A stretch of 45,029 bases of DNA from Caldisericia bacterium (lineage in GTDB: Bacteria; Caldisericota; Caldisericia; JAAYUI01). The number at the start of each line of letters is the position of its first letter. Position 1 is the stretch's first letter. The stretch covers positions 163,635-208,663 of the forward strand of contig JAGNLA010000002.1 in NCBI GenBank assembly GCA_017999835.1. The letters run 5' to 3'. Shown in pieces: positions 1 through 45,029 of this stretch. A program made the translations under genes and the position numbers. The notes below the pieces were generated by a model. It did not search any database and was not told the origin of the DNA. It saw only the letters and a list, made by a program, of their open reading frames with translations.

Positions 1-137
1 CAGTATCTGTCATGCGCAAATTTGTACTATTATTGCAAAGAAAGTCAACGTCATTTCCAAACTAGGGATAGATTATCGGTTAAGTCCCTTCACGAAAATG
101 GTAAAATCCGTCAAACGTTTTCCGAAATTTCCTTATA

Positions 138-1478
138 ATGTTTGCCATGAACGTTTACGAGCGGATGCAAAGGGTCATCGACGAGATTGAGGCAAGGATA
201 GAAGACGGGCAAAACCTTGACGGTGTCTGCGAAGTTTCCGGTTTTTCACAAACGCATTGCTACCGGCTGTTTGGCGCGCTGTGTGGTCGGTCAATTGCCG
301 AATACGCCAGGTTGCGCCAGCTTTCACGGTCTGTCGAACTGCTAACTGGCTCAAACCTCTCAATCATAGAAATCGCCCTTTCGTGTGGCTATGAAAGCCA
401 GGAAGCGTTCACCAGGGCTTTCAAGTCTGAGCTGGGTTCCACGCCTGGAAAAGTCAGGTCAGGAGCCGAGAAGGTAAAGACACTTGAAAAACTCGATTTT
501 TTTGAGAAATACTTCGACAAGCAATCCCGAACTGTCTACACCGACCCGAAAATCAAAGTCATCAGGGAATTGCCGGAGATGACCGTTGCATCGTTTGTGT
601 GCCACGGTATCCACCCTGAGATGATGTCGCTTGAGAAAATGCGCGCCTGGGCTGACTCACACGCCATCCTTGACCTGCCATACCGTATATTTGGGTTCAA
701 CAACCCCAACCCGTCAAAGGGAAATCCTGAATACGGCTACGAAGTGTGGATAACCATACCACAAGACTTTGCCTGTGATGATGCCACAATCAAGGTCATT
801 CCGCCAAAAACATACGCTATCATGGAAGCCACCCTTTCAGAAATAGAGATTTCCTGGAGGCATTTTGCCAAATGGCTCAACCTGGGGAAATATGAGTATG
901 GCGGCGGGGATTGCCTCGAAGAACACCTGACCGACATGGAAGATTGGGGCAAAAAAGAGATGGAGTTTGACCTTTATCTGCCTGTCAGACCCAAACGGAT
1001 AATGGTTGAAAATAGAAAGGAGTCAGAAATGGCTGAAGTTTATGAAACCGATATGGAAGGTTTTGACGTGGCAACCTACTGCCACAAGAGTTCGTCACCA
1101 GAAAATGAAGGCTGGGGCATCATCGGAAAGTGGGCAAAGGAACAGGGGTTGTTGGATAAACCAGACACGATGGTGTTTGGCTTTGACAATCCCAGCCCGG
1201 ACGGCAAAAATCCAGTCTATGGCTACGAGTATTGGATAAGGATTCCAGATGGTTTCAACGTCCCGGAGCCTTTTGGGAAAAGACATTTCAAGGGTGGACA
1301 CTTTGCCTGTCTGGAAACTGATGTTCCACACGTAGGCCCCGACTGGAAACGCCTTGTGCGCTGGATAGAGGACAACGGCAGAGAGTGGGCAGGCTGCGAC
1401 TGTCTGGAACGCTCCTACATCGGCACAACCGAAAAAGGCGACATAAAGCTGATAGTCATGGCACCGATAAAGAAATAA
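138..1478 (+). CDS. AraC-family regulator with two GyrI-like effector-binding domains
   Basis: Predicted cytoplasmic transcription regulator. Residues about 8-107 form an AraC-type double helix-turn-helix (the second helix region reads IIEIALSCGYESQEAFTRAF). Two tandem effector-binding domains of the AraC_E_bind/GyrI-like type follow, about 137-288 and 300-446. They share the matching segments FGFNNPNPSKGNPEYGYE and FGFDNPSPDGKNPVYGYE, so the second arose by duplication. One such domain is usual; two is less common. The family binds small hydrophobic ligands, but the ligand here cannot be told. An ATG at 147 (MNVYERM) is an equally good start, and neither has a strong ribosome site. The gene is alone on this strand and faces the peptidase gene. 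Confidence 0.88.
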   Translation: MFAMNVYERMQRVIDEIEARIEDGQNLDGVCEVSGFSQTHCYRLFGALCGRSIAEYARLRQLSRSVELLTGSNLSIIEIALSCGYESQEAFTRAFKSELGSTPGKVRSGAEKVKTLEKLDFFEKYFDKQSRTVYTDPKIKVIRELPEMTVASFVCHGIHPEMMSLEKMRAWADSHAILDLPYRIFGFNNPNPSKGNPEYGYEVWITIPQDFACDDATIKVIPPKTYAIMEATLSEIEISWRHFAKWLNLGKYEYGGGDCLEEHLTDMEDWGKKEMEFDLYLPVRPKRIMVENRKESEMAEVYETDMEGFDVATYCHKSSSPENEGWGIIGKWAKEQGLLDKPDTMVFGFDNPSPDGKNPVYGYEYWIRIPDGFNVPEPFGKRHFKGGHFACLETDVPHVGPDWKRLVRWIEDNGREWAGCDCLERSYIGTTEKGDIKLIVMAPIKK

Positions 1479-1493
1479 CTGCTTTACAAAACA

Positions 1494-1528
1494 AACAAAC
1501 CGGAAACCAAAAGGGTCTCCGGTTTGTT
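1494..1528. terminator. Stem-loop between convergent genes
   Basis: The arms AACAAACCGGA and TCCGGTTTGTT pair perfectly, and the inner part nearly so, around an AAAA loop. It lies between the stop of the AraC gene and the stop of the convergent peptidase gene. There is no long T-run on either side, so it is a plausible but weak bidirectional terminator. Confidence 0.55.
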
Positions 1529-1549
1529 CAAGTCCGTAAAATTAGGCTA

Positions 1550-4500
1550 TTATTCTGCCTGGGGATACTCTACTGTTGCCGTTTTTGTATCCTTATCCCA
1601 TAAAATGCCTGCTCCGAGAGCATTACCAACAAACCTTAGTGGTACAAGGGTTTTGTTTGAAACTATGACTGGCGGACCTGGCATCTGGACCTGGCTTCCA
1701 TTTATTTTTGCCATTTTGTTGCCTATCCAGATTTCTACTGTGTTTGGGAATAGAATATATGTAACTTTCTTCTCCTTTGCGTCCCAATTGACAGTGGCAC
1801 CGAGCTGGTCACCAATAAACCTCATGGGAACGTAGGTCGAACCCTTGACCATCTGGGCTGGAGCCTGCAAAGGAAACACGTTACCCTCATAATCCTTTGC
1901 AGTCATCGAACCAAGGGTAAGGAAGAACTTTACATATTTGGAAACTGGTACGATCTTTGATGTACTGTATCCGCAATCGTTTGTTGCAACTATCTTTAGG
2001 TTTGGAATTGGTTTGTCAGATGGCATTGTTAGTTCAAAACTGCCATCTGGCGCTACATCACATTTTGGTTCTATGGTTGCACCTGGATCAGTCTGGCCTT
2101 TGACCGTCACCGTTTTGTTTTTCCACAAAACCTTTTTTGTGAGTATGTCAAGCTTGGGCTCTGTCTGCCCGCTTACGAATGTTCCGGACTGGATTTGAGA
2201 AAGCAAGCCATTTTCATTAATGAATACAATATCTAGTTTGTGCTCAGATTTGTCCAGGTTGTCAACCATTAAAGAATTGCCTGATTGCCAGTCTTGGGCA
2301 ACCTTGCCGTCCAGCCTGTAAAGATATGGATAATTGTTGAGCCATGAAAATGAATATTTGTTACTTTTTGAACATCGGTCAAACTCTAATCTCTCGGGAG
2401 CGATAAATTCTTTGCCTTTGCCATCATAGATTTGTGTTTGTTTCCAACTTTCAAACAGGTTCGGAGTTCTTCTGAGAATGCGCAAATCAGCCATTTTGTC
2501 TGAAAGGTCAAGGATGATCCTTTTTGAGCTTCCAAGGCTCTCTGACGGCACTTCGATGTTGGCAAATTTGAACTCCTTTTCGTCAAATCCATCATAAGAC
2601 AGGTTGTAGCCTTTGGGGATGTCGAAGGTTAGCGGGTATCTGCAGTCATAAACCTTTGCAGTACTCTCCATCCATGGAATTTTCAAAAAATCAGGTTTAG
2701 GAGGAATAAGCGCTCCATTCGCCATGCTTCTGTATGCAGTTTCAAAACAGCTATCGGATCTAAAGAAATAGCCAGTCCAGGTCAAATCTTTTGGTATTTT
2801 GCTTTCTGAAGCCAGGTCAAGTATAAGCGCCTGGTGATAGTTCTTTGGGTTGGGTGAGCATGAAGTCATAGAAAACTCACCCATCATCTTGAGGGTATAC
2901 CATTCAAGATACGATCCGCCAACACATTTTGCCGGCATCGCCGGCAAAGCTTCTGGTGCAAAATTGCTTATGGCTCTGGGACCGACCAAAATAACCGATG
3001 ATGTTTCGTTGTCCTCTGAAGAGCTTGTGGAAACGTTCACACCTGCAAGTTTTGCCCACTCTTCAGCTTTTTGCGAGAATTCCTCGTCAAGGCAAATTAC
3101 TGTTGGCTTTCGCCATTTCAATATTGCATCAACTGTTGACGTTCCCATTGTGTGATATGTAGTGTTCTTATCGTGGATTAGGCTTTTCCATGTCAGGTTC
3201 TCAAGACCCACACATTGTTTGGTCAATGCATATACGTTTTTTCCAGATGGGTTTGTAAATTCCTCTGATGTCCCATCGGAATAATAAACCATTACTCTGA
3301 TAGGTAGTTTGCTGTTTCCCTTGTTATCAAATGATAGCTTGTCAGTTACGGTTCCATCTGTATTTTTCTGTTTGATGATGTCAATTACTGGTATGGGGAC
3401 ATCAGTCGAATCAAAATAGACCCGCCAAAAATCATCAAGTGGCTTGCCATAAGCTTTTTCCATGATTTGTTTGAATATCTGCTGGGAACATCGCGGTCGA
3501 TTGTCCGGATCCTGACCATCTTTTAGGACATAGGCATCAATCACCTCTCTTATTCCATTCTGAAAAGCCTCCTCTCCGACCCACGATTTAAGGCAGTTGA
3601 GTACCAGCCCTCCCTTGTAATAGGTAATGGGAAAAGAATCAGCAGACGTCGAACTGGAAAGGGGTGCACCACCAACGCAATACTTCCAGTACAAGTTTTC
3701 TTCATTGGCAATGACATAATTGTAATAACCCAGCCCAACTCGTTTTTCACAGAACAGGAATGAGGAGAATTCAGCAAAAGCTTCGCTCATGAATCTGCTA
3801 TGGGGCTTTTCCCTTATTCCACAAACACCATCACCTCCCCACCATGACACATGAGCCATTTCATGGGCAAGGAATTCTGGCATGAAGAATTGTTTTGTAA
3901 GATACGGCGCATCAATTGCAAATCCACCTTCGCAGCCAAAGCCTTGACCAGGAGTACACCTTATTTGGGCCACAAAGTAGTCACCTTTTGACTGGTGATT
4001 GAAGTGTTCGCCAAAAAACTCAAGGCATGATGCGCCATACTCGGCTATAAATGGACCGTCACCCTTGGAGTCCTTGAATGAGTATATTCTTATGTTGGAA
4101 TCCCCAACAGTCTTTTTTATCATTTCATATTCACCACCAAGAACCCTGTATCCAAAAGGCGCATCGGTTCTGGACAAGAATTTGTACCTGCCATTGGGGC
4201 TTGGCTTGTCTCTGTACTCTTCAGGAACATAGTTTCCGCATAGATACCAGTTTGGTGGCACCGACATGTCCATATCAAAATCAACAACATCGGTAAAATC
4301 AAAGTTATCAGGCAGAAAGTACCAGTTGTTAAACAAATGGAATCCGTCAACTCCACAGTATGTCCAGATTTCGGCTTTATTATAATAACTTGGCGGTATG
4401 TACATTTTGTAATGATACTTAATTCTTATGGTATGAGTTCCAGGCTTTAATGTCCTGTCTTCAAGGAAATCCAGGATATTCCCTTCGTAATCATAGAAAT

Positions 4501-4861
4501 GGAACTTGATTGGGATATTGTCAATAAGGATCTCAAAAATCTTTATCTGCCAGACGACGTTGTACCAACGCTTCTCTAGTTGATATTCCTCATCTACTGA
4601 AAAAGTTGATGAGACATCACACTCCATGACTCCGTACTTTGCTTCCTGTACAGAAACTTCTATTTTTGCTTTGATTTTGGAAAATACTGGCGTTACTCCA
4701 AGTAAAGCCTTTTTTGGTTTGAAGAACTCGTCATATCTGTCAAATATTCTAAGTTTCTCATATCTCGGTTTTTCATTTGTTATTGGTCTGTTCAACCCAT
4801 AAGCAGGGAAGCATGAAACAACAATAGCTACCATGGTAATCAAAAATGTCAATCTCCTCAT
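1550..4861 (-). CDS. Secreted M1-like metallopeptidase with C-terminal copper-amine-oxidase-type repeats
   Basis: Large secreted protein of about 1,103 residues. The start chosen is the ATG at 4861, which has GGAGG five bases upstream and gives a good signal peptide (MRRLTFLITMVAIVVSCFPAYG); the upstream TTG at 4879 has no such site. The catalytic signature is HEMAH at about 333-337 with a downstream glutamate in MSEAFAEF (about 360), as in gluzincin aminopeptidases of the M1 type. A long beta-rich region follows, then an Ig-like segment near 940-1000, then two stalk repeats of the copper amine oxidase N-terminal type (YVPMRFIGDQLGA and LVPLRFVGNALGA) that probably anchor the protein to the wall. 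It is a single gene with no operon partner. The substrate is unknown, and activity is inferred from the intact zinc motif. Confidence 0.82.
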   Translation of the reverse strand: MRRLTFLITMVAIVVSCFPAYGLNRPITNEKPRYEKLRIFDRYDEFFKPKKALLGVTPVFSKIKAKIEVSVQEAKYGVMECDVSSTFSVDEEYQLEKRWYNVVWQIKIFEILIDNIPIKFHFYDYEGNILDFLEDRTLKPGTHTIRIKYHYKMYIPPSYYNKAEIWTYCGVDGFHLFNNWYFLPDNFDFTDVVDFDMDMSVPPNWYLCGNYVPEEYRDKPSPNGRYKFLSRTDAPFGYRVLGGEYEMIKKTVGDSNIRIYSFKDSKGDGPFIAEYGASCLEFFGEHFNHQSKGDYFVAQIRCTPGQGFGCEGGFAIDAPYLTKQFFMPEFLAHEMAHVSWWGGDGVCGIREKPHSRFMSEAFAEFSSFLFCEKRVGLGYYNYVIANEENLYWKYCVGGAPLSSSTSADSFPITYYKGGLVLNCLKSWVGEEAFQNGIREVIDAYVLKDGQDPDNRPRCSQQIFKQIMEKAYGKPLDDFWRVYFDSTDVPIPVIDIIKQKNTDGTVTDKLSFDNKGNSKLPIRVMVYYSDGTSEEFTNPSGKNVYALTKQCVGLENLTWKSLIHDKNTTYHTMGTSTVDAILKWRKPTVICLDEEFSQKAEEWAKLAGVNVSTSSSEDNETSSVILVGPRAISNFAPEALPAMPAKCVGGSYLEWYTLKMMGEFSMTSCSPNPKNYHQALILDLASESKIPKDLTWTGYFFRSDSCFETAYRSMANGALIPPKPDFLKIPWMESTAKVYDCRYPLTFDIPKGYNLSYDGFDEKEFKFANIEVPSESLGSSKRIILDLSDKMADLRILRRTPNLFESWKQTQIYDGKGKEFIAPERLEFDRCSKSNKYSFSWLNNYPYLYRLDGKVAQDWQSGNSLMVDNLDKSEHKLDIVFINENGLLSQIQSGTFVSGQTEPKLDILTKKVLWKNKTVTVKGQTDPGATIEPKCDVAPDGSFELTMPSDKPIPNLKIVATNDCGYSTSKIVPVSKYVKFFLTLGSMTAKDYEGNVFPLQAPAQMVKGSTYVPMRFIGDQLGATVNWDAKEKKVTYILFPNTVEIWIGNKMAKINGSQVQMPGPPVIVSNKTLVPLRFVGNALGAGILWDKDTKTATVEYPQAE

Positions 4862-4988
4862 AACACCCTCCATACGCAAACAATACGTTAACTTAACTGA
4901 TATTTCAATAGCCTTGGCGGTAATCGATATTCTTAGGCTTTAATTCACGCATCTATATGCTTTAGTGGCTATAATCCTCATTTAATCA

Positions 4989-5066
4989 ATGGGTATTGAG
5001 TTTATCCCAACCGAAAAAGATGACATAAAGCTTGTAATCATGACACCGATAAAACCGAATAAATAA
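4989..5066 (+). pseudogene. 3' remnant of a GyrI-like effector-binding domain gene
   Basis: This short in-frame stretch encodes MGIEFIPTEKDDIKLVIMTP and a few more residues before TAA. It closely matches the last 20 residues of the AraC regulator that ends at 1478 (IGTTEKGDIKLIVMAPIKK), also at DNA level. No HTH or upstream domain sequence is present, so it is best read as the tail of a lost paralogue. The rest of the 4862-5124 intergenic stretch shows no gene. Confidence 0.7.
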
Positions 5067-5124
5067 TCTGGCCATCTTTTTGAATTTGCATGGTTATCTG
5101 CTACAATAGTGCGGCAGAGGAAAC

Positions 5125-5670
5125 GTGAACACAGAAACAGACAGGCTCAGGATAATAAATTTTGACGGCGATGACTGGCAAGCATTGCAAAAGACGATAA
5201 TCGACAAAGAAAAATCCAAATACGCACACATGGATCACACCTGGCCAACTGACAGCGAAAAGATAAAAGAAATATGCAATTGGTTTTCCCAAGGGGATGA
5301 ATTCCTGGCAGTAAGGACAAAAGACGAAGACTTGCTGATTGGGTTTATTTGCTTGAACAACACAGACAGTCCAAAGGTAAAAAACCTTGGATATTGCTTG
5401 CACTCGAGCCACCAAGGCAAAGGGTTTGCCTTGGAAGCTTGCACTGCGCTACTAAAAAAAGCGTTTGAGAATGAAGAAATTGAAAAAATAATCACAGGCA
5501 CAGGCTTGGCCAACAGCCCTTCCGTTGGGTTACTAGAAAAACTCGGTTTTGTATTGATATCAAAGAGCAAGGTGCATTTTAGATCCGATTCCGATGGAAA
5601 TCCGATGTTCTTTGAAGGTGGGTTGTTTGAACTGACCAAAGAAAGGTGGCAAAATCATGCCAAACTATGA
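5125..5670 (+). CDS. GNAT acetyltransferase, RimJ/RimL-like
   Basis: Predicted acetyl-CoA dependent N-acetyltransferase of 181 residues. The acetyl-CoA loop is seen as HQGKGFALEA (about 92-101), preceded by the beta strand NLGYCLH and followed by NSPSVGLLEKLGF, the conserved C-terminal helix-strand of GNAT proteins. The layout fits the Acetyltransf_3 (ribosomal-protein acetylase-like) group. The start is GTG with AGAGG just upstream. It overlaps the next acetyltransferase gene by 14 bases, so the two are co-translated. The substrate is unknown. Confidence 0.85.
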   Translation: MNTETDRLRIINFDGDDWQALQKTIIDKEKSKYAHMDHTWPTDSEKIKEICNWFSQGDEFLAVRTKDEDLLIGFICLNNTDSPKVKNLGYCLHSSHQGKGFALEACTALLKKAFENEEIEKIITGTGLANSPSVGLLEKLGFVLISKSKVHFRSDSDGNPMFFEGGLFELTKERWQNHAKL

Positions 5671-6430
5671 ACTCATTGAGATAAACCAACGAAACATCGC
5701 CACCTACCCCCAGGTCATCTGTTTTATCAACCCAAAGGATCCGACTTTTGGACTAAAGGTTGAGTGGCTGGAGAAGCGTTTTGCCGAGGGGTTGAGGATA
5801 ACCGCCTTAAAAACTGAAGGTGCAAAAAAGATTACTGGTTTCATTGAATACGTCCCTGGCGAGTTTGCCTGGAGGGCGGTCGAGTGCAAAGGTTACATGT
5901 TCATCCACTGCCTCTGGGTAGGCACAAAAGCCGACAGGGAACAGGGTTTCGGTTCGGCTTTGGTCAACCACGTCATAGAGCAAGCCAGAAACCAAGGCAT
6001 GGAGGGTGTTTGCGTGCTTACATCCAGCGACGCTTTCATGGCCAATGATACGCTTTTTGAAAAACTTGGGTTTAAAACCACGGATAGCACAAAGGTTTAC
6101 AAACTCATGACTGTGGAATTTGGTAAAAGTGAAAAAAGACCAAAAATAATCGACAACTCAAAAGTTTTGGCTGACATGAAAGGCTGGCATATCCTATATT
6201 CAAAGCAATGCCCCTGGGTGGCAAGGCTGATAGCCGAGATTCAGCCTGTTCTGGACAAAAACGGGGTAAAAGCTCAGATAAGGGAGATCAAGTCAGCAAA
6301 AGAAGCCCAAGAAACTCCGTCAATCTATGGTGTGCTCAACCTTGTCCACGACGGAAAGCTGCTCTCTGAGAGGTACATCTCGGCAACAAGGCTTCAAAAC
6401 ATCATAAACAAAGAAACAGGGAGAAGGTAA
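5657..6430 (+). CDS. GNAT acetyltransferase fused to a YoaP-like domain
   Basis: 257-residue protein. The N-terminal GNAT domain (about 1-150) has the acetyl-CoA loop region DREQGFGSALVNHVIEQA and the ending LFEKLGFKTTDSTKVYKLM. The C-terminal portion (about 170-257) resembles the YoaP domain, a thioredoxin-like fold, with HILYSKQCPWVARL near its start; only one cysteine is present there, so classical disulphide exchange is unlikely. AAAGGTGG precedes the ATG, which lies inside the preceding gene. Proteins of this architecture are widespread in Firmicutes, but the substrate is not established. Function beyond acetyl transfer is inference. Confidence 0.85.
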   Translation: MPNYELIEINQRNIATYPQVICFINPKDPTFGLKVEWLEKRFAEGLRITALKTEGAKKITGFIEYVPGEFAWRAVECKGYMFIHCLWVGTKADREQGFGSALVNHVIEQARNQGMEGVCVLTSSDAFMANDTLFEKLGFKTTDSTKVYKLMTVEFGKSEKRPKIIDNSKVLADMKGWHILYSKQCPWVARLIAEIQPVLDKNGVKAQIREIKSAKEAQETPSIYGVLNLVHDGKLLSERYISATRLQNIINKETGRR

Positions 6431-6441
6431 ATCGTTTTGCT

Positions 6442-6819
6442 TTGCCTGTGCTTCAAATGTTAAGATTTTTCTTGGTTGTTGTTGGTTGGCTTTTTCTGGG
6501 ACTTGGCATAATTGGCATTTTCGTTCCAGTTTTGCCAACCACCCCTTTTGTCCTGCTGTCTGCAGCATGTTTTTTGAGAAGTTCATCAAAATTGCACCTC
6601 TGGCTGACCAACCATAAGGTTTTTGGTGGTATCATTGTCAGTTATATAAAAGATAAATCGGTTTCCAAACAGACAAAAATTATTGCTCTGGCATTGCTTT
6701 GGTTATCAATAGGTTTCTCTGCCGTGTTTTTGACATCCAGCATTTATGTGAGGCTATTGCTTATGTTTATAGCAATTGGCGTATCAATTCACCTTGCGCT
6801 TCTGAAGGTCAAACAATAG
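6442..6819 (+). CDS. DUF454 (YbaN-like) small membrane protein
   Basis: A 125-residue inner-membrane protein with the family pattern: an N-terminal hydrophobic helix (FFLVVVGWLFLGLGIIGIFV), the conserved turn PVLPTTPFVLLSAACFLRSS, a short soluble loop with NHKVFG, and two further membrane helices near residues 78-118. The function of the family is unknown. It follows the acetyltransferase stop by 11 bases, so it is probably in the same transcript. The start is uncertain: TTG at 6442 and ATG at 6457 are both possible and neither has a well-placed ribosome site. Confidence 0.8.
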   Translation: MPVLQMLRFFLVVVGWLFLGLGIIGIFVPVLPTTPFVLLSAACFLRSSSKLHLWLTNHKVFGGIIVSYIKDKSVSKQTKIIALALLWLSIGFSAVFLTSSIYVRLLLMFIAIGVSIHLALLKVKQ

Positions 6820-7472
6820 ACGGGAACTTGGTCTCCAGCTCCCTGATTGCGTCTTTTGCTGTCCAGATTGCAGGTTTAGACCCCTGCTCAATTAATCGGT
6901 TCGCACAGCTTATGGCTAGTCTAGCCAAATTTTCATTGCGTTTGCCAATCTGACGAAGCGCCCAGTTGACCGCCTTTTTTACGAAGTTTCGTCCATCAAA
7001 GGCGTACTGCTCGATTAGTGGGAAGAATGCTGCCAAGTGCTTGTCTGTTTCGTCCTTTTTGTGCCAGGCATAGCAAGCCATCAGCGCAAACGAAGCCCGA
7101 CGTTCGTATTCAGGCTCGAGAGGTGCCCACTGGAAAACCTTGTCGTATGCTGAGTTTGTAGAACAAACTGTTGCAAGCCTGGTCGCACACATCCCACGAA
7201 TCAAAATCCTTAATCATGGAATCCATTTCATCAGGCGTCAGTTTTTTTACATCGGCTATCAAACAGGAAAGAATCCTTGCCTCATGGATACCTGTTGCCC
7301 AAAGCTCCAGTGCAAGGTTGTGGTCTGTCTTTATCTTTTTTGCAACACCTCGCAAAGTGGTGACGCTGATGCCAAGCATCTTTGCGCCTTTGATGCCAAA
7401 GTGCTGCATACCTTCAACACTTTTAGGGTTAGCCAACGACTGAAGCATTGCCAAAGTTTCGTTTATATCCAT
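6809..7472 (-). pseudogene. DNA alkylation repair protein (AlkD-like), broken by a +1 frameshift
   Basis: AlkD-family HEAT-repeat DNA glycosylases remove N3- and N7-alkylpurines. The N-terminal half is read from the ATG at 7472 (MDINETLAMLQSLANP, with GAGGT upstream) through DSWDVCDQACNSLFYK. The C-terminal half continues in another frame from SAYDKVFQWAPLEPEYERRA to the end. Skipping one base near 7154 joins the halves into a normal-looking AlkD of about 220 residues, including the characteristic DSWDVCDQ motif. Both halves are otherwise intact, so the lesion is recent or is a sequencing error. The 3' end overlaps the convergent DUF454 gene by 11 bases. It is the last gene of the minus-strand operon starting at 9906. 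Confidence 0.85.
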
Positions 7473-7503
7473 CAATAGGTTACCTCAAAAAGCATACCGA
7501 TTG

Positions 7504-8010
7504 CTATCTTTTAGAGACTTTATCCAGGAAGGAGTTTGTCCAGGTTTTTATCTTGTTTTCATCGATGAAGTTTCCTTCAGGGTTACCACTTTTGTCCATC
7601 TTCCTGATGATGGCGGCAAACAAAAAGCCGATTTTTTTGAAATCCATGACACCGGCAAACGTGCCGACATCGACAGGATTTACAGACATCTGCTTTTCAA
7701 CATATTTTTTGGCATCCTCGTGGTTTTGGCATGTGTCTTCTTTCATGGTCAGACACACCACAAACAACGCATTGGGCTTTGTTTTAAGCTTATCACCAAA
7801 CTTTTGCACAAACACGTCAAACGGTTTGTAGATTTTGCCGGCGCGTACACCTGTGCCAGCGATTACAAAATCGTAACCATCTACCGACTTTACGTCACTT
7901 GCTTTAAGGACATCGACCTGATGACTCTTTTCAGTCAGTCTTGCGCCAATAATTGAGGCCACATCAGATGTTGAGCCAGCTATTGTTGCATATGTTACTA
8001 AACCTTTCAT
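7504..8010 (-). CDS. Flavodoxin-domain protein (HemG-like Flavodoxin_5 family)
   Basis: 168-residue FMN-binding protein of the flavodoxin fold. The N-terminus MKGLVTYATIAGSTSDVA contains the phosphate-binding loop TIAGST, and GYDFVIAGTGVRAGKIYKP matches the second cofactor loop. The length and the late motif GNPEGNFIDENKI fit the Flavodoxin_5 group, which includes menaquinone-dependent protoporphyrinogen oxidase HemG. Many relatives outside heme operons are electron carriers of unknown partner, so HemG activity is not claimed. Its ATG overlaps the stop of the DUF2461 gene by 4 bases (ATGA). Confidence 0.82.
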   Translation of the reverse strand: MKGLVTYATIAGSTSDVASIIGARLTEKSHQVDVLKASDVKSVDGYDFVIAGTGVRAGKIYKPFDVFVQKFGDKLKTKPNALFVVCLTMKEDTCQNHEDAKKYVEKQMSVNPVDVGTFAGVMDFKKIGFLFAAIIRKMDKSGNPEGNFIDENKIKTWTNSFLDKVSKR

Positions 8011-8669
8011 TGTTCACCCCTTAAATCCATTAAAAAGTGGTACAATCCAGTTATCTTTTTGTACTCATCGATAAGATATTGGGCAAAGTGAGGTTTTTTT
8101 ACGTTATCCATGTCATTGCCAGAAAAACCGACGTATACACTCTTGAAACCCCACCACTGCTCAAAACCTTTTGGTGCTGTGCCGGAAGTTCTTTTGTATT
8201 TTTCACCAAGAGCCTTGAGATTGCCTTCGGCAAGGAAAGCTGTTATCTCAGCGAAATGTTTGGGGTTTTCAGCAATCTTTCCCTGAAGGCGTCCCATGGT
8301 TTCTTTCTTGTTCTGGTAAAAGCCCATGCCGTAGCCGTATCTGCCAATGCCAAAATCAAAGTAAAACCCTGGAGCCTCGTTCCATGTCTTGTTTGTCCAG
8401 GAAGCCCAGAGGTTTGTCTTGTACGGGGATTTGTCATGGGAAAACCTGATGTCGCGGTTGATGCGCGTGACTGCCTTTGCCGGGACAATGTCAAACTCAG
8501 GGTCAACCGTTGCCATGTAAACACCGACATCAGTTGCCAAGTCATAAAGAGGAGTTTTCAAATACTTTTCATAATCTTTTTTGTGTTCGTCAAACCACGC
8601 CTTGTTGTTGTTTTCTGCAAGACTTTCCAGAAATTTGAATGTTTCGTTGCTAAAGCCTTTGAAATTCAT
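8007..8669 (-). CDS. DUF2461 family protein
   Basis: 220-residue protein recognised as DUF2461 by the N-terminal pattern FLESLAENNNKAWFDEHKKD, the central RINRDIRFSHDKSPYKTN and the C-terminal RTSGTAPKGFEQWWGFKSVY. The family is conserved in bacteria and fungi, is predicted to be cytoplasmic, and has no proven function. It overlaps both neighbours by 4 bases (ATGA), so it is translated as part of the Nudix / RibD-C / DUF2461 / flavodoxin unit. Confidence 0.88.
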   Translation of the reverse strand: MNFKGFSNETFKFLESLAENNNKAWFDEHKKDYEKYLKTPLYDLATDVGVYMATVDPEFDIVPAKAVTRINRDIRFSHDKSPYKTNLWASWTNKTWNEAPGFYFDFGIGRYGYGMGFYQNKKETMGRLQGKIAENPKHFAEITAFLAEGNLKALGEKYKRTSGTAPKGFEQWWGFKSVYVGFSGNDMDNVKKPHFAQYLIDEYKKITGLYHFLMDLRGEQ

Positions 8670-9295
8670 CTTTCGTACCTAAGCCAGACCAACCCATTTT
8701 TGAGTGGTCGTCCTTCCTTGAGTTTGAAGTTATGCATTTTCTTTGTAATTGCAAACGATTCGCCCATGCCATCCGAGATGACCGGACAGACCATCAGGCT
8801 GACTTCGTCGACCAGTCCAAGGTCTAGCATCAGTCCATTCAACGTTCCACCGCTATCCAGCCGGCAAACCTTGTGTCCATATTCGTTTTCCAGAGTTTCC
8901 AAAGCTAATTCAAGGTCGACCTTGTGCTGGCCACAGACAATCACCTGAACACCTATCTCTTCCAGTTTTGAAATATATCTTTCGTGTGTGCTCTCAGACA
9001 CCAGACAGTAGAATTTGTTCCAGTATCCAGCATCGATGATGGCTTTCCAGCAGTTTACCTTGCCTCTGCTGTCCACAACTGCAACAGCAGTTTTGCTGTC
9101 TTCAGGTTGCGGGTCAGGCACTGTGAATGGTTCATCCGGATCCTCCTCCATCCTTGCCTGAAGAACCGTTCCCGAACCCCACAGCGTTATGTCTTCGCCA
9201 AACTGTTCAATCAAACCGCAATAGGTTTCAAGGTCAATGTCAAAACCGGTGTTCTTGCCATCAAGGCTGATTGCATTGTGTACAATGACTCTCAT
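8666..9295 (-). CDS. RibD C-terminal-domain reductase, copy 1
   Basis: 209-residue stand-alone RibD_C domain (dihydrofolate-reductase-like fold), expected to bind NADPH. Visible family features are the N-terminal strand MRVIVHNAISLDGKNTGF, the central VCGQHKVDLELALETLE, and LDSGGTLNGLMLDLGLVDEVSL, the helix-strand that closes the nucleotide site. It lacks the RibD deaminase domain, and there are no riboflavin genes nearby, so a role in riboflavin synthesis is unlikely. It has a clear paralogue at 10011-10640. It overlaps DUF2461 downstream and the Nudix gene upstream by 4 bases each. Confidence 0.85.
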   Translation of the reverse strand: MRVIVHNAISLDGKNTGFDIDLETYCGLIEQFGEDITLWGSGTVLQARMEEDPDEPFTVPDPQPEDSKTAVAVVDSRGKVNCWKAIIDAGYWNKFYCLVSESTHERYISKLEEIGVQVIVCGQHKVDLELALETLENEYGHKVCRLDSGGTLNGLMLDLGLVDEVSLMVCPVISDGMGESFAITKKMHNFKLKEGRPLKNGLVWLRYER

Positions 9296-9906
9296 TTTTC
9301 CATCCTTTCAAGCGCAAAAGCCAGCCACTGATCCTGGGGAGGCATCAGTTGTGGGAGGCTGTCCAGCCGATGCCAGCCGACCTCGAACATATGGTAATCA
9401 GAAAAAACACACCAAGGGTTTGTTCCCACATGCTTAGACCCGAAATGATAAAAATGTCTTTTCTGACATTTAGCCAATTTTTCTCTTTCGACCCAACCAG
9501 TCAGGCTGTAGGTTTCAAAGTTTGGGTTTGGAAGGCAGTCTGGTTCGCTGTAATTTATTTGCGTCCAACCACCTGATTGTCTAAGTACTTTCACCCATGA
9601 ACTGCGAGGGATTGTTGCCCAGTCAAACGATGTTTTATCAGGTCTGGAGTAAATTGTTGACGTTTCGAGCAGACAAGCCATCCCACCAGGCAAACCGACC
9701 TCCATGACACCAAGACATTTTATCAAACTCACGTCTTTAAGGGACGTCTCTTCCTTTGTCTCTCGGATTGCCGCTGCCAACGGCTCTTCATCAGCTTCAA
9801 CCGTGCCGGCCGGCAACTGGTATCCTGCAAATGGGTGTTTTATGAGTAACAGGTTCGTGCCATTGGTCACGATGCAAGTCACCTTGTTGGTGTATCTTTC
9901 GTCCAT
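9292..9906 (-). CDS. NUDIX hydrolase
   Basis: 204-residue hydrolase of nucleoside-diphosphate-linked compounds. The Nudix box runs from about residue 34, reading GTVEADEEPLAAAIRETKEE and then TSL, so the metal-binding REtkEE core is intact. N-terminal strands NKVTCIVTNGTNLLLIKHP fit the fold. The C-terminal 90 residues are an extension without a recognised motif. It is the first gene of the overlapping minus-strand operon. No clear Shine-Dalgarno site precedes the ATG, which would fit a very short leader. The substrate is not predictable. Confidence 0.88.
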   Translation of the reverse strand: MDERYTNKVTCIVTNGTNLLLIKHPFAGYQLPAGTVEADEEPLAAAIRETKEETSLKDVSLIKCLGVMEVGLPGGMACLLETSTIYSRPDKTSFDWATIPRSSWVKVLRQSGGWTQINYSEPDCLPNPNFETYSLTGWVEREKLAKCQKRHFYHFGSKHVGTNPWCVFSDYHMFEVGWHRLDSLPQLMPPQDQWLAFALERMEK

Positions 9907-10010
9907 AAAAAAAGTCTAGTTTATATTGATTGCTCTTCCACAATCATTTGGTAACTACTTAAAATGCTATAGATCAGAATAACTCTCAGCTTATAAATGG
10001 TTTAAAATCA

Positions 10011-10640
10011 TCACTTCCTGTATCTTAACCAGACCACGCCATTCTCAAGCGACTTGCCTTCAAGAAATTTGAAATGCTTCATCCTTTTGCTTATTGCAAA
10101 AGCCTCGTCATTGCTGTCAGACATCATGGGGATTACAACCAGGCTTACCTCATCAACCAAATCGAGATCGAGCATCGCCGAGTTCAATTCTCCGCTTGGG
10201 TCCAATCTGCACATTTCAAAACCGAGTTCTTTATCCAGGATTTCTATAACATGCTTCATGTCAACCTTTTTTTCACCAGCAACTATCGGTTGGATTCCTT
10301 TTTTTACCAGCTTTGAAACATAATCGTGGTTCGTTTGTTTGGTGATTATTGCATAATATTCTTTCCAGTAACCAGATTCCATCAGTGCTTTCCAGCACCT
10401 GACCATGCCTGAATCATCGACAACAGCCAAAGCTGGCCTTTTGTCGTCTTGAATCATGTTTGGGACATAAAATTCTCCAGAACCATCAAGCTTCATTTCA
10501 ATCTTTGAGATCGTTTCGATATTAACCAACACAACATCTTCATGGTAATGTAAATCTTGATCAAAAAAAGATTCCAAATCGATGTTGAGTCCTATGTTTC
10601 TTCCATCGATGCCTATGGCGTTGTGGATAATCACTTTCAT
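10011..10640 (-). CDS. RibD C-terminal-domain reductase, copy 2
   Basis: About 209-residue paralogue of the gene at 8666-9295. The two align from the first residue (MKVIIHNAIGIDGRNIG against MRVIVHNAISLDGKNTG) to the last (LENGVVWLRYRK against LKNGLVWLRYER). AGGAGG lies upstream of two consecutive ATG codons (10643 and 10640); 10640 is chosen because it aligns with the paralogue. The frame stays open upstream to 10679, but those residues have no counterpart. It is transcribed on its own, with a gap of about 100 bases before the Nudix-led operon on the same strand. The reductase substrate is unknown. Confidence 0.85.
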   Translation of the reverse strand: MKVIIHNAIGIDGRNIGLNIDLESFFDQDLHYHEDVVLVNIETISKIEMKLDGSGEFYVPNMIQDDKRPALAVVDDSGMVRCWKALMESGYWKEYYAIITKQTNHDYVSKLVKKGIQPIVAGEKKVDMKHVIEILDKELGFEMCRLDPSGELNSAMLDLDLVDEVSLVVIPMMSDSNDEAFAISKRMKHFKFLEGKSLENGVVWLRYRK

Positions 10641-10679
10641 CATGCATCCTCCTAAACACAGAGCTGTCGGTTTTTTCAA

Positions 10680-10980
10680 GCATTAGATTCAACTTTGGCA
10701 GCTGTTCCAAAGAATGGCAGTCACGACAAAACATACAATTTTACAAGTTTATATGTTATCAGACCTTAGATGACAAAAATGTCGTTTTAAATATTGTACT
10801 TTTTTTCTATTTTAGCCAATAAGTAAAAATCTTGTATATATAGCTAGATTTTCCTGATTGGCATATAAGCCTGAAAGTACAATTGAGTTGGTATGAAAAG
10901 GATTTTTTGCCTGTGTTGCAATTTGTTGTGTTTTTATATTATTTTAAAATACACTCAGAAACGAATTTACATAATTAATA
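10680..10980. other. AT-rich intergenic stretch without a gene
   Basis: Very AT-rich divergent spacer between the RibD-C gene and the ArsR regulator. No open frame, tRNA or convincing hairpin was found. Its right end runs into the operator array of the ArsR gene. Confidence 0.6.
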
Positions 10981-11046
10981 CATTGAATTTTATATTCATC
11001 GAATTAAATCTATTGACATCGAATTATTTATAATTATAATTCGATG
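10981..11046 (+). promoter_or_regulatory. Promoter with four phased CATCGAATT boxes
   Basis: TTGACA at 11013-11018 and TATAAT at 11035-11040 are separated by 16 bases. Direct copies of CATCGAATT lie at 10997-11005 and 11017-11025, exactly 20 bases apart. An inverted copy (AATTCGATG) is at 11038-11046, and a one-mismatch copy (CATTGAATT) at 10981-10989. The inner two form an inverted repeat covering the whole core promoter. The simplest reading is the autoregulatory operator of the ArsR-type gene just downstream. Confidence 0.75.
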
Positions 11047-11075
11047 TATATCAAATTAGATTGAAGGATATCAAC

Positions 11076-11642
11076 ATGACAGACGCAGAAAATGAAGTTT
11101 TACTCGAGTTTTTCAAAACTCTTGCCGACGCCAGCAGACTCAAAATCGTGGGTGTACTGGCAACCAATCCCTGTACAGTCGAAAAGTTGGCAGAATTGCT
11201 TGATCTGACACCATCAACAGTCTCCCACCATCTCTACAGACTCTCGAAAGCTGGGCTGGTAAGCGCAAAAGCTGACGGCTACTACAGCATCTATTCACTT
11301 CATACCGAGGTGTTGCAGGAGATGGCAGGTAAAATTCTAAAAACTGAGGACTTGCCAAAGCTTGCTCCAACACACGATGAAGACGCATGGGAGCAAAAAG
11401 TTCTGCGAACTTTCACGGACAGCTCGGGAAGGATAAAAGCTTTCCCTGCGCAGGAAAAGAAATATCTTGTACTGTTGAGGCACATTGCCAAAACTATCGA
11501 ACCGGACAAAAAGTACACCGAGCGCCAGATAAGCGACCTGCTTGAGAAGTATTCGGATGACTATTCAAAGCTTCGGCGCGACCTTGTCGAGTTCAACTTC
11601 CTGCAAAGAGAAGGCGGCGGAGGTTTATACTGGAAGAAATAG
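11076..11642 (+). CDS. ArsR-type winged-helix regulator with DUF2087 domain
   Basis: 188-residue repressor-like protein. Residues about 5-85 form an ArsR winged helix (LADASRLKIVGVLATNPCTV, then LAELLDLTPSTVSHHLYRLS as the recognition helix). The C-terminal half (RIKAFPAQEKKYLVLLRHI through the GGGGLYWKK end) is a DUF2087 domain. No metal-binding cysteine motif of the ELCVCDL kind is present, so this is not a classical metal sensor. The start chosen is the ATG at 11076, with AAGGA seven bases upstream, rather than the upstream in-frame TTG at 11061. The phased box array immediately upstream suggests autoregulation. Confidence 0.88.
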   Translation: MTDAENEVLLEFFKTLADASRLKIVGVLATNPCTVEKLAELLDLTPSTVSHHLYRLSKAGLVSAKADGYYSIYSLHTEVLQEMAGKILKTEDLPKLAPTHDEDAWEQKVLRTFTDSSGRIKAFPAQEKKYLVLLRHIAKTIEPDKKYTERQISDLLEKYSDDYSKLRRDLVEFNFLQREGGGGLYWKK

Positions 11643-11729
11643 ACATATTCGAGTTTTTCAGCGCTGTTATAAACGTTTTAGCAACCCTAAAATGATACTT
11701 CCCACCAGATTCTCAAACAGCCCTGTCAT

Positions 11730-11751
11730 GACACAAGCATTTTTTTGTGTC
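11730..11751 (+). terminator. Possible terminator after the ArsR gene
   Basis: Seven-base arms GACACAA and TTGTGTC enclose an eight-base T-rich loop. No T-run follows the right arm, so this is a weak terminator candidate only. Confidence 0.3.
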
Positions 11752-11837
11752 TAAACAGAACCAAATAACCAACAGGTCATGCCAAGATAGGGGTAAGCAA
11801 CACTACATTAGTACTCAACACAGTTGACGCCTTATTA

Positions 11838-11866
11838 TTGACCTTTAAGCTCCCACCGAGTACACT
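11838..11866 (+). promoter_or_regulatory. Predicted promoter of the buk-ptb operon
   Basis: TTGACC at 11838-11843 is followed after 17 bases by TACACT at 11861-11866, which would give a short leader before buk. A second TTGACG lies 14 bases upstream. Confidence 0.45.
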
Positions 11867-11902
11867 TTTCCCGTACCAAATAACTCGATGGAAGAGGTTG
11901 CT

Positions 11903-12964
11903 TTGGCTAAGATTTTGGTGATTAACCCAGGATCGACCTCGACAAAGGTCGCCCTGTTTGAAGATGAAAATAAGATAGCAGAAGAAAACATCATCCATGA
12001 CAGTGCAAAACTGTCTTCTTTTGCCAAAACAGCTGATCAGGCACCATACAGACACGACGCAATCATGGAGTTCATGACCAAGCACGGCTGGAAAGAAACT
12101 GATTTGAACTGTGTAGTTGGCAGGGGCGGACCGATAAGGCCAATTCCGGCTGGCACATATAAAGTCAATGAAAAGTTACTCACCGACCTCATCGAGGCAA
12201 AACGTGCAGACCATCCAAGCAACCTTGGTGGCGTACTTGCAAACTCGTTTGCCCAAAAAAACAACATCCCGGCTTTCATCGTCGATCCGGTCTCGGTAGA
12301 CGAATTGCCGGATATGGCAAGAATTGCCGGCATGGTTGAGTGCGAGAGGATATCTCTCGGACATGCACTCAACATCCGCGCCGTCTCCCGTAAAGCTGCT
12401 GAACAGATGAACAAAAAAATCGAAGACTGCAACTTTGTCGTCGCCCACATGGGCGGAGGCATCTCGGTTTCACCTGTTCTGGGTGGCAAGATTGTCGACA
12501 CCTACGACTCACTCGAGGGTGGGCCAATAACCCCGGAGCGTTCAGGCGGACTGCCGCTTGCCAGCCTCATCGAGCTGTGTTTTTCTGGCAAATACACCGA
12601 AGACGACATCAAGATAATGACCACAAAAAAAGGCGGACTGACTGCGTACCTATCAACAAACGATGTCAGGGACGTGCTTGCCCGCATGGAACAAGGTGAT
12701 AAAAAAGCTGAACTGGTCTTTGAGGCAATGGTTTCACAGATTGCCCAGGAGATCGGTGAGGCTTCAGCCGCGCTCAAGGGCAAGGTTGACCGCATAGTTC
12801 TAACCGGTTCAATCGCCTATTCCCCTGTTGTTACAGGAAAACTTGAAGCCATGACCAAATGGATCGCCCCATCAGTAATTTTTGGCGGACAGATGGAAAT
12901 GGAAGCTCTGGCTCTGGGAGGACTTCGAGTCCTTCGAGGCCAAGAGCAGGCAAAGGAGTATTGA
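11903..12964 (+). CDS. buk: Butyrate kinase
   Basis: Converts butyryl phosphate and ADP to butyrate and ATP, the energy-yielding last step of butyrate fermentation; branched-chain relatives also exist. The ASKHA-fold signatures are visible: the N-terminal phosphate loop ILVINPGSTSTKVALFE, RGGPIRPIPAGTY, the VVAHMGGGISVSPV motif, and the C-terminal DRIVLTGSIAYSP. Length (about 353) is normal. The TTG at 11903 is preferred because AAGAGG sits five bases upstream and the protein then begins like known Buk proteins; the in-frame ATG at 11888 has no ribosome site. It forms an operon with the DUF2268-like gene and ptb. Substrate breadth (butyrate against isobutyrate) cannot be read from sequence. 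Confidence 0.92.
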   Translation: MAKILVINPGSTSTKVALFEDENKIAEENIIHDSAKLSSFAKTADQAPYRHDAIMEFMTKHGWKETDLNCVVGRGGPIRPIPAGTYKVNEKLLTDLIEAKRADHPSNLGGVLANSFAQKNNIPAFIVDPVSVDELPDMARIAGMVECERISLGHALNIRAVSRKAAEQMNKKIEDCNFVVAHMGGGISVSPVLGGKIVDTYDSLEGGPITPERSGGLPLASLIELCFSGKYTEDDIKIMTTKKGGLTAYLSTNDVRDVLARMEQGDKKAELVFEAMVSQIAQEIGEASAALKGKVDRIVLTGSIAYSPVVTGKLEAMTKWIAPSVIFGGQMEMEALALGGLRVLRGQEQAKEY

Positions 12965-12967
12965 TAT

Positions 12968-13840
12968 ATGGCAAACCTCCAGGATTTCGTTGAATTACCA
13001 ACCAAAGACAACCTGGCAAAATTTCTGGAGGAGGGGGTCAAAGTCGAAGGAAGAGACCGTGTAAAGCTTCAAAGGAAGCTTCTCTCTGATCCGCTTTCCG
13101 GCCTTTGGGACATCCTCAGTCAGGGCAATGTTGGGTTTTCTGGTTACCAGCTTTTGAGGCTGGGAATGCTTTTTGACCCGGACGACGATCTTCGCGACAT
13201 CAAACAGGCATACGACGCTCTCGTGGCTTTCGACGCATGGAACAAGGTCGACGAGACTCTCAAAAAATGCAGGAAATACTTCGGTGGCACGGCAGCCTAC
13301 TGGGCATTGCTGATTGCTGACCGCACCAAACCTGACGTAATCGAACGATTCAAAGGCTACACAGGTTTCGGTTCCATTCCTCCATATCTTATCTTGAGCT
13401 TTTGGCCAACCACCTATTCCCTGGTCAGACTCAAATCCTCAGCAGCAAGAGAATATCACCATATGATGAGATCGTACCTTTTCCCGGTCGGAACATCAAA
13501 GTTCAACCTTGCCGATGCGCTAATAAACGAAGGTCTTGCTGAGTATTTTATCGAAGAACAGTTTGGTGCGTCCTTTGTTTCCGAGATATCTACAAGCCTT
13601 GATCGCGAACAGGTTCTCTCGGTATGGCACAAATATAGACCTAATCTCAAAATAACGGCAATGGATCAACAGCGCCCATACCTGTACGGAAGCTACACAG
13701 TCGATCTCCCGTACTGTGCAGGATTTGCCGTTGGATACCAGATAGTAAAATCGTATGTAGAAAAGCATAAAGACGTTAATTCAGGCAATTTGATTGCTTT
13801 CCCCGCTACAAAAATTATTCAAGGCTCAGAATTTGCATGA
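12968..13840 (+). CDS. DUF2268-like predicted metalloprotease with altered zinc motif
   Basis: 290-residue protein between buk (3-base gap) and ptb (16-base gap). The central part looks like the DUF2268 gluzincin family: AAREYHHMMR at 159-168, then LADALINEGLAEYFIEEQFG with the expected third-ligand glutamate near 188. However, the HExxH motif reads REYHH, with arginine (AGA codon at 13448-13450) at 161 where the first zinc histidine should be. Other hallmarks, such as GTSKFNLADALINEGLAEY, are intact and the frame is open. It may therefore be a non-catalytic relative, or H164 may substitute. The N-terminal 100 residues have no recognised motif. The start ATG has GGAG nine bases upstream. Its role beside butyrate genes is unknown. 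Confidence 0.65.
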   Translation: MANLQDFVELPTKDNLAKFLEEGVKVEGRDRVKLQRKLLSDPLSGLWDILSQGNVGFSGYQLLRLGMLFDPDDDLRDIKQAYDALVAFDAWNKVDETLKKCRKYFGGTAAYWALLIADRTKPDVIERFKGYTGFGSIPPYLILSFWPTTYSLVRLKSSAAREYHHMMRSYLFPVGTSKFNLADALINEGLAEYFIEEQFGASFVSEISTSLDREQVLSVWHKYRPNLKITAMDQQRPYLYGSYTVDLPYCAGFAVGYQIVKSYVEKHKDVNSGNLIAFPATKIIQGSEFA

Positions 13841-13856
13841 TACAAGGATGGGAAAT

Positions 13857-14783
13857 ATGATTAAGAATTTTGACGAACTAATTGCTACAGCTCAAACCAA
13901 AGGCAAGATGACACTTGTGGCCGCGGCCGCAGAGGATATAGTTGTTCTCGACGCCATCAAGATGGCATGTGAGAAAAATCTCGTCACTCCGATTCTCGTT
14001 GGCGATGAAACTGCAATCAAGAAAATCTGTGCCGAAAATAACATTACTGAAATCAACAACTGGCCTATCATAAACGAACCGAACAAACAAAAAGCAGCAG
14101 AAAAGGCAATTGAAGTCATCAGGGAAGGTAAAGCAGAAATCCTGATGAAGGGTCTTGTCGGCACACCGATCCTCCTGAAGGCGGTTCTTGACAAGGAAAA
14201 AGGCCTCAAGAGAACGGCAAAAACCCTCTCCCACGTTGGACTCATCGGGACATCGACATACCCCAAACTCATCCTCCTCACAGATGGCGGCATGGTTCCT
14301 GCACCAACATTGGCTGAAAAAATCGACATTATCAACAATGCTCTAGTGGTTGCCAGAGCAATGGGTGTCAACCCGATCAAGGTTGCCTGTGTTTCATCGC
14401 TTGAAACCGTCAGCGACAAAGTTGTTTCGACAATGGATGGGGCAATTCTTGCAAAGATGGGCGACAGAAAACAGTTTGGCAAAGACGTCATCATAGACGG
14501 ACCACTTGCCCTGGACAACGCTATCAGCGCTGAAGCGGCCCATCACAAAGGTATTGACTCACCTGTGTCAGGCGATCCTGACATCCTCCTGATGCCAAAC
14601 GTTGAATCAGGAAACATTTTCTACAAAACATTAGTGTATCTTGGCGATTGCAAAGCTGAGACCGCCGGCCTTGTTATTGGCGCAGGCGTCCCGGTCATCG
14701 TGCCTTCCAGAACCGATACGGCTGAAAGCAAGATGAACGCAATAGCCATTTCAGTATTGATCGCAAATCTCGCAAAGAAATAG
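13857..14783 (+). CDS. ptb: Phosphate butyryltransferase
   Basis: Converts butyryl-CoA and phosphate to butyryl phosphate, feeding butyrate kinase encoded two genes upstream. Family features include LVAAAAEDIVVLDAI near the N-terminus, ILMKGLVGTPILLKAVL, SHVGLIGTSTYPKLILLTD, and the C-terminal LVIGAGVPVIVPSRTDTAES typical of the PTA/PTB fold. The length (about 308) matches the family. The frame is open further upstream, inside the previous gene, but the ATG at 13857 (MIKNFDELIA) has AGGATGGG upstream and aligns with normal Ptb N-termini. The order buk, DUF2268-like, ptb differs from the usual ptb-buk. Confidence 0.92.
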   Translation: MIKNFDELIATAQTKGKMTLVAAAAEDIVVLDAIKMACEKNLVTPILVGDETAIKKICAENNITEINNWPIINEPNKQKAAEKAIEVIREGKAEILMKGLVGTPILLKAVLDKEKGLKRTAKTLSHVGLIGTSTYPKLILLTDGGMVPAPTLAEKIDIINNALVVARAMGVNPIKVACVSSLETVSDKVVSTMDGAILAKMGDRKQFGKDVIIDGPLALDNAISAEAAHHKGIDSPVSGDPDILLMPNVESGNIFYKTLVYLGDCKAETAGLVIGAGVPVIVPSRTDTAESKMNAIAISVLIANLAKK

Positions 14784-14902
14784 CACTTTATTGTTCAACA
14801 TTTGTAAATAATTCACAGCGCACCTTGACAATCTGGCTCTCGTTTTCATGACCCGGATCCATTTTCTTGGCCGGGCCGACTTTATATCTCCTACTTAAAA
14901 AA

Positions 14903-14912
14903 GCAAATTTGC
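14903..14912. promoter_or_regulatory. Palindrome in the gdhA leader
   Basis: GCAAATTTGC is a perfect 10-base palindrome located just before the predicted pseudoknot. It may be an operator half or chance. Confidence 0.25.
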
Positions 14913-14923
14913 ACCCAGTCTAG

Positions 14924-14957
14924 GCGCTTATCGCAGGAAGCGCACAAGAACCTGCGA
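14924..14957 (+). promoter_or_regulatory. Predicted H-type pseudoknot in the gdhA 5' leader
   Basis: Stem 1: GCGCTT (14924-14929) pairs with AAGCGC (14938-14943). Stem 2: TCGCAGG (14931-14937), lying in the loop of stem 1, pairs with CCTGCGA (14951-14957). All 13 pairs are Watson-Crick. Loop 1 is a single A, there is no base between the stems, and loop 3 is ACAAGAA, which is A-rich. This is standard geometry for a compact H-type pseudoknot. It ends 13 bases before the AAGGAG site of gdhA, so it could control ribosome access, as in pseudoknot riboswitches. I do not recognise it as a known riboswitch class. Confidence 0.55.
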
Positions 14958-14981
14958 AAAATTAATATAAGGAGATGAATT

Positions 14982-16325
<1,344 letters not shown>

Positions 16326-16357
16326 ACCTAAACCTGCTACATAAACTCTATTTAGAT

Positions 16358-16385
16358 AAAAACCCCGGTGAAAATCGGGGTTTTT
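16358..16385. terminator. Bidirectional terminator gdhA / membrane protein
   Basis: AAAAACCCCG and CGGGGTTTTT arms flank an 8-base loop. The strong GC stem with T-runs on both strands serves gdhA and the convergent small membrane gene, whose stop lies inside it. Confidence 0.85.
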
Positions 16386-16698
16386 ATAATATTGCATTCA
16401 CAACAAAACCGATGATGACGCCCCCGACGGCGCCTATTCCAACAATTGGCGCGTAAACTCTGGTTATTATAGCCGTAGGTATACTCAAACCAACGCCCAA
16501 CAGTAAACCCGTCAAAGCTGGGTGTATTCCCAAATTGACATTTGGTATCAAAAAACCGATCATGAACCTTTCAAGAAAAGCAGAAACCATCGCCTCGGTT
16601 TTTTTACGATTGTTTTCATATTTAAGTGGAATCATCACCAAAACATCGATACCGCCAAACGCTAAACCACAAATAATACCTAATGTCAAACTATTCAT
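16384..16698 (-). CDS. Small hypothetical membrane protein
   Basis: 104 residues with three or four hydrophobic helices: LGIICGLAFGGIDVLVMIPL, FMIGFLIPNVNLGIHPALTG running into LLLGVGLSIPTAII, and a glycine-rich end (VGIGAVGGVIIGFVVNAIL). A charged loop near 28-45 separates the first two. AAGG lies nine bases before the ATG. I do not recognise a family. The C-terminus ends in the bidirectional terminator. A 14-base palindrome lies just upstream. Confidence 0.65.
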   Translation of the reverse strand: MNSLTLGIICGLAFGGIDVLVMIPLKYENNRKKTEAMVSAFLERFMIGFLIPNVNLGIHPALTGLLLGVGLSIPTAIITRVYAPIVGIGAVGGVIIGFVVNAIL

Positions 16699-16718
16699 CT
16701 CTGGTTTCCTTTCTCCTA

Positions 16719-16732
16719 TTGAAATATTTCAA
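16719..16732. promoter_or_regulatory. Palindrome upstream of small membrane gene
   Basis: TTGAAATATTTCAA is a perfect 14-base palindrome 20 bases upstream of the ATG at 16698. It is a candidate operator; the binding protein is unknown. Confidence 0.3.
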
Positions 16733-16900
16733 CCTAATGCAACATTTTTGTGCAACTATGGTAATTTTCGAATTATTAGTTTTCTAAGATAATTATATCT
16801 GTAAAGAAAGTGGCATCAATTTTTTTAATCACCACTGTTAATGAATCACTCAAAATACGCCAAAAGAAATAAATAATTGTTTGACGTGATTGAATACAAA

Positions 16901-16990
16901 TGGCGGAGAGTAAGGGATTCGAACCCATGAACCAGTTACCCAGTTACACGCTTTCCAAGCGTGCGCCTTAAACCGCTCGGCCAACTCTCC
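16901..16990 (-). tRNA. tRNA-Ser (GGA)
   Basis: The minus strand begins GGAGAGTTGGCCGAG and ends with the matching ACTCTCC, discriminator G and an encoded CCA. The anticodon arm is CACGC, loop TTGGAAA, GCGTG, giving anticodon GGA. The long variable arm between the anticodon arm and the T arm (GGTTCGAATCC) is typical of class II serine tRNAs. Length is 90 bases. Confidence 0.95.
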
Positions 16991-17051
16991 GCAGGTATCA
17001 GAGATTATCCAAAGTTATTCAGCACTTGTCAATAAATTCTTTTTGTAAAAT

Positions 17052-17077
17052 AAAAAAGGCAGGCGCATCCACCTGCC
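17052..17077 (-). terminator. Terminator of the SHOCT/LiaF-like pair
   Basis: On the minus strand GGCAGG and CCTGCC arms (8-base loop) are followed by TTTTTTA, a standard intrinsic terminator 23 bases past the stop at 17100. Confidence 0.85.
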
Positions 17078-17099
17078 AATTTTGGGGTCTGCATTTTCG

Positions 17100-17429
17100 C
17101 TAATCAACGGTTACGATTACGGTGTTTCCATCATCAGTTGTTACATGAACAATTTCACCAGAAAAGCTTGGATCAGAGATTGCCTCATCTAGAGCTTTTT
17201 TTATATCCATACCCTCGAGATCACCTTTAATCCAGTTGACAGCGTTTGACGCAAGTTTCAGAGGAACCTTGATGTCCACATGTTTATGTTCACCACGTCC
17301 AAACACACGAACATGAATTTTACGTTCTCGAGCTGCCTTTATCTGGTCAATTTTCTCTCTTGCCTGTTCCTTTGTTATCCTATGAGCAGCAAGATCTTCA
17401 AGGATCTCTTTTATTCTGGCTTCAGTCAA
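17100..17429 (-). CDS. SHOCT-like-domain protein
   Basis: 109 residues. The N-terminus (IKEILEDLAAHRITKEQARE) is a short helical hairpin of the SHOCT-like type, often found at termini of YvlB/LiaF-related membrane stress proteins. The remainder alternates charged strands (HVRVFGRGEHKHVDIKVPLK, then IVHVTTDDGNTVIVTVD) and has no membrane helix. It overlaps the upstream gene by 8 bases and is followed by a terminator, so it is the second gene of a two-gene operon. Its role is unknown; the neighbour suggests envelope monitoring, which is inference. Confidence 0.7.
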   Translation of the reverse strand: MTEARIKEILEDLAAHRITKEQAREKIDQIKAARERKIHVRVFGRGEHKHVDIKVPLKLASNAVNWIKGDLEGMDIKKALDEAISDPSFSGEIVHVTTDDGNTVIVTVD

Positions 17430-18003
17430 AGTGGACCTCCCAGTCAGTTTTGCCCATTAATGCCCTGATAAGCATTGCAATGCCAGCAACAATGAGGATT
17501 ATCGGCCAAAACCACGACCACCAGGTGCTCATCGTTATCATTGCTGAGTTGACAAGCATTCTACCGATTCCAATGGCACAAATGGCTGTACCGATGATGG
17601 CAAACTTTCCTTTAACAGCTTCTGAAACAATCATCTTCAAGCCCATGCAAAACAGAATCACAGGCCAGACTATGTTCCACCACGAACCGGCAGCTGGCAG
17701 CAGATTCAGATTGTATAACACAATAGCTACAGACTGCAAGATTAGGTATATGCCAAAAAACAGCGATGACAAATATGGTTTCTTTTCTTTTGTCATGTTC
17801 ACATGCCACTTTCCGTTATCAGATCCCCAGCAGCATTTCTCACCTTTGAAGGTTTCGTCATCGCCGTCAACAGTTACATTTATTGTGCCTTCAACAGCCG
17901 AGTATGTTCTTTTTGCTTTGTCACCATGAATCTTTTTGCTTGCGTCATCAGGACTGACATCACCTTGTTCCACCTTGTGCAGCATGTCATCTAAATCGTC
18001 CAT
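17422..18003 (-). CDS. SHOCT-like / LiaF-like transmembrane protein
   Basis: 193 residues. The N-terminal helical hairpin (MDDLDDMLHKVEQGDVSPDD) resembles that of the following gene. A soluble segment with CC at about 57-58 follows, then four predicted membrane helices: LSSLFFGIYLILQSVAIVLY, WWNIVWPVILFCMGLKMIV, FAIIGTAICAIGIGRMLV, and WWSWFWPIILIVAGIAMLIR. The pattern of tryptophan-led helices is that of LiaF-type transmembrane regions. The start ATG has AAGGAG seven bases upstream. Likely a small envelope-associated regulator or scaffold; no enzymatic motif is visible. Confidence 0.68.
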   Translation of the reverse strand: MDDLDDMLHKVEQGDVSPDDASKKIHGDKAKRTYSAVEGTINVTVDGDDETFKGEKCCWGSDNGKWHVNMTKEKKPYLSSLFFGIYLILQSVAIVLYNLNLLPAAGSWWNIVWPVILFCMGLKMIVSEAVKGKFAIIGTAICAIGIGRMLVNSAMITMSTWWSWFWPIILIVAGIAMLIRALMGKTDWEVHFD

Positions 18004-18070
18004 GTTATCTCCTTGATCAATACATTTTTTATCTTTCTACTTATTTGACACGCTCAAACAAAAAAAGTTT

Positions 18071-18083
18071 TTTGGTAACCAAA
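18071..18083. promoter_or_regulatory. Palindrome in the divergent LiaF-like / ispF spacer
   Basis: TTTGGTAACCAAA is a near-perfect odd palindrome in the 105-base divergent spacer. It is a candidate shared operator. Confidence 0.25.
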
Positions 18084-18108
18084 TGTTTTGAAAGATATCT
18101 AATTTATT

Positions 18109-18570
18109 GTGAAATGCACTTTAGGATTTGATATTCACAAACTCGTTTTCGGTAGACCTCTTGTTATCGGTGGTCTGAGGATTGACTATGGCAAAGGCCT
18201 TGAAGGTGATTCTGATGCTGATGTCCTAACTCATGCAATCATCGACGCTTTGTGCGGTTCAAAATGCCTTGGCGACATTGGCTCATACTTTGGCGTTGGT
18301 ACGCCTGAGGTCATGGGTTCAAAGTCAGCTGACCTGCTTGCGATTCTTTTGACAGTTGAAAACTTCGACATCGAGTTTATTGACGCAACCATCATCGCAC
18401 AAGAACCAAAAATGTCTCATCTTCGTGATGACATAAGAAAAAGCCTTTCTCTTGTCATGAGATTGCCTGTGGATAAAATATCTATCAAGTTCACCACACC
18501 AAAACATATTGGTCATCTTGGATCAGGCGAATGCATAGCCTGCCTTGCCATAGTCACAACAAAGGAGTAG
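18109..18570 (+). CDS. ispF: 2-C-methyl-D-erythritol 2,4-cyclodiphosphate synthase
   Basis: Fifth step of the non-mevalonate isoprenoid pathway. The metal ligands are visible as the DIH motif (D8, H10) and H42 in VLTHAIIDALCG. SDADVLTHAI, GDIGSYFG, IIAQEPKMSH and KFTTPKHIGHLGSGECIA match the family order. Two deviations: residue 34 is aspartate (GDSD) where most enzymes have histidine (GHSD), and the glycine-rich end is altered (LGSGE for GRGEG). The length of 153 is normal and the start is GTG. Six bases separate it from accB. ispD lies nearby on the opposite strand. Confidence 0.88.
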   Translation: MKCTLGFDIHKLVFGRPLVIGGLRIDYGKGLEGDSDADVLTHAIIDALCGSKCLGDIGSYFGVGTPEVMGSKSADLLAILLTVENFDIEFIDATIIAQEPKMSHLRDDIRKSLSLVMRLPVDKISIKFTTPKHIGHLGSGECIACLAIVTTKE

Positions 18571-18575
18571 AAAAG

Positions 18576-19004
18576 ATGGACGGAAACAGAATACAGCAGA
18601 TGAAAGAGCTTATCGATTTCGCACGTAACGAAGGCCTCAAGAGCCTCTCTTATGAAGATGAAAATCTTGCAGTTTCGTTTGAGTTCGCATCCGGCGAAGC
18701 ACAAACCTGTTCGCTAGACCACAGCTCAACAGCAACAAAAAAACAGCAATTAGAATCCGACGACATCAAATATATCGACAGCCCGTTGGATGGAAAATTC
18801 TACCGTTCTCCTTCGCCAGACGCCCCACCATATTCAGACATTGGCACGTTAGTCAACGACGGCGACACCGTTTGCATTGTCGAAGCCATGAAGGTAATGA
18901 ACGAAATCACAGCCGAATGCAATGGTAAAATTGTCAAAATTCTTTGTGAAAACGGTGATGACGTAAGAGCCGGTCAGCATTTGTTTGTTATTTCTGCGTC
19001 CTGA
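18576..19004 (+). CDS. accB: Biotin carboxyl carrier protein of acetyl-CoA carboxylase
   Basis: 142-residue biotin carrier. The biotinylated lysine is K106 in VEAMKVMNE, inside a normal biotinyl domain (SPLDGKFYRSPSPDAPPYSD through the C-terminus DVRAGQHLFVIS). The N-terminal helix MKELIDFARNEGLKSLSYED and the acidic/polar linker fit AccB. AAAGGAG precedes the ATG; the frame is open upstream into ispF, but that start has no site. The carboxylase subunits are not in the window, so the partner (AccC or another acyl-CoA carboxylase) is elsewhere. Its last 17 bases overlap the convergent ispD gene. Confidence 0.85.
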   Translation: MDGNRIQQMKELIDFARNEGLKSLSYEDENLAVSFEFASGEAQTCSLDHSSTATKKQQLESDDIKYIDSPLDGKFYRSPSPDAPPYSDIGTLVNDGDTVCIVEAMKVMNEITAECNGKIVKILCENGDDVRAGQHLFVISAS

Positions 19005-19656
19005 GCAACTCCATAGACAATGCCCTGGCGATGACCTCATCGTCAGGGTTAGTTATTTTTATGTTTGCACTTGAGCCGGGAATGGCTTTAACATGAAGCC
19101 CAAGTTCTGAAATCATACTCGATTCGTCAGGAAAATCTGACAGCCTATCTCCAAACTTCTCAAATGCCAGATATAATGGTTCACACCAGACAAGTTGAGG
19201 TGTTTGCGCCATCATGAACTTCTTGTTTTCGTGATCCGTCACAAAACCTGATTTGACACTTTTAAGGGCAGAATTACAGGGGATTGTCGGGATAACGCAT
19301 GCAGCTTCATTTGCACACCCCAACAGATTGTCTATTATTCGCTGGTTCAGAAACGGCCTTGCGCCATCATGCACCAGGACGATATCAAAATCTTTTAGTA
19401 ACTCAAATCCATTTTTTACAGATTCTTCTCTGACGACACCACCCAATACATAGCTCATATATTGCGATTTTATTCCTATTTTTGAGTAGTATTCAACATC
19501 GGAACAAACTGTTACGACTTTTTCGATTTTTTCATGTTTAAGCAAAGCATTTTGAGACCAGGCAAGCACCGATTTGCCATTCAAAATCAAGGCAAGTTTG
19601 TCAGCGCCAAACCTTTGCGATGTGCCACCAGCAGCAACAATTGCTCCGATTTTCAT
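18988..19656 (-). CDS. ispD: 2-C-methyl-D-erythritol 4-phosphate cytidylyltransferase
   Basis: Third step of the non-mevalonate isoprenoid pathway, joining CTP and methylerythritol phosphate. The nucleotide loop is AAGGTSQRFGADK (residues about 8-20); VLVHDGARPFL, ACVIPTIPCNSALK, MMAQTPQLVW and NIKITNPDD are in family order. The length of 222 is typical. Its ATG overlaps the stop of yacL by 4 bases, an order seen in Firmicutes. The 3' end runs 17 bases into convergent accB. Confidence 0.9.
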   Translation of the reverse strand: MKIGAIVAAGGTSQRFGADKLALILNGKSVLAWSQNALLKHEKIEKVVTVCSDVEYYSKIGIKSQYMSYVLGGVVREESVKNGFELLKDFDIVLVHDGARPFLNQRIIDNLLGCANEAACVIPTIPCNSALKSVKSGFVTDHENKKFMMAQTPQLVWCEPLYLAFEKFGDRLSDFPDESSMISELGLHVKAIPGSSANIKITNPDDEVIARALSMELLRTQK

Positions 19657-20708
19657 TTTTCAATTCTGCCAAAGACTATTCTTCCCTGAGGGTTTTGAAG
19701 CAACGATGTGCAAATGATCCTAACAGTCTGTCCAATGGCATTTCTTCCATCTTCAATGACCACCATTGTGCCATCGTCGAGAAATCCTACACCCTGGCTG
19801 TGCTCTTTGCCCTCTTTTATGATTTTTACAATCACCTCTTCCCCTGGCACGATAACCGTTTTTAACGCCGATGCGGCTTCATTAAGGTTTACAACTTGCG
19901 CGCCAAGCTTTCTGAGTTCAGCGGTGATTTCCATGTCGCAACTTATTATCCTTGCTCCATCTTTTGCCATTTCATAAAGAAGGTCGATTTGTCTTCCTTT
20001 GTTCTGTGTTGTCATAACTTCAAGTTTTCCAGCCATCTGATCCTGGATTTTTTCAAGCGTCAGCAAGCCTCTTTTGCCTCTGTGAGCAAGAATCGGATCT
20101 GCTGAATCGCTGATTCTCTGAAGATCAAGCAAGACAAAACTCGGTACTGTAAATCTCCCTTGTAAGGTCGATGTAGACAGCAAGTTTGCGACTCGACCGT
20201 CAACAAGACATGAGGTATCCAGAATGTAGAGCTCCTTGTTGCCTGTTGGCGCGACAAAAAAGCCTCTTGATGCTTCGATTATCGCATCGCGCTTTGATAT
20301 GCCAATCATCCAAAATATTATAAAAAGGATTATCGGAGTCAGGAACGTTACCAGTGTATTCAGGTTTTGGTCTCTTATAAGGTATCTTTCTATTGGCTCA
20401 AGAAAAATAAAAGTCAGAACCGTAACAAACAATGATATAACCAGGATAATTACGTCTGTCAACTTTGTCTTCTTCATTATCCTAGAAATAATCTTTTGCA
20501 GTAACGAGAAGAATTTCACCACTTCAGGGTAAATTGCAAAGAAAACCAACCCAGCCAATGCAGAAGAAATAAATGTCCACACAATGTCTTGCCAATTAAA
20601 AATCGCTTTTTCCCGGAATAGCCACTTATGAATCAGCATGGAGTAGGTTCCACCGCCTACAATTGCCCCAAAGAGCGTAAAAATCATCCTATCGAGCATG
20701 AGTTTCAT
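19653..20708 (-). CDS. yacL: Membrane PIN/TRAM-domain protein, YacL-like
   Basis: 351 residues. Four N-terminal membrane helices (about 8-140) are followed by a PIN ribonuclease domain: LYILDTSCLVDGRVANLL with the first acidic residue, FVLLDLQRISDSADPILAHR, and IISCDMEITAEL with a later acidic site. The C-terminus (about 290-351) is a TRAM RNA-binding domain (KIIKEGKEHSQGVGFLDDGT). This is the layout of YacL, a membrane-anchored protein of uncertain function. The start has GGAG six bases upstream. It lies directly upstream of ispD in the Firmicutes-like order. Confidence 0.88.
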   Translation of the reverse strand: MKLMLDRMIFTLFGAIVGGGTYSMLIHKWLFREKAIFNWQDIVWTFISSALAGLVFFAIYPEVVKFFSLLQKIISRIMKKTKLTDVIILVISLFVTVLTFIFLEPIERYLIRDQNLNTLVTFLTPIILFIIFWMIGISKRDAIIEASRGFFVAPTGNKELYILDTSCLVDGRVANLLSTSTLQGRFTVPSFVLLDLQRISDSADPILAHRGKRGLLTLEKIQDQMAGKLEVMTTQNKGRQIDLLYEMAKDGARIISCDMEITAELRKLGAQVVNLNEAASALKTVIVPGEEVIVKIIKEGKEHSQGVGFLDDGTMVVIEDGRNAIGQTVRIICTSLLQNPQGRIVFGRIEK

Positions 20709-20796
20709 AGCAATCTCCTATTATGATTTAATCAATTATCAATATAACATGCGATTGGATTTTTGCAAATCCCAGTTTTTTTAGTACCATGTCTTC

Positions 20797-20994
20797 ATGA
20801 AGATCACCAAAAACATGACCTTGGAAAGGTTGCTTGAGTTGCATCCTGAAGCTGTGTCGTTCCTTCAGGACAAAAGCGTTGTATGTTTTATCTGTGGTGA
20901 ACCGGCCTGGGGGTCTCTTGAAGATATTATAAGTAAAAAAGGGCTTCCCGTTGATGAAATCATCAACGAACTGAATGATCATTTAAAACTATAG
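20797..20994 (+). CDS. DUF1858 redox-disulfide domain protein
   Basis: 65 residues, all one DUF1858 domain: MKITKNMTLERLLELHPEAV, then a CFICGEP motif (C30, C33), then a helical end DEIINELNDHLKL. The family is often found with hybrid-cluster proteins and is thought to be redox active through its CxxC pair. No hybrid-cluster gene is nearby. No clear Shine-Dalgarno site. It is followed by a strong terminator. Confidence 0.82.
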   Translation: MKITKNMTLERLLELHPEAVSFLQDKSVVCFICGEPAWGSLEDIISKKGLPVDEIINELNDHLKL

Positions 20995-21031
20995 AAATTC
21001 ATAAGTTTCCGTTGCATTGTTCAAAGCAACA

Positions 21032-21061
21032 AAAAAGGCCACCCTGAAAGGTGGCCTTTTT
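21032..21061. terminator. Bidirectional terminator DUF1858 / giant surface protein
   Basis: AAAAAGGCCACC and GGTGGCCTTTTT arms around a 6-base loop, with T-runs on both strands. Confidence 0.9.
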
Positions 21062-21081
21062 CTATTTCCTTAGTTAAGGAC

Positions 21082-24000
21082 TTATTTTCTTACGAGTTTT
21101 ACTGTCTTTGTGGCTTTGTTGTTTGCCTGGTCGATGAAATCAAAGGTTACCGGCAGTTCATTGAGATTCTGTGCAAACTCGATCTTTGTTGTGAAGATGT
21201 CGTATGGGCAATCGACTGGTGTACCGTTTGCCTTAACTGTTGAACCTGGCTCAACTCTACCAGAAATCTCAACTTCTGTGGCATCTTTATCAACATAGAT
21301 GTTGCCTTCTGAGTCCATGTTGTTGATGAAGAACTTCGGTGCCTCTGTGTCGAGAACTGTTGACACAGTTGCTGTTGTTCTGTTACCTGCACCATCGATA
21401 GCTTCAATAGAGATAAGGTTTGCACCTTCGACAAGAGCGATCTTGGCTGTGAATGAACCATCAGCTTCAACCTTTGCCATCTGACCGTTGACCATGACTT
21501 TGACGCCTGGCTCAGTCTTACCCTTGATTTCAATCGAGTTGACGTTTGTGAATGGGACAACTGGGTTGACTTCAAGCTTCGGTGGCTGTGTGTCCTTGCC
21601 GATCATGACATAGGCTTTGCCTGAGATATACTCATCGCGATCTGCGGTGACAATAATCTTGCCGCCTGCATTTGGCATAACTTTGACTTTGACTGTTCCG
21701 GCATCATTTGTCATAACTGGTGTCTGGTTGATGCCTGGGCCTTCGATGTTGACTCTTGCGTTAGAAACTGGAGCAAGTGTTCCAAATTCACGGACAGAGA
21801 TAACAAGCTCGGCCTGTGCATTTGGTGCAAGTTCATCAAGTGAATCGATTACAACTTCGAGACCCTTGCCTACATCGAGTGTGTAAATCTTTTTGAGAAC
21901 GAACCATTCAGGTGATTTGAACTGATATGGCTGCTTCATGTACCATTCGTTCTTTGACATGTAGTTCAGATAGGCGACTGCCTGACCTGTTCCGTCTGGG
22001 GTGTAATGGATGGTTGTTTCAACAGCCTGTGTGTCTGATTCTGATGCTTTGGTTGTTCCATAGATTGCCTGCTGGTGCTTGTTTCCACCAACATAGAGTC
22101 TTCCGCCAGCCTTGAGTGGAAGGTCTTCTGTAAATGCTGGGTAGATTTTTGCGATGAAGTGGTTTTCAACGTTATAGACCATGTCGTAGTTGTCAACGTT
22201 AAGGAGTGCCTTTTCGACTTCAGTTCCTGTTTCTGCGTAGAACAGATCAATTCTTGGATAGCTAACCTGGGCTACTCTGTCTGGAATTGCTTCCCAGTCA
22301 AGGAAGAATGTTGTATCGTTGCTGACGCCCTGTCTGAATCTCTTGGTCATGTAACGTGGGTTGGTCTTGTCGCCATAGTTTGGATAACCGGCAAGGTCAG
22401 CCTGTGTCTTTTCGTTGCAATATTTGTTGTTTCCAACAAGTCCGCCGACATAGAGAAGGTCTTCAGCAAACAGGTAGAATGTTGTTTGTGCATTGACATC
22501 GAGACCAAGTGCGTCATGGAAATCGAGTTTCTGATCTTTTAAGATATCGTTAAAGAGGAATCCGCCATAGTACGGCCAGTTGTAGATTGCGCCAAGTCCC
22601 CAACCTTCTTCTGGTGGTGGGAGCGTCAATGTGATGTTTTCAACTCTCTGGCTGCCTGTTTCGCTGAGGATTGCCCATGTGTTATCGTTGGTGTAGTACT
22701 TGTTTGTTGTGTTATAGAAGACTTCGCCAACACCTTGTCTGTCGAAGCATGTATTGGTGTTCGGATCAAGGAAGAATCCGCCAGCCGAGAAGACTTCCTG
22801 GTCTTCCCACTTGATCTGGCTGTCAGCATTGAAGTCGAATCCAAAGTGCGGATAGATAACTTCTGCACATGGCGCATAGTCGCAGTTGAGCTTGAAGAAG
22901 TCAAATGACTGTGGTCTGGTTACGAATGGTGTGAATCTTGCTGTATTCTTTACGCCACCACCGCAGACGCTGACACCCTTTGTGACACCTTTCACAAGCT
23001 GTCCCTGGGCGTTGCTGACTGTTACCTTAACCTGATAGATTCTGTTATCTGCGGCTGTCATGATGAAGTCTGGTTCACCCGGAACTTCGAATGATCTCAG
23101 CTGTGGATCCATTGTATTGGTTATCGAATACGTAACTTTTGGATTTATGATCTGGATATCAACAAATCCTCTGTGTTTTCTGTCTGGGGTATAGATATAA
23201 ACACGGAACTTGTGGTTCTGTTCCCATGCTTCTTTGTCTGGGTTGTCCTGATCCTTCATCCATGTGTTGTTGTCGTTTGCACAGAAACCCTTGAAGATGT
23301 ACATGCCTGATGGAGCATCGGCTGTAAATTCGATTGGTTCGAATCCCTTTGCAATTGTTCCTCTGCATTCTGGTGCTGTATATGTTCTGGTTGAATAAAG
23401 TTCTCTGTTGTTTACTTCGCTGCCGTCGTAGTTATGAAGGTCGGTTCTGAGGAAGTAGTATTGTGGAAGCATTGCATCAGCGCCATAGTAGTAAACATTG
23501 TCTGGATGAGGATCTTTGAAGAGCATGTTCCAAACATTATCAAGTTCAACTTCATCCTGACCCCACATGTCTGCGATGCCCTTTGTAAGATCATACGGCT
23601 TGCCGTCTTTATCCTTAACAACGAATGTAAGAGGCTGGTCAACCGAGATGAGTTCCGGTGTAATACCTGCTGTAAGTGGGTTTGGAGTGTAAGAGACAAT
23701 CAAATCATCGAATGGTTCGACTGAGATTGCAACCTGACCGGCAATGTACACTTCGTGGCTGTAGCGTGTTCTGTCATACTTGTCTGTGGAACTGTTATAC
23801 TGAGTATAGTATGGATCGTAATCCCACCATGGTCCGAAAGATCTGTCATTGTTGTCATCGCCATACTTATAGGCTGTTGCATAGACTGGGAGAATTTCCT
23901 TGTCGGAGATGATGTGGTCTTGTGGGTCGCCAATTCCTTCTTCGCCACCAAAGTCGAAACCGATTGTGTCAATCTGGCAACCGTTGTCCTTTGTAAGGTC

Positions 24001-27000
24001 GAAGTCATAGCGGCCGTTATTCCTCTGGAATGTTCTTGCGTCAATAATACCGGCTCTCCATGTGTTGGCAGCCATGCTATATTTGCCCATGATTTCAGTT
24101 TCAAAGTCATTGAAAGAGATATATCCGTCGCCATTGATGTCGTTTTGTGGGATGAACTGTGTTGCATAATTCTCTGCTCTTGATGATGTTGGAGCAAGTG
24201 TAATCCAACCATCGCCAGCGCCAAGTCTCATTCTTGAATCACCAACGTTGATGGTGTCGCGTGTGTCATAGACACCGCGATCCTGCCACATGAACATCAC
24301 TGCATCGTTACAAAGCTGTGGAATATCTTTGCCCCAGTCTCTTGCTTCCCATTCGTGTTCTTTGACGATGAACGAGACTTTTGCTTCCTGACCGAGTGTG
24401 AATTTGTCGATTGGCTCATAGCCTGAATCGATTGATGTGTCGACCTGCCTGATCTCAAGTGCTCTTGAGTCAATACCGTCAACTGGTGGTGCTGTGCAGC
24501 AGTCCTGATACATCTTGAATGTGCCGTCTGAGAGTGTGACATAGAGATAAATCTTTCCATAATTCCATGGAATGATTTCATCGATGACAAAGACGTTGTT
24601 GAGTGAGCAGTAGTTGAGTCTCTGTGTTCTCTTGATCAACTTGTTCTGCCATGTTCCGTAGTCGACACTGCCGAGTGCTGATTTGTTGAGATAATTATCT
24701 GCTGGTGAGAATTCGTAATACTTCCAGTTTGTTTCGTCGATGACGAGTTTTCCACTGTAGTCATAATTGATTGGTACATTTGTCAAACCGTTGTAGGAAT
24801 AGTTTGTAAGGACTGAGTTTGTTGTTGTGTCAACAACTTTTGGTCTTGCGTATGGTCCAACAATTTCGATTCTCTTGATCTTCTTGTCAACTTCGGAGTT
24901 AGAGAAGCTAAGGTGATTCCCTTCGCCATCTTTAAGGATGAAGTAGATGCCGTAGTCTGTAAGTGGGAAGAACTCTGTTCCGAGCTTATAGAACTTTTCG
25001 GCTTTTATGTTTCTCTGTGTTTCTTCTGACCAGATTGCCGGGTAGGCGTTCCAACCAAATGCTCCACCGAGCTGGTTGAAGTTTTGCCCATCAACACGAC
25101 CTGTATGGGTCTGACCACCTGGGTAGCAGCGGAAACCGCCATGAGAAGTACGAAGAATTGGCCAGTATGGTGACTGGATCTGTGGTGCTGGTGGTGGAAG
25201 CTGTGAGAGTGGTGGGTTGCTGTTTGGTCCTGATGTGTAATTGGTCTGTGAGTACATAAGACCCTTATCAACAATGAGCCATTCTGCAAAGTTAACGTAT
25301 GGATCTGGTGGATAAACCTTCATGTCGACTGAGCCAGCGTAATCGATACCATCAACCACTGTGCCAAGATTTACGGCTGCATTGTTTCCGGATGGAATTC
25401 CAGTTACGACATCGGTTCTGAAGTACGGTGAACCTGTGATTGGATGAGCAATTGTTGAGTTGTAGTCAAAGAGTGCATGCTGAAGATAAACGTATATCTG
25501 CATGTGTGTCTGTCCATCTTTTGGATCGACAGTGATCTGGCATGATCCACCCTGGTCTGTTTCTGTCAGATCTCCAAATGGAGTGACATATGTTGGTACG
25601 CCGTAGGAAACGATCCAGCCATAAGAACCATCAAAAGCCCCGAATGTGTCAGATGACTCTGGTCTGCCCCACATGCCTGTTACGTCGCCAATTTCTTTCA
25701 TGCCCTGTGGGTAATTGAGATTTGGACATGTTTTTGCTATTGACGAAGAGCAATCGTTGTCGTCCCATGAAGATCTGCTGTCAACATATATGCCCTGTCT
25801 GTTTACTGTTTCTGTGCATTGAATTGGGAATGAACTATTCCACTGTTGTCCGATAATAACGTCGTTCGGATCAATTGCATTTGGAATCTGTGGTCCAAGA
25901 TCTGGATCGGTGTTGATTGGTTCATACCAGTACCAGTACTCAAACGTACCATCTGTATTTGCTTGGAAGATGATCTTTTCACCATTAATCGGGTTTGCAA
26001 GTTCTGCAACGGCGAGCCAATCAACTCCGCCACCATGGCAGTTGTATGTTGCGATAAGTGGTGAGTCTGTTCCTGGAACCGAGAATGTTACATCGTGTGG
26101 ATCGTTGACATCGTCAGGATTGTCATAGTTCTTCAGTGTGAGGGTCATGTTCGGGAATCTCTGGTCAAGTGTTGTGATACATGCAACGTTTGGTTCGATA
26201 TCAAGGATTTCTGGTTTTACTTCAAACGATGCTTCGCCATAGCAATCATATTGCTCTGCAAGCATTGCCGGCATTGGTGGGCTTGGGATAAGATCCTGAT
26301 TGATGTTATCGCTCTCTGGCATAAAGAATCCTGGAACTTTCAAACCTGAAACCTGGTTTGTCAACTTTTTGCCCCAGTGATTGCCTCTACCCATGATATA
26401 TCTCCAGTCACCGGTATAGAACAAGTCACGATAGTAGTGTCTTGTTTCGAGTCTGTTGTTGCCTGGGACTGTTGTTGACTGGAATCCTCTGTGCTGATCT
26501 GGTGGTACCATGATGGTTTCTGCACGAAGAACCTTGTTCGGGAATACGCCTGAAACCGACTTGAATGCCTGGATTTTAAGCTTCATTGCGTCGGTTGCTG
26601 CTTCATTTTCTCTGAATCTATTCGGTGAGCATGATCCCCTGTATGGAGTCACTGTGAAGATTGCCTTTGGTGAGTCTGCTGTAAGAACCTTGAACTGACC
26701 CCAAAGGTTTGTGTCGCTCTTGCCTAATGCTACTCCGCCTGGTTCTCTGAGAATGACATAAACCTGTTCGTCTGGAACCCAATCCTGACGATCGCCCTTG
26801 TCTTCCCAGTAACCTTTCCTTGGTGGTGGGTCAACTGTTACGACGATATCTGATGTCTGCTCAACCTGGAGTTCCTTGTCGAGTATAACATTAAGTCTGA
26901 TGTCTCCTGGAGTGACTTCCCAGTCAAGGAATCTTGCATCACAGTTGAGGCCTGATGTGATTCCGTATGGGGTTGACGGCATAAGGTAGAAGTCAAATGG

Positions 27001-29811
27001 CGGTACGATTGAACCGCATTCGTAATAAGTATCTCCGACCCATCCTGATGTCATTCTTGTGAAACCCTGCTGTACATAAGCCGGGAACGTATCCGGAATT
27101 ATGGAATTGTCACTAAACTGCAGATAGTTTGTGTCATAAATAATTTCGCCAACATCGTATGTTCCGTTTGGAGGAACAATTGCTGATGGGTTGTTCTTGT
27201 CTGCATGGAAATCATCGTAGAACATGCAATACTGATATTCGCCTGTTGCAATCTGTCTTGGGACAAATCGCGTAAGGTCGTTGTTTGCGCCTGGCCAGGC
27301 ATTGACGTCAACATCACCGAAATTGACTATTGAACCAGCTTCATACGATATGATGGCACCGGCTCTGTTGAATGTTGCGGCTGTAAGTCTTATGTCGCCT
27401 GAATTGATTTCGTTGTCATTGTTGAAGTCTGCATAAACTGTCATTCCGCAACCAAACAATCCTGTATTGCTGAGCGGATTGAGATACTTGACTGTTGGGT
27501 TTGTCAGGTTATCGAGTCTTGTAAGTTTTCTGCCAGCGTCCTTGGCATTTGGTCCCCTCATGTAATAGTCAAGGGCTGCACTAGGATCGGCAAACTGACC
27601 GAAATTGATCATTGCAAAGTTTGGATCTTGTGCGCCAAGGAAAACTTCGCATGTCTTTCCTGGTCTATAGTCATCGCTGAGGTTGTTGTTGTAAAGTCTT
27701 TCCGTGTCCGGAGGAGTGCTTGACTTGTCAGTAAAGTGCTGTACGCCAAGGTTATTGTCTCTACCATTGTCAAAGAATATTTCAACGCCAAGGTACTGTC
27801 TGGATCTTATTTTGACATCCATGAATGTTGTTGCTGGAACAGCAAATGAGGTACCTGTTGGTCCAAGAACCGTGCTCTTGTTGACAACTTGTGCTCTTTC
27901 CTGGAGCTCGCCAACCTGTGAGCGAAGGACGGCCGTTGTCTGGGATGGAATCATGCCTTCCCAAAGGTCTGTCTCGACTGAAAGGTTGTAGAAGTCCTTG
28001 TCATTGCAAACAGCGGTAAGTGTTTCAGCCATCACAAGTACGTCACCGACCCAGAGTCCACCGAGTTTGTTTGTATCTGAACCTGTGAATCCCTGGATTG
28101 CCCATGGATGTGCATTGCTGTTTACATTTGTAAGTCTGAGGTCACCGTACTGGACTCTCACGCCTGTGTTTGGAAGGCGGCCGGCTGTGGTTTCTCTATA
28201 TGACTTAACATATATATGTTCATAAGGGTCATAGATTGCATGTCCAAACTGACCGACTGTTCTTGATGAGATGTTGTCTGTATGAAGTTCGTCATTGATT
28301 GTTGGTGTGATTGCCGGAGCAGGGTCGCCAAAATTTGATGGAGAAAGAACAAATCTGATAAGAGGTCTTGGGTTTGTTGATGGATCCGGTTTCAGGTTGT
28401 TGTCAAGTCTATCCATCTGACCGATGTCATAGTCGTCGCCTGAGTTCCAAACTCCGAGTTGTGCAGAGGCAATGCCATGGTCAACAGGTGATGTACCTGG
28501 GCCATAGTTGTATGTGATGCCTGAACCTGTTGTGCTCTTTACGTGGATTGAAACTGGGGTGAGTCTTTCGTCACCATCACCAAGATCTTCAAGCTGACCC
28601 ATTTCAGAGGCATAACCCATGATGAAGTTTCTGGAACCGGCTGCTTGTGGGAAACCGGCCCTGTTTCTACCACCACGATAGATCCATTCACCTGGATCAT
28701 ATTTTCCATTTACCGCAATATTTTCTGCGTGCCACTCTTCTCCCCAATGGAAAACGTTGTCATTTACGTCATAGAAGAACTGGGAATCGTCACCGATCTC
28801 TGCCGTTCCTCCGATTCCATCACGGAATCTGTAGAGAGGCATGTCGTAATCCCAATCGTTGTATGTGTGACCCCATGTGTTGGCTGTGATGCCCCAGTAT
28901 GAAGCTGTTGTTGTCCAGGTAGTCTGATTATGGGATCCACCGACAATTGTTGAGGTGGCTGCGCCAGCAATGGCATAGTCGTATGGTGTTGCAGAACCTG
29001 TGTAGAGCGGGAAGTCAACCATATCAACCCAACCGATTCTGAACAACCTCTTGACATTTTTGCCAACAAAGGTGTCTAGTGCCATCATCCACATTGGGGT
29101 TGAACCCATGCCTGATGAACCAACGTTACCAGAGGCTGCTGGTGTTGAGATGAAGTAATCAACATAACCTGGGTTGACTGCTCCGGTTTCAGTTGTTGGC
29201 ATGATTGGGTATGGTCCCTGGGTGTTGTTTGCGGTGATCGGGTCAACCATTGCCTTCGGGTTCCTTGAACAATCGTCATTGTTTGACAGATCGTCAAGTC
29301 TGTAAAGAACGTCTGCTGGATCGGCATATGCGTAATATCTGCAGTCATGGAAGTAACCATCTTTGTCGAACCACAGGTTTCCGTAGTTGTCAAGAATTGC
29401 GTACATTGGATCGTATTCCTGAGAGTCGCCGCCATTTGGATCAACGGTCAGGTAGAACTGTGTCCAGAATCTTGGTTCTGAATCTGTTGCAGTTGTTGCC
29501 GGAACGTTATAGAGTGGCGACCTTGGTGATGGCTGTCTGACGGCTCCGGTAAGTGGATCATCGGTGCATGCCGGCATCCTGTAGCCTTCACGACCCCAAG
29601 ATGAGTAATTTCCATTGACTTCGAAGTTTTTTGTCTTGTCCTCGTAAAGCTTTGTTCCGGACCAGTTATATCCGACCGGAGCAAACCTGACGGCAATGTA
29701 AGTTGCATTGCGACCAGTTGAAAGGTCTTTCTTATCTTCGGCACGTGTAATACCGACACCAATGGAAAGAACCATGAGTGCGACAACGAACAAGGTTACA
29801 ATTTTCTTCAT
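21082..29811 (-). CDS. Giant secreted multidomain surface protein
   Basis: About 2,909 residues, the largest gene in the window. The start is the ATG at 29811, with AGGAG seven bases upstream, giving the signal peptide MKKIVTLFVVALMVLSIGVG ending near residue 25. The body is beta-rich, aromatic-rich and full of Asp/Asn loops. Dockerin-like or EF-hand-like calcium loops are visible (DFNNDNEINSGDIRL, DINGDGYISFNDFE, DFNADSQIKWEDQE). GDIRL/GDLRL modules recur. Near the C-terminus are an invasin- or carboxypeptidase-regulatory-like domain (ARVNIEGPGINQTPVMTNDA) and two tandem Ig-like domains beginning near PPKLEVNPVVP and EAPKFFINN. There is no catalytic motif, membrane anchor or sorting signal. 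It may be an S-layer-like or adhesive protein; this is inference from size, secretion and domain type. Confidence 0.72.
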   Translation of the reverse strand: MKKIVTLFVVALMVLSIGVGITRAEDKKDLSTGRNATYIAVRFAPVGYNWSGTKLYEDKTKNFEVNGNYSSWGREGYRMPACTDDPLTGAVRQPSPRSPLYNVPATTATDSEPRFWTQFYLTVDPNGGDSQEYDPMYAILDNYGNLWFDKDGYFHDCRYYAYADPADVLYRLDDLSNNDDCSRNPKAMVDPITANNTQGPYPIMPTTETGAVNPGYVDYFISTPAASGNVGSSGMGSTPMWMMALDTFVGKNVKRLFRIGWVDMVDFPLYTGSATPYDYAIAGAATSTIVGGSHNQTTWTTTASYWGITANTWGHTYNDWDYDMPLYRFRDGIGGTAEIGDDSQFFYDVNDNVFHWGEEWHAENIAVNGKYDPGEWIYRGGRNRAGFPQAAGSRNFIMGYASEMGQLEDLGDGDERLTPVSIHVKSTTGSGITYNYGPGTSPVDHGIASAQLGVWNSGDDYDIGQMDRLDNNLKPDPSTNPRPLIRFVLSPSNFGDPAPAITPTINDELHTDNISSRTVGQFGHAIYDPYEHIYVKSYRETTAGRLPNTGVRVQYGDLRLTNVNSNAHPWAIQGFTGSDTNKLGGLWVGDVLVMAETLTAVCNDKDFYNLSVETDLWEGMIPSQTTAVLRSQVGELQERAQVVNKSTVLGPTGTSFAVPATTFMDVKIRSRQYLGVEIFFDNGRDNNLGVQHFTDKSSTPPDTERLYNNNLSDDYRPGKTCEVFLGAQDPNFAMINFGQFADPSAALDYYMRGPNAKDAGRKLTRLDNLTNPTVKYLNPLSNTGLFGCGMTVYADFNNDNEINSGDIRLTAATFNRAGAIISYEAGSIVNFGDVDVNAWPGANNDLTRFVPRQIATGEYQYCMFYDDFHADKNNPSAIVPPNGTYDVGEIIYDTNYLQFSDNSIIPDTFPAYVQQGFTRMTSGWVGDTYYECGSIVPPFDFYLMPSTPYGITSGLNCDARFLDWEVTPGDIRLNVILDKELQVEQTSDIVVTVDPPPRKGYWEDKGDRQDWVPDEQVYVILREPGGVALGKSDTNLWGQFKVLTADSPKAIFTVTPYRGSCSPNRFRENEAATDAMKLKIQAFKSVSGVFPNKVLRAETIMVPPDQHRGFQSTTVPGNNRLETRHYYRDLFYTGDWRYIMGRGNHWGKKLTNQVSGLKVPGFFMPESDNINQDLIPSPPMPAMLAEQYDCYGEASFEVKPEILDIEPNVACITTLDQRFPNMTLTLKNYDNPDDVNDPHDVTFSVPGTDSPLIATYNCHGGGVDWLAVAELANPINGEKIIFQANTDGTFEYWYWYEPINTDPDLGPQIPNAIDPNDVIIGQQWNSSFPIQCTETVNRQGIYVDSRSSWDDNDCSSSIAKTCPNLNYPQGMKEIGDVTGMWGRPESSDTFGAFDGSYGWIVSYGVPTYVTPFGDLTETDQGGSCQITVDPKDGQTHMQIYVYLQHALFDYNSTIAHPITGSPYFRTDVVTGIPSGNNAAVNLGTVVDGIDYAGSVDMKVYPPDPYVNFAEWLIVDKGLMYSQTNYTSGPNSNPPLSQLPPPAPQIQSPYWPILRTSHGGFRCYPGGQTHTGRVDGQNFNQLGGAFGWNAYPAIWSEETQRNIKAEKFYKLGTEFFPLTDYGIYFILKDGEGNHLSFSNSEVDKKIKRIEIVGPYARPKVVDTTTNSVLTNYSYNGLTNVPINYDYSGKLVIDETNWKYYEFSPADNYLNKSALGSVDYGTWQNKLIKRTQRLNYCSLNNVFVIDEIIPWNYGKIYLYVTLSDGTFKMYQDCCTAPPVDGIDSRALEIRQVDTSIDSGYEPIDKFTLGQEAKVSFIVKEHEWEARDWGKDIPQLCNDAVMFMWQDRGVYDTRDTINVGDSRMRLGAGDGWITLAPTSSRAENYATQFIPQNDINGDGYISFNDFETEIMGKYSMAANTWRAGIIDARTFQRNNGRYDFDLTKDNGCQIDTIGFDFGGEEGIGDPQDHIISDKEILPVYATAYKYGDDNNDRSFGPWWDYDPYYTQYNSSTDKYDRTRYSHEVYIAGQVAISVEPFDDLIVSYTPNPLTAGITPELISVDQPLTFVVKDKDGKPYDLTKGIADMWGQDEVELDNVWNMLFKDPHPDNVYYYGADAMLPQYYFLRTDLHNYDGSEVNNRELYSTRTYTAPECRGTIAKGFEPIEFTADAPSGMYIFKGFCANDNNTWMKDQDNPDKEAWEQNHKFRVYIYTPDRKHRGFVDIQIINPKVTYSITNTMDPQLRSFEVPGEPDFIMTAADNRIYQVKVTVSNAQGQLVKGVTKGVSVCGGGVKNTARFTPFVTRPQSFDFFKLNCDYAPCAEVIYPHFGFDFNADSQIKWEDQEVFSAGGFFLDPNTNTCFDRQGVGEVFYNTTNKYYTNDNTWAILSETGSQRVENITLTLPPPEEGWGLGAIYNWPYYGGFLFNDILKDQKLDFHDALGLDVNAQTTFYLFAEDLLYVGGLVGNNKYCNEKTQADLAGYPNYGDKTNPRYMTKRFRQGVSNDTTFFLDWEAIPDRVAQVSYPRIDLFYAETGTEVEKALLNVDNYDMVYNVENHFIAKIYPAFTEDLPLKAGGRLYVGGNKHQQAIYGTTKASESDTQAVETTIHYTPDGTGQAVAYLNYMSKNEWYMKQPYQFKSPEWFVLKKIYTLDVGKGLEVVIDSLDELAPNAQAELVISVREFGTLAPVSNARVNIEGPGINQTPVMTNDAGTVKVKVMPNAGGKIIVTADRDEYISGKAYVMIGKDTQPPKLEVNPVVPFTNVNSIEIKGKTEPGVKVMVNGQMAKVEADGSFTAKIALVEGANLISIEAIDGAGNRTTATVSTVLDTEAPKFFINNMDSEGNIYVDKDATEVEISGRVEPGSTVKANGTPVDCPYDIFTTKIEFAQNLNELPVTFDFIDQANNKATKTVKLVRK

Positions 29812-30228
29812 CAACCTTCTCCTTTCGAGGTTCGTGGGTCAGTCTTTATCAAATTGACCCGATGATACAGATTGACTCACATACGACCAATCTGCACCAA
29901 GCCTCTTTGTGCCCACAATCGGGCAAGCGCAATCGCTACAAATAAAAATCAAACAAACCACGTTCCGCACAAATCTACACACATCAGACGCGGTTGAAAA
30001 AAGTCCAGCACAAAAATCAATTTATAGGTAACTGAACTGTACCAATTCCTTTATATGCAATTCCTATGCCATCAATTGAATCCCATGAAAACCGCATATT
30101 TTTTCCAAACGATAGTTTACATGCTTTTCTAAAAGAACCTCAAAAATATATCTTAATGAGCATCATTCACACCTAATGTGTTTATTTTATACTTATTAAA
30201 ATATATGTATACAACATTGTATATTATA
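29812..30228. other. Long intergenic leader region
   Basis: About 415 bases with no supported gene. The left end carries the ribosome site of the giant protein and a hairpin at 29836-29860 (arms GGGTCA and TGACCC, 13-base loop) in its predicted 5' untranslated region. The remainder is AT-rich with no convincing promoter on the minus strand. No T-box features were found. Confidence 0.55.
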
Positions 30229-30256
30229 TTGACAATCTAGCCTGCAATGCTACATT
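30229..30256 (+). promoter_or_regulatory. Predicted serS promoter
   Basis: TTGACA at 30229-30234 and TACATT at 30251-30256, 16 bases apart, leaving a very short leader before the AAGGAG site of serS. Confidence 0.5.
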
Positions 30257-30273
30257 CATTGGCAAGGAGTAAA

Positions 30274-31548
30274 ATGATTGATATAAAAAATATTGAAACA
30301 ACAGCCGACCAGCTTCGCGCAGCACTCAAGAACAGAAGTATGGATTCCTCAAGTATTGACAGGATCGTTGAGCTCAACACGCAAAGGAAAGAGCTTGTAA
30401 AAAAAGGCGATTCAATCAAGGCTGAAAGGAACGAGATTTCAAAAAAAATCGGTGTTTTAAAGGCATCAGGGCAAGACGCATCCGAGCTTATGACAAGGTC
30501 AAGCACGCTTGCCAACGACGTTGCCTCAATCGACTCACAACTAAATAATATAGAGATTGAACTCAAATCGCTGGCATTGCTTGTTCCCAACACGCCCCTT
30601 CCTGATGTCCCGGTTGGTTTCTCTGAGGACGATAATGTTGTTGTAAGAACAAGTGGCACTCCGAGAACATTTGATTTTGAGCCAAAACCACACTGGGATA
30701 TTGGCACACAGCTTGATATCCTCGACAATGAGAGGGCAGCAAAGCTATCTGGCGCAAGATTCAATATTCTAAAAGGTGACCTGTCAAAACTTCAACGCTC
30801 CCTGATATCCTACATGATAGACATCCACACCCAAAAGCATGGATTTAAAGAGGTTTTTTCGCCAGTTCTTGTGTTGTCAAAAACATGCCAGGGTTCTGGC
30901 CAGCTGCCCAAATTTGCTGGAGACATGTACAAAATTGAAGGGGAGGACATGTTCCTCGTCTCAACAAATGAGATTACACTTGTAAATCTTCATTCTGATG
31001 AGATTCTGCCTGAGGAGAGCCTGCCAGTCCGATATACTGGATTCGCGCTTTGTTTCAGAAAAGAAGCTGGCGCTGCAGGTCGTGACAACAGAGGTCTGAT
31101 AAGGGTTCACCAGTTTGAGAAGGTTGAAATGGTCACCCTGTGCAAACCAGAAGAATCTGAAAAAGAATTGCAGCATCTTATTTCAAGCGCAGGAGACATT
31201 CTCGATGGACTCGGACTCCCCTACAGGGTGAGCTTGCTCTGCACAACCGACATGTCGGGTTTCTCGTCAGCAAAAACCTACGATCTCGAGGTCTGGATGC
31301 CAAGTTATAATAAGTATGTTGAAATAAGCTCCTGTAGCAATTGCACCGATTTCCAGGCAAGAAGGGCAGGTATTCGCTTCAAAGAAAAACAGGGCAAAAA
31401 ATCTGAGTTTGTACACACGCTCAACGGCTCAGGTCTAGCCGTTGGCAGAACCATGGCCGCCATCATGGAAAACTACCAGAATGCCGACGGAACAATCACC
31501 GTTCCTCAGGCTCTTGTTCCGTACATGGGGTGTCAGGTAATAAAATAA
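30274..31548 (+). CDS. serS: Seryl-tRNA synthetase
   Basis: Charges tRNA-Ser. The N-terminal coiled-coil arm (about 25-100: IVELNTQRKELVKKGDSIKA and following) binds the long variable arm of tRNA-Ser. Class II motifs are seen: motif 2 around FRKEAGAAGRDNRGLIRVHQ and motif 3 around NGSGLAVGRTMAAIMENYQ. TSAKTYDLE-like active-site sequence appears as SSAKTYDLEVWMPS, followed by EISSCSNCTDFQARRAGIRF. The length of 425 is standard. The ATG at 30274 has AAGGAG upstream; the open frame before it has no site. It is monocistronic with a strong terminator. Confidence 0.95.
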   Translation: MIDIKNIETTADQLRAALKNRSMDSSSIDRIVELNTQRKELVKKGDSIKAERNEISKKIGVLKASGQDASELMTRSSTLANDVASIDSQLNNIEIELKSLALLVPNTPLPDVPVGFSEDDNVVVRTSGTPRTFDFEPKPHWDIGTQLDILDNERAAKLSGARFNILKGDLSKLQRSLISYMIDIHTQKHGFKEVFSPVLVLSKTCQGSGQLPKFAGDMYKIEGEDMFLVSTNEITLVNLHSDEILPEESLPVRYTGFALCFRKEAGAAGRDNRGLIRVHQFEKVEMVTLCKPEESEKELQHLISSAGDILDGLGLPYRVSLLCTTDMSGFSSAKTYDLEVWMPSYNKYVEISSCSNCTDFQARRAGIRFKEKQGKKSEFVHTLNGSGLAVGRTMAAIMENYQNADGTITVPQALVPYMGCQVIK

Positions 31549-31558
31549 CTTTTGTTAT

Positions 31559-31590
31559 TAAAAAAGCCCGGTTTAAACCGGGCTTTTTTA
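31559..31590. terminator. Bidirectional terminator after serS
   Basis: AAAAAGCCCGGTT and AACCGGGCTTTTT arms meet in a perfect palindrome. Shared with the convergent hypothetical gene ending at 31603. Confidence 0.9.
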
Positions 31591-31602
31591 ATTGGTACAT
31601 TG

Positions 31603-32217
31603 CTAATATATTTTTTTGCCAAAATGTTTCACGGAGTTGTCGAAAATTTCAGCAATATCGATTACATAGGCTGGGTTTTTTGCGATCTCGACATTTTTTG
31701 AATGGTATATGTCATGAATGGCGTTGGCAAACTTCGAATACTCATCATCACTATGTATTGTCGCCAACCCTCTGACTTCGAAAGAAATCGCTGGAGGTTG
31801 GTAATAAACAAGCGTACACGAACAACATCCACTATTCACATTCTCCCAGGTGTGTTTTTTTGCCAACTCAAGGGATATCAACTTTTCAAAATCAATCTTC
31901 TCTTGATTATTTTCCGAATACACAGTGTCAATCAGCGCTTTAAGTCTGTCATTTTCTGAAGCGCTCTCACCAAGACCTATGACCTTCATCAGTTTGTCAA
32001 ATATTTCACCGATAAATTCTTTCTTTGGTACAAACCCAAAACCTTTCACAGAACCATTCAGACCTGCTGGACCATTTGTTATCATAACCGGAGTATGCCT
32101 GGTGAACTCAACAAACATTTTTGAATTGTCGGTTATTTTCTTGTTGTATATATCGTCAAGCAGAGCTCTTCGACCATTATAAGCCCAGGCCAGGAAAGGG
32201 TTTGAGCTGTCAATCAT
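31603..32217 (-). CDS. Hypothetical protein
   Basis: 204 residues, cytoplasmic by composition. No family recognised with confidence. The N-terminal part has short strands (FVEFTRHTPVMITNGPAG, then SVKGFGFVPKKEF), and the middle a Cys-rich turn NSGCCSCTLVYYQPP. The end ISFEVRGLATIHSDDEYSKF vaguely recalls pyridoxamine-phosphate-oxidase-like split barrels, but the match is too weak to assign. It overlaps the upstream lipoprotein gene by 8 bases, so it is translated from the same transcript. Confidence 0.6.
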   Translation of the reverse strand: MIDSSNPFLAWAYNGRRALLDDIYNKKITDNSKMFVEFTRHTPVMITNGPAGLNGSVKGFGFVPKKEFIGEIFDKLMKVIGLGESASENDRLKALIDTVYSENNQEKIDFEKLISLELAKKHTWENVNSGCCSCTLVYYQPPAISFEVRGLATIHSDDEYSKFANAIHDIYHSKNVEIAKNPAYVIDIAEIFDNSVKHFGKKIY

Positions 32218-32785
32218 CGGATCCTTTAAGTTTGACTGAATCGAACAGATTGTTTATGTCATCACGATACGATGCAATCTTTGCTGAGTTTCCTTTTATT
32301 GTCAAAATCAGGAGGCCGTCATTTACTATGCAAAGCTTCAACATTCCAACCCAGTTGCTTTCAGATTTTTCTTTTGAAGCCGTTATTATATCAACAAAGG
32401 TTGAGATGCCCTTGAGTTCTGATTTTGTTTCTTTTTCATTGAGTACTTTCTCAAATGATGATAGGAAGTCAAGCTTTGCGGTGTCGTAATAATCCTCAAA
32501 CGTCACGTTTTTATCAATGTCTGTTGGCACAAAGACAGTCAGAAATGCTTCGAAATCTTCTTCAATCGCTTCGATTTTAATCTGATAGTCATCTTGCATT
32601 GTTTCTTTAACATTGAATAGTTTCTCGTTATATGAGAATTCGTATCTTGGTTTACTCACTGTTTTTTGCGAAACAATGTTGTTTCCGCAACCAACCATTG
32701 AGATTCCGAGTACCGCTACCATCGCGAAAATGACAAAACCCCGCAATAAATGCGGGGTTTTGCATGAATATTTATTTGTTATCAT
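32210..32785 (-). CDS. Lipoprotein, PsbP/DcrB-like size and ending
   Basis: About 191 residues from the ATG at 32785, which overlaps the TAA of the upstream lipoprotein gene as TAATG. The signal peptide reads MITNKYSCKTPHLLRGF, then a hydrophobic core VIFAMVAVLGISMVGC with the lipid-attachment cysteine at about 33. The frame is open further upstream, but those starts lie inside the previous gene. The mature part ends in NNLFDSVKL, similar to the IMDSFKL end of the lipoprotein at 33950, as in small PsbP/DcrB-like domains; this is weak. A terminator-like hairpin lies inside its first codons. Confidence 0.65.
   Translation of the reverse strand: MITNKYSCKTPHLLRGFVIFAMVAVLGISMVGCGNNIVSQKTVSKPRYEFSYNEKLFNVKETMQDDYQIKIEAIEEDFEAFLTVFVPTDIDKNVTFEDYYDTAKLDFLSSFEKVLNEKETKSELKGISTFVDIITASKEKSESNWVGMLKLCIVNDGLLILTIKGNSAKIASYRDDINNLFDSVKLKGSDD
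32735..32761 (-). terminator. Terminator-like hairpin inside the lipoprotein start region
   Basis: Arms AAAACCCCGCA and TGCGGGGTTTT around a 5-base loop. It follows the stop of the 32785-33864 gene by 23 bases but sits within codons 9-17 of the next gene on the same strand, so it may act as an attenuator. Confidence 0.7.
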
Positions 32786-33864
32786 TACTGGGCTGACTGT
32801 GGTGCTGGTGTTGTGATGAGCATTTCCTGGAACATGTACATCATCTTGCCAAACTGCCAAGCTGTGTCATAGTCCTTCTCTGGACCTTCGGCCTGAGCAT
32901 AGACAGCCTGACCATCGGCAAATTCGGTGTCACTTATTCTGTTTCCTCTGAGTGGGTAGTAAAGAATTCTGCCTTTCCAGTTTGCGCCGTCTTTTGTGAA
33001 GGCGTATTCAACCCATGAGCCTTCGGCATCTGACATTGTATGCTTGAAATGACCCTTCTGTGATATCTTTACATCCGGATACTGCGTTTTGAGTTTTGCT
33101 TCAATCCCATTTTCAAAATAATCAAACTTTTTCCAGTCGACTTCCTTTTTAAGTTCGAACCACATCCACCATGAAACTGTTGGGGCTTCGTCGAATGTGA
33201 ACTTGTGCATGATGCCGTTCTGGTACATATCCATTGTCTGCGGAACCTTTGTCCAACCATCAAAATACTGAATGTCTACTTCGAGTGGCTCGAGGTTTAC
33301 TGGTTTGCCGCTTGAATATGTCCAAGAAACTGTTTTGTCTGGTTTCGATGGATCGGCTTCTTTGTAAATGTTTGTTGCATCAAAACAGGTGACATGACCA
33401 GCAGCATTTGGCGCAATAAAAATATCGCCAACAAGGTCAGTGTCAGTTTTTGGCTTTAAAGACTTTTCGCCATCTTTTGGATTGTTTGTGACAAGGAGAC
33501 CGGCAGATGGATTTTCATCGGCAAGATACGTGACCTTCACTTCGGCTGTTTCCACAACTGGAGCGTTGAAAGTGATAATGCCTTTTGCATAGTCGATTGT
33601 GTAATCAGAGTCCTTTGTAAGGTCTTTCCCATCCACATTCACAAGAAGTTTATCGTTGTCGATGATCTTACCAAACTGTGTTCTGTAGATTGTTTCAGAA
33701 ATTCTGAATGCCTTTTCGGCTTCAGCAAATCTGCCACCTTTGCTAAAATCAATCTGTCCTGGATATTTTGACAGGTCGCCAGTTGGTTCTTCTGTACCGC
33801 CGCCACATGCAACAAGGGTGAAACCCACGGCTAAAACCACGGCTAAAATTATGAATTTGCGCAT
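32785..33864 (-). CDS. Hypothetical lipoprotein
   Basis: 359 residues with a clear lipoprotein signal (MRKFIILAVVLAVGFTLVAC, lipobox cysteine at 20) followed by a short Gly/Thr/Glu linker. The N-terminal third has the pattern VNVDGKDLTKDSDYTIDYAK then GIITFNAPVVETAEVKVTYLA, an Ig-like strand pattern seen in many surface proteins. The rest contains aromatic-rich strands (VSWWMWFELKKEVDWKKFDY) and ends in a short Pro/Ala/Gln tail. GAAAGGAG precedes the ATG. No enzymatic motif. It probably encodes an outward-facing binding or structural protein. Confidence 0.72.
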   Translation of the reverse strand: MRKFIILAVVLAVGFTLVACGGGTEEPTGDLSKYPGQIDFSKGGRFAEAEKAFRISETIYRTQFGKIIDNDKLLVNVDGKDLTKDSDYTIDYAKGIITFNAPVVETAEVKVTYLADENPSAGLLVTNNPKDGEKSLKPKTDTDLVGDIFIAPNAAGHVTCFDATNIYKEADPSKPDKTVSWTYSSGKPVNLEPLEVDIQYFDGWTKVPQTMDMYQNGIMHKFTFDEAPTVSWWMWFELKKEVDWKKFDYFENGIEAKLKTQYPDVKISQKGHFKHTMSDAEGSWVEYAFTKDGANWKGRILYYPLRGNRISDTEFADGQAVYAQAEGPEKDYDTAWQFGKMMYMFQEMLITTPAPQSAQ

Positions 33865-33949
33865 TTTGTTCTCCTTTCAAACTCAATGCAAAAAAACATT
33901 ATTTCATGTGTTAGCAGTATAGGTTAAACAGTTTTGGCTGTCAATCAGT

Positions 33950-34498
33950 CTAGTTTTTTGGTGAATATAACTTGAAGCTGTCCATGATGTCTGAAACTTT
34001 TATTTCATAATATTTGTCATCCTTGGGGTAAAAACCAGTCACATATACAGCTTTGTAATCAATTGCGTATATATTTTGCACAATTGTGTATGCCATCCCG
34101 TCAGAGATACCTTCAAAAACTACAACCAGGACTTCTTCATTCCTTGCATTTTCTTTTTTTACATACTCATTGTGTATCAGTTTATAGTTGTATTCTTTAT
34201 ATTTCTCGACGGCATTTCTCGGATAATCAACTGTTGCTTCCCTGATATGACCCCATTGCATTTTTTCGTTGTATTCATGTGAAATTCTTACTGAAACATT
34301 TTTTTCGGCATCAGTCGGATTCTTGAGATCGGGGTATATGACAACGTCGATGCTGTCTTTTGGTTCTTCGTATTTTACGGCTTTCCATCCACTCCAGTAG
34401 GAGATTTCATAATCAACATTTTTAATGGTGTCCAACGGTGCTCCACAGGAAGCTAAAAATATCGATATAACAATCATGATTGCATTAATTCTTTTCAT
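33950..34498 (-). CDS. Hypothetical lipoprotein, PsbP/DcrB-like ending
   Basis: About 182 residues from the ATG at 34498, with GGAGG seven bases upstream. Signal MKRINAIMIVISIFLASC with lipobox LASC. The mature domain starts YEISYWSGWKAVKYEEPKDS and ends KVSDIMDSFKLYSPKN, a shape typical of small PsbP/DcrB-like lipoproteins, though I cannot confirm the family. It is separated from the larger lipoprotein gene downstream by 85 bases, so co-transcription is uncertain. Confidence 0.7.
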   Translation of the reverse strand: MKRINAIMIVISIFLASCGAPLDTIKNVDYEISYWSGWKAVKYEEPKDSIDVVIYPDLKNPTDAEKNVSVRISHEYNEKMQWGHIREATVDYPRNAVEKYKEYNYKLIHNEYVKKENARNEEVLVVVFEGISDGMAYTIVQNIYAIDYKAVYVTGFYPKDDKYYEIKVSDIMDSFKLYSPKN

Positions 34499-34604
34499 AC
34501 ACAAACCTCCTCCAAGGAAATCATTTCGATAATCTTCTGTTGTATGCAGATTATTCCCTTGTTCTTTCTTGGGTTTTACGAATTATTCTATCAACATCAT
34601 AACA

Positions 34605-34631
34605 CTTATATATACAGCAATGTTTTGTCAA
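34605..34631 (-). promoter_or_regulatory. Possible promoter of the 33950 lipoprotein gene
   Basis: On the minus strand TTGACA (34631-34626) is followed 15 bases later by TATAAG (34610-34605). The spacing is short. The long AT-rich stretch between 34505 and 34770 otherwise shows nothing. Confidence 0.35.
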
Positions 34632-34770
34632 GATACAGTCTGGTATTCTAAAACAAATACAATCATACCTGTTCTAAAGCCACATTCACAACAGCTTACA
34701 ACATCACAGGAAAAATTCAAATAGAGGGGCAATTGCTTGAAAACATTGACAGGGTATTTTTGGATTTTCT

Positions 34771-34856
34771 GGCGGAAGGAGGGGGATTCGAACCCCCGCG
34801 GGTGTTAACCCTCTGCATTTCAAGTGCAGCGCCATAGACCACTCTGCCACCCTTCC
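34771..34856 (-). tRNA. tRNA-Ser (UGA)
   Basis: The minus strand begins GGAAGGGTGGCAGAG and ends TCCTTCC, discriminator G, CCA. The anticodon arm CTGCA, loop CTTGAAA, TGCAG gives anticodon TGA. The long variable arm contains GGGTTAACACCC and the T arm contains GGTTCGAATCC. Class II serine tRNA of 86 bases. Confidence 0.95.
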
Positions 34857-34880
34857 GTACAGGCAAGCATTTTATATTAC

Positions 34881-34908
34881 TTGATTTGAAATTCAACTAT
34901 ATTATATA
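34881..34908 (+). promoter_or_regulatory. Predicted mnmG promoter
   Basis: TTGATT at 34881-34886 and TATATA at 34903-34908 are 16 bases apart, 50 bases before the mnmG start. Confidence 0.4.
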
Positions 34909-34957
34909 ACCTTTCAATAAGAGCTTCAATATAGCATTTTTACTATAAGGTGGATCC

Positions 34958-36814
34958 ATGGATTATGATGTAATAGTTGTTGGCGCGGGGCATGCGGGTT
35001 TCGAAGCAAGCTTGGCCAGTGCAAGAGTTGGAGCAAAAACACTTCTGGTGACCATTAATGGTGACCAGATTGCCTATATGCCATGCAATCCAGCCATGGG
35101 TGGTTCAGGAAAAAGCCAGGTACTCTCCGAGCTCAACGCTTTGGGCGGGTACAGCGCAAAACTTGCCGAACTGTCAGCAACATCCATCAAAGTCCTTAAC
35201 CGTTCCAAAGGCCCGGCTGTTCAAGCTGTCAGGATTCAATGTGACAGGCACCTCTATAGCCTCCTTGCCTGGAAACACTTGAAAACAATAGACAACATCA
35301 CGCTTATTCAGGCAATAGTGACTGAGCTCATCATTGAGGATGGCAAGGTAAAGGGGATAAAAGTTCAGGATGGGAGAACGTTTTCTGCCAAATCCGTCGT
35401 TCTGACCACTGGTACCTATATGGCTGGAAGAGTTCATCTTTCACTTGACAGCTATGATGCAGGTCGCTGGGGACAGCTTTCAAACGGCAATCTAAGCGCA
35501 CAGCTCAAAGAACTTGGACTTAACATCAGACGATTCAACACCGGCACCACTCCAAGGATCGATGAAAGATATGTCGATTACTCGGAACTAAAAAGACAGG
35601 ACGGCGAGACTGAACCAATCAATCTCGTGTCAGAACCCAAAATCTATAACGATCAACTCCCGAGCTGGCTTGGACATACGAATTCAAAAACGATGGATGT
35701 AATTAGAAAATACATGCATCTTGCGCCATCTGTACAGGGACGCATGGTCAAAGTTGGCCCAAGAACGTGTCCATCGCTTGAAGAAAAAGCCAGGTGGTTC
35801 CCGGACAGAACTGAGCACATGTTCTTCCTTGAGCCTGAGAGCAGGTATACAGGAGAATTATATCTTCAAGGTCTGTACATGAGCATCCCTCCAGAAAACC
35901 AGATAGAGGCATTAAAAACCCTTCCAGGATTGAAGGATTTTGTCCTCATAAGGCCAGGGTATGTTATAGATTACGATTTCATCGACCCAACTGATCTCAA
36001 TACAACTCTATCCACTAAGAAATATCCAAATCTATTCGTTGGTGGACAAATTGCAGGCACAACAGGCTATGACGAAGCAGCAGCGTTGGGCTTGATTGCA
36101 GGAGCAAACGCAGCGCTATTTTCAAAGAACTCTGAGCAACTCTCACTTAAAAGAGAAGACGGCTACATAGGCGTCATGCTGGACGATTTGACCCACAAAG
36201 GCGTAACCGAGCCATATAGAATCACACCATCACATGTTGAAAACAGGCTTTCTGTAAGAGGAGACAATGCAATCTTCAGGCTTGGCGATAAAGCTCAATC
36301 GCACAGTCTTCTTACTGACGTTCAGCAGCTTGAACTTATATCACTCAGGCATGACAGGGACGAATTTCTTTCAGTTATTAAAAGTTTTAAATACTATCCA
36401 GACAGAGAGACTAATCGCCTCGTTAGGCTAATCGGTATTGAGGAATTGGACAGCCCTATGACTTTGGAGGGTATGATTCGACGGCCAAATTTTGACTACA
36501 ATATGCTGATTGCTCTTGAACCAGGTTTGAAATCCTTATCTGTTCGAGCAGTAAAAAGTTCGATGATCGACATCGCCTATGAGGCATACCTTCAGAGAGA
36601 GAACTCGCGACTCAAGACAATACAAAAATGGGATCAGCTTGAGATTCAAAATGATATCGACTATCTCACTGTACCTTTACTTTCAAAGTTAGCTCGTGAG
36701 CGTTTATTGGTAGTCAAACCAAAAACTCTCGGAGAAGCTATGAGAGTCGATGGGGTTACTCCTGCTGATATTGACGTGATTGCCCGATATGTTTCACGTG
36801 AAACATCAAATTAG
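34958..36814 (+). CDS. mnmG: tRNA uridine-5-carboxymethylaminomethyl modification enzyme MnmG
   Basis: With MnmE it forms the 5-carboxymethylaminomethyl group at wobble U34. The FAD-binding GAGHAG motif is at 9-14 (DVIVVGAGHAGFEASLASA); the GidA family signatures CNPAMGGSGKSQVL and GQIAGTTGYDEAAALGLIAG are present; the C-terminal helical domain (TPADIDVIARYVSR) completes a normal 618-residue protein. AAGGTGG precedes the ATG. In many bacteria mnmG is next to rsmG and parAB near the origin, but here a hydrogenase operon follows instead. The final codons embed a parS palindrome, so the gene is probably origin-proximal. Confidence 0.95.
   Translation: MDYDVIVVGAGHAGFEASLASARVGAKTLLVTINGDQIAYMPCNPAMGGSGKSQVLSELNALGGYSAKLAELSATSIKVLNRSKGPAVQAVRIQCDRHLYSLLAWKHLKTIDNITLIQAIVTELIIEDGKVKGIKVQDGRTFSAKSVVLTTGTYMAGRVHLSLDSYDAGRWGQLSNGNLSAQLKELGLNIRRFNTGTTPRIDERYVDYSELKRQDGETEPINLVSEPKIYNDQLPSWLGHTNSKTMDVIRKYMHLAPSVQGRMVKVGPRTCPSLEEKARWFPDRTEHMFFLEPESRYTGELYLQGLYMSIPPENQIEALKTLPGLKDFVLIRPGYVIDYDFIDPTDLNTTLSTKKYPNLFVGGQIAGTTGYDEAAALGLIAGANAALFSKNSEQLSLKREDGYIGVMLDDLTHKGVTEPYRITPSHVENRLSVRGDNAIFRLGDKAQSHSLLTDVQQLELISLRHDRDEFLSVIKSFKYYPDRETNRLVRLIGIEELDSPMTLEGMIRRPNFDYNMLIALEPGLKSLSVRAVKSSMIDIAYEAYLQRENSRLKTIQKWDQLEIQNDIDYLTVPLLSKLARERLLVVKPKTLGEAMRVDGVTPADIDVIARYVSRETSN
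36790..36805. other. parS chromosome-segregation site
   Basis: TGTTTCACGTGAAACA is a perfect 16-base palindrome matching the ParB/Spo0J parS consensus (TGTTNCACGTGAAACA). It lies inside the last codons of mnmG, encoding FTVSRETS-type residues, and ends 9 bases before the stop. Known parS sites cluster near the origin, often in or near mnmG-rsmG-parAB. ParA and ParB are not encoded in this window. Confidence 0.85.
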
Positions 36815-36868
36815 AGATTTTGGAACCATTATTAAATAAATATAGGTTTTTCCAGTAATAGATCGATT

Positions 36869-36884
36869 ATAGTATTATTACTAT
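36869..36884. promoter_or_regulatory. Inverted repeat upstream of the hydrogenase promoter
   Basis: ATAGTA and TACTAT arms flank TTAT, ending 15 bases before the -35 box of the hydrogenase operon. A candidate binding site for a redox or H2-responsive regulator; also possible by chance in such AT-rich DNA. Confidence 0.35.
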
Positions 36885-36899
36885 ATTATCAATGGTCTA

Positions 36900-36927
36900 T
36901 TGACCTTTAATTTACTTCACTTATAAT
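36900..36927 (+). promoter_or_regulatory. Predicted hydrogenase operon promoter
   Basis: TTGACC at 36900-36905 and TATAAT at 36922-36927, 16 bases apart, 35 bases before the first hydrogenase start. Confidence 0.6.
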
Positions 36928-36962
36928 GCGGTCGCTAAATAAATATGTTGGAAGGATGTTTC

Positions 36963-37997
36963 ATGGAACAACGGGTAATGGGAAAGAAGGATGTCAAGAC
37001 CTTCATTTCAAAGCTTATGGAGCTTTATCCGGTCTATGGCCCAGCAGCGAAAGGCAAACACGACGTATTTAAAAAGTACGATGATGCCAGCCAGGCCAAG
37101 TTTGGTTACACCCGATCTATTCTTCCACCAAAAAAATACTTAATGCCTCAGCATGAGTTGCTGGTAAAGTATAGCCTTGGTGAGAATCCATCGGTTGAAA
37201 CAGTTGTTGAATCTGAAGATCAGGTAATAATCGGCGTGCATCCCTGCGACATCAGGGCTATCAGCCTTTTAGACCTAGTTATGTTGAACGGCAACAAGGA
37301 TGCAAACTATTCCAAAAAGCGTGAACACACAATCATCATTGGAATAGACTGTGTTCCAGACCAGTACTGCTATTGCAGTTCGGTCATAGATCTCAAGCCA
37401 ACAGAGGGTTTTGATCTCTTCCTCACGGACCTTGGCGATGAAGTTCTTGTAGACGTCGGTTCAGCAAAAGGTAAAGAGTTGCTTGACAAGTGCATTTCCA
37501 CAACAGCAGCGTCAAAGGATCACGCCTCACGCCAGGAAAAGCTTCTTGTCGACAAAGCTGGTCAGTTCAAAGCAAAGATCAATGCTCCAGCCTCGATGAT
37601 TCCATTGTCACTTGAAGGCCAGTGGGAAGCCCCTGTCTGGAAAGAAATGGGCGAGAAGTGCCTTTCTTGTGGTCAGTGCGTTCTTGTCTGCCCAACCTGC
37701 TATTGCTTCGATGTTCAGGACGATCCGGACATCAAGCTTACAAAGGTTGAACGCTCCAGAAAATGGGACGGTTGTCAGCTTGCAGAGTTTGCCTCTGTTG
37801 GTTCAGGTGAGAACTTCCGCGAGGAAGCCTCAGGCAGAATAAGACACAGATACAATAGAAAGTTCAAATACCACGTTGATTCTCTCTCAAAGACATTCTG
37901 CACCGGTTGCGGCCGTTGCTGGGAATATTGCCCGGTAGAGATCAACCTCGTGGAAATCAGCAACCGCATCCTAAACAAGGAGGCTGCGTGCAAATGA
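36963..37997 (+). CDS. Soluble [NiFe] hydrogenase beta subunit, 4Fe-4S protein
   Basis: About 344 residues, the iron-sulfur electron-transfer subunit of a group 3b-like (sulfhydrogenase-type) hydrogenase. Two ferredoxin motifs are seen in the C-terminal half: CLSCGQCVLVCPTC and CTGCGRCWEYCPVE. The N-terminal part has the family pattern VIIGVHPCDIRAISLLD and a further cysteine cluster CVPDQYCYCSS. The ATG at 36963 has AAGGA six bases upstream; the frame's upstream ATG at 36945 has none. First gene of the operon. It should pass electrons between the small subunit and the FAD subunit. Confidence 0.88.
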   Translation: MEQRVMGKKDVKTFISKLMELYPVYGPAAKGKHDVFKKYDDASQAKFGYTRSILPPKKYLMPQHELLVKYSLGENPSVETVVESEDQVIIGVHPCDIRAISLLDLVMLNGNKDANYSKKREHTIIIGIDCVPDQYCYCSSVIDLKPTEGFDLFLTDLGDEVLVDVGSAKGKELLDKCISTTAASKDHASRQEKLLVDKAGQFKAKINAPASMIPLSLEGQWEAPVWKEMGEKCLSCGQCVLVCPTCYCFDVQDDPDIKLTKVERSRKWDGCQLAEFASVGSGENFREEASGRIRHRYNRKFKYHVDSLSKTFCTGCGRCWEYCPVEINLVEISNRILNKEAACK

Positions 37998-38809
37998 ACG
38001 ACTACAATTTTGACATTGCAACAATCAAGTCGGTCGTTGAACTCACTCCGACCGAAAAAATGTTCACTATATCCCTTCCAGGTGGAAAGCCTCTTGGCCA
38101 AAACCCAGGTCAGTTTGTTGAGATGACGGTTTTTGGCGTTGGTGAAGCTCCAATCTCTGTTTGTTCCTCACCAACCGATGGCCCGGACTTCCAGCTTACC
38201 ATCCGTAGGGTCGGTGATGTTACAAATGCCGTCCACCAGCTCAAAGCCGGTGACAAACTCGGTATCAGGGGACCGTACGGTTACGGCTTCCCGGTCAATG
38301 ACCTCAAGGGTCAGGACATTCTCATCGTTGCCGGCGGCATCGGCCTTGCTCCGCTCCGTTCGGTAATTCGTTACATTTTGGCAAACAGGTCTGACTATGG
38401 CAACTTCACCATCCTTCACGGTGCAAGAACACCAGCCGACAGACTCTTCAAAGATGAACTTGCCAAGATGGCAACCGACAAAAACGTAACACTCATCGAG
38501 ACAGTTGACAAACCAGGTGAAGGTTGGTCAGGAAACATCGGCGTCATCACAACCCTCTTCAAGCACGCCACAATCAATCCGGACACAACCTACGCACTCG
38601 TTTGCGGCCCACCGGTCATGTACAAATACGTCATCCTTGAGTGCAAGTCGAAAAGCATTCCAGACAGCCACATCCTTGTTTCACTTGAACGCAGGATGAA
38701 ATGTGGACTGGGTAAATGCGGTCACTGCCAAATCAACGGCATGTACTGCTGCCAGCACGGTCCAGTATTCACATACAACCAGGTCAAGCACCTTGAGGAG
38801 GCGTTATGA
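37994..38809 (+). CDS. Hydrogenase gamma subunit, FAD/NAD(P)-binding
   Basis: About 271 residues of the ferredoxin-NADP reductase type. The FAD domain carries the PISVCSSPTDGPDFQLTIRR motif, the NAD(P) domain ILIVAGGIGLAPLRSVI, and the C-terminus has a 2Fe-2S ligand set CGLGKCGHCQINGMYCC. This is the diaphorase subunit that lets the hydrogenase use NAD(P)H. The ATG at 37994 overlaps the beta-subunit stop by 4 bases and starts MNDYNFDIATIKSVVELTPT; the longer open frame upstream lies inside the beta gene. Confidence 0.9.
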   Translation: MNDYNFDIATIKSVVELTPTEKMFTISLPGGKPLGQNPGQFVEMTVFGVGEAPISVCSSPTDGPDFQLTIRRVGDVTNAVHQLKAGDKLGIRGPYGYGFPVNDLKGQDILIVAGGIGLAPLRSVIRYILANRSDYGNFTILHGARTPADRLFKDELAKMATDKNVTLIETVDKPGEGWSGNIGVITTLFKHATINPDTTYALVCGPPVMYKYVILECKSKSIPDSHILVSLERRMKCGLGKCGHCQINGMYCCQHGPVFTYNQVKHLEEAL

Positions 38810-39543
38810 AACCAAGAATCGCTTTCTTCGACTTTGCCAGCTGCGAAGGCTGCCAGCTTGAGTCAATCAACTTCGTCTATGAATTCCTCGACCTTGTTTC
38901 AATGGTCGACATCGTGGAATTCAGGGAAGCAATCACAGACACAGCTGCAGACTACGACATTGCCTTCATCGAAGGTTCAATCACCCGCGAGAAGGATATT
39001 CCAAGACTCCAGGATATTAGAAATCGTTCAAAAGTCCTCATCGCTCTTGGCGCTTGCGCTTGCACGGGCGGCGTCAACGCAATCAAGAACAACAGACCTC
39101 TCGAACAGGTTAGAAAAGACGTTTACGGCGACAATTACCAGTGGTACGAAACCGCTCCGACACGTCCAATCAATGCTGTTGTAAAAGTTGACGGCTACAT
39201 CCCAGGCTGCCCGATTGACAGAAATGATTTCATCAAGTCAGTTAAGGCAATCCTTGCTGGTAAAGCTTGTCCAAAGCATGACTACCCGGTTTGTGTTGAA
39301 TGCAGGCTTAAAGAAAACGAATGCCTTCTCACCCTCGGCAAGCCTTGTCTTGGCCCAATAACACAGGGTGGTTGCGGCGCAATCGACCCAACCTGGGGAT
39401 CCTCATGCACTGGTTGCAGGGGTTTTGTCCACGAAGCAAATGTAGATTCAGAAAAGCTGATGCTCCTGAAGAAAAACTGTTCTGAACAGGACGTCAAAAA
39501 CTACATGACAATTTTCAACTCCTACAAGAAGGAGGAGAAATAA
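38806..39543 (+). CDS. [NiFe] hydrogenase small (delta) subunit
   Basis: 245 residues. The proximal cluster ligands begin with CEGCQ (C13, C16), continue with LGACACTGG and GYIPGCPI. Extra cysteines in the C-terminal part (CVECRLKENEC, CLGPITQGGCGAIDP, SSCTGCRG) provide two further 4Fe-4S clusters, as in cytoplasmic group 3 small subunits. No Tat signal, so it is cytoplasmic. GAGGAGG precedes the ATG, which overlaps the gamma stop by 4 bases. Its partner is the large subunit encoded next. Confidence 0.92.
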   Translation: MKPRIAFFDFASCEGCQLESINFVYEFLDLVSMVDIVEFREAITDTAADYDIAFIEGSITREKDIPRLQDIRNRSKVLIALGACACTGGVNAIKNNRPLEQVRKDVYGDNYQWYETAPTRPINAVVKVDGYIPGCPIDRNDFIKSVKAILAGKACPKHDYPVCVECRLKENECLLTLGKPCLGPITQGGCGAIDPTWGSSCTGCRGFVHEANVDSEKLMLLKKNCSEQDVKNYMTIFNSYKKEEK

Positions 39544-40844
39544 TGGCAGACTATGATATCCACGTTCACCATCTCACTCGCGTAGAGGGGCATGGAGACG
39601 TTGTCCTCAAAGTAAAAGACAACAAGGTTGACAGTGTTGCCTTTAACGTCGTCGAAGCCCCAAGGTTCTTCGAGGCTATGCTTGTTGGCAGGGCTCACTA
39701 TGAAGTTAGGGAAATTGTCACAAGGATCTGTGGTATTTGCGCCTGTGGCCATGCTCTCTCTTCAATCCGCGCCTCAGAAGCAGCAATGTCAATTGAACCA
39801 TCCGAGCAGACTGTAGATTTCAGAAAACTTGTGCTTCACGGCGAAAACCTCTCCTCGCACTACCTCCACTATTATTTCCTTGCTGCTCCAGACTTTCTTG
39901 GTGTTGGCTCAGTGCTCCCGCTTGCCTCCTCACATCCTGACGTAGTTGTCAGAGCTCTCAAGCTCAAAAAGCTTGGAAATGACCTCTCTGAAGCATTCGT
40001 TGGCAGACACGTTCACCCAATCTCGATGAAACTTAAAGGTTTCACGAAACTCCCCGATGCAGCCAACTTAAAGTCCATTCAGGCAAGGCTTGTTGACTCA
40101 ATCAAGGATATCGAAGCAACAATCGAGCTGTTCAAGACTCTCAAGGTTCCAGACTACACCCGTGAAACAGAATATGTTTCCCTTGGCCCAATCAATGGTT
40201 CAAAGGAATATCCGTTCTATGATGGCAACATCATCACCTCAGGTGGTGAAAGCCTACCACCACTCAAATACACAGAGATCACCAATGAAGTCACACACCC
40301 GGATCACACAGCAAAACTCTGCGCTCACAACGGCAAGCCATACCAGGTTGGCGCGCTTGCAAGATTCAACAACAACTACAAACTCCTTCGTCCAGAAGCT
40401 CAGAAAGCCGCGCAACAGCTTGGCATCCAGCCAGTCTGCCACAACCCGTACATGATCACAATCGCCCAGATTGTTGAAACAGTGCACATCACTTACGATG
40501 CAATCGACCTTATCTCAAAGTGCCTCAACAGGGGACTTATCGATGAGCCGATCGAATACAAAGTGAAGGCCGGTACAGGCGCAGGCGCTGTTGAAGTTCC
40601 AAGAGGAATTCTCTTCCACGGCTACACATACGACAACAACGGCTACATCACAAAAGCCGACTGCGTCATCCCGACAACCCAGAATGTTTCAAACATCAAC
40701 GAAGACTTCAAGGCGTTCGTCCCGTCAATGCTAGGCAAACCAGAGAACGAAATCTCGCTTCTTCTCCAGATGCTTGTCAGAGCTTATGACCCATGCATCT
40801 CATGCTCAGCACATCTTCTCGACGTGAGGATAGACAGGGAATAA
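39543..40844 (+). CDS. [NiFe] hydrogenase large (alpha) subunit
   Basis: 433 residues carrying the NiFe active site. The N-terminal ligand motif is RICGICACGH (C63, C66) and the C-terminal one is DPCISCSAH (C418, C421), the DPCxxCxxH form typical of group 3b enzymes. Nine residues follow the last histidine and would be removed by the maturation protease, whose gene is next. The start overlaps the small-subunit stop by one base (TAATG). With beta and gamma subunits it should catalyse H2 production or uptake coupled to NAD(P)H. Confidence 0.93.
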   Translation: MADYDIHVHHLTRVEGHGDVVLKVKDNKVDSVAFNVVEAPRFFEAMLVGRAHYEVREIVTRICGICACGHALSSIRASEAAMSIEPSEQTVDFRKLVLHGENLSSHYLHYYFLAAPDFLGVGSVLPLASSHPDVVVRALKLKKLGNDLSEAFVGRHVHPISMKLKGFTKLPDAANLKSIQARLVDSIKDIEATIELFKTLKVPDYTRETEYVSLGPINGSKEYPFYDGNIITSGGESLPPLKYTEITNEVTHPDHTAKLCAHNGKPYQVGALARFNNNYKLLRPEAQKAAQQLGIQPVCHNPYMITIAQIVETVHITYDAIDLISKCLNRGLIDEPIEYKVKAGTGAGAVEVPRGILFHGYTYDNNGYITKADCVIPTTQNVSNINEDFKAFVPSMLGKPENEISLLLQMLVRAYDPCISCSAHLLDVRIDRE

Positions 40845-41305
40845 TGCTTGTTATTGGTCTTGGAAACACACTTCTGACAGACGAAGGCGTCGGAGTGCAC
40901 ATCGTAAAGGCACTCTCCAACCTTCCTTTGCCCCCGGGCGTCAGCCTTATGGAGGGTGAAACAGCAGGAGTAGATTTGCTTTCAGACATACTAGAATCCG
41001 ACAGGGTGGTCATCATCGATGCCGCCCTTATGGGTTTAGACCCTGGCAAAGCCAAAACCTTCAACTCGGACGAACTCAACCCTAGCAGCAATTTCATGGC
41101 TTCTTTGCACGATTTGGCATTGCCGGAAGTCATCAAGCTTGGCTCCATATTGTCACAACTGCCCCCTATGCTTATCATAGGGGTAGAGCCTAAGACCGTG
41201 GAACCAGGTGTCGATTTGTCAGCAGATGTTAAGGGCTGCATGCCCGGCCTGATCGATTTCTGTTATCAGGCTGTCCTTGATTTTGCCAAGGAGGTAGTGA
41301 ATTGA
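40844..41305 (+). CDS. Hydrogenase maturation protease (HycI/HyaD family)
   Basis: About 153 residues. The N-terminal pattern MLVIGLGNTLLTDEGVGVH carries the first nickel-binding acidic residue; GETAGVDLLSDILESDRVVI contains the middle motif; IGVEPKTVEPGVDLSADVKG is the C-terminal family signature. It cleaves the C-terminal peptide of the large subunit after nickel insertion. The ATG overlaps the large-subunit stop (TAATG), so translation is coupled. Nothing else needed for metal-centre assembly (Hyp proteins) is in the window. Confidence 0.9.
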   Translation: MLVIGLGNTLLTDEGVGVHIVKALSNLPLPPGVSLMEGETAGVDLLSDILESDRVVIIDAALMGLDPGKAKTFNSDELNPSSNFMASLHDLALPEVIKLGSILSQLPPMLIIGVEPKTVEPGVDLSADVKGCMPGLIDFCYQAVLDFAKEVVN

Positions 41306-41700
41306 AAAAGATACTGATAATTGATGATGACACTGATGTCGTTGATGCAATGAAGATTGTGCTTGAATCAAGTGGATACAAGGTTTTCTCAGCCCCAAAT
41401 TCCAAAAACGGACTCAAGCTCTTCACCGATGAAAAACCAGACCTTCTGATTCTCGATGTCATGATGGACACCGACACCGAAGGATTCGAGGTTGCCTGGC
41501 AGATCAGATCCGAAGACCCAAACTCTCCATACGCCCAGCAGAGAAAAACCCCTATTCTTATGATCACAAACGTCGGTAACGAGAAGCACATGAAGTTTGA
41601 CCCAAAGAAAGATTCAGAGTTCCTTCCGGTTGATGATTTCATCACAAAGCCGGTCAAACCGGTTGACCTAATCGACAAGGTTGGCAAGTACCTGAATTGA
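41302..41700 (+). CDS. Receiver-only response regulator
   Basis: 132 residues, a single REC domain without an output domain. The acidic pocket is IIDDDTDVVDAM (D8-D10), the phosphorylated aspartate is D52 in LLILDVMMDTD, the threonine/serine switch region is PILMITNVG and the lysine is in FITKPVKPVDL. The TTG start has AAGGAGG upstream and overlaps the protease stop. Being a stand-alone receiver next to a histidine kinase, it probably acts by protein-protein contact or as part of a phosphorelay. Confidence 0.9.
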   Translation: MKKILIIDDDTDVVDAMKIVLESSGYKVFSAPNSKNGLKLFTDEKPDLLILDVMMDTDTEGFEVAWQIRSEDPNSPYAQQRKTPILMITNVGNEKHMKFDPKKDSEFLPVDDFITKPVKPVDLIDKVGKYLN

Positions 41701-41701
41701 T

Positions 41702-43486
41702 ATGACGTCCGTCGAAGGTTATTCCACTAACATCGACGATTACGAACATGAGGCAAAAAGGCGAAACAAGTTTCTCATATTTGTGCGCTGGATTGCCTCA
41801 TTTTTGCTTTTTTCGCTTTCCATATTCTCATTATATTTTAACATTGGTTACTATTGGGTTGAGCTTTTATCGATTTCCATTTTCATTGCTACTTATAATT
41901 TTATATTCTTTAAAACTTGTGGACACATAAAGAACATCGAATCCTCACTTATTTTTCAAATTATCCTGGATTGGCTTGCTTTGTTTCTGGTTTGTATTTT
42001 CACAGGCGGAATAAACAGCCCGTTTCTCTTCCTATACCCAATCCACTCCGCCCTTGCGGGTTTCCAGACAGACGACAAAAAAACATTTCTGCTTGCCGTT
42101 TTATCATCAATACTGATAATTATACTTGGTTTTTTCAGTTTCTTTTTCGTATCAATCCCGATTAACACTTCATCAGTGCTGCTTTTTGCAATTGTTTTAA
42201 TAGTCAACCTCTTTATCATCTTCATCGCCAGATACGCTTCAAATCTTATGGTTTCTAGACTTAAAACCGAATCAAACCTCAAAGACAACCTCATGATCGA
42301 AAATCAGAGACTTCAATCGGTTTATGAATTGACACTGGACATAAACAGTACACTCGATGTCTCAAATGTTTTATCAGTTATTTCCAAGGCAGTAACTCGC
42401 ATCAAACCAATTGTTGTTGGTGTTGTCAGGCTTCTCTCGGATGACGAAAAGACAATCACCATTATGAGTGTCGCTGGTCTCAAATCCGAACCGGATATGG
42501 GATCAGTAGCCCTCGAACATGACCTTATTGATTTTGAAGCAGTCGAGAAAAAGGTTCCTGTCTATGTTCCTGATGTCATTGACGATTCAAGGTTCCTTTA
42601 CAAGGATGAGGCTTTGCGCGAAAACCTCGTTTCTCTTCTGGCAGTACCAATGATCCACTACGGAAAAGTGCTTGGCGTTTTAAGGTGTTACACAAACAAG
42701 TTCTATGATTTCTCAACCGATGAAATCGAGTTTCTCAAGCTGGTCGCCAGTGAATCTGCACTTTCGATCACAAATTCGGTCAATTATCAAAAAATTCTCG
42801 ATTTGGACAAGTCCAGATCAGCATTTATCAGGTTTGCCACTCATGAACTACGGGCTCCAATGGCGGCCGTTCAATCCATTCTCCAGCTTGTTCTGGATGG
42901 CTATACAGGAGACATAAACGCTCAGCAGAAAAAATTATTTGAACGTGCAAACCTACGAATTGAACAACTCCTTCGTCTTGTCAAAGAACTCTTGGAGCTT
43001 GAAGGTGCAGGGACAACGTTTAATCTTGATTTCAAAACGGCAAACATCAGAGACATTCTTGCTCGCATAATCAACGATCTTTCACCAAAGGCCGACATAA
43101 AGCATATCAGGCTCAAGCTGTCAATTCTTAAAAATCCAATCAACATAATGTGCAACACCGACTCACTCTGCCGAGTATTTGAAAACCTTGTTGACAACGC
43201 GATAAAGTATACAAATCACGGCGGAAAAGTTGATGTTTCAGTCATCGACGACGATTGCCAAATTACAGTAAGCATCAGTGATAACGGTATCGGTATCCCG
43301 TCTGATCAGATTGGAAACCTTTTTTCTGAGTTTTTCAGGGCTTCAAACGCGAAAGAAACACAAGTCGAAGGAACAGGTCTGGGGCTATCAATCGTAAAAA
43401 GGATAATTGACAACCATAAAGGAACAATAAATGTCAGTTCTGTTGAAGGGGTAGGAACTACATTTATTGTTGTATTGCCAAAATAA
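41702..43486 (+). CDS. Membrane sensor histidine kinase with GAF domain
   Basis: 594 residues. About six membrane helices lie in residues 22-180, followed by a short coiled coil, a GAF domain (about 205-355: VSNVLSVISKAVTRIKPIVV through DEIEFLKLVASESALSITN), and the kinase core. The phosphorylated histidine is H381 in FIRFATHELRAPMAAVQ; the ATP-binding boxes are FENLVDNAIKYT (N), ISDNGIGIPSDQIG (G1), and EGTGLGLSIVKRII (G2). It starts one base after the response regulator stop. The signal is unknown; linkage to the hydrogenase suggests a redox or metabolite cue. Confidence 0.92.
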   Translation: MTSVEGYSTNIDDYEHEAKRRNKFLIFVRWIASFLLFSLSIFSLYFNIGYYWVELLSISIFIATYNFIFFKTCGHIKNIESSLIFQIILDWLALFLVCIFTGGINSPFLFLYPIHSALAGFQTDDKKTFLLAVLSSILIIILGFFSFFFVSIPINTSSVLLFAIVLIVNLFIIFIARYASNLMVSRLKTESNLKDNLMIENQRLQSVYELTLDINSTLDVSNVLSVISKAVTRIKPIVVGVVRLLSDDEKTITIMSVAGLKSEPDMGSVALEHDLIDFEAVEKKVPVYVPDVIDDSRFLYKDEALRENLVSLLAVPMIHYGKVLGVLRCYTNKFYDFSTDEIEFLKLVASESALSITNSVNYQKILDLDKSRSAFIRFATHELRAPMAAVQSILQLVLDGYTGDINAQQKKLFERANLRIEQLLRLVKELLELEGAGTTFNLDFKTANIRDILARIINDLSPKADIKHIRLKLSILKNPINIMCNTDSLCRVFENLVDNAIKYTNHGGKVDVSVIDDDCQITVSISDNGIGIPSDQIGNLFSEFFRASNAKETQVEGTGLGLSIVKRIIDNHKGTINVSSVEGVGTTFIVVLPK

Positions 43487-43530
43487 CTTCAACAGAGCAT
43501 TATTTTGGCTTCAAGAACTTTTTTATCCAC

Positions 43531-43559
43531 TTGACATTTTTAGTATTAAAAATTAACAT
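43531..43559 (+). promoter_or_regulatory. Predicted promoter of the DUF4388-like gene
   Basis: TTGACA at 43531-43536 and TAACAT at 43554-43559, 17 bases apart, so the last gene can be expressed without the hydrogenase operon. Confidence 0.5.
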
Positions 43560-43588
43560 AAACCCCAGTAGAAAGTATAGGAGGTTCT

Positions 43589-44845
43589 ATGCGTTTTATT
43601 CCAAGGGGCAAACCTTTGTATGAAAATCTACCCACTGTTTTCCTCAACTGGGAGGAAATGGCGGCAAAACTTCGCGGTGACAAATTCTCCGGTTACATAA
43701 TGGTCAGTTCTGAATCTAAAACCGGAATTATTCTTTTTGTTGATGGTCGCATAAATGGTTCTCTGTTCCACACTCAAAACCTACCTACCGTTCGTGGACA
43801 GGAAGCGCTTTCTAAAACAACAATAACAATTCAGGAACGCAACGGAAACCTCAGCATCTATTCCACATCCAACGACATCTGCTCGCTTGTAGAGTGGTAC
43901 ATTGACGGTCATTCCAAATACTCCCCGATGGAGTCGTTCTTCATTGATTATGAAAAGTTCCTCACCGTTCTTGGAGAGAAAAATTTTACCGGCCTGGTAA
44001 GCATTTCAAACGAAGATTTTGCACAGTTCATTTACATCCTTGATGGCAAGGTCAAAGGTCACTTTGTCGACACTCAACCAGAACTGACCGATGAGTCCGG
44101 GCAGCTCAAAGACAAACTGACTCAAAAAGGAACTCTCATTGACGTCTACACCAAGATTGATGGCTCAAAACAGGTAAAACTGGAACAGCCACCAGCAACC
44201 CCACCACTGACATCATCAAAACCCGAAAGCCCAGCACAAACACCAGCCTCATTTGAAACACCCAAACCTGTTAGCCACGAACCAATAAAGTTTTCACCCG
44301 AAATAGATGTAAAAACGGAACAAAAGTTTGAAGCACCAAAAGTTGTTGAGCCCATCAAACCTGCGGCCGCACCGTATGCAACGCCTCAAAAATCAGGCAG
44401 ACAGGCAATAAATATTCCTGAAGACGAGGTCCCTGATCCATTCGCAATCAAAAAACCTGAGCCAACTCCAATTGTGGAGCCTCAAAAATTCACACCACCT
44501 GCAGCCACACCACCAATGCCGGCCAAGCCTCAGCCTGAGAAAGAACCAACAGTAGTTCCAGGTCAGACCATTGTTTCACCGCCGTCAGGCAAGGTTGCGT
44601 TCCTTATTGACGGTATCCGCAAAGTTGCCCAAAGCAACATTGGCGAAGATATGCTTCCATGGCTCGATGGCCAGATTACCAGAATGAAATCAATCAACCC
44701 AACTCTTTCCAAACGCGACCTCATGCTTCTGGTTGATGAAATTGAACGTTATGTCAGAACCGTCCGACAGAACCCGACCAAAGCCACAAAACTCAGCTCC
44801 CAGCTTCGACACATCATCGAAAGTTTTGCATCGGATCTCGAATAA
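43589..44845 (+). CDS. DUF4388/PATAN-like tandem-domain protein
   Basis: 418 residues, no signal peptide. Two related N-terminal domains: about 24-105 (LRGDKFSGYIMVSSESKTGI then ILFVDGRINGSLFHTQ) and about 125-205 (LGEKNFTGLVSISNEDFAQF then IYILDGKVKGHFVDTQ). They match the pattern of DUF4388 (PATAN-type) domains, which are associated with response regulators and gliding or twitching motility. A Pro/Thr/Lys-rich linker (about 205-330) separates them from a helical C-terminus (VAFLIDGIRKVAQSNIGEDM onward). AGGAGG precedes the ATG. As the gene follows a receiver and kinase lacking an output domain, it could be the effector; that is inference. Confidence 0.65.
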   Translation: MRFIPRGKPLYENLPTVFLNWEEMAAKLRGDKFSGYIMVSSESKTGIILFVDGRINGSLFHTQNLPTVRGQEALSKTTITIQERNGNLSIYSTSNDICSLVEWYIDGHSKYSPMESFFIDYEKFLTVLGEKNFTGLVSISNEDFAQFIYILDGKVKGHFVDTQPELTDESGQLKDKLTQKGTLIDVYTKIDGSKQVKLEQPPATPPLTSSKPESPAQTPASFETPKPVSHEPIKFSPEIDVKTEQKFEAPKVVEPIKPAAAPYATPQKSGRQAINIPEDEVPDPFAIKKPEPTPIVEPQKFTPPAATPPMPAKPQPEKEPTVVPGQTIVSPPSGKVAFLIDGIRKVAQSNIGEDMLPWLDGQITRMKSINPTLSKRDLMLLVDEIERYVRTVRQNPTKATKLSSQLRHIIESFASDLE

Positions 44846-44867
44846 CAAAAATAACAACTACCAATAT

Positions 44868-44898
44868 AAAAACCCCGAATTTGTCGTTCGGGGTTTTT
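44868..44898 (+). terminator. Terminator after the DUF4388-like gene
   Basis: AAAAACCCCGAA and TTCGGGGTTTTT arms around a 7-base loop, with a T-run. Confidence 0.9.
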
Positions 44899-44922
44899 AT
44901 ATAGGGTAATTCTCCAAATGAG

Positions 44923-44946
44923 CCACCAAATGCATTACAATGGTGG
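44923..44946 (+). promoter_or_regulatory. Hairpin covering the start of the last ORF
   Basis: CCACCA (44923-44928) can pair with TGGTGG (44941-44946), and the right arm contains the GGTGG ribosome site of the ATG at 44952. This can block translation from read-through transcripts. Confidence 0.45.
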
Positions 44947-44951
44947 TGACT

Positions 44952-45029
44952 ATGAAAACATGCCCAAGGTGTGGCAACACAAAACTGTATAAAGTAAGAA
45001 GACAGAAGCTCAAGTGCAGCTCCTGCAAG
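44952..45029 (+). CDS. Zinc-ribbon N-terminus, probably a transposase (partial)
   Basis: Only 26 codons are in the window. MKTCPRCGNTKLYKVRRQ continues to a second CxxC (CSSC) near the edge, so there is a Cys-pair zinc ribbon with a basic middle. This is the pattern of the N-terminal zinc ribbon of IS1595-type transposases, which begin in this way. GGTGG lies five bases before the ATG; an in-frame ATG at 44940 is also possible. The rest of the gene is outside the window, so the assignment is tentative. Confidence 0.5.
   Translation, partial: MKTCPRCGNTKLYKVRRQKLKCSSCK

Follow-up and report, generated by a model that had tools for sequence, protein, structure and literature searches.

The gdhA leader and its neighbours

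The window, by which we mean the whole analysed stretch of 45,029 nucleotides from a Caldisericia bacterium, contains an H-type pseudoknot in the leader of gdhA, downstream of buk and ptb (Table 1). The initial annotation had already named the downstream gene as gdhA, and this assignment agrees with a match of 665 bits to the NCBIfam family of NADP-specific glutamate dehydrogenase. The ATG codon of gdhA is located at 14982, leaving 24 nt between the knot and the start codon. The gap between the knot and the Shine-Dalgarno sequence consists of 11 unpaired bases, not of 13 as first counted. A 140-nt spacer lies between ptb and the knot. No sigma-70-like promoter was found in this spacer, and no terminator was found after the knot in the window leader.

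The gdhA frame of the window is interrupted by a TAA at codon 50 (15129-15131), and the listing of open reading frames puts the gene start at TTG 15159. The four sister-genus proteins described below read glutamate at this codon in uninterrupted frames. Since the rest of the window frame is open, the TAA reflects either a nonsense mutation that arose recently or an error in the assembly or the reads. The window knot is also more perfect than its sister-genus copies, a point against long-standing decay.

In the minimum-energy fold of the long leader, an anti-Shine-Dalgarno stretch, ATCTCCT (14887-14893), pairs with AGGAGAT (14970-14976). This fold is no better than those of shuffled sequences (z 0.18), and the ATCTCCT stretch is missing in the sister genus.

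Table 1. Features of the buk-ptb-gdhA region, in coordinates of the window.
Feature	Position	Strand	Remarks
buk, butyrate kinase	11903..12964	+	before ptb in both genera
ptb, phosphate butyryltransferase-like	13848..14783	+	adjoins gdhA upstream in both genera
H-type pseudoknot	14924..14957	+	from sequence; four sister-genus genomes have a knot of this geometry at the orthologous site
Stem 1, GCGCTT with AAGCGC	14924..14929 with 14938..14943	+	6 bp, all Watson-Crick
L1, A	14930	+	1 nt
Stem 2, TCGCAGG with CCTGCGA	14931..14937 with 14951..14957	+	7 bp, all Watson-Crick
L3, ACAAGAA	14944..14950	+	7 nt
A/U-rich linker AAAATTAATAT, knot to Shine-Dalgarno	14958..14968	+	9 nt in the sister genus
Shine-Dalgarno AAGGAGA of gdhA	14969..14975	+	conserved in the intergenic alignment with the sister genus
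gdhA, NADP-specific glutamate dehydrogenase	14982..16325	+	448 codons including stop; interrupted by in-frame TAA

Structure and rarity of the pseudoknot

The knot reads GCGCTT-A-TCGCAGG-AAGCGC-ACAAGAA-CCTGCGA in the window. Its two stems interleave with a junction of 0 nt, and its loops are sterically feasible for an H-type pseudoknot. The geometry of two perfect stems of 6 and 7 bp with loops of 1, 0 and 7 nt, as it was originally described, is thus present exactly. The knot would be strand-specific, because on the opposite strand the one-base and seven-base loops are swapped, which is sterically poor.

The stacking energies of the two stems are -12.7 and -15.2 kcal/mol, whereas nested folding of the local 65 nt gives -10.3 kcal/mol at best. 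The penalty for forming a pseudoknot is near 10 kcal/mol in the Dirks-Pierce model. Since the stem energies exceed that of the nested fold even with this penalty, the knot is predicted to be the favoured local fold.

Knots with a stem score of at least 35 were expected at 0.039 per 45-kb strand, as estimated from 77 dinucleotide shuffles of the window. Two were observed on the + strand of the window, the gdhA-leader knot included; the second resembles a terminator hairpin paired by chance with an AT-rich partner. A background scan covered both strands of about 400 kb from both genera. Apart from the window copy, no knot scoring at least 34 was found directly before a start in these sequences. 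At a threshold of 27, several chance knots also precede starts.

Conservation in the sister genus

We sought gdhA in 101 genomes and in named contigs. The only close relatives found, with 78-79% protein identity, were in four genomes of one sister genus. All four carry a knot at the same gene, GCGCT-T-TGCAGGC-GGCGC-AAAAGAT-GCCTGCG, the 3' end of which is GTG in two of the four. L1 is 1 nt long, there is no junction base, and L3 is 7 nt long (9 nt in one genome). The knot lies 23 nt before the GTG start of gdhA. The stop codon of ptb is located only 16 nt upstream, and the sister-genus knot is therefore intercistronic.

Local alignment of the intergenic regions between the genera starts where stem 1 starts, spans the knot and ends at the Shine-Dalgarno sequence; none of 500 shuffles reached its score. 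No comparable similarity between the genera was found in the 20 nt before the knot. Within the aligned part, the register of stem 2 is shifted by one base pair, stem 1 is one pair shorter, and two bases are missing between the 5' arms. Despite these differences, the two stems persist, as do the sizes of the loops. When the window copy was randomly mutated with similar numbers of changes, an equally strong knot resulted in about 0.4-2% of trials. A stem-by-stem version of this retention test was set aside, because in the sister genus the classes of loop size overlap and stem 1 does not stand apart.

The initial annotation had proposed compensatory changes in both stems as the touchstone of the fold. 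Two-sided changes numbered zero among the stem-2 pairs counted, and none was seen by eye in stem 1, an outcome that formally speaks against the fold and has little power with five sequences, four of them near-identical (four distinct). The changes between sequences in stem 2 are C-G to U.G and G-C to G.U. Both stems are preserved through one-sided G-C to G.U changes, the shifted register of stem 2 and the indels in the loops. Since the comparison involves effectively two lineages, covariation can neither prove nor refute the fold, and what the sequences offer in its support is mainly the retained geometry. The fold is possible and improbable by chance, and its geometry and its distance to the start are conserved in two genera.

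Distribution and known RNA families

A covariance model including stem 2 found the element once only in every one of the five genomes of the family, always at gdhA, with E-values of 1.7e-6 or better. Among the remaining 49 genomes of the phylum, the best match had an E-value of 0.015. The weak matches elsewhere in the phylum had no leader-like context in those that were read, and the knot was not found by this model in the other families represented among the 49 genomes. No pseudoknot was found upstream of glnA or of a second glutamate-dehydrogenase-like gene in the same genomes. The gdhA leaders of 80 named relatives and of other families of the class yielded scattered matches, mostly AT-rich, and no homologous knot.

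A search of the 4227 Rfam families returned nothing credible at E <= 10, only two chance matches of unrelated families, and the relatives' knots gave no credible match at E <= 5. The knot is thus not assigned to a known RNA family. By their Rfam covariance models, it does not belong to the glutamine-II, SAM-II or guanidine-III riboswitches. The initial annotation had likewise matched it to none of preQ1-I, SAM-II and glutamine-II (downstream peptide), and the Rfam models of these classes gave no match at E <= 10. Two further candidates were rejected. An intrinsic terminator of ptb does not fit, because no T run follows the fold and the knot keeps its place with respect to the gdhA start. A type III antitoxin-like repeat does not fit, because the knot is single copy.

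Other structured or conserved segments were noticed in the course of these searches. In four gdhA leaders of the sister family, a TATAAT box is closely followed by a small hairpin, some 30-70 nt ahead of gdhA, with stems CTGGG/CCCAG, CCGG/CCGG, CCGGA/TCCGG and CTCTGG/CCAGAG. The stem letters vary from species to species and the pairing is kept, and a conserved AAAAGGC tail follows before the Shine-Dalgarno sequence. This hairpin could be a separate leader element. Four Cloacimonadota loci share an almost identical block, TTTGACAAATAATAATAGGGTTCATTTTTACGCCAAATC, some 35-75 nt upstream of the gdhA start, which is a candidate for a promoter plus operator or for a leader element. In one genome, two copies of a 37-nt pseudoknot-like intergenic sequence, AGCCACAAYGAAATCGTGTGGCTTTGCCACCGATTTC, lie 262 nt apart (L124 9642 and 9904, G000:C26).

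Because the geometry and the position of the knot are conserved in a second genus and no Rfam class accounts for it, the knot is likely, judging from sequence comparison, to be a cis-acting RNA element of gdhA. The proposal of a new cis-regulatory RNA is to this extent upheld; the accompanying suggestion that it senses a metabolite found no support.

Possible roles of the pseudoknot

The reading that we favour, with a probability of roughly 40%, is that of a lineage-restricted, cis-acting element between ptb and gdhA which acts at the mRNA level on the initiation of gdhA translation, at the edge of the 30S footprint and possibly via a protein. It is preferred because the Shine-Dalgarno sequence lies 9-11 nt outside the knot and because the layout matches that of the T4 gene 32 operator. 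The knot would occupy the upstream edge of the 30S footprint, from which the open A/U-rich linker would lead to the Shine-Dalgarno sequence. The knot alone could tune the docking of the 30S subunit on the gdhA mRNA. Alternatively, it could be a docking site for a regulatory protein, as is the gene 32 operator knot. In favour of this reading are the rarity of the knot, the geometry and the 23-24 nt spacing in four genomes, and the confinement of similarity to the knot and the Shine-Dalgarno sequence. The retention above that expected from random mutation, the wobble-tolerated stem changes, the restriction of the 2-nt insertion (one genome) to L3 and the single copy, always at gdhA, point in the same direction. 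Against it are the occurrence in two genera only, the lack of two-sided covariation and the stop at codon 50 of gdhA in the window genome.

A further point against it is that a bare knot 9-11 nt from the Shine-Dalgarno sequence may be too far away to hinder 30S association, because in a preQ1 leader a spacing of 4 nt already relieved the steric inhibition of this step (PMC9410914). In the same leader, 30S dissociation was elevated at all tested spacings of 1-6 nt (PMC9410914), which speaks for the favoured reading.

A role in mRNA processing or stability is somewhat unlikely. The knot would block exonucleases and set the 3' end of the buk-ptb transcript or a processed 5' end of gdhA, so that the members of the operon accumulate differently. 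The intercistronic place of the knot in the sister genus and the high stability expected of its GC-rich stems would suit such a role, as would the different small hairpin near the TATAAT box in the sister-family gdhA leaders. A simple hairpin would suffice for this purpose, however, and the strict geometry of the knot and its distance to the start are left unexplained.

A metabolite riboswitch of a new minimal class, in which the 5' arm of stem 1 switches to the ribosome-binding region, appears distinctly unlikely. Such a role would be consistent with the compact H-type geometry and with L3 being A-rich. Pairing of this arm with the region between the Shine-Dalgarno sequence and the start is possible in the sister genus and, weakly, in the window. 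This alternative helix is a suboptimal one of four pairs in the window and a GU-rich one of six pairs in the sister genus. It leaves room for a switching model, but its weakness in the window and its lack of homology between the genera weigh against a switch. The Shine-Dalgarno sequence lies outside the knot, and no expression platform was seen to overlap the knot. The knot is also confined to one gene in one family, is intercistronic in the sister genus, has no Rfam match and is missing at glnA and the second dehydrogenase gene. We give similarly little credence to an undescribed class of minimal, 34-nt regulatory pseudoknots from a poorly cultured phylum, in which the 5' arm of stem 1 would exchange the knot for a helix over the gdhA ribosome-binding region, the trigger being either GdhA itself or a metabolite from nitrogen metabolism or fermentation.

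A DNA operator is about as improbable. The same letters make inverted repeats of 6-8-6 and 7-13-7, two overlapping elements with centres about 10.5 bp apart, to which a transcription factor could bind, the RNA knot being a by-product. However, the sister-genus changes (U.G in stem 1; G.U in stem 2, in two genomes) are tolerated as wobble pairs in RNA but break the symmetry of the DNA, and the 2-nt insertion in L3 of one genome shifts the spacing of the repeats. In the sister genus, the site lies a mere 16 nt after ptb, with no promoter shown. Finally, a functionless chance fold, in a sequence kept for some other reason or through recent shared ancestry, would accord with the restriction to two genera and the lack of two-sided covariation, but is very unlikely in view of the rarity in shuffles, the limitation of conservation to the knot and the Shine-Dalgarno sequence, and the retention above the random-mutation expectation.

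If the knot does act on translation initiation as we favour, it would bear on a key enzyme of nitrogen assimilation, the gdhA product. A literature search found no gdhA pseudoknot, and neither Rfam nor the literature searched yielded an RNA element that controls a glutamate dehydrogenase gene. A 34-nt knot of conserved shape at a single gene in a poorly cultured lineage would offer a compact, testable model of how a small upstream structure could set translation without contacting the Shine-Dalgarno sequence.

Comparison with known systems

Like the gdhA knot, the preQ1 class I riboswitch is an H-type pseudoknot of roughly 34 nt that sits in a leader and has an A-rich L3. In preQ1-I, L1 contains a conserved U, UC or AC precedes the 3' strand of P1, and the translational examples hold Shine-Dalgarno bases in the knot (PMC11625349). 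The gdhA knot, in contrast, has a one-base L1, GG instead of UC or AC before the 3' strand of stem 1, and its Shine-Dalgarno sequence 11 nt away. With these differences and no Rfam match at E <= 10, it is not a member of the class. The glnA and Downstream-peptide (glutamine) riboswitches are similar in that they are leader RNAs tied to nitrogen metabolism, but their covariance models do not match the gdhA knot at E <= 10. Their distribution is cyanobacterial (PMC2864571).

The gdhA leader can also be set beside the T4/T2 gene 32 operator. The latter belongs to a phage gene for a single-strand-binding protein and has UUAAA/UAAA repeats over more than 40 nt, whereas the linker of the gdhA leader is 11 nt long and its gene product is not known to bind RNA. 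The operator knot, like the gdhA knot, has a short first loop, and the two are comparable in size. In both leaders, a knot upstream of the ribosome site is followed by a less structured, A/U-rich stretch with the Shine-Dalgarno sequence (PMC535899). In T4 gene 32, it is the knot that nucleates the binding of the repressor protein (PMC535899).
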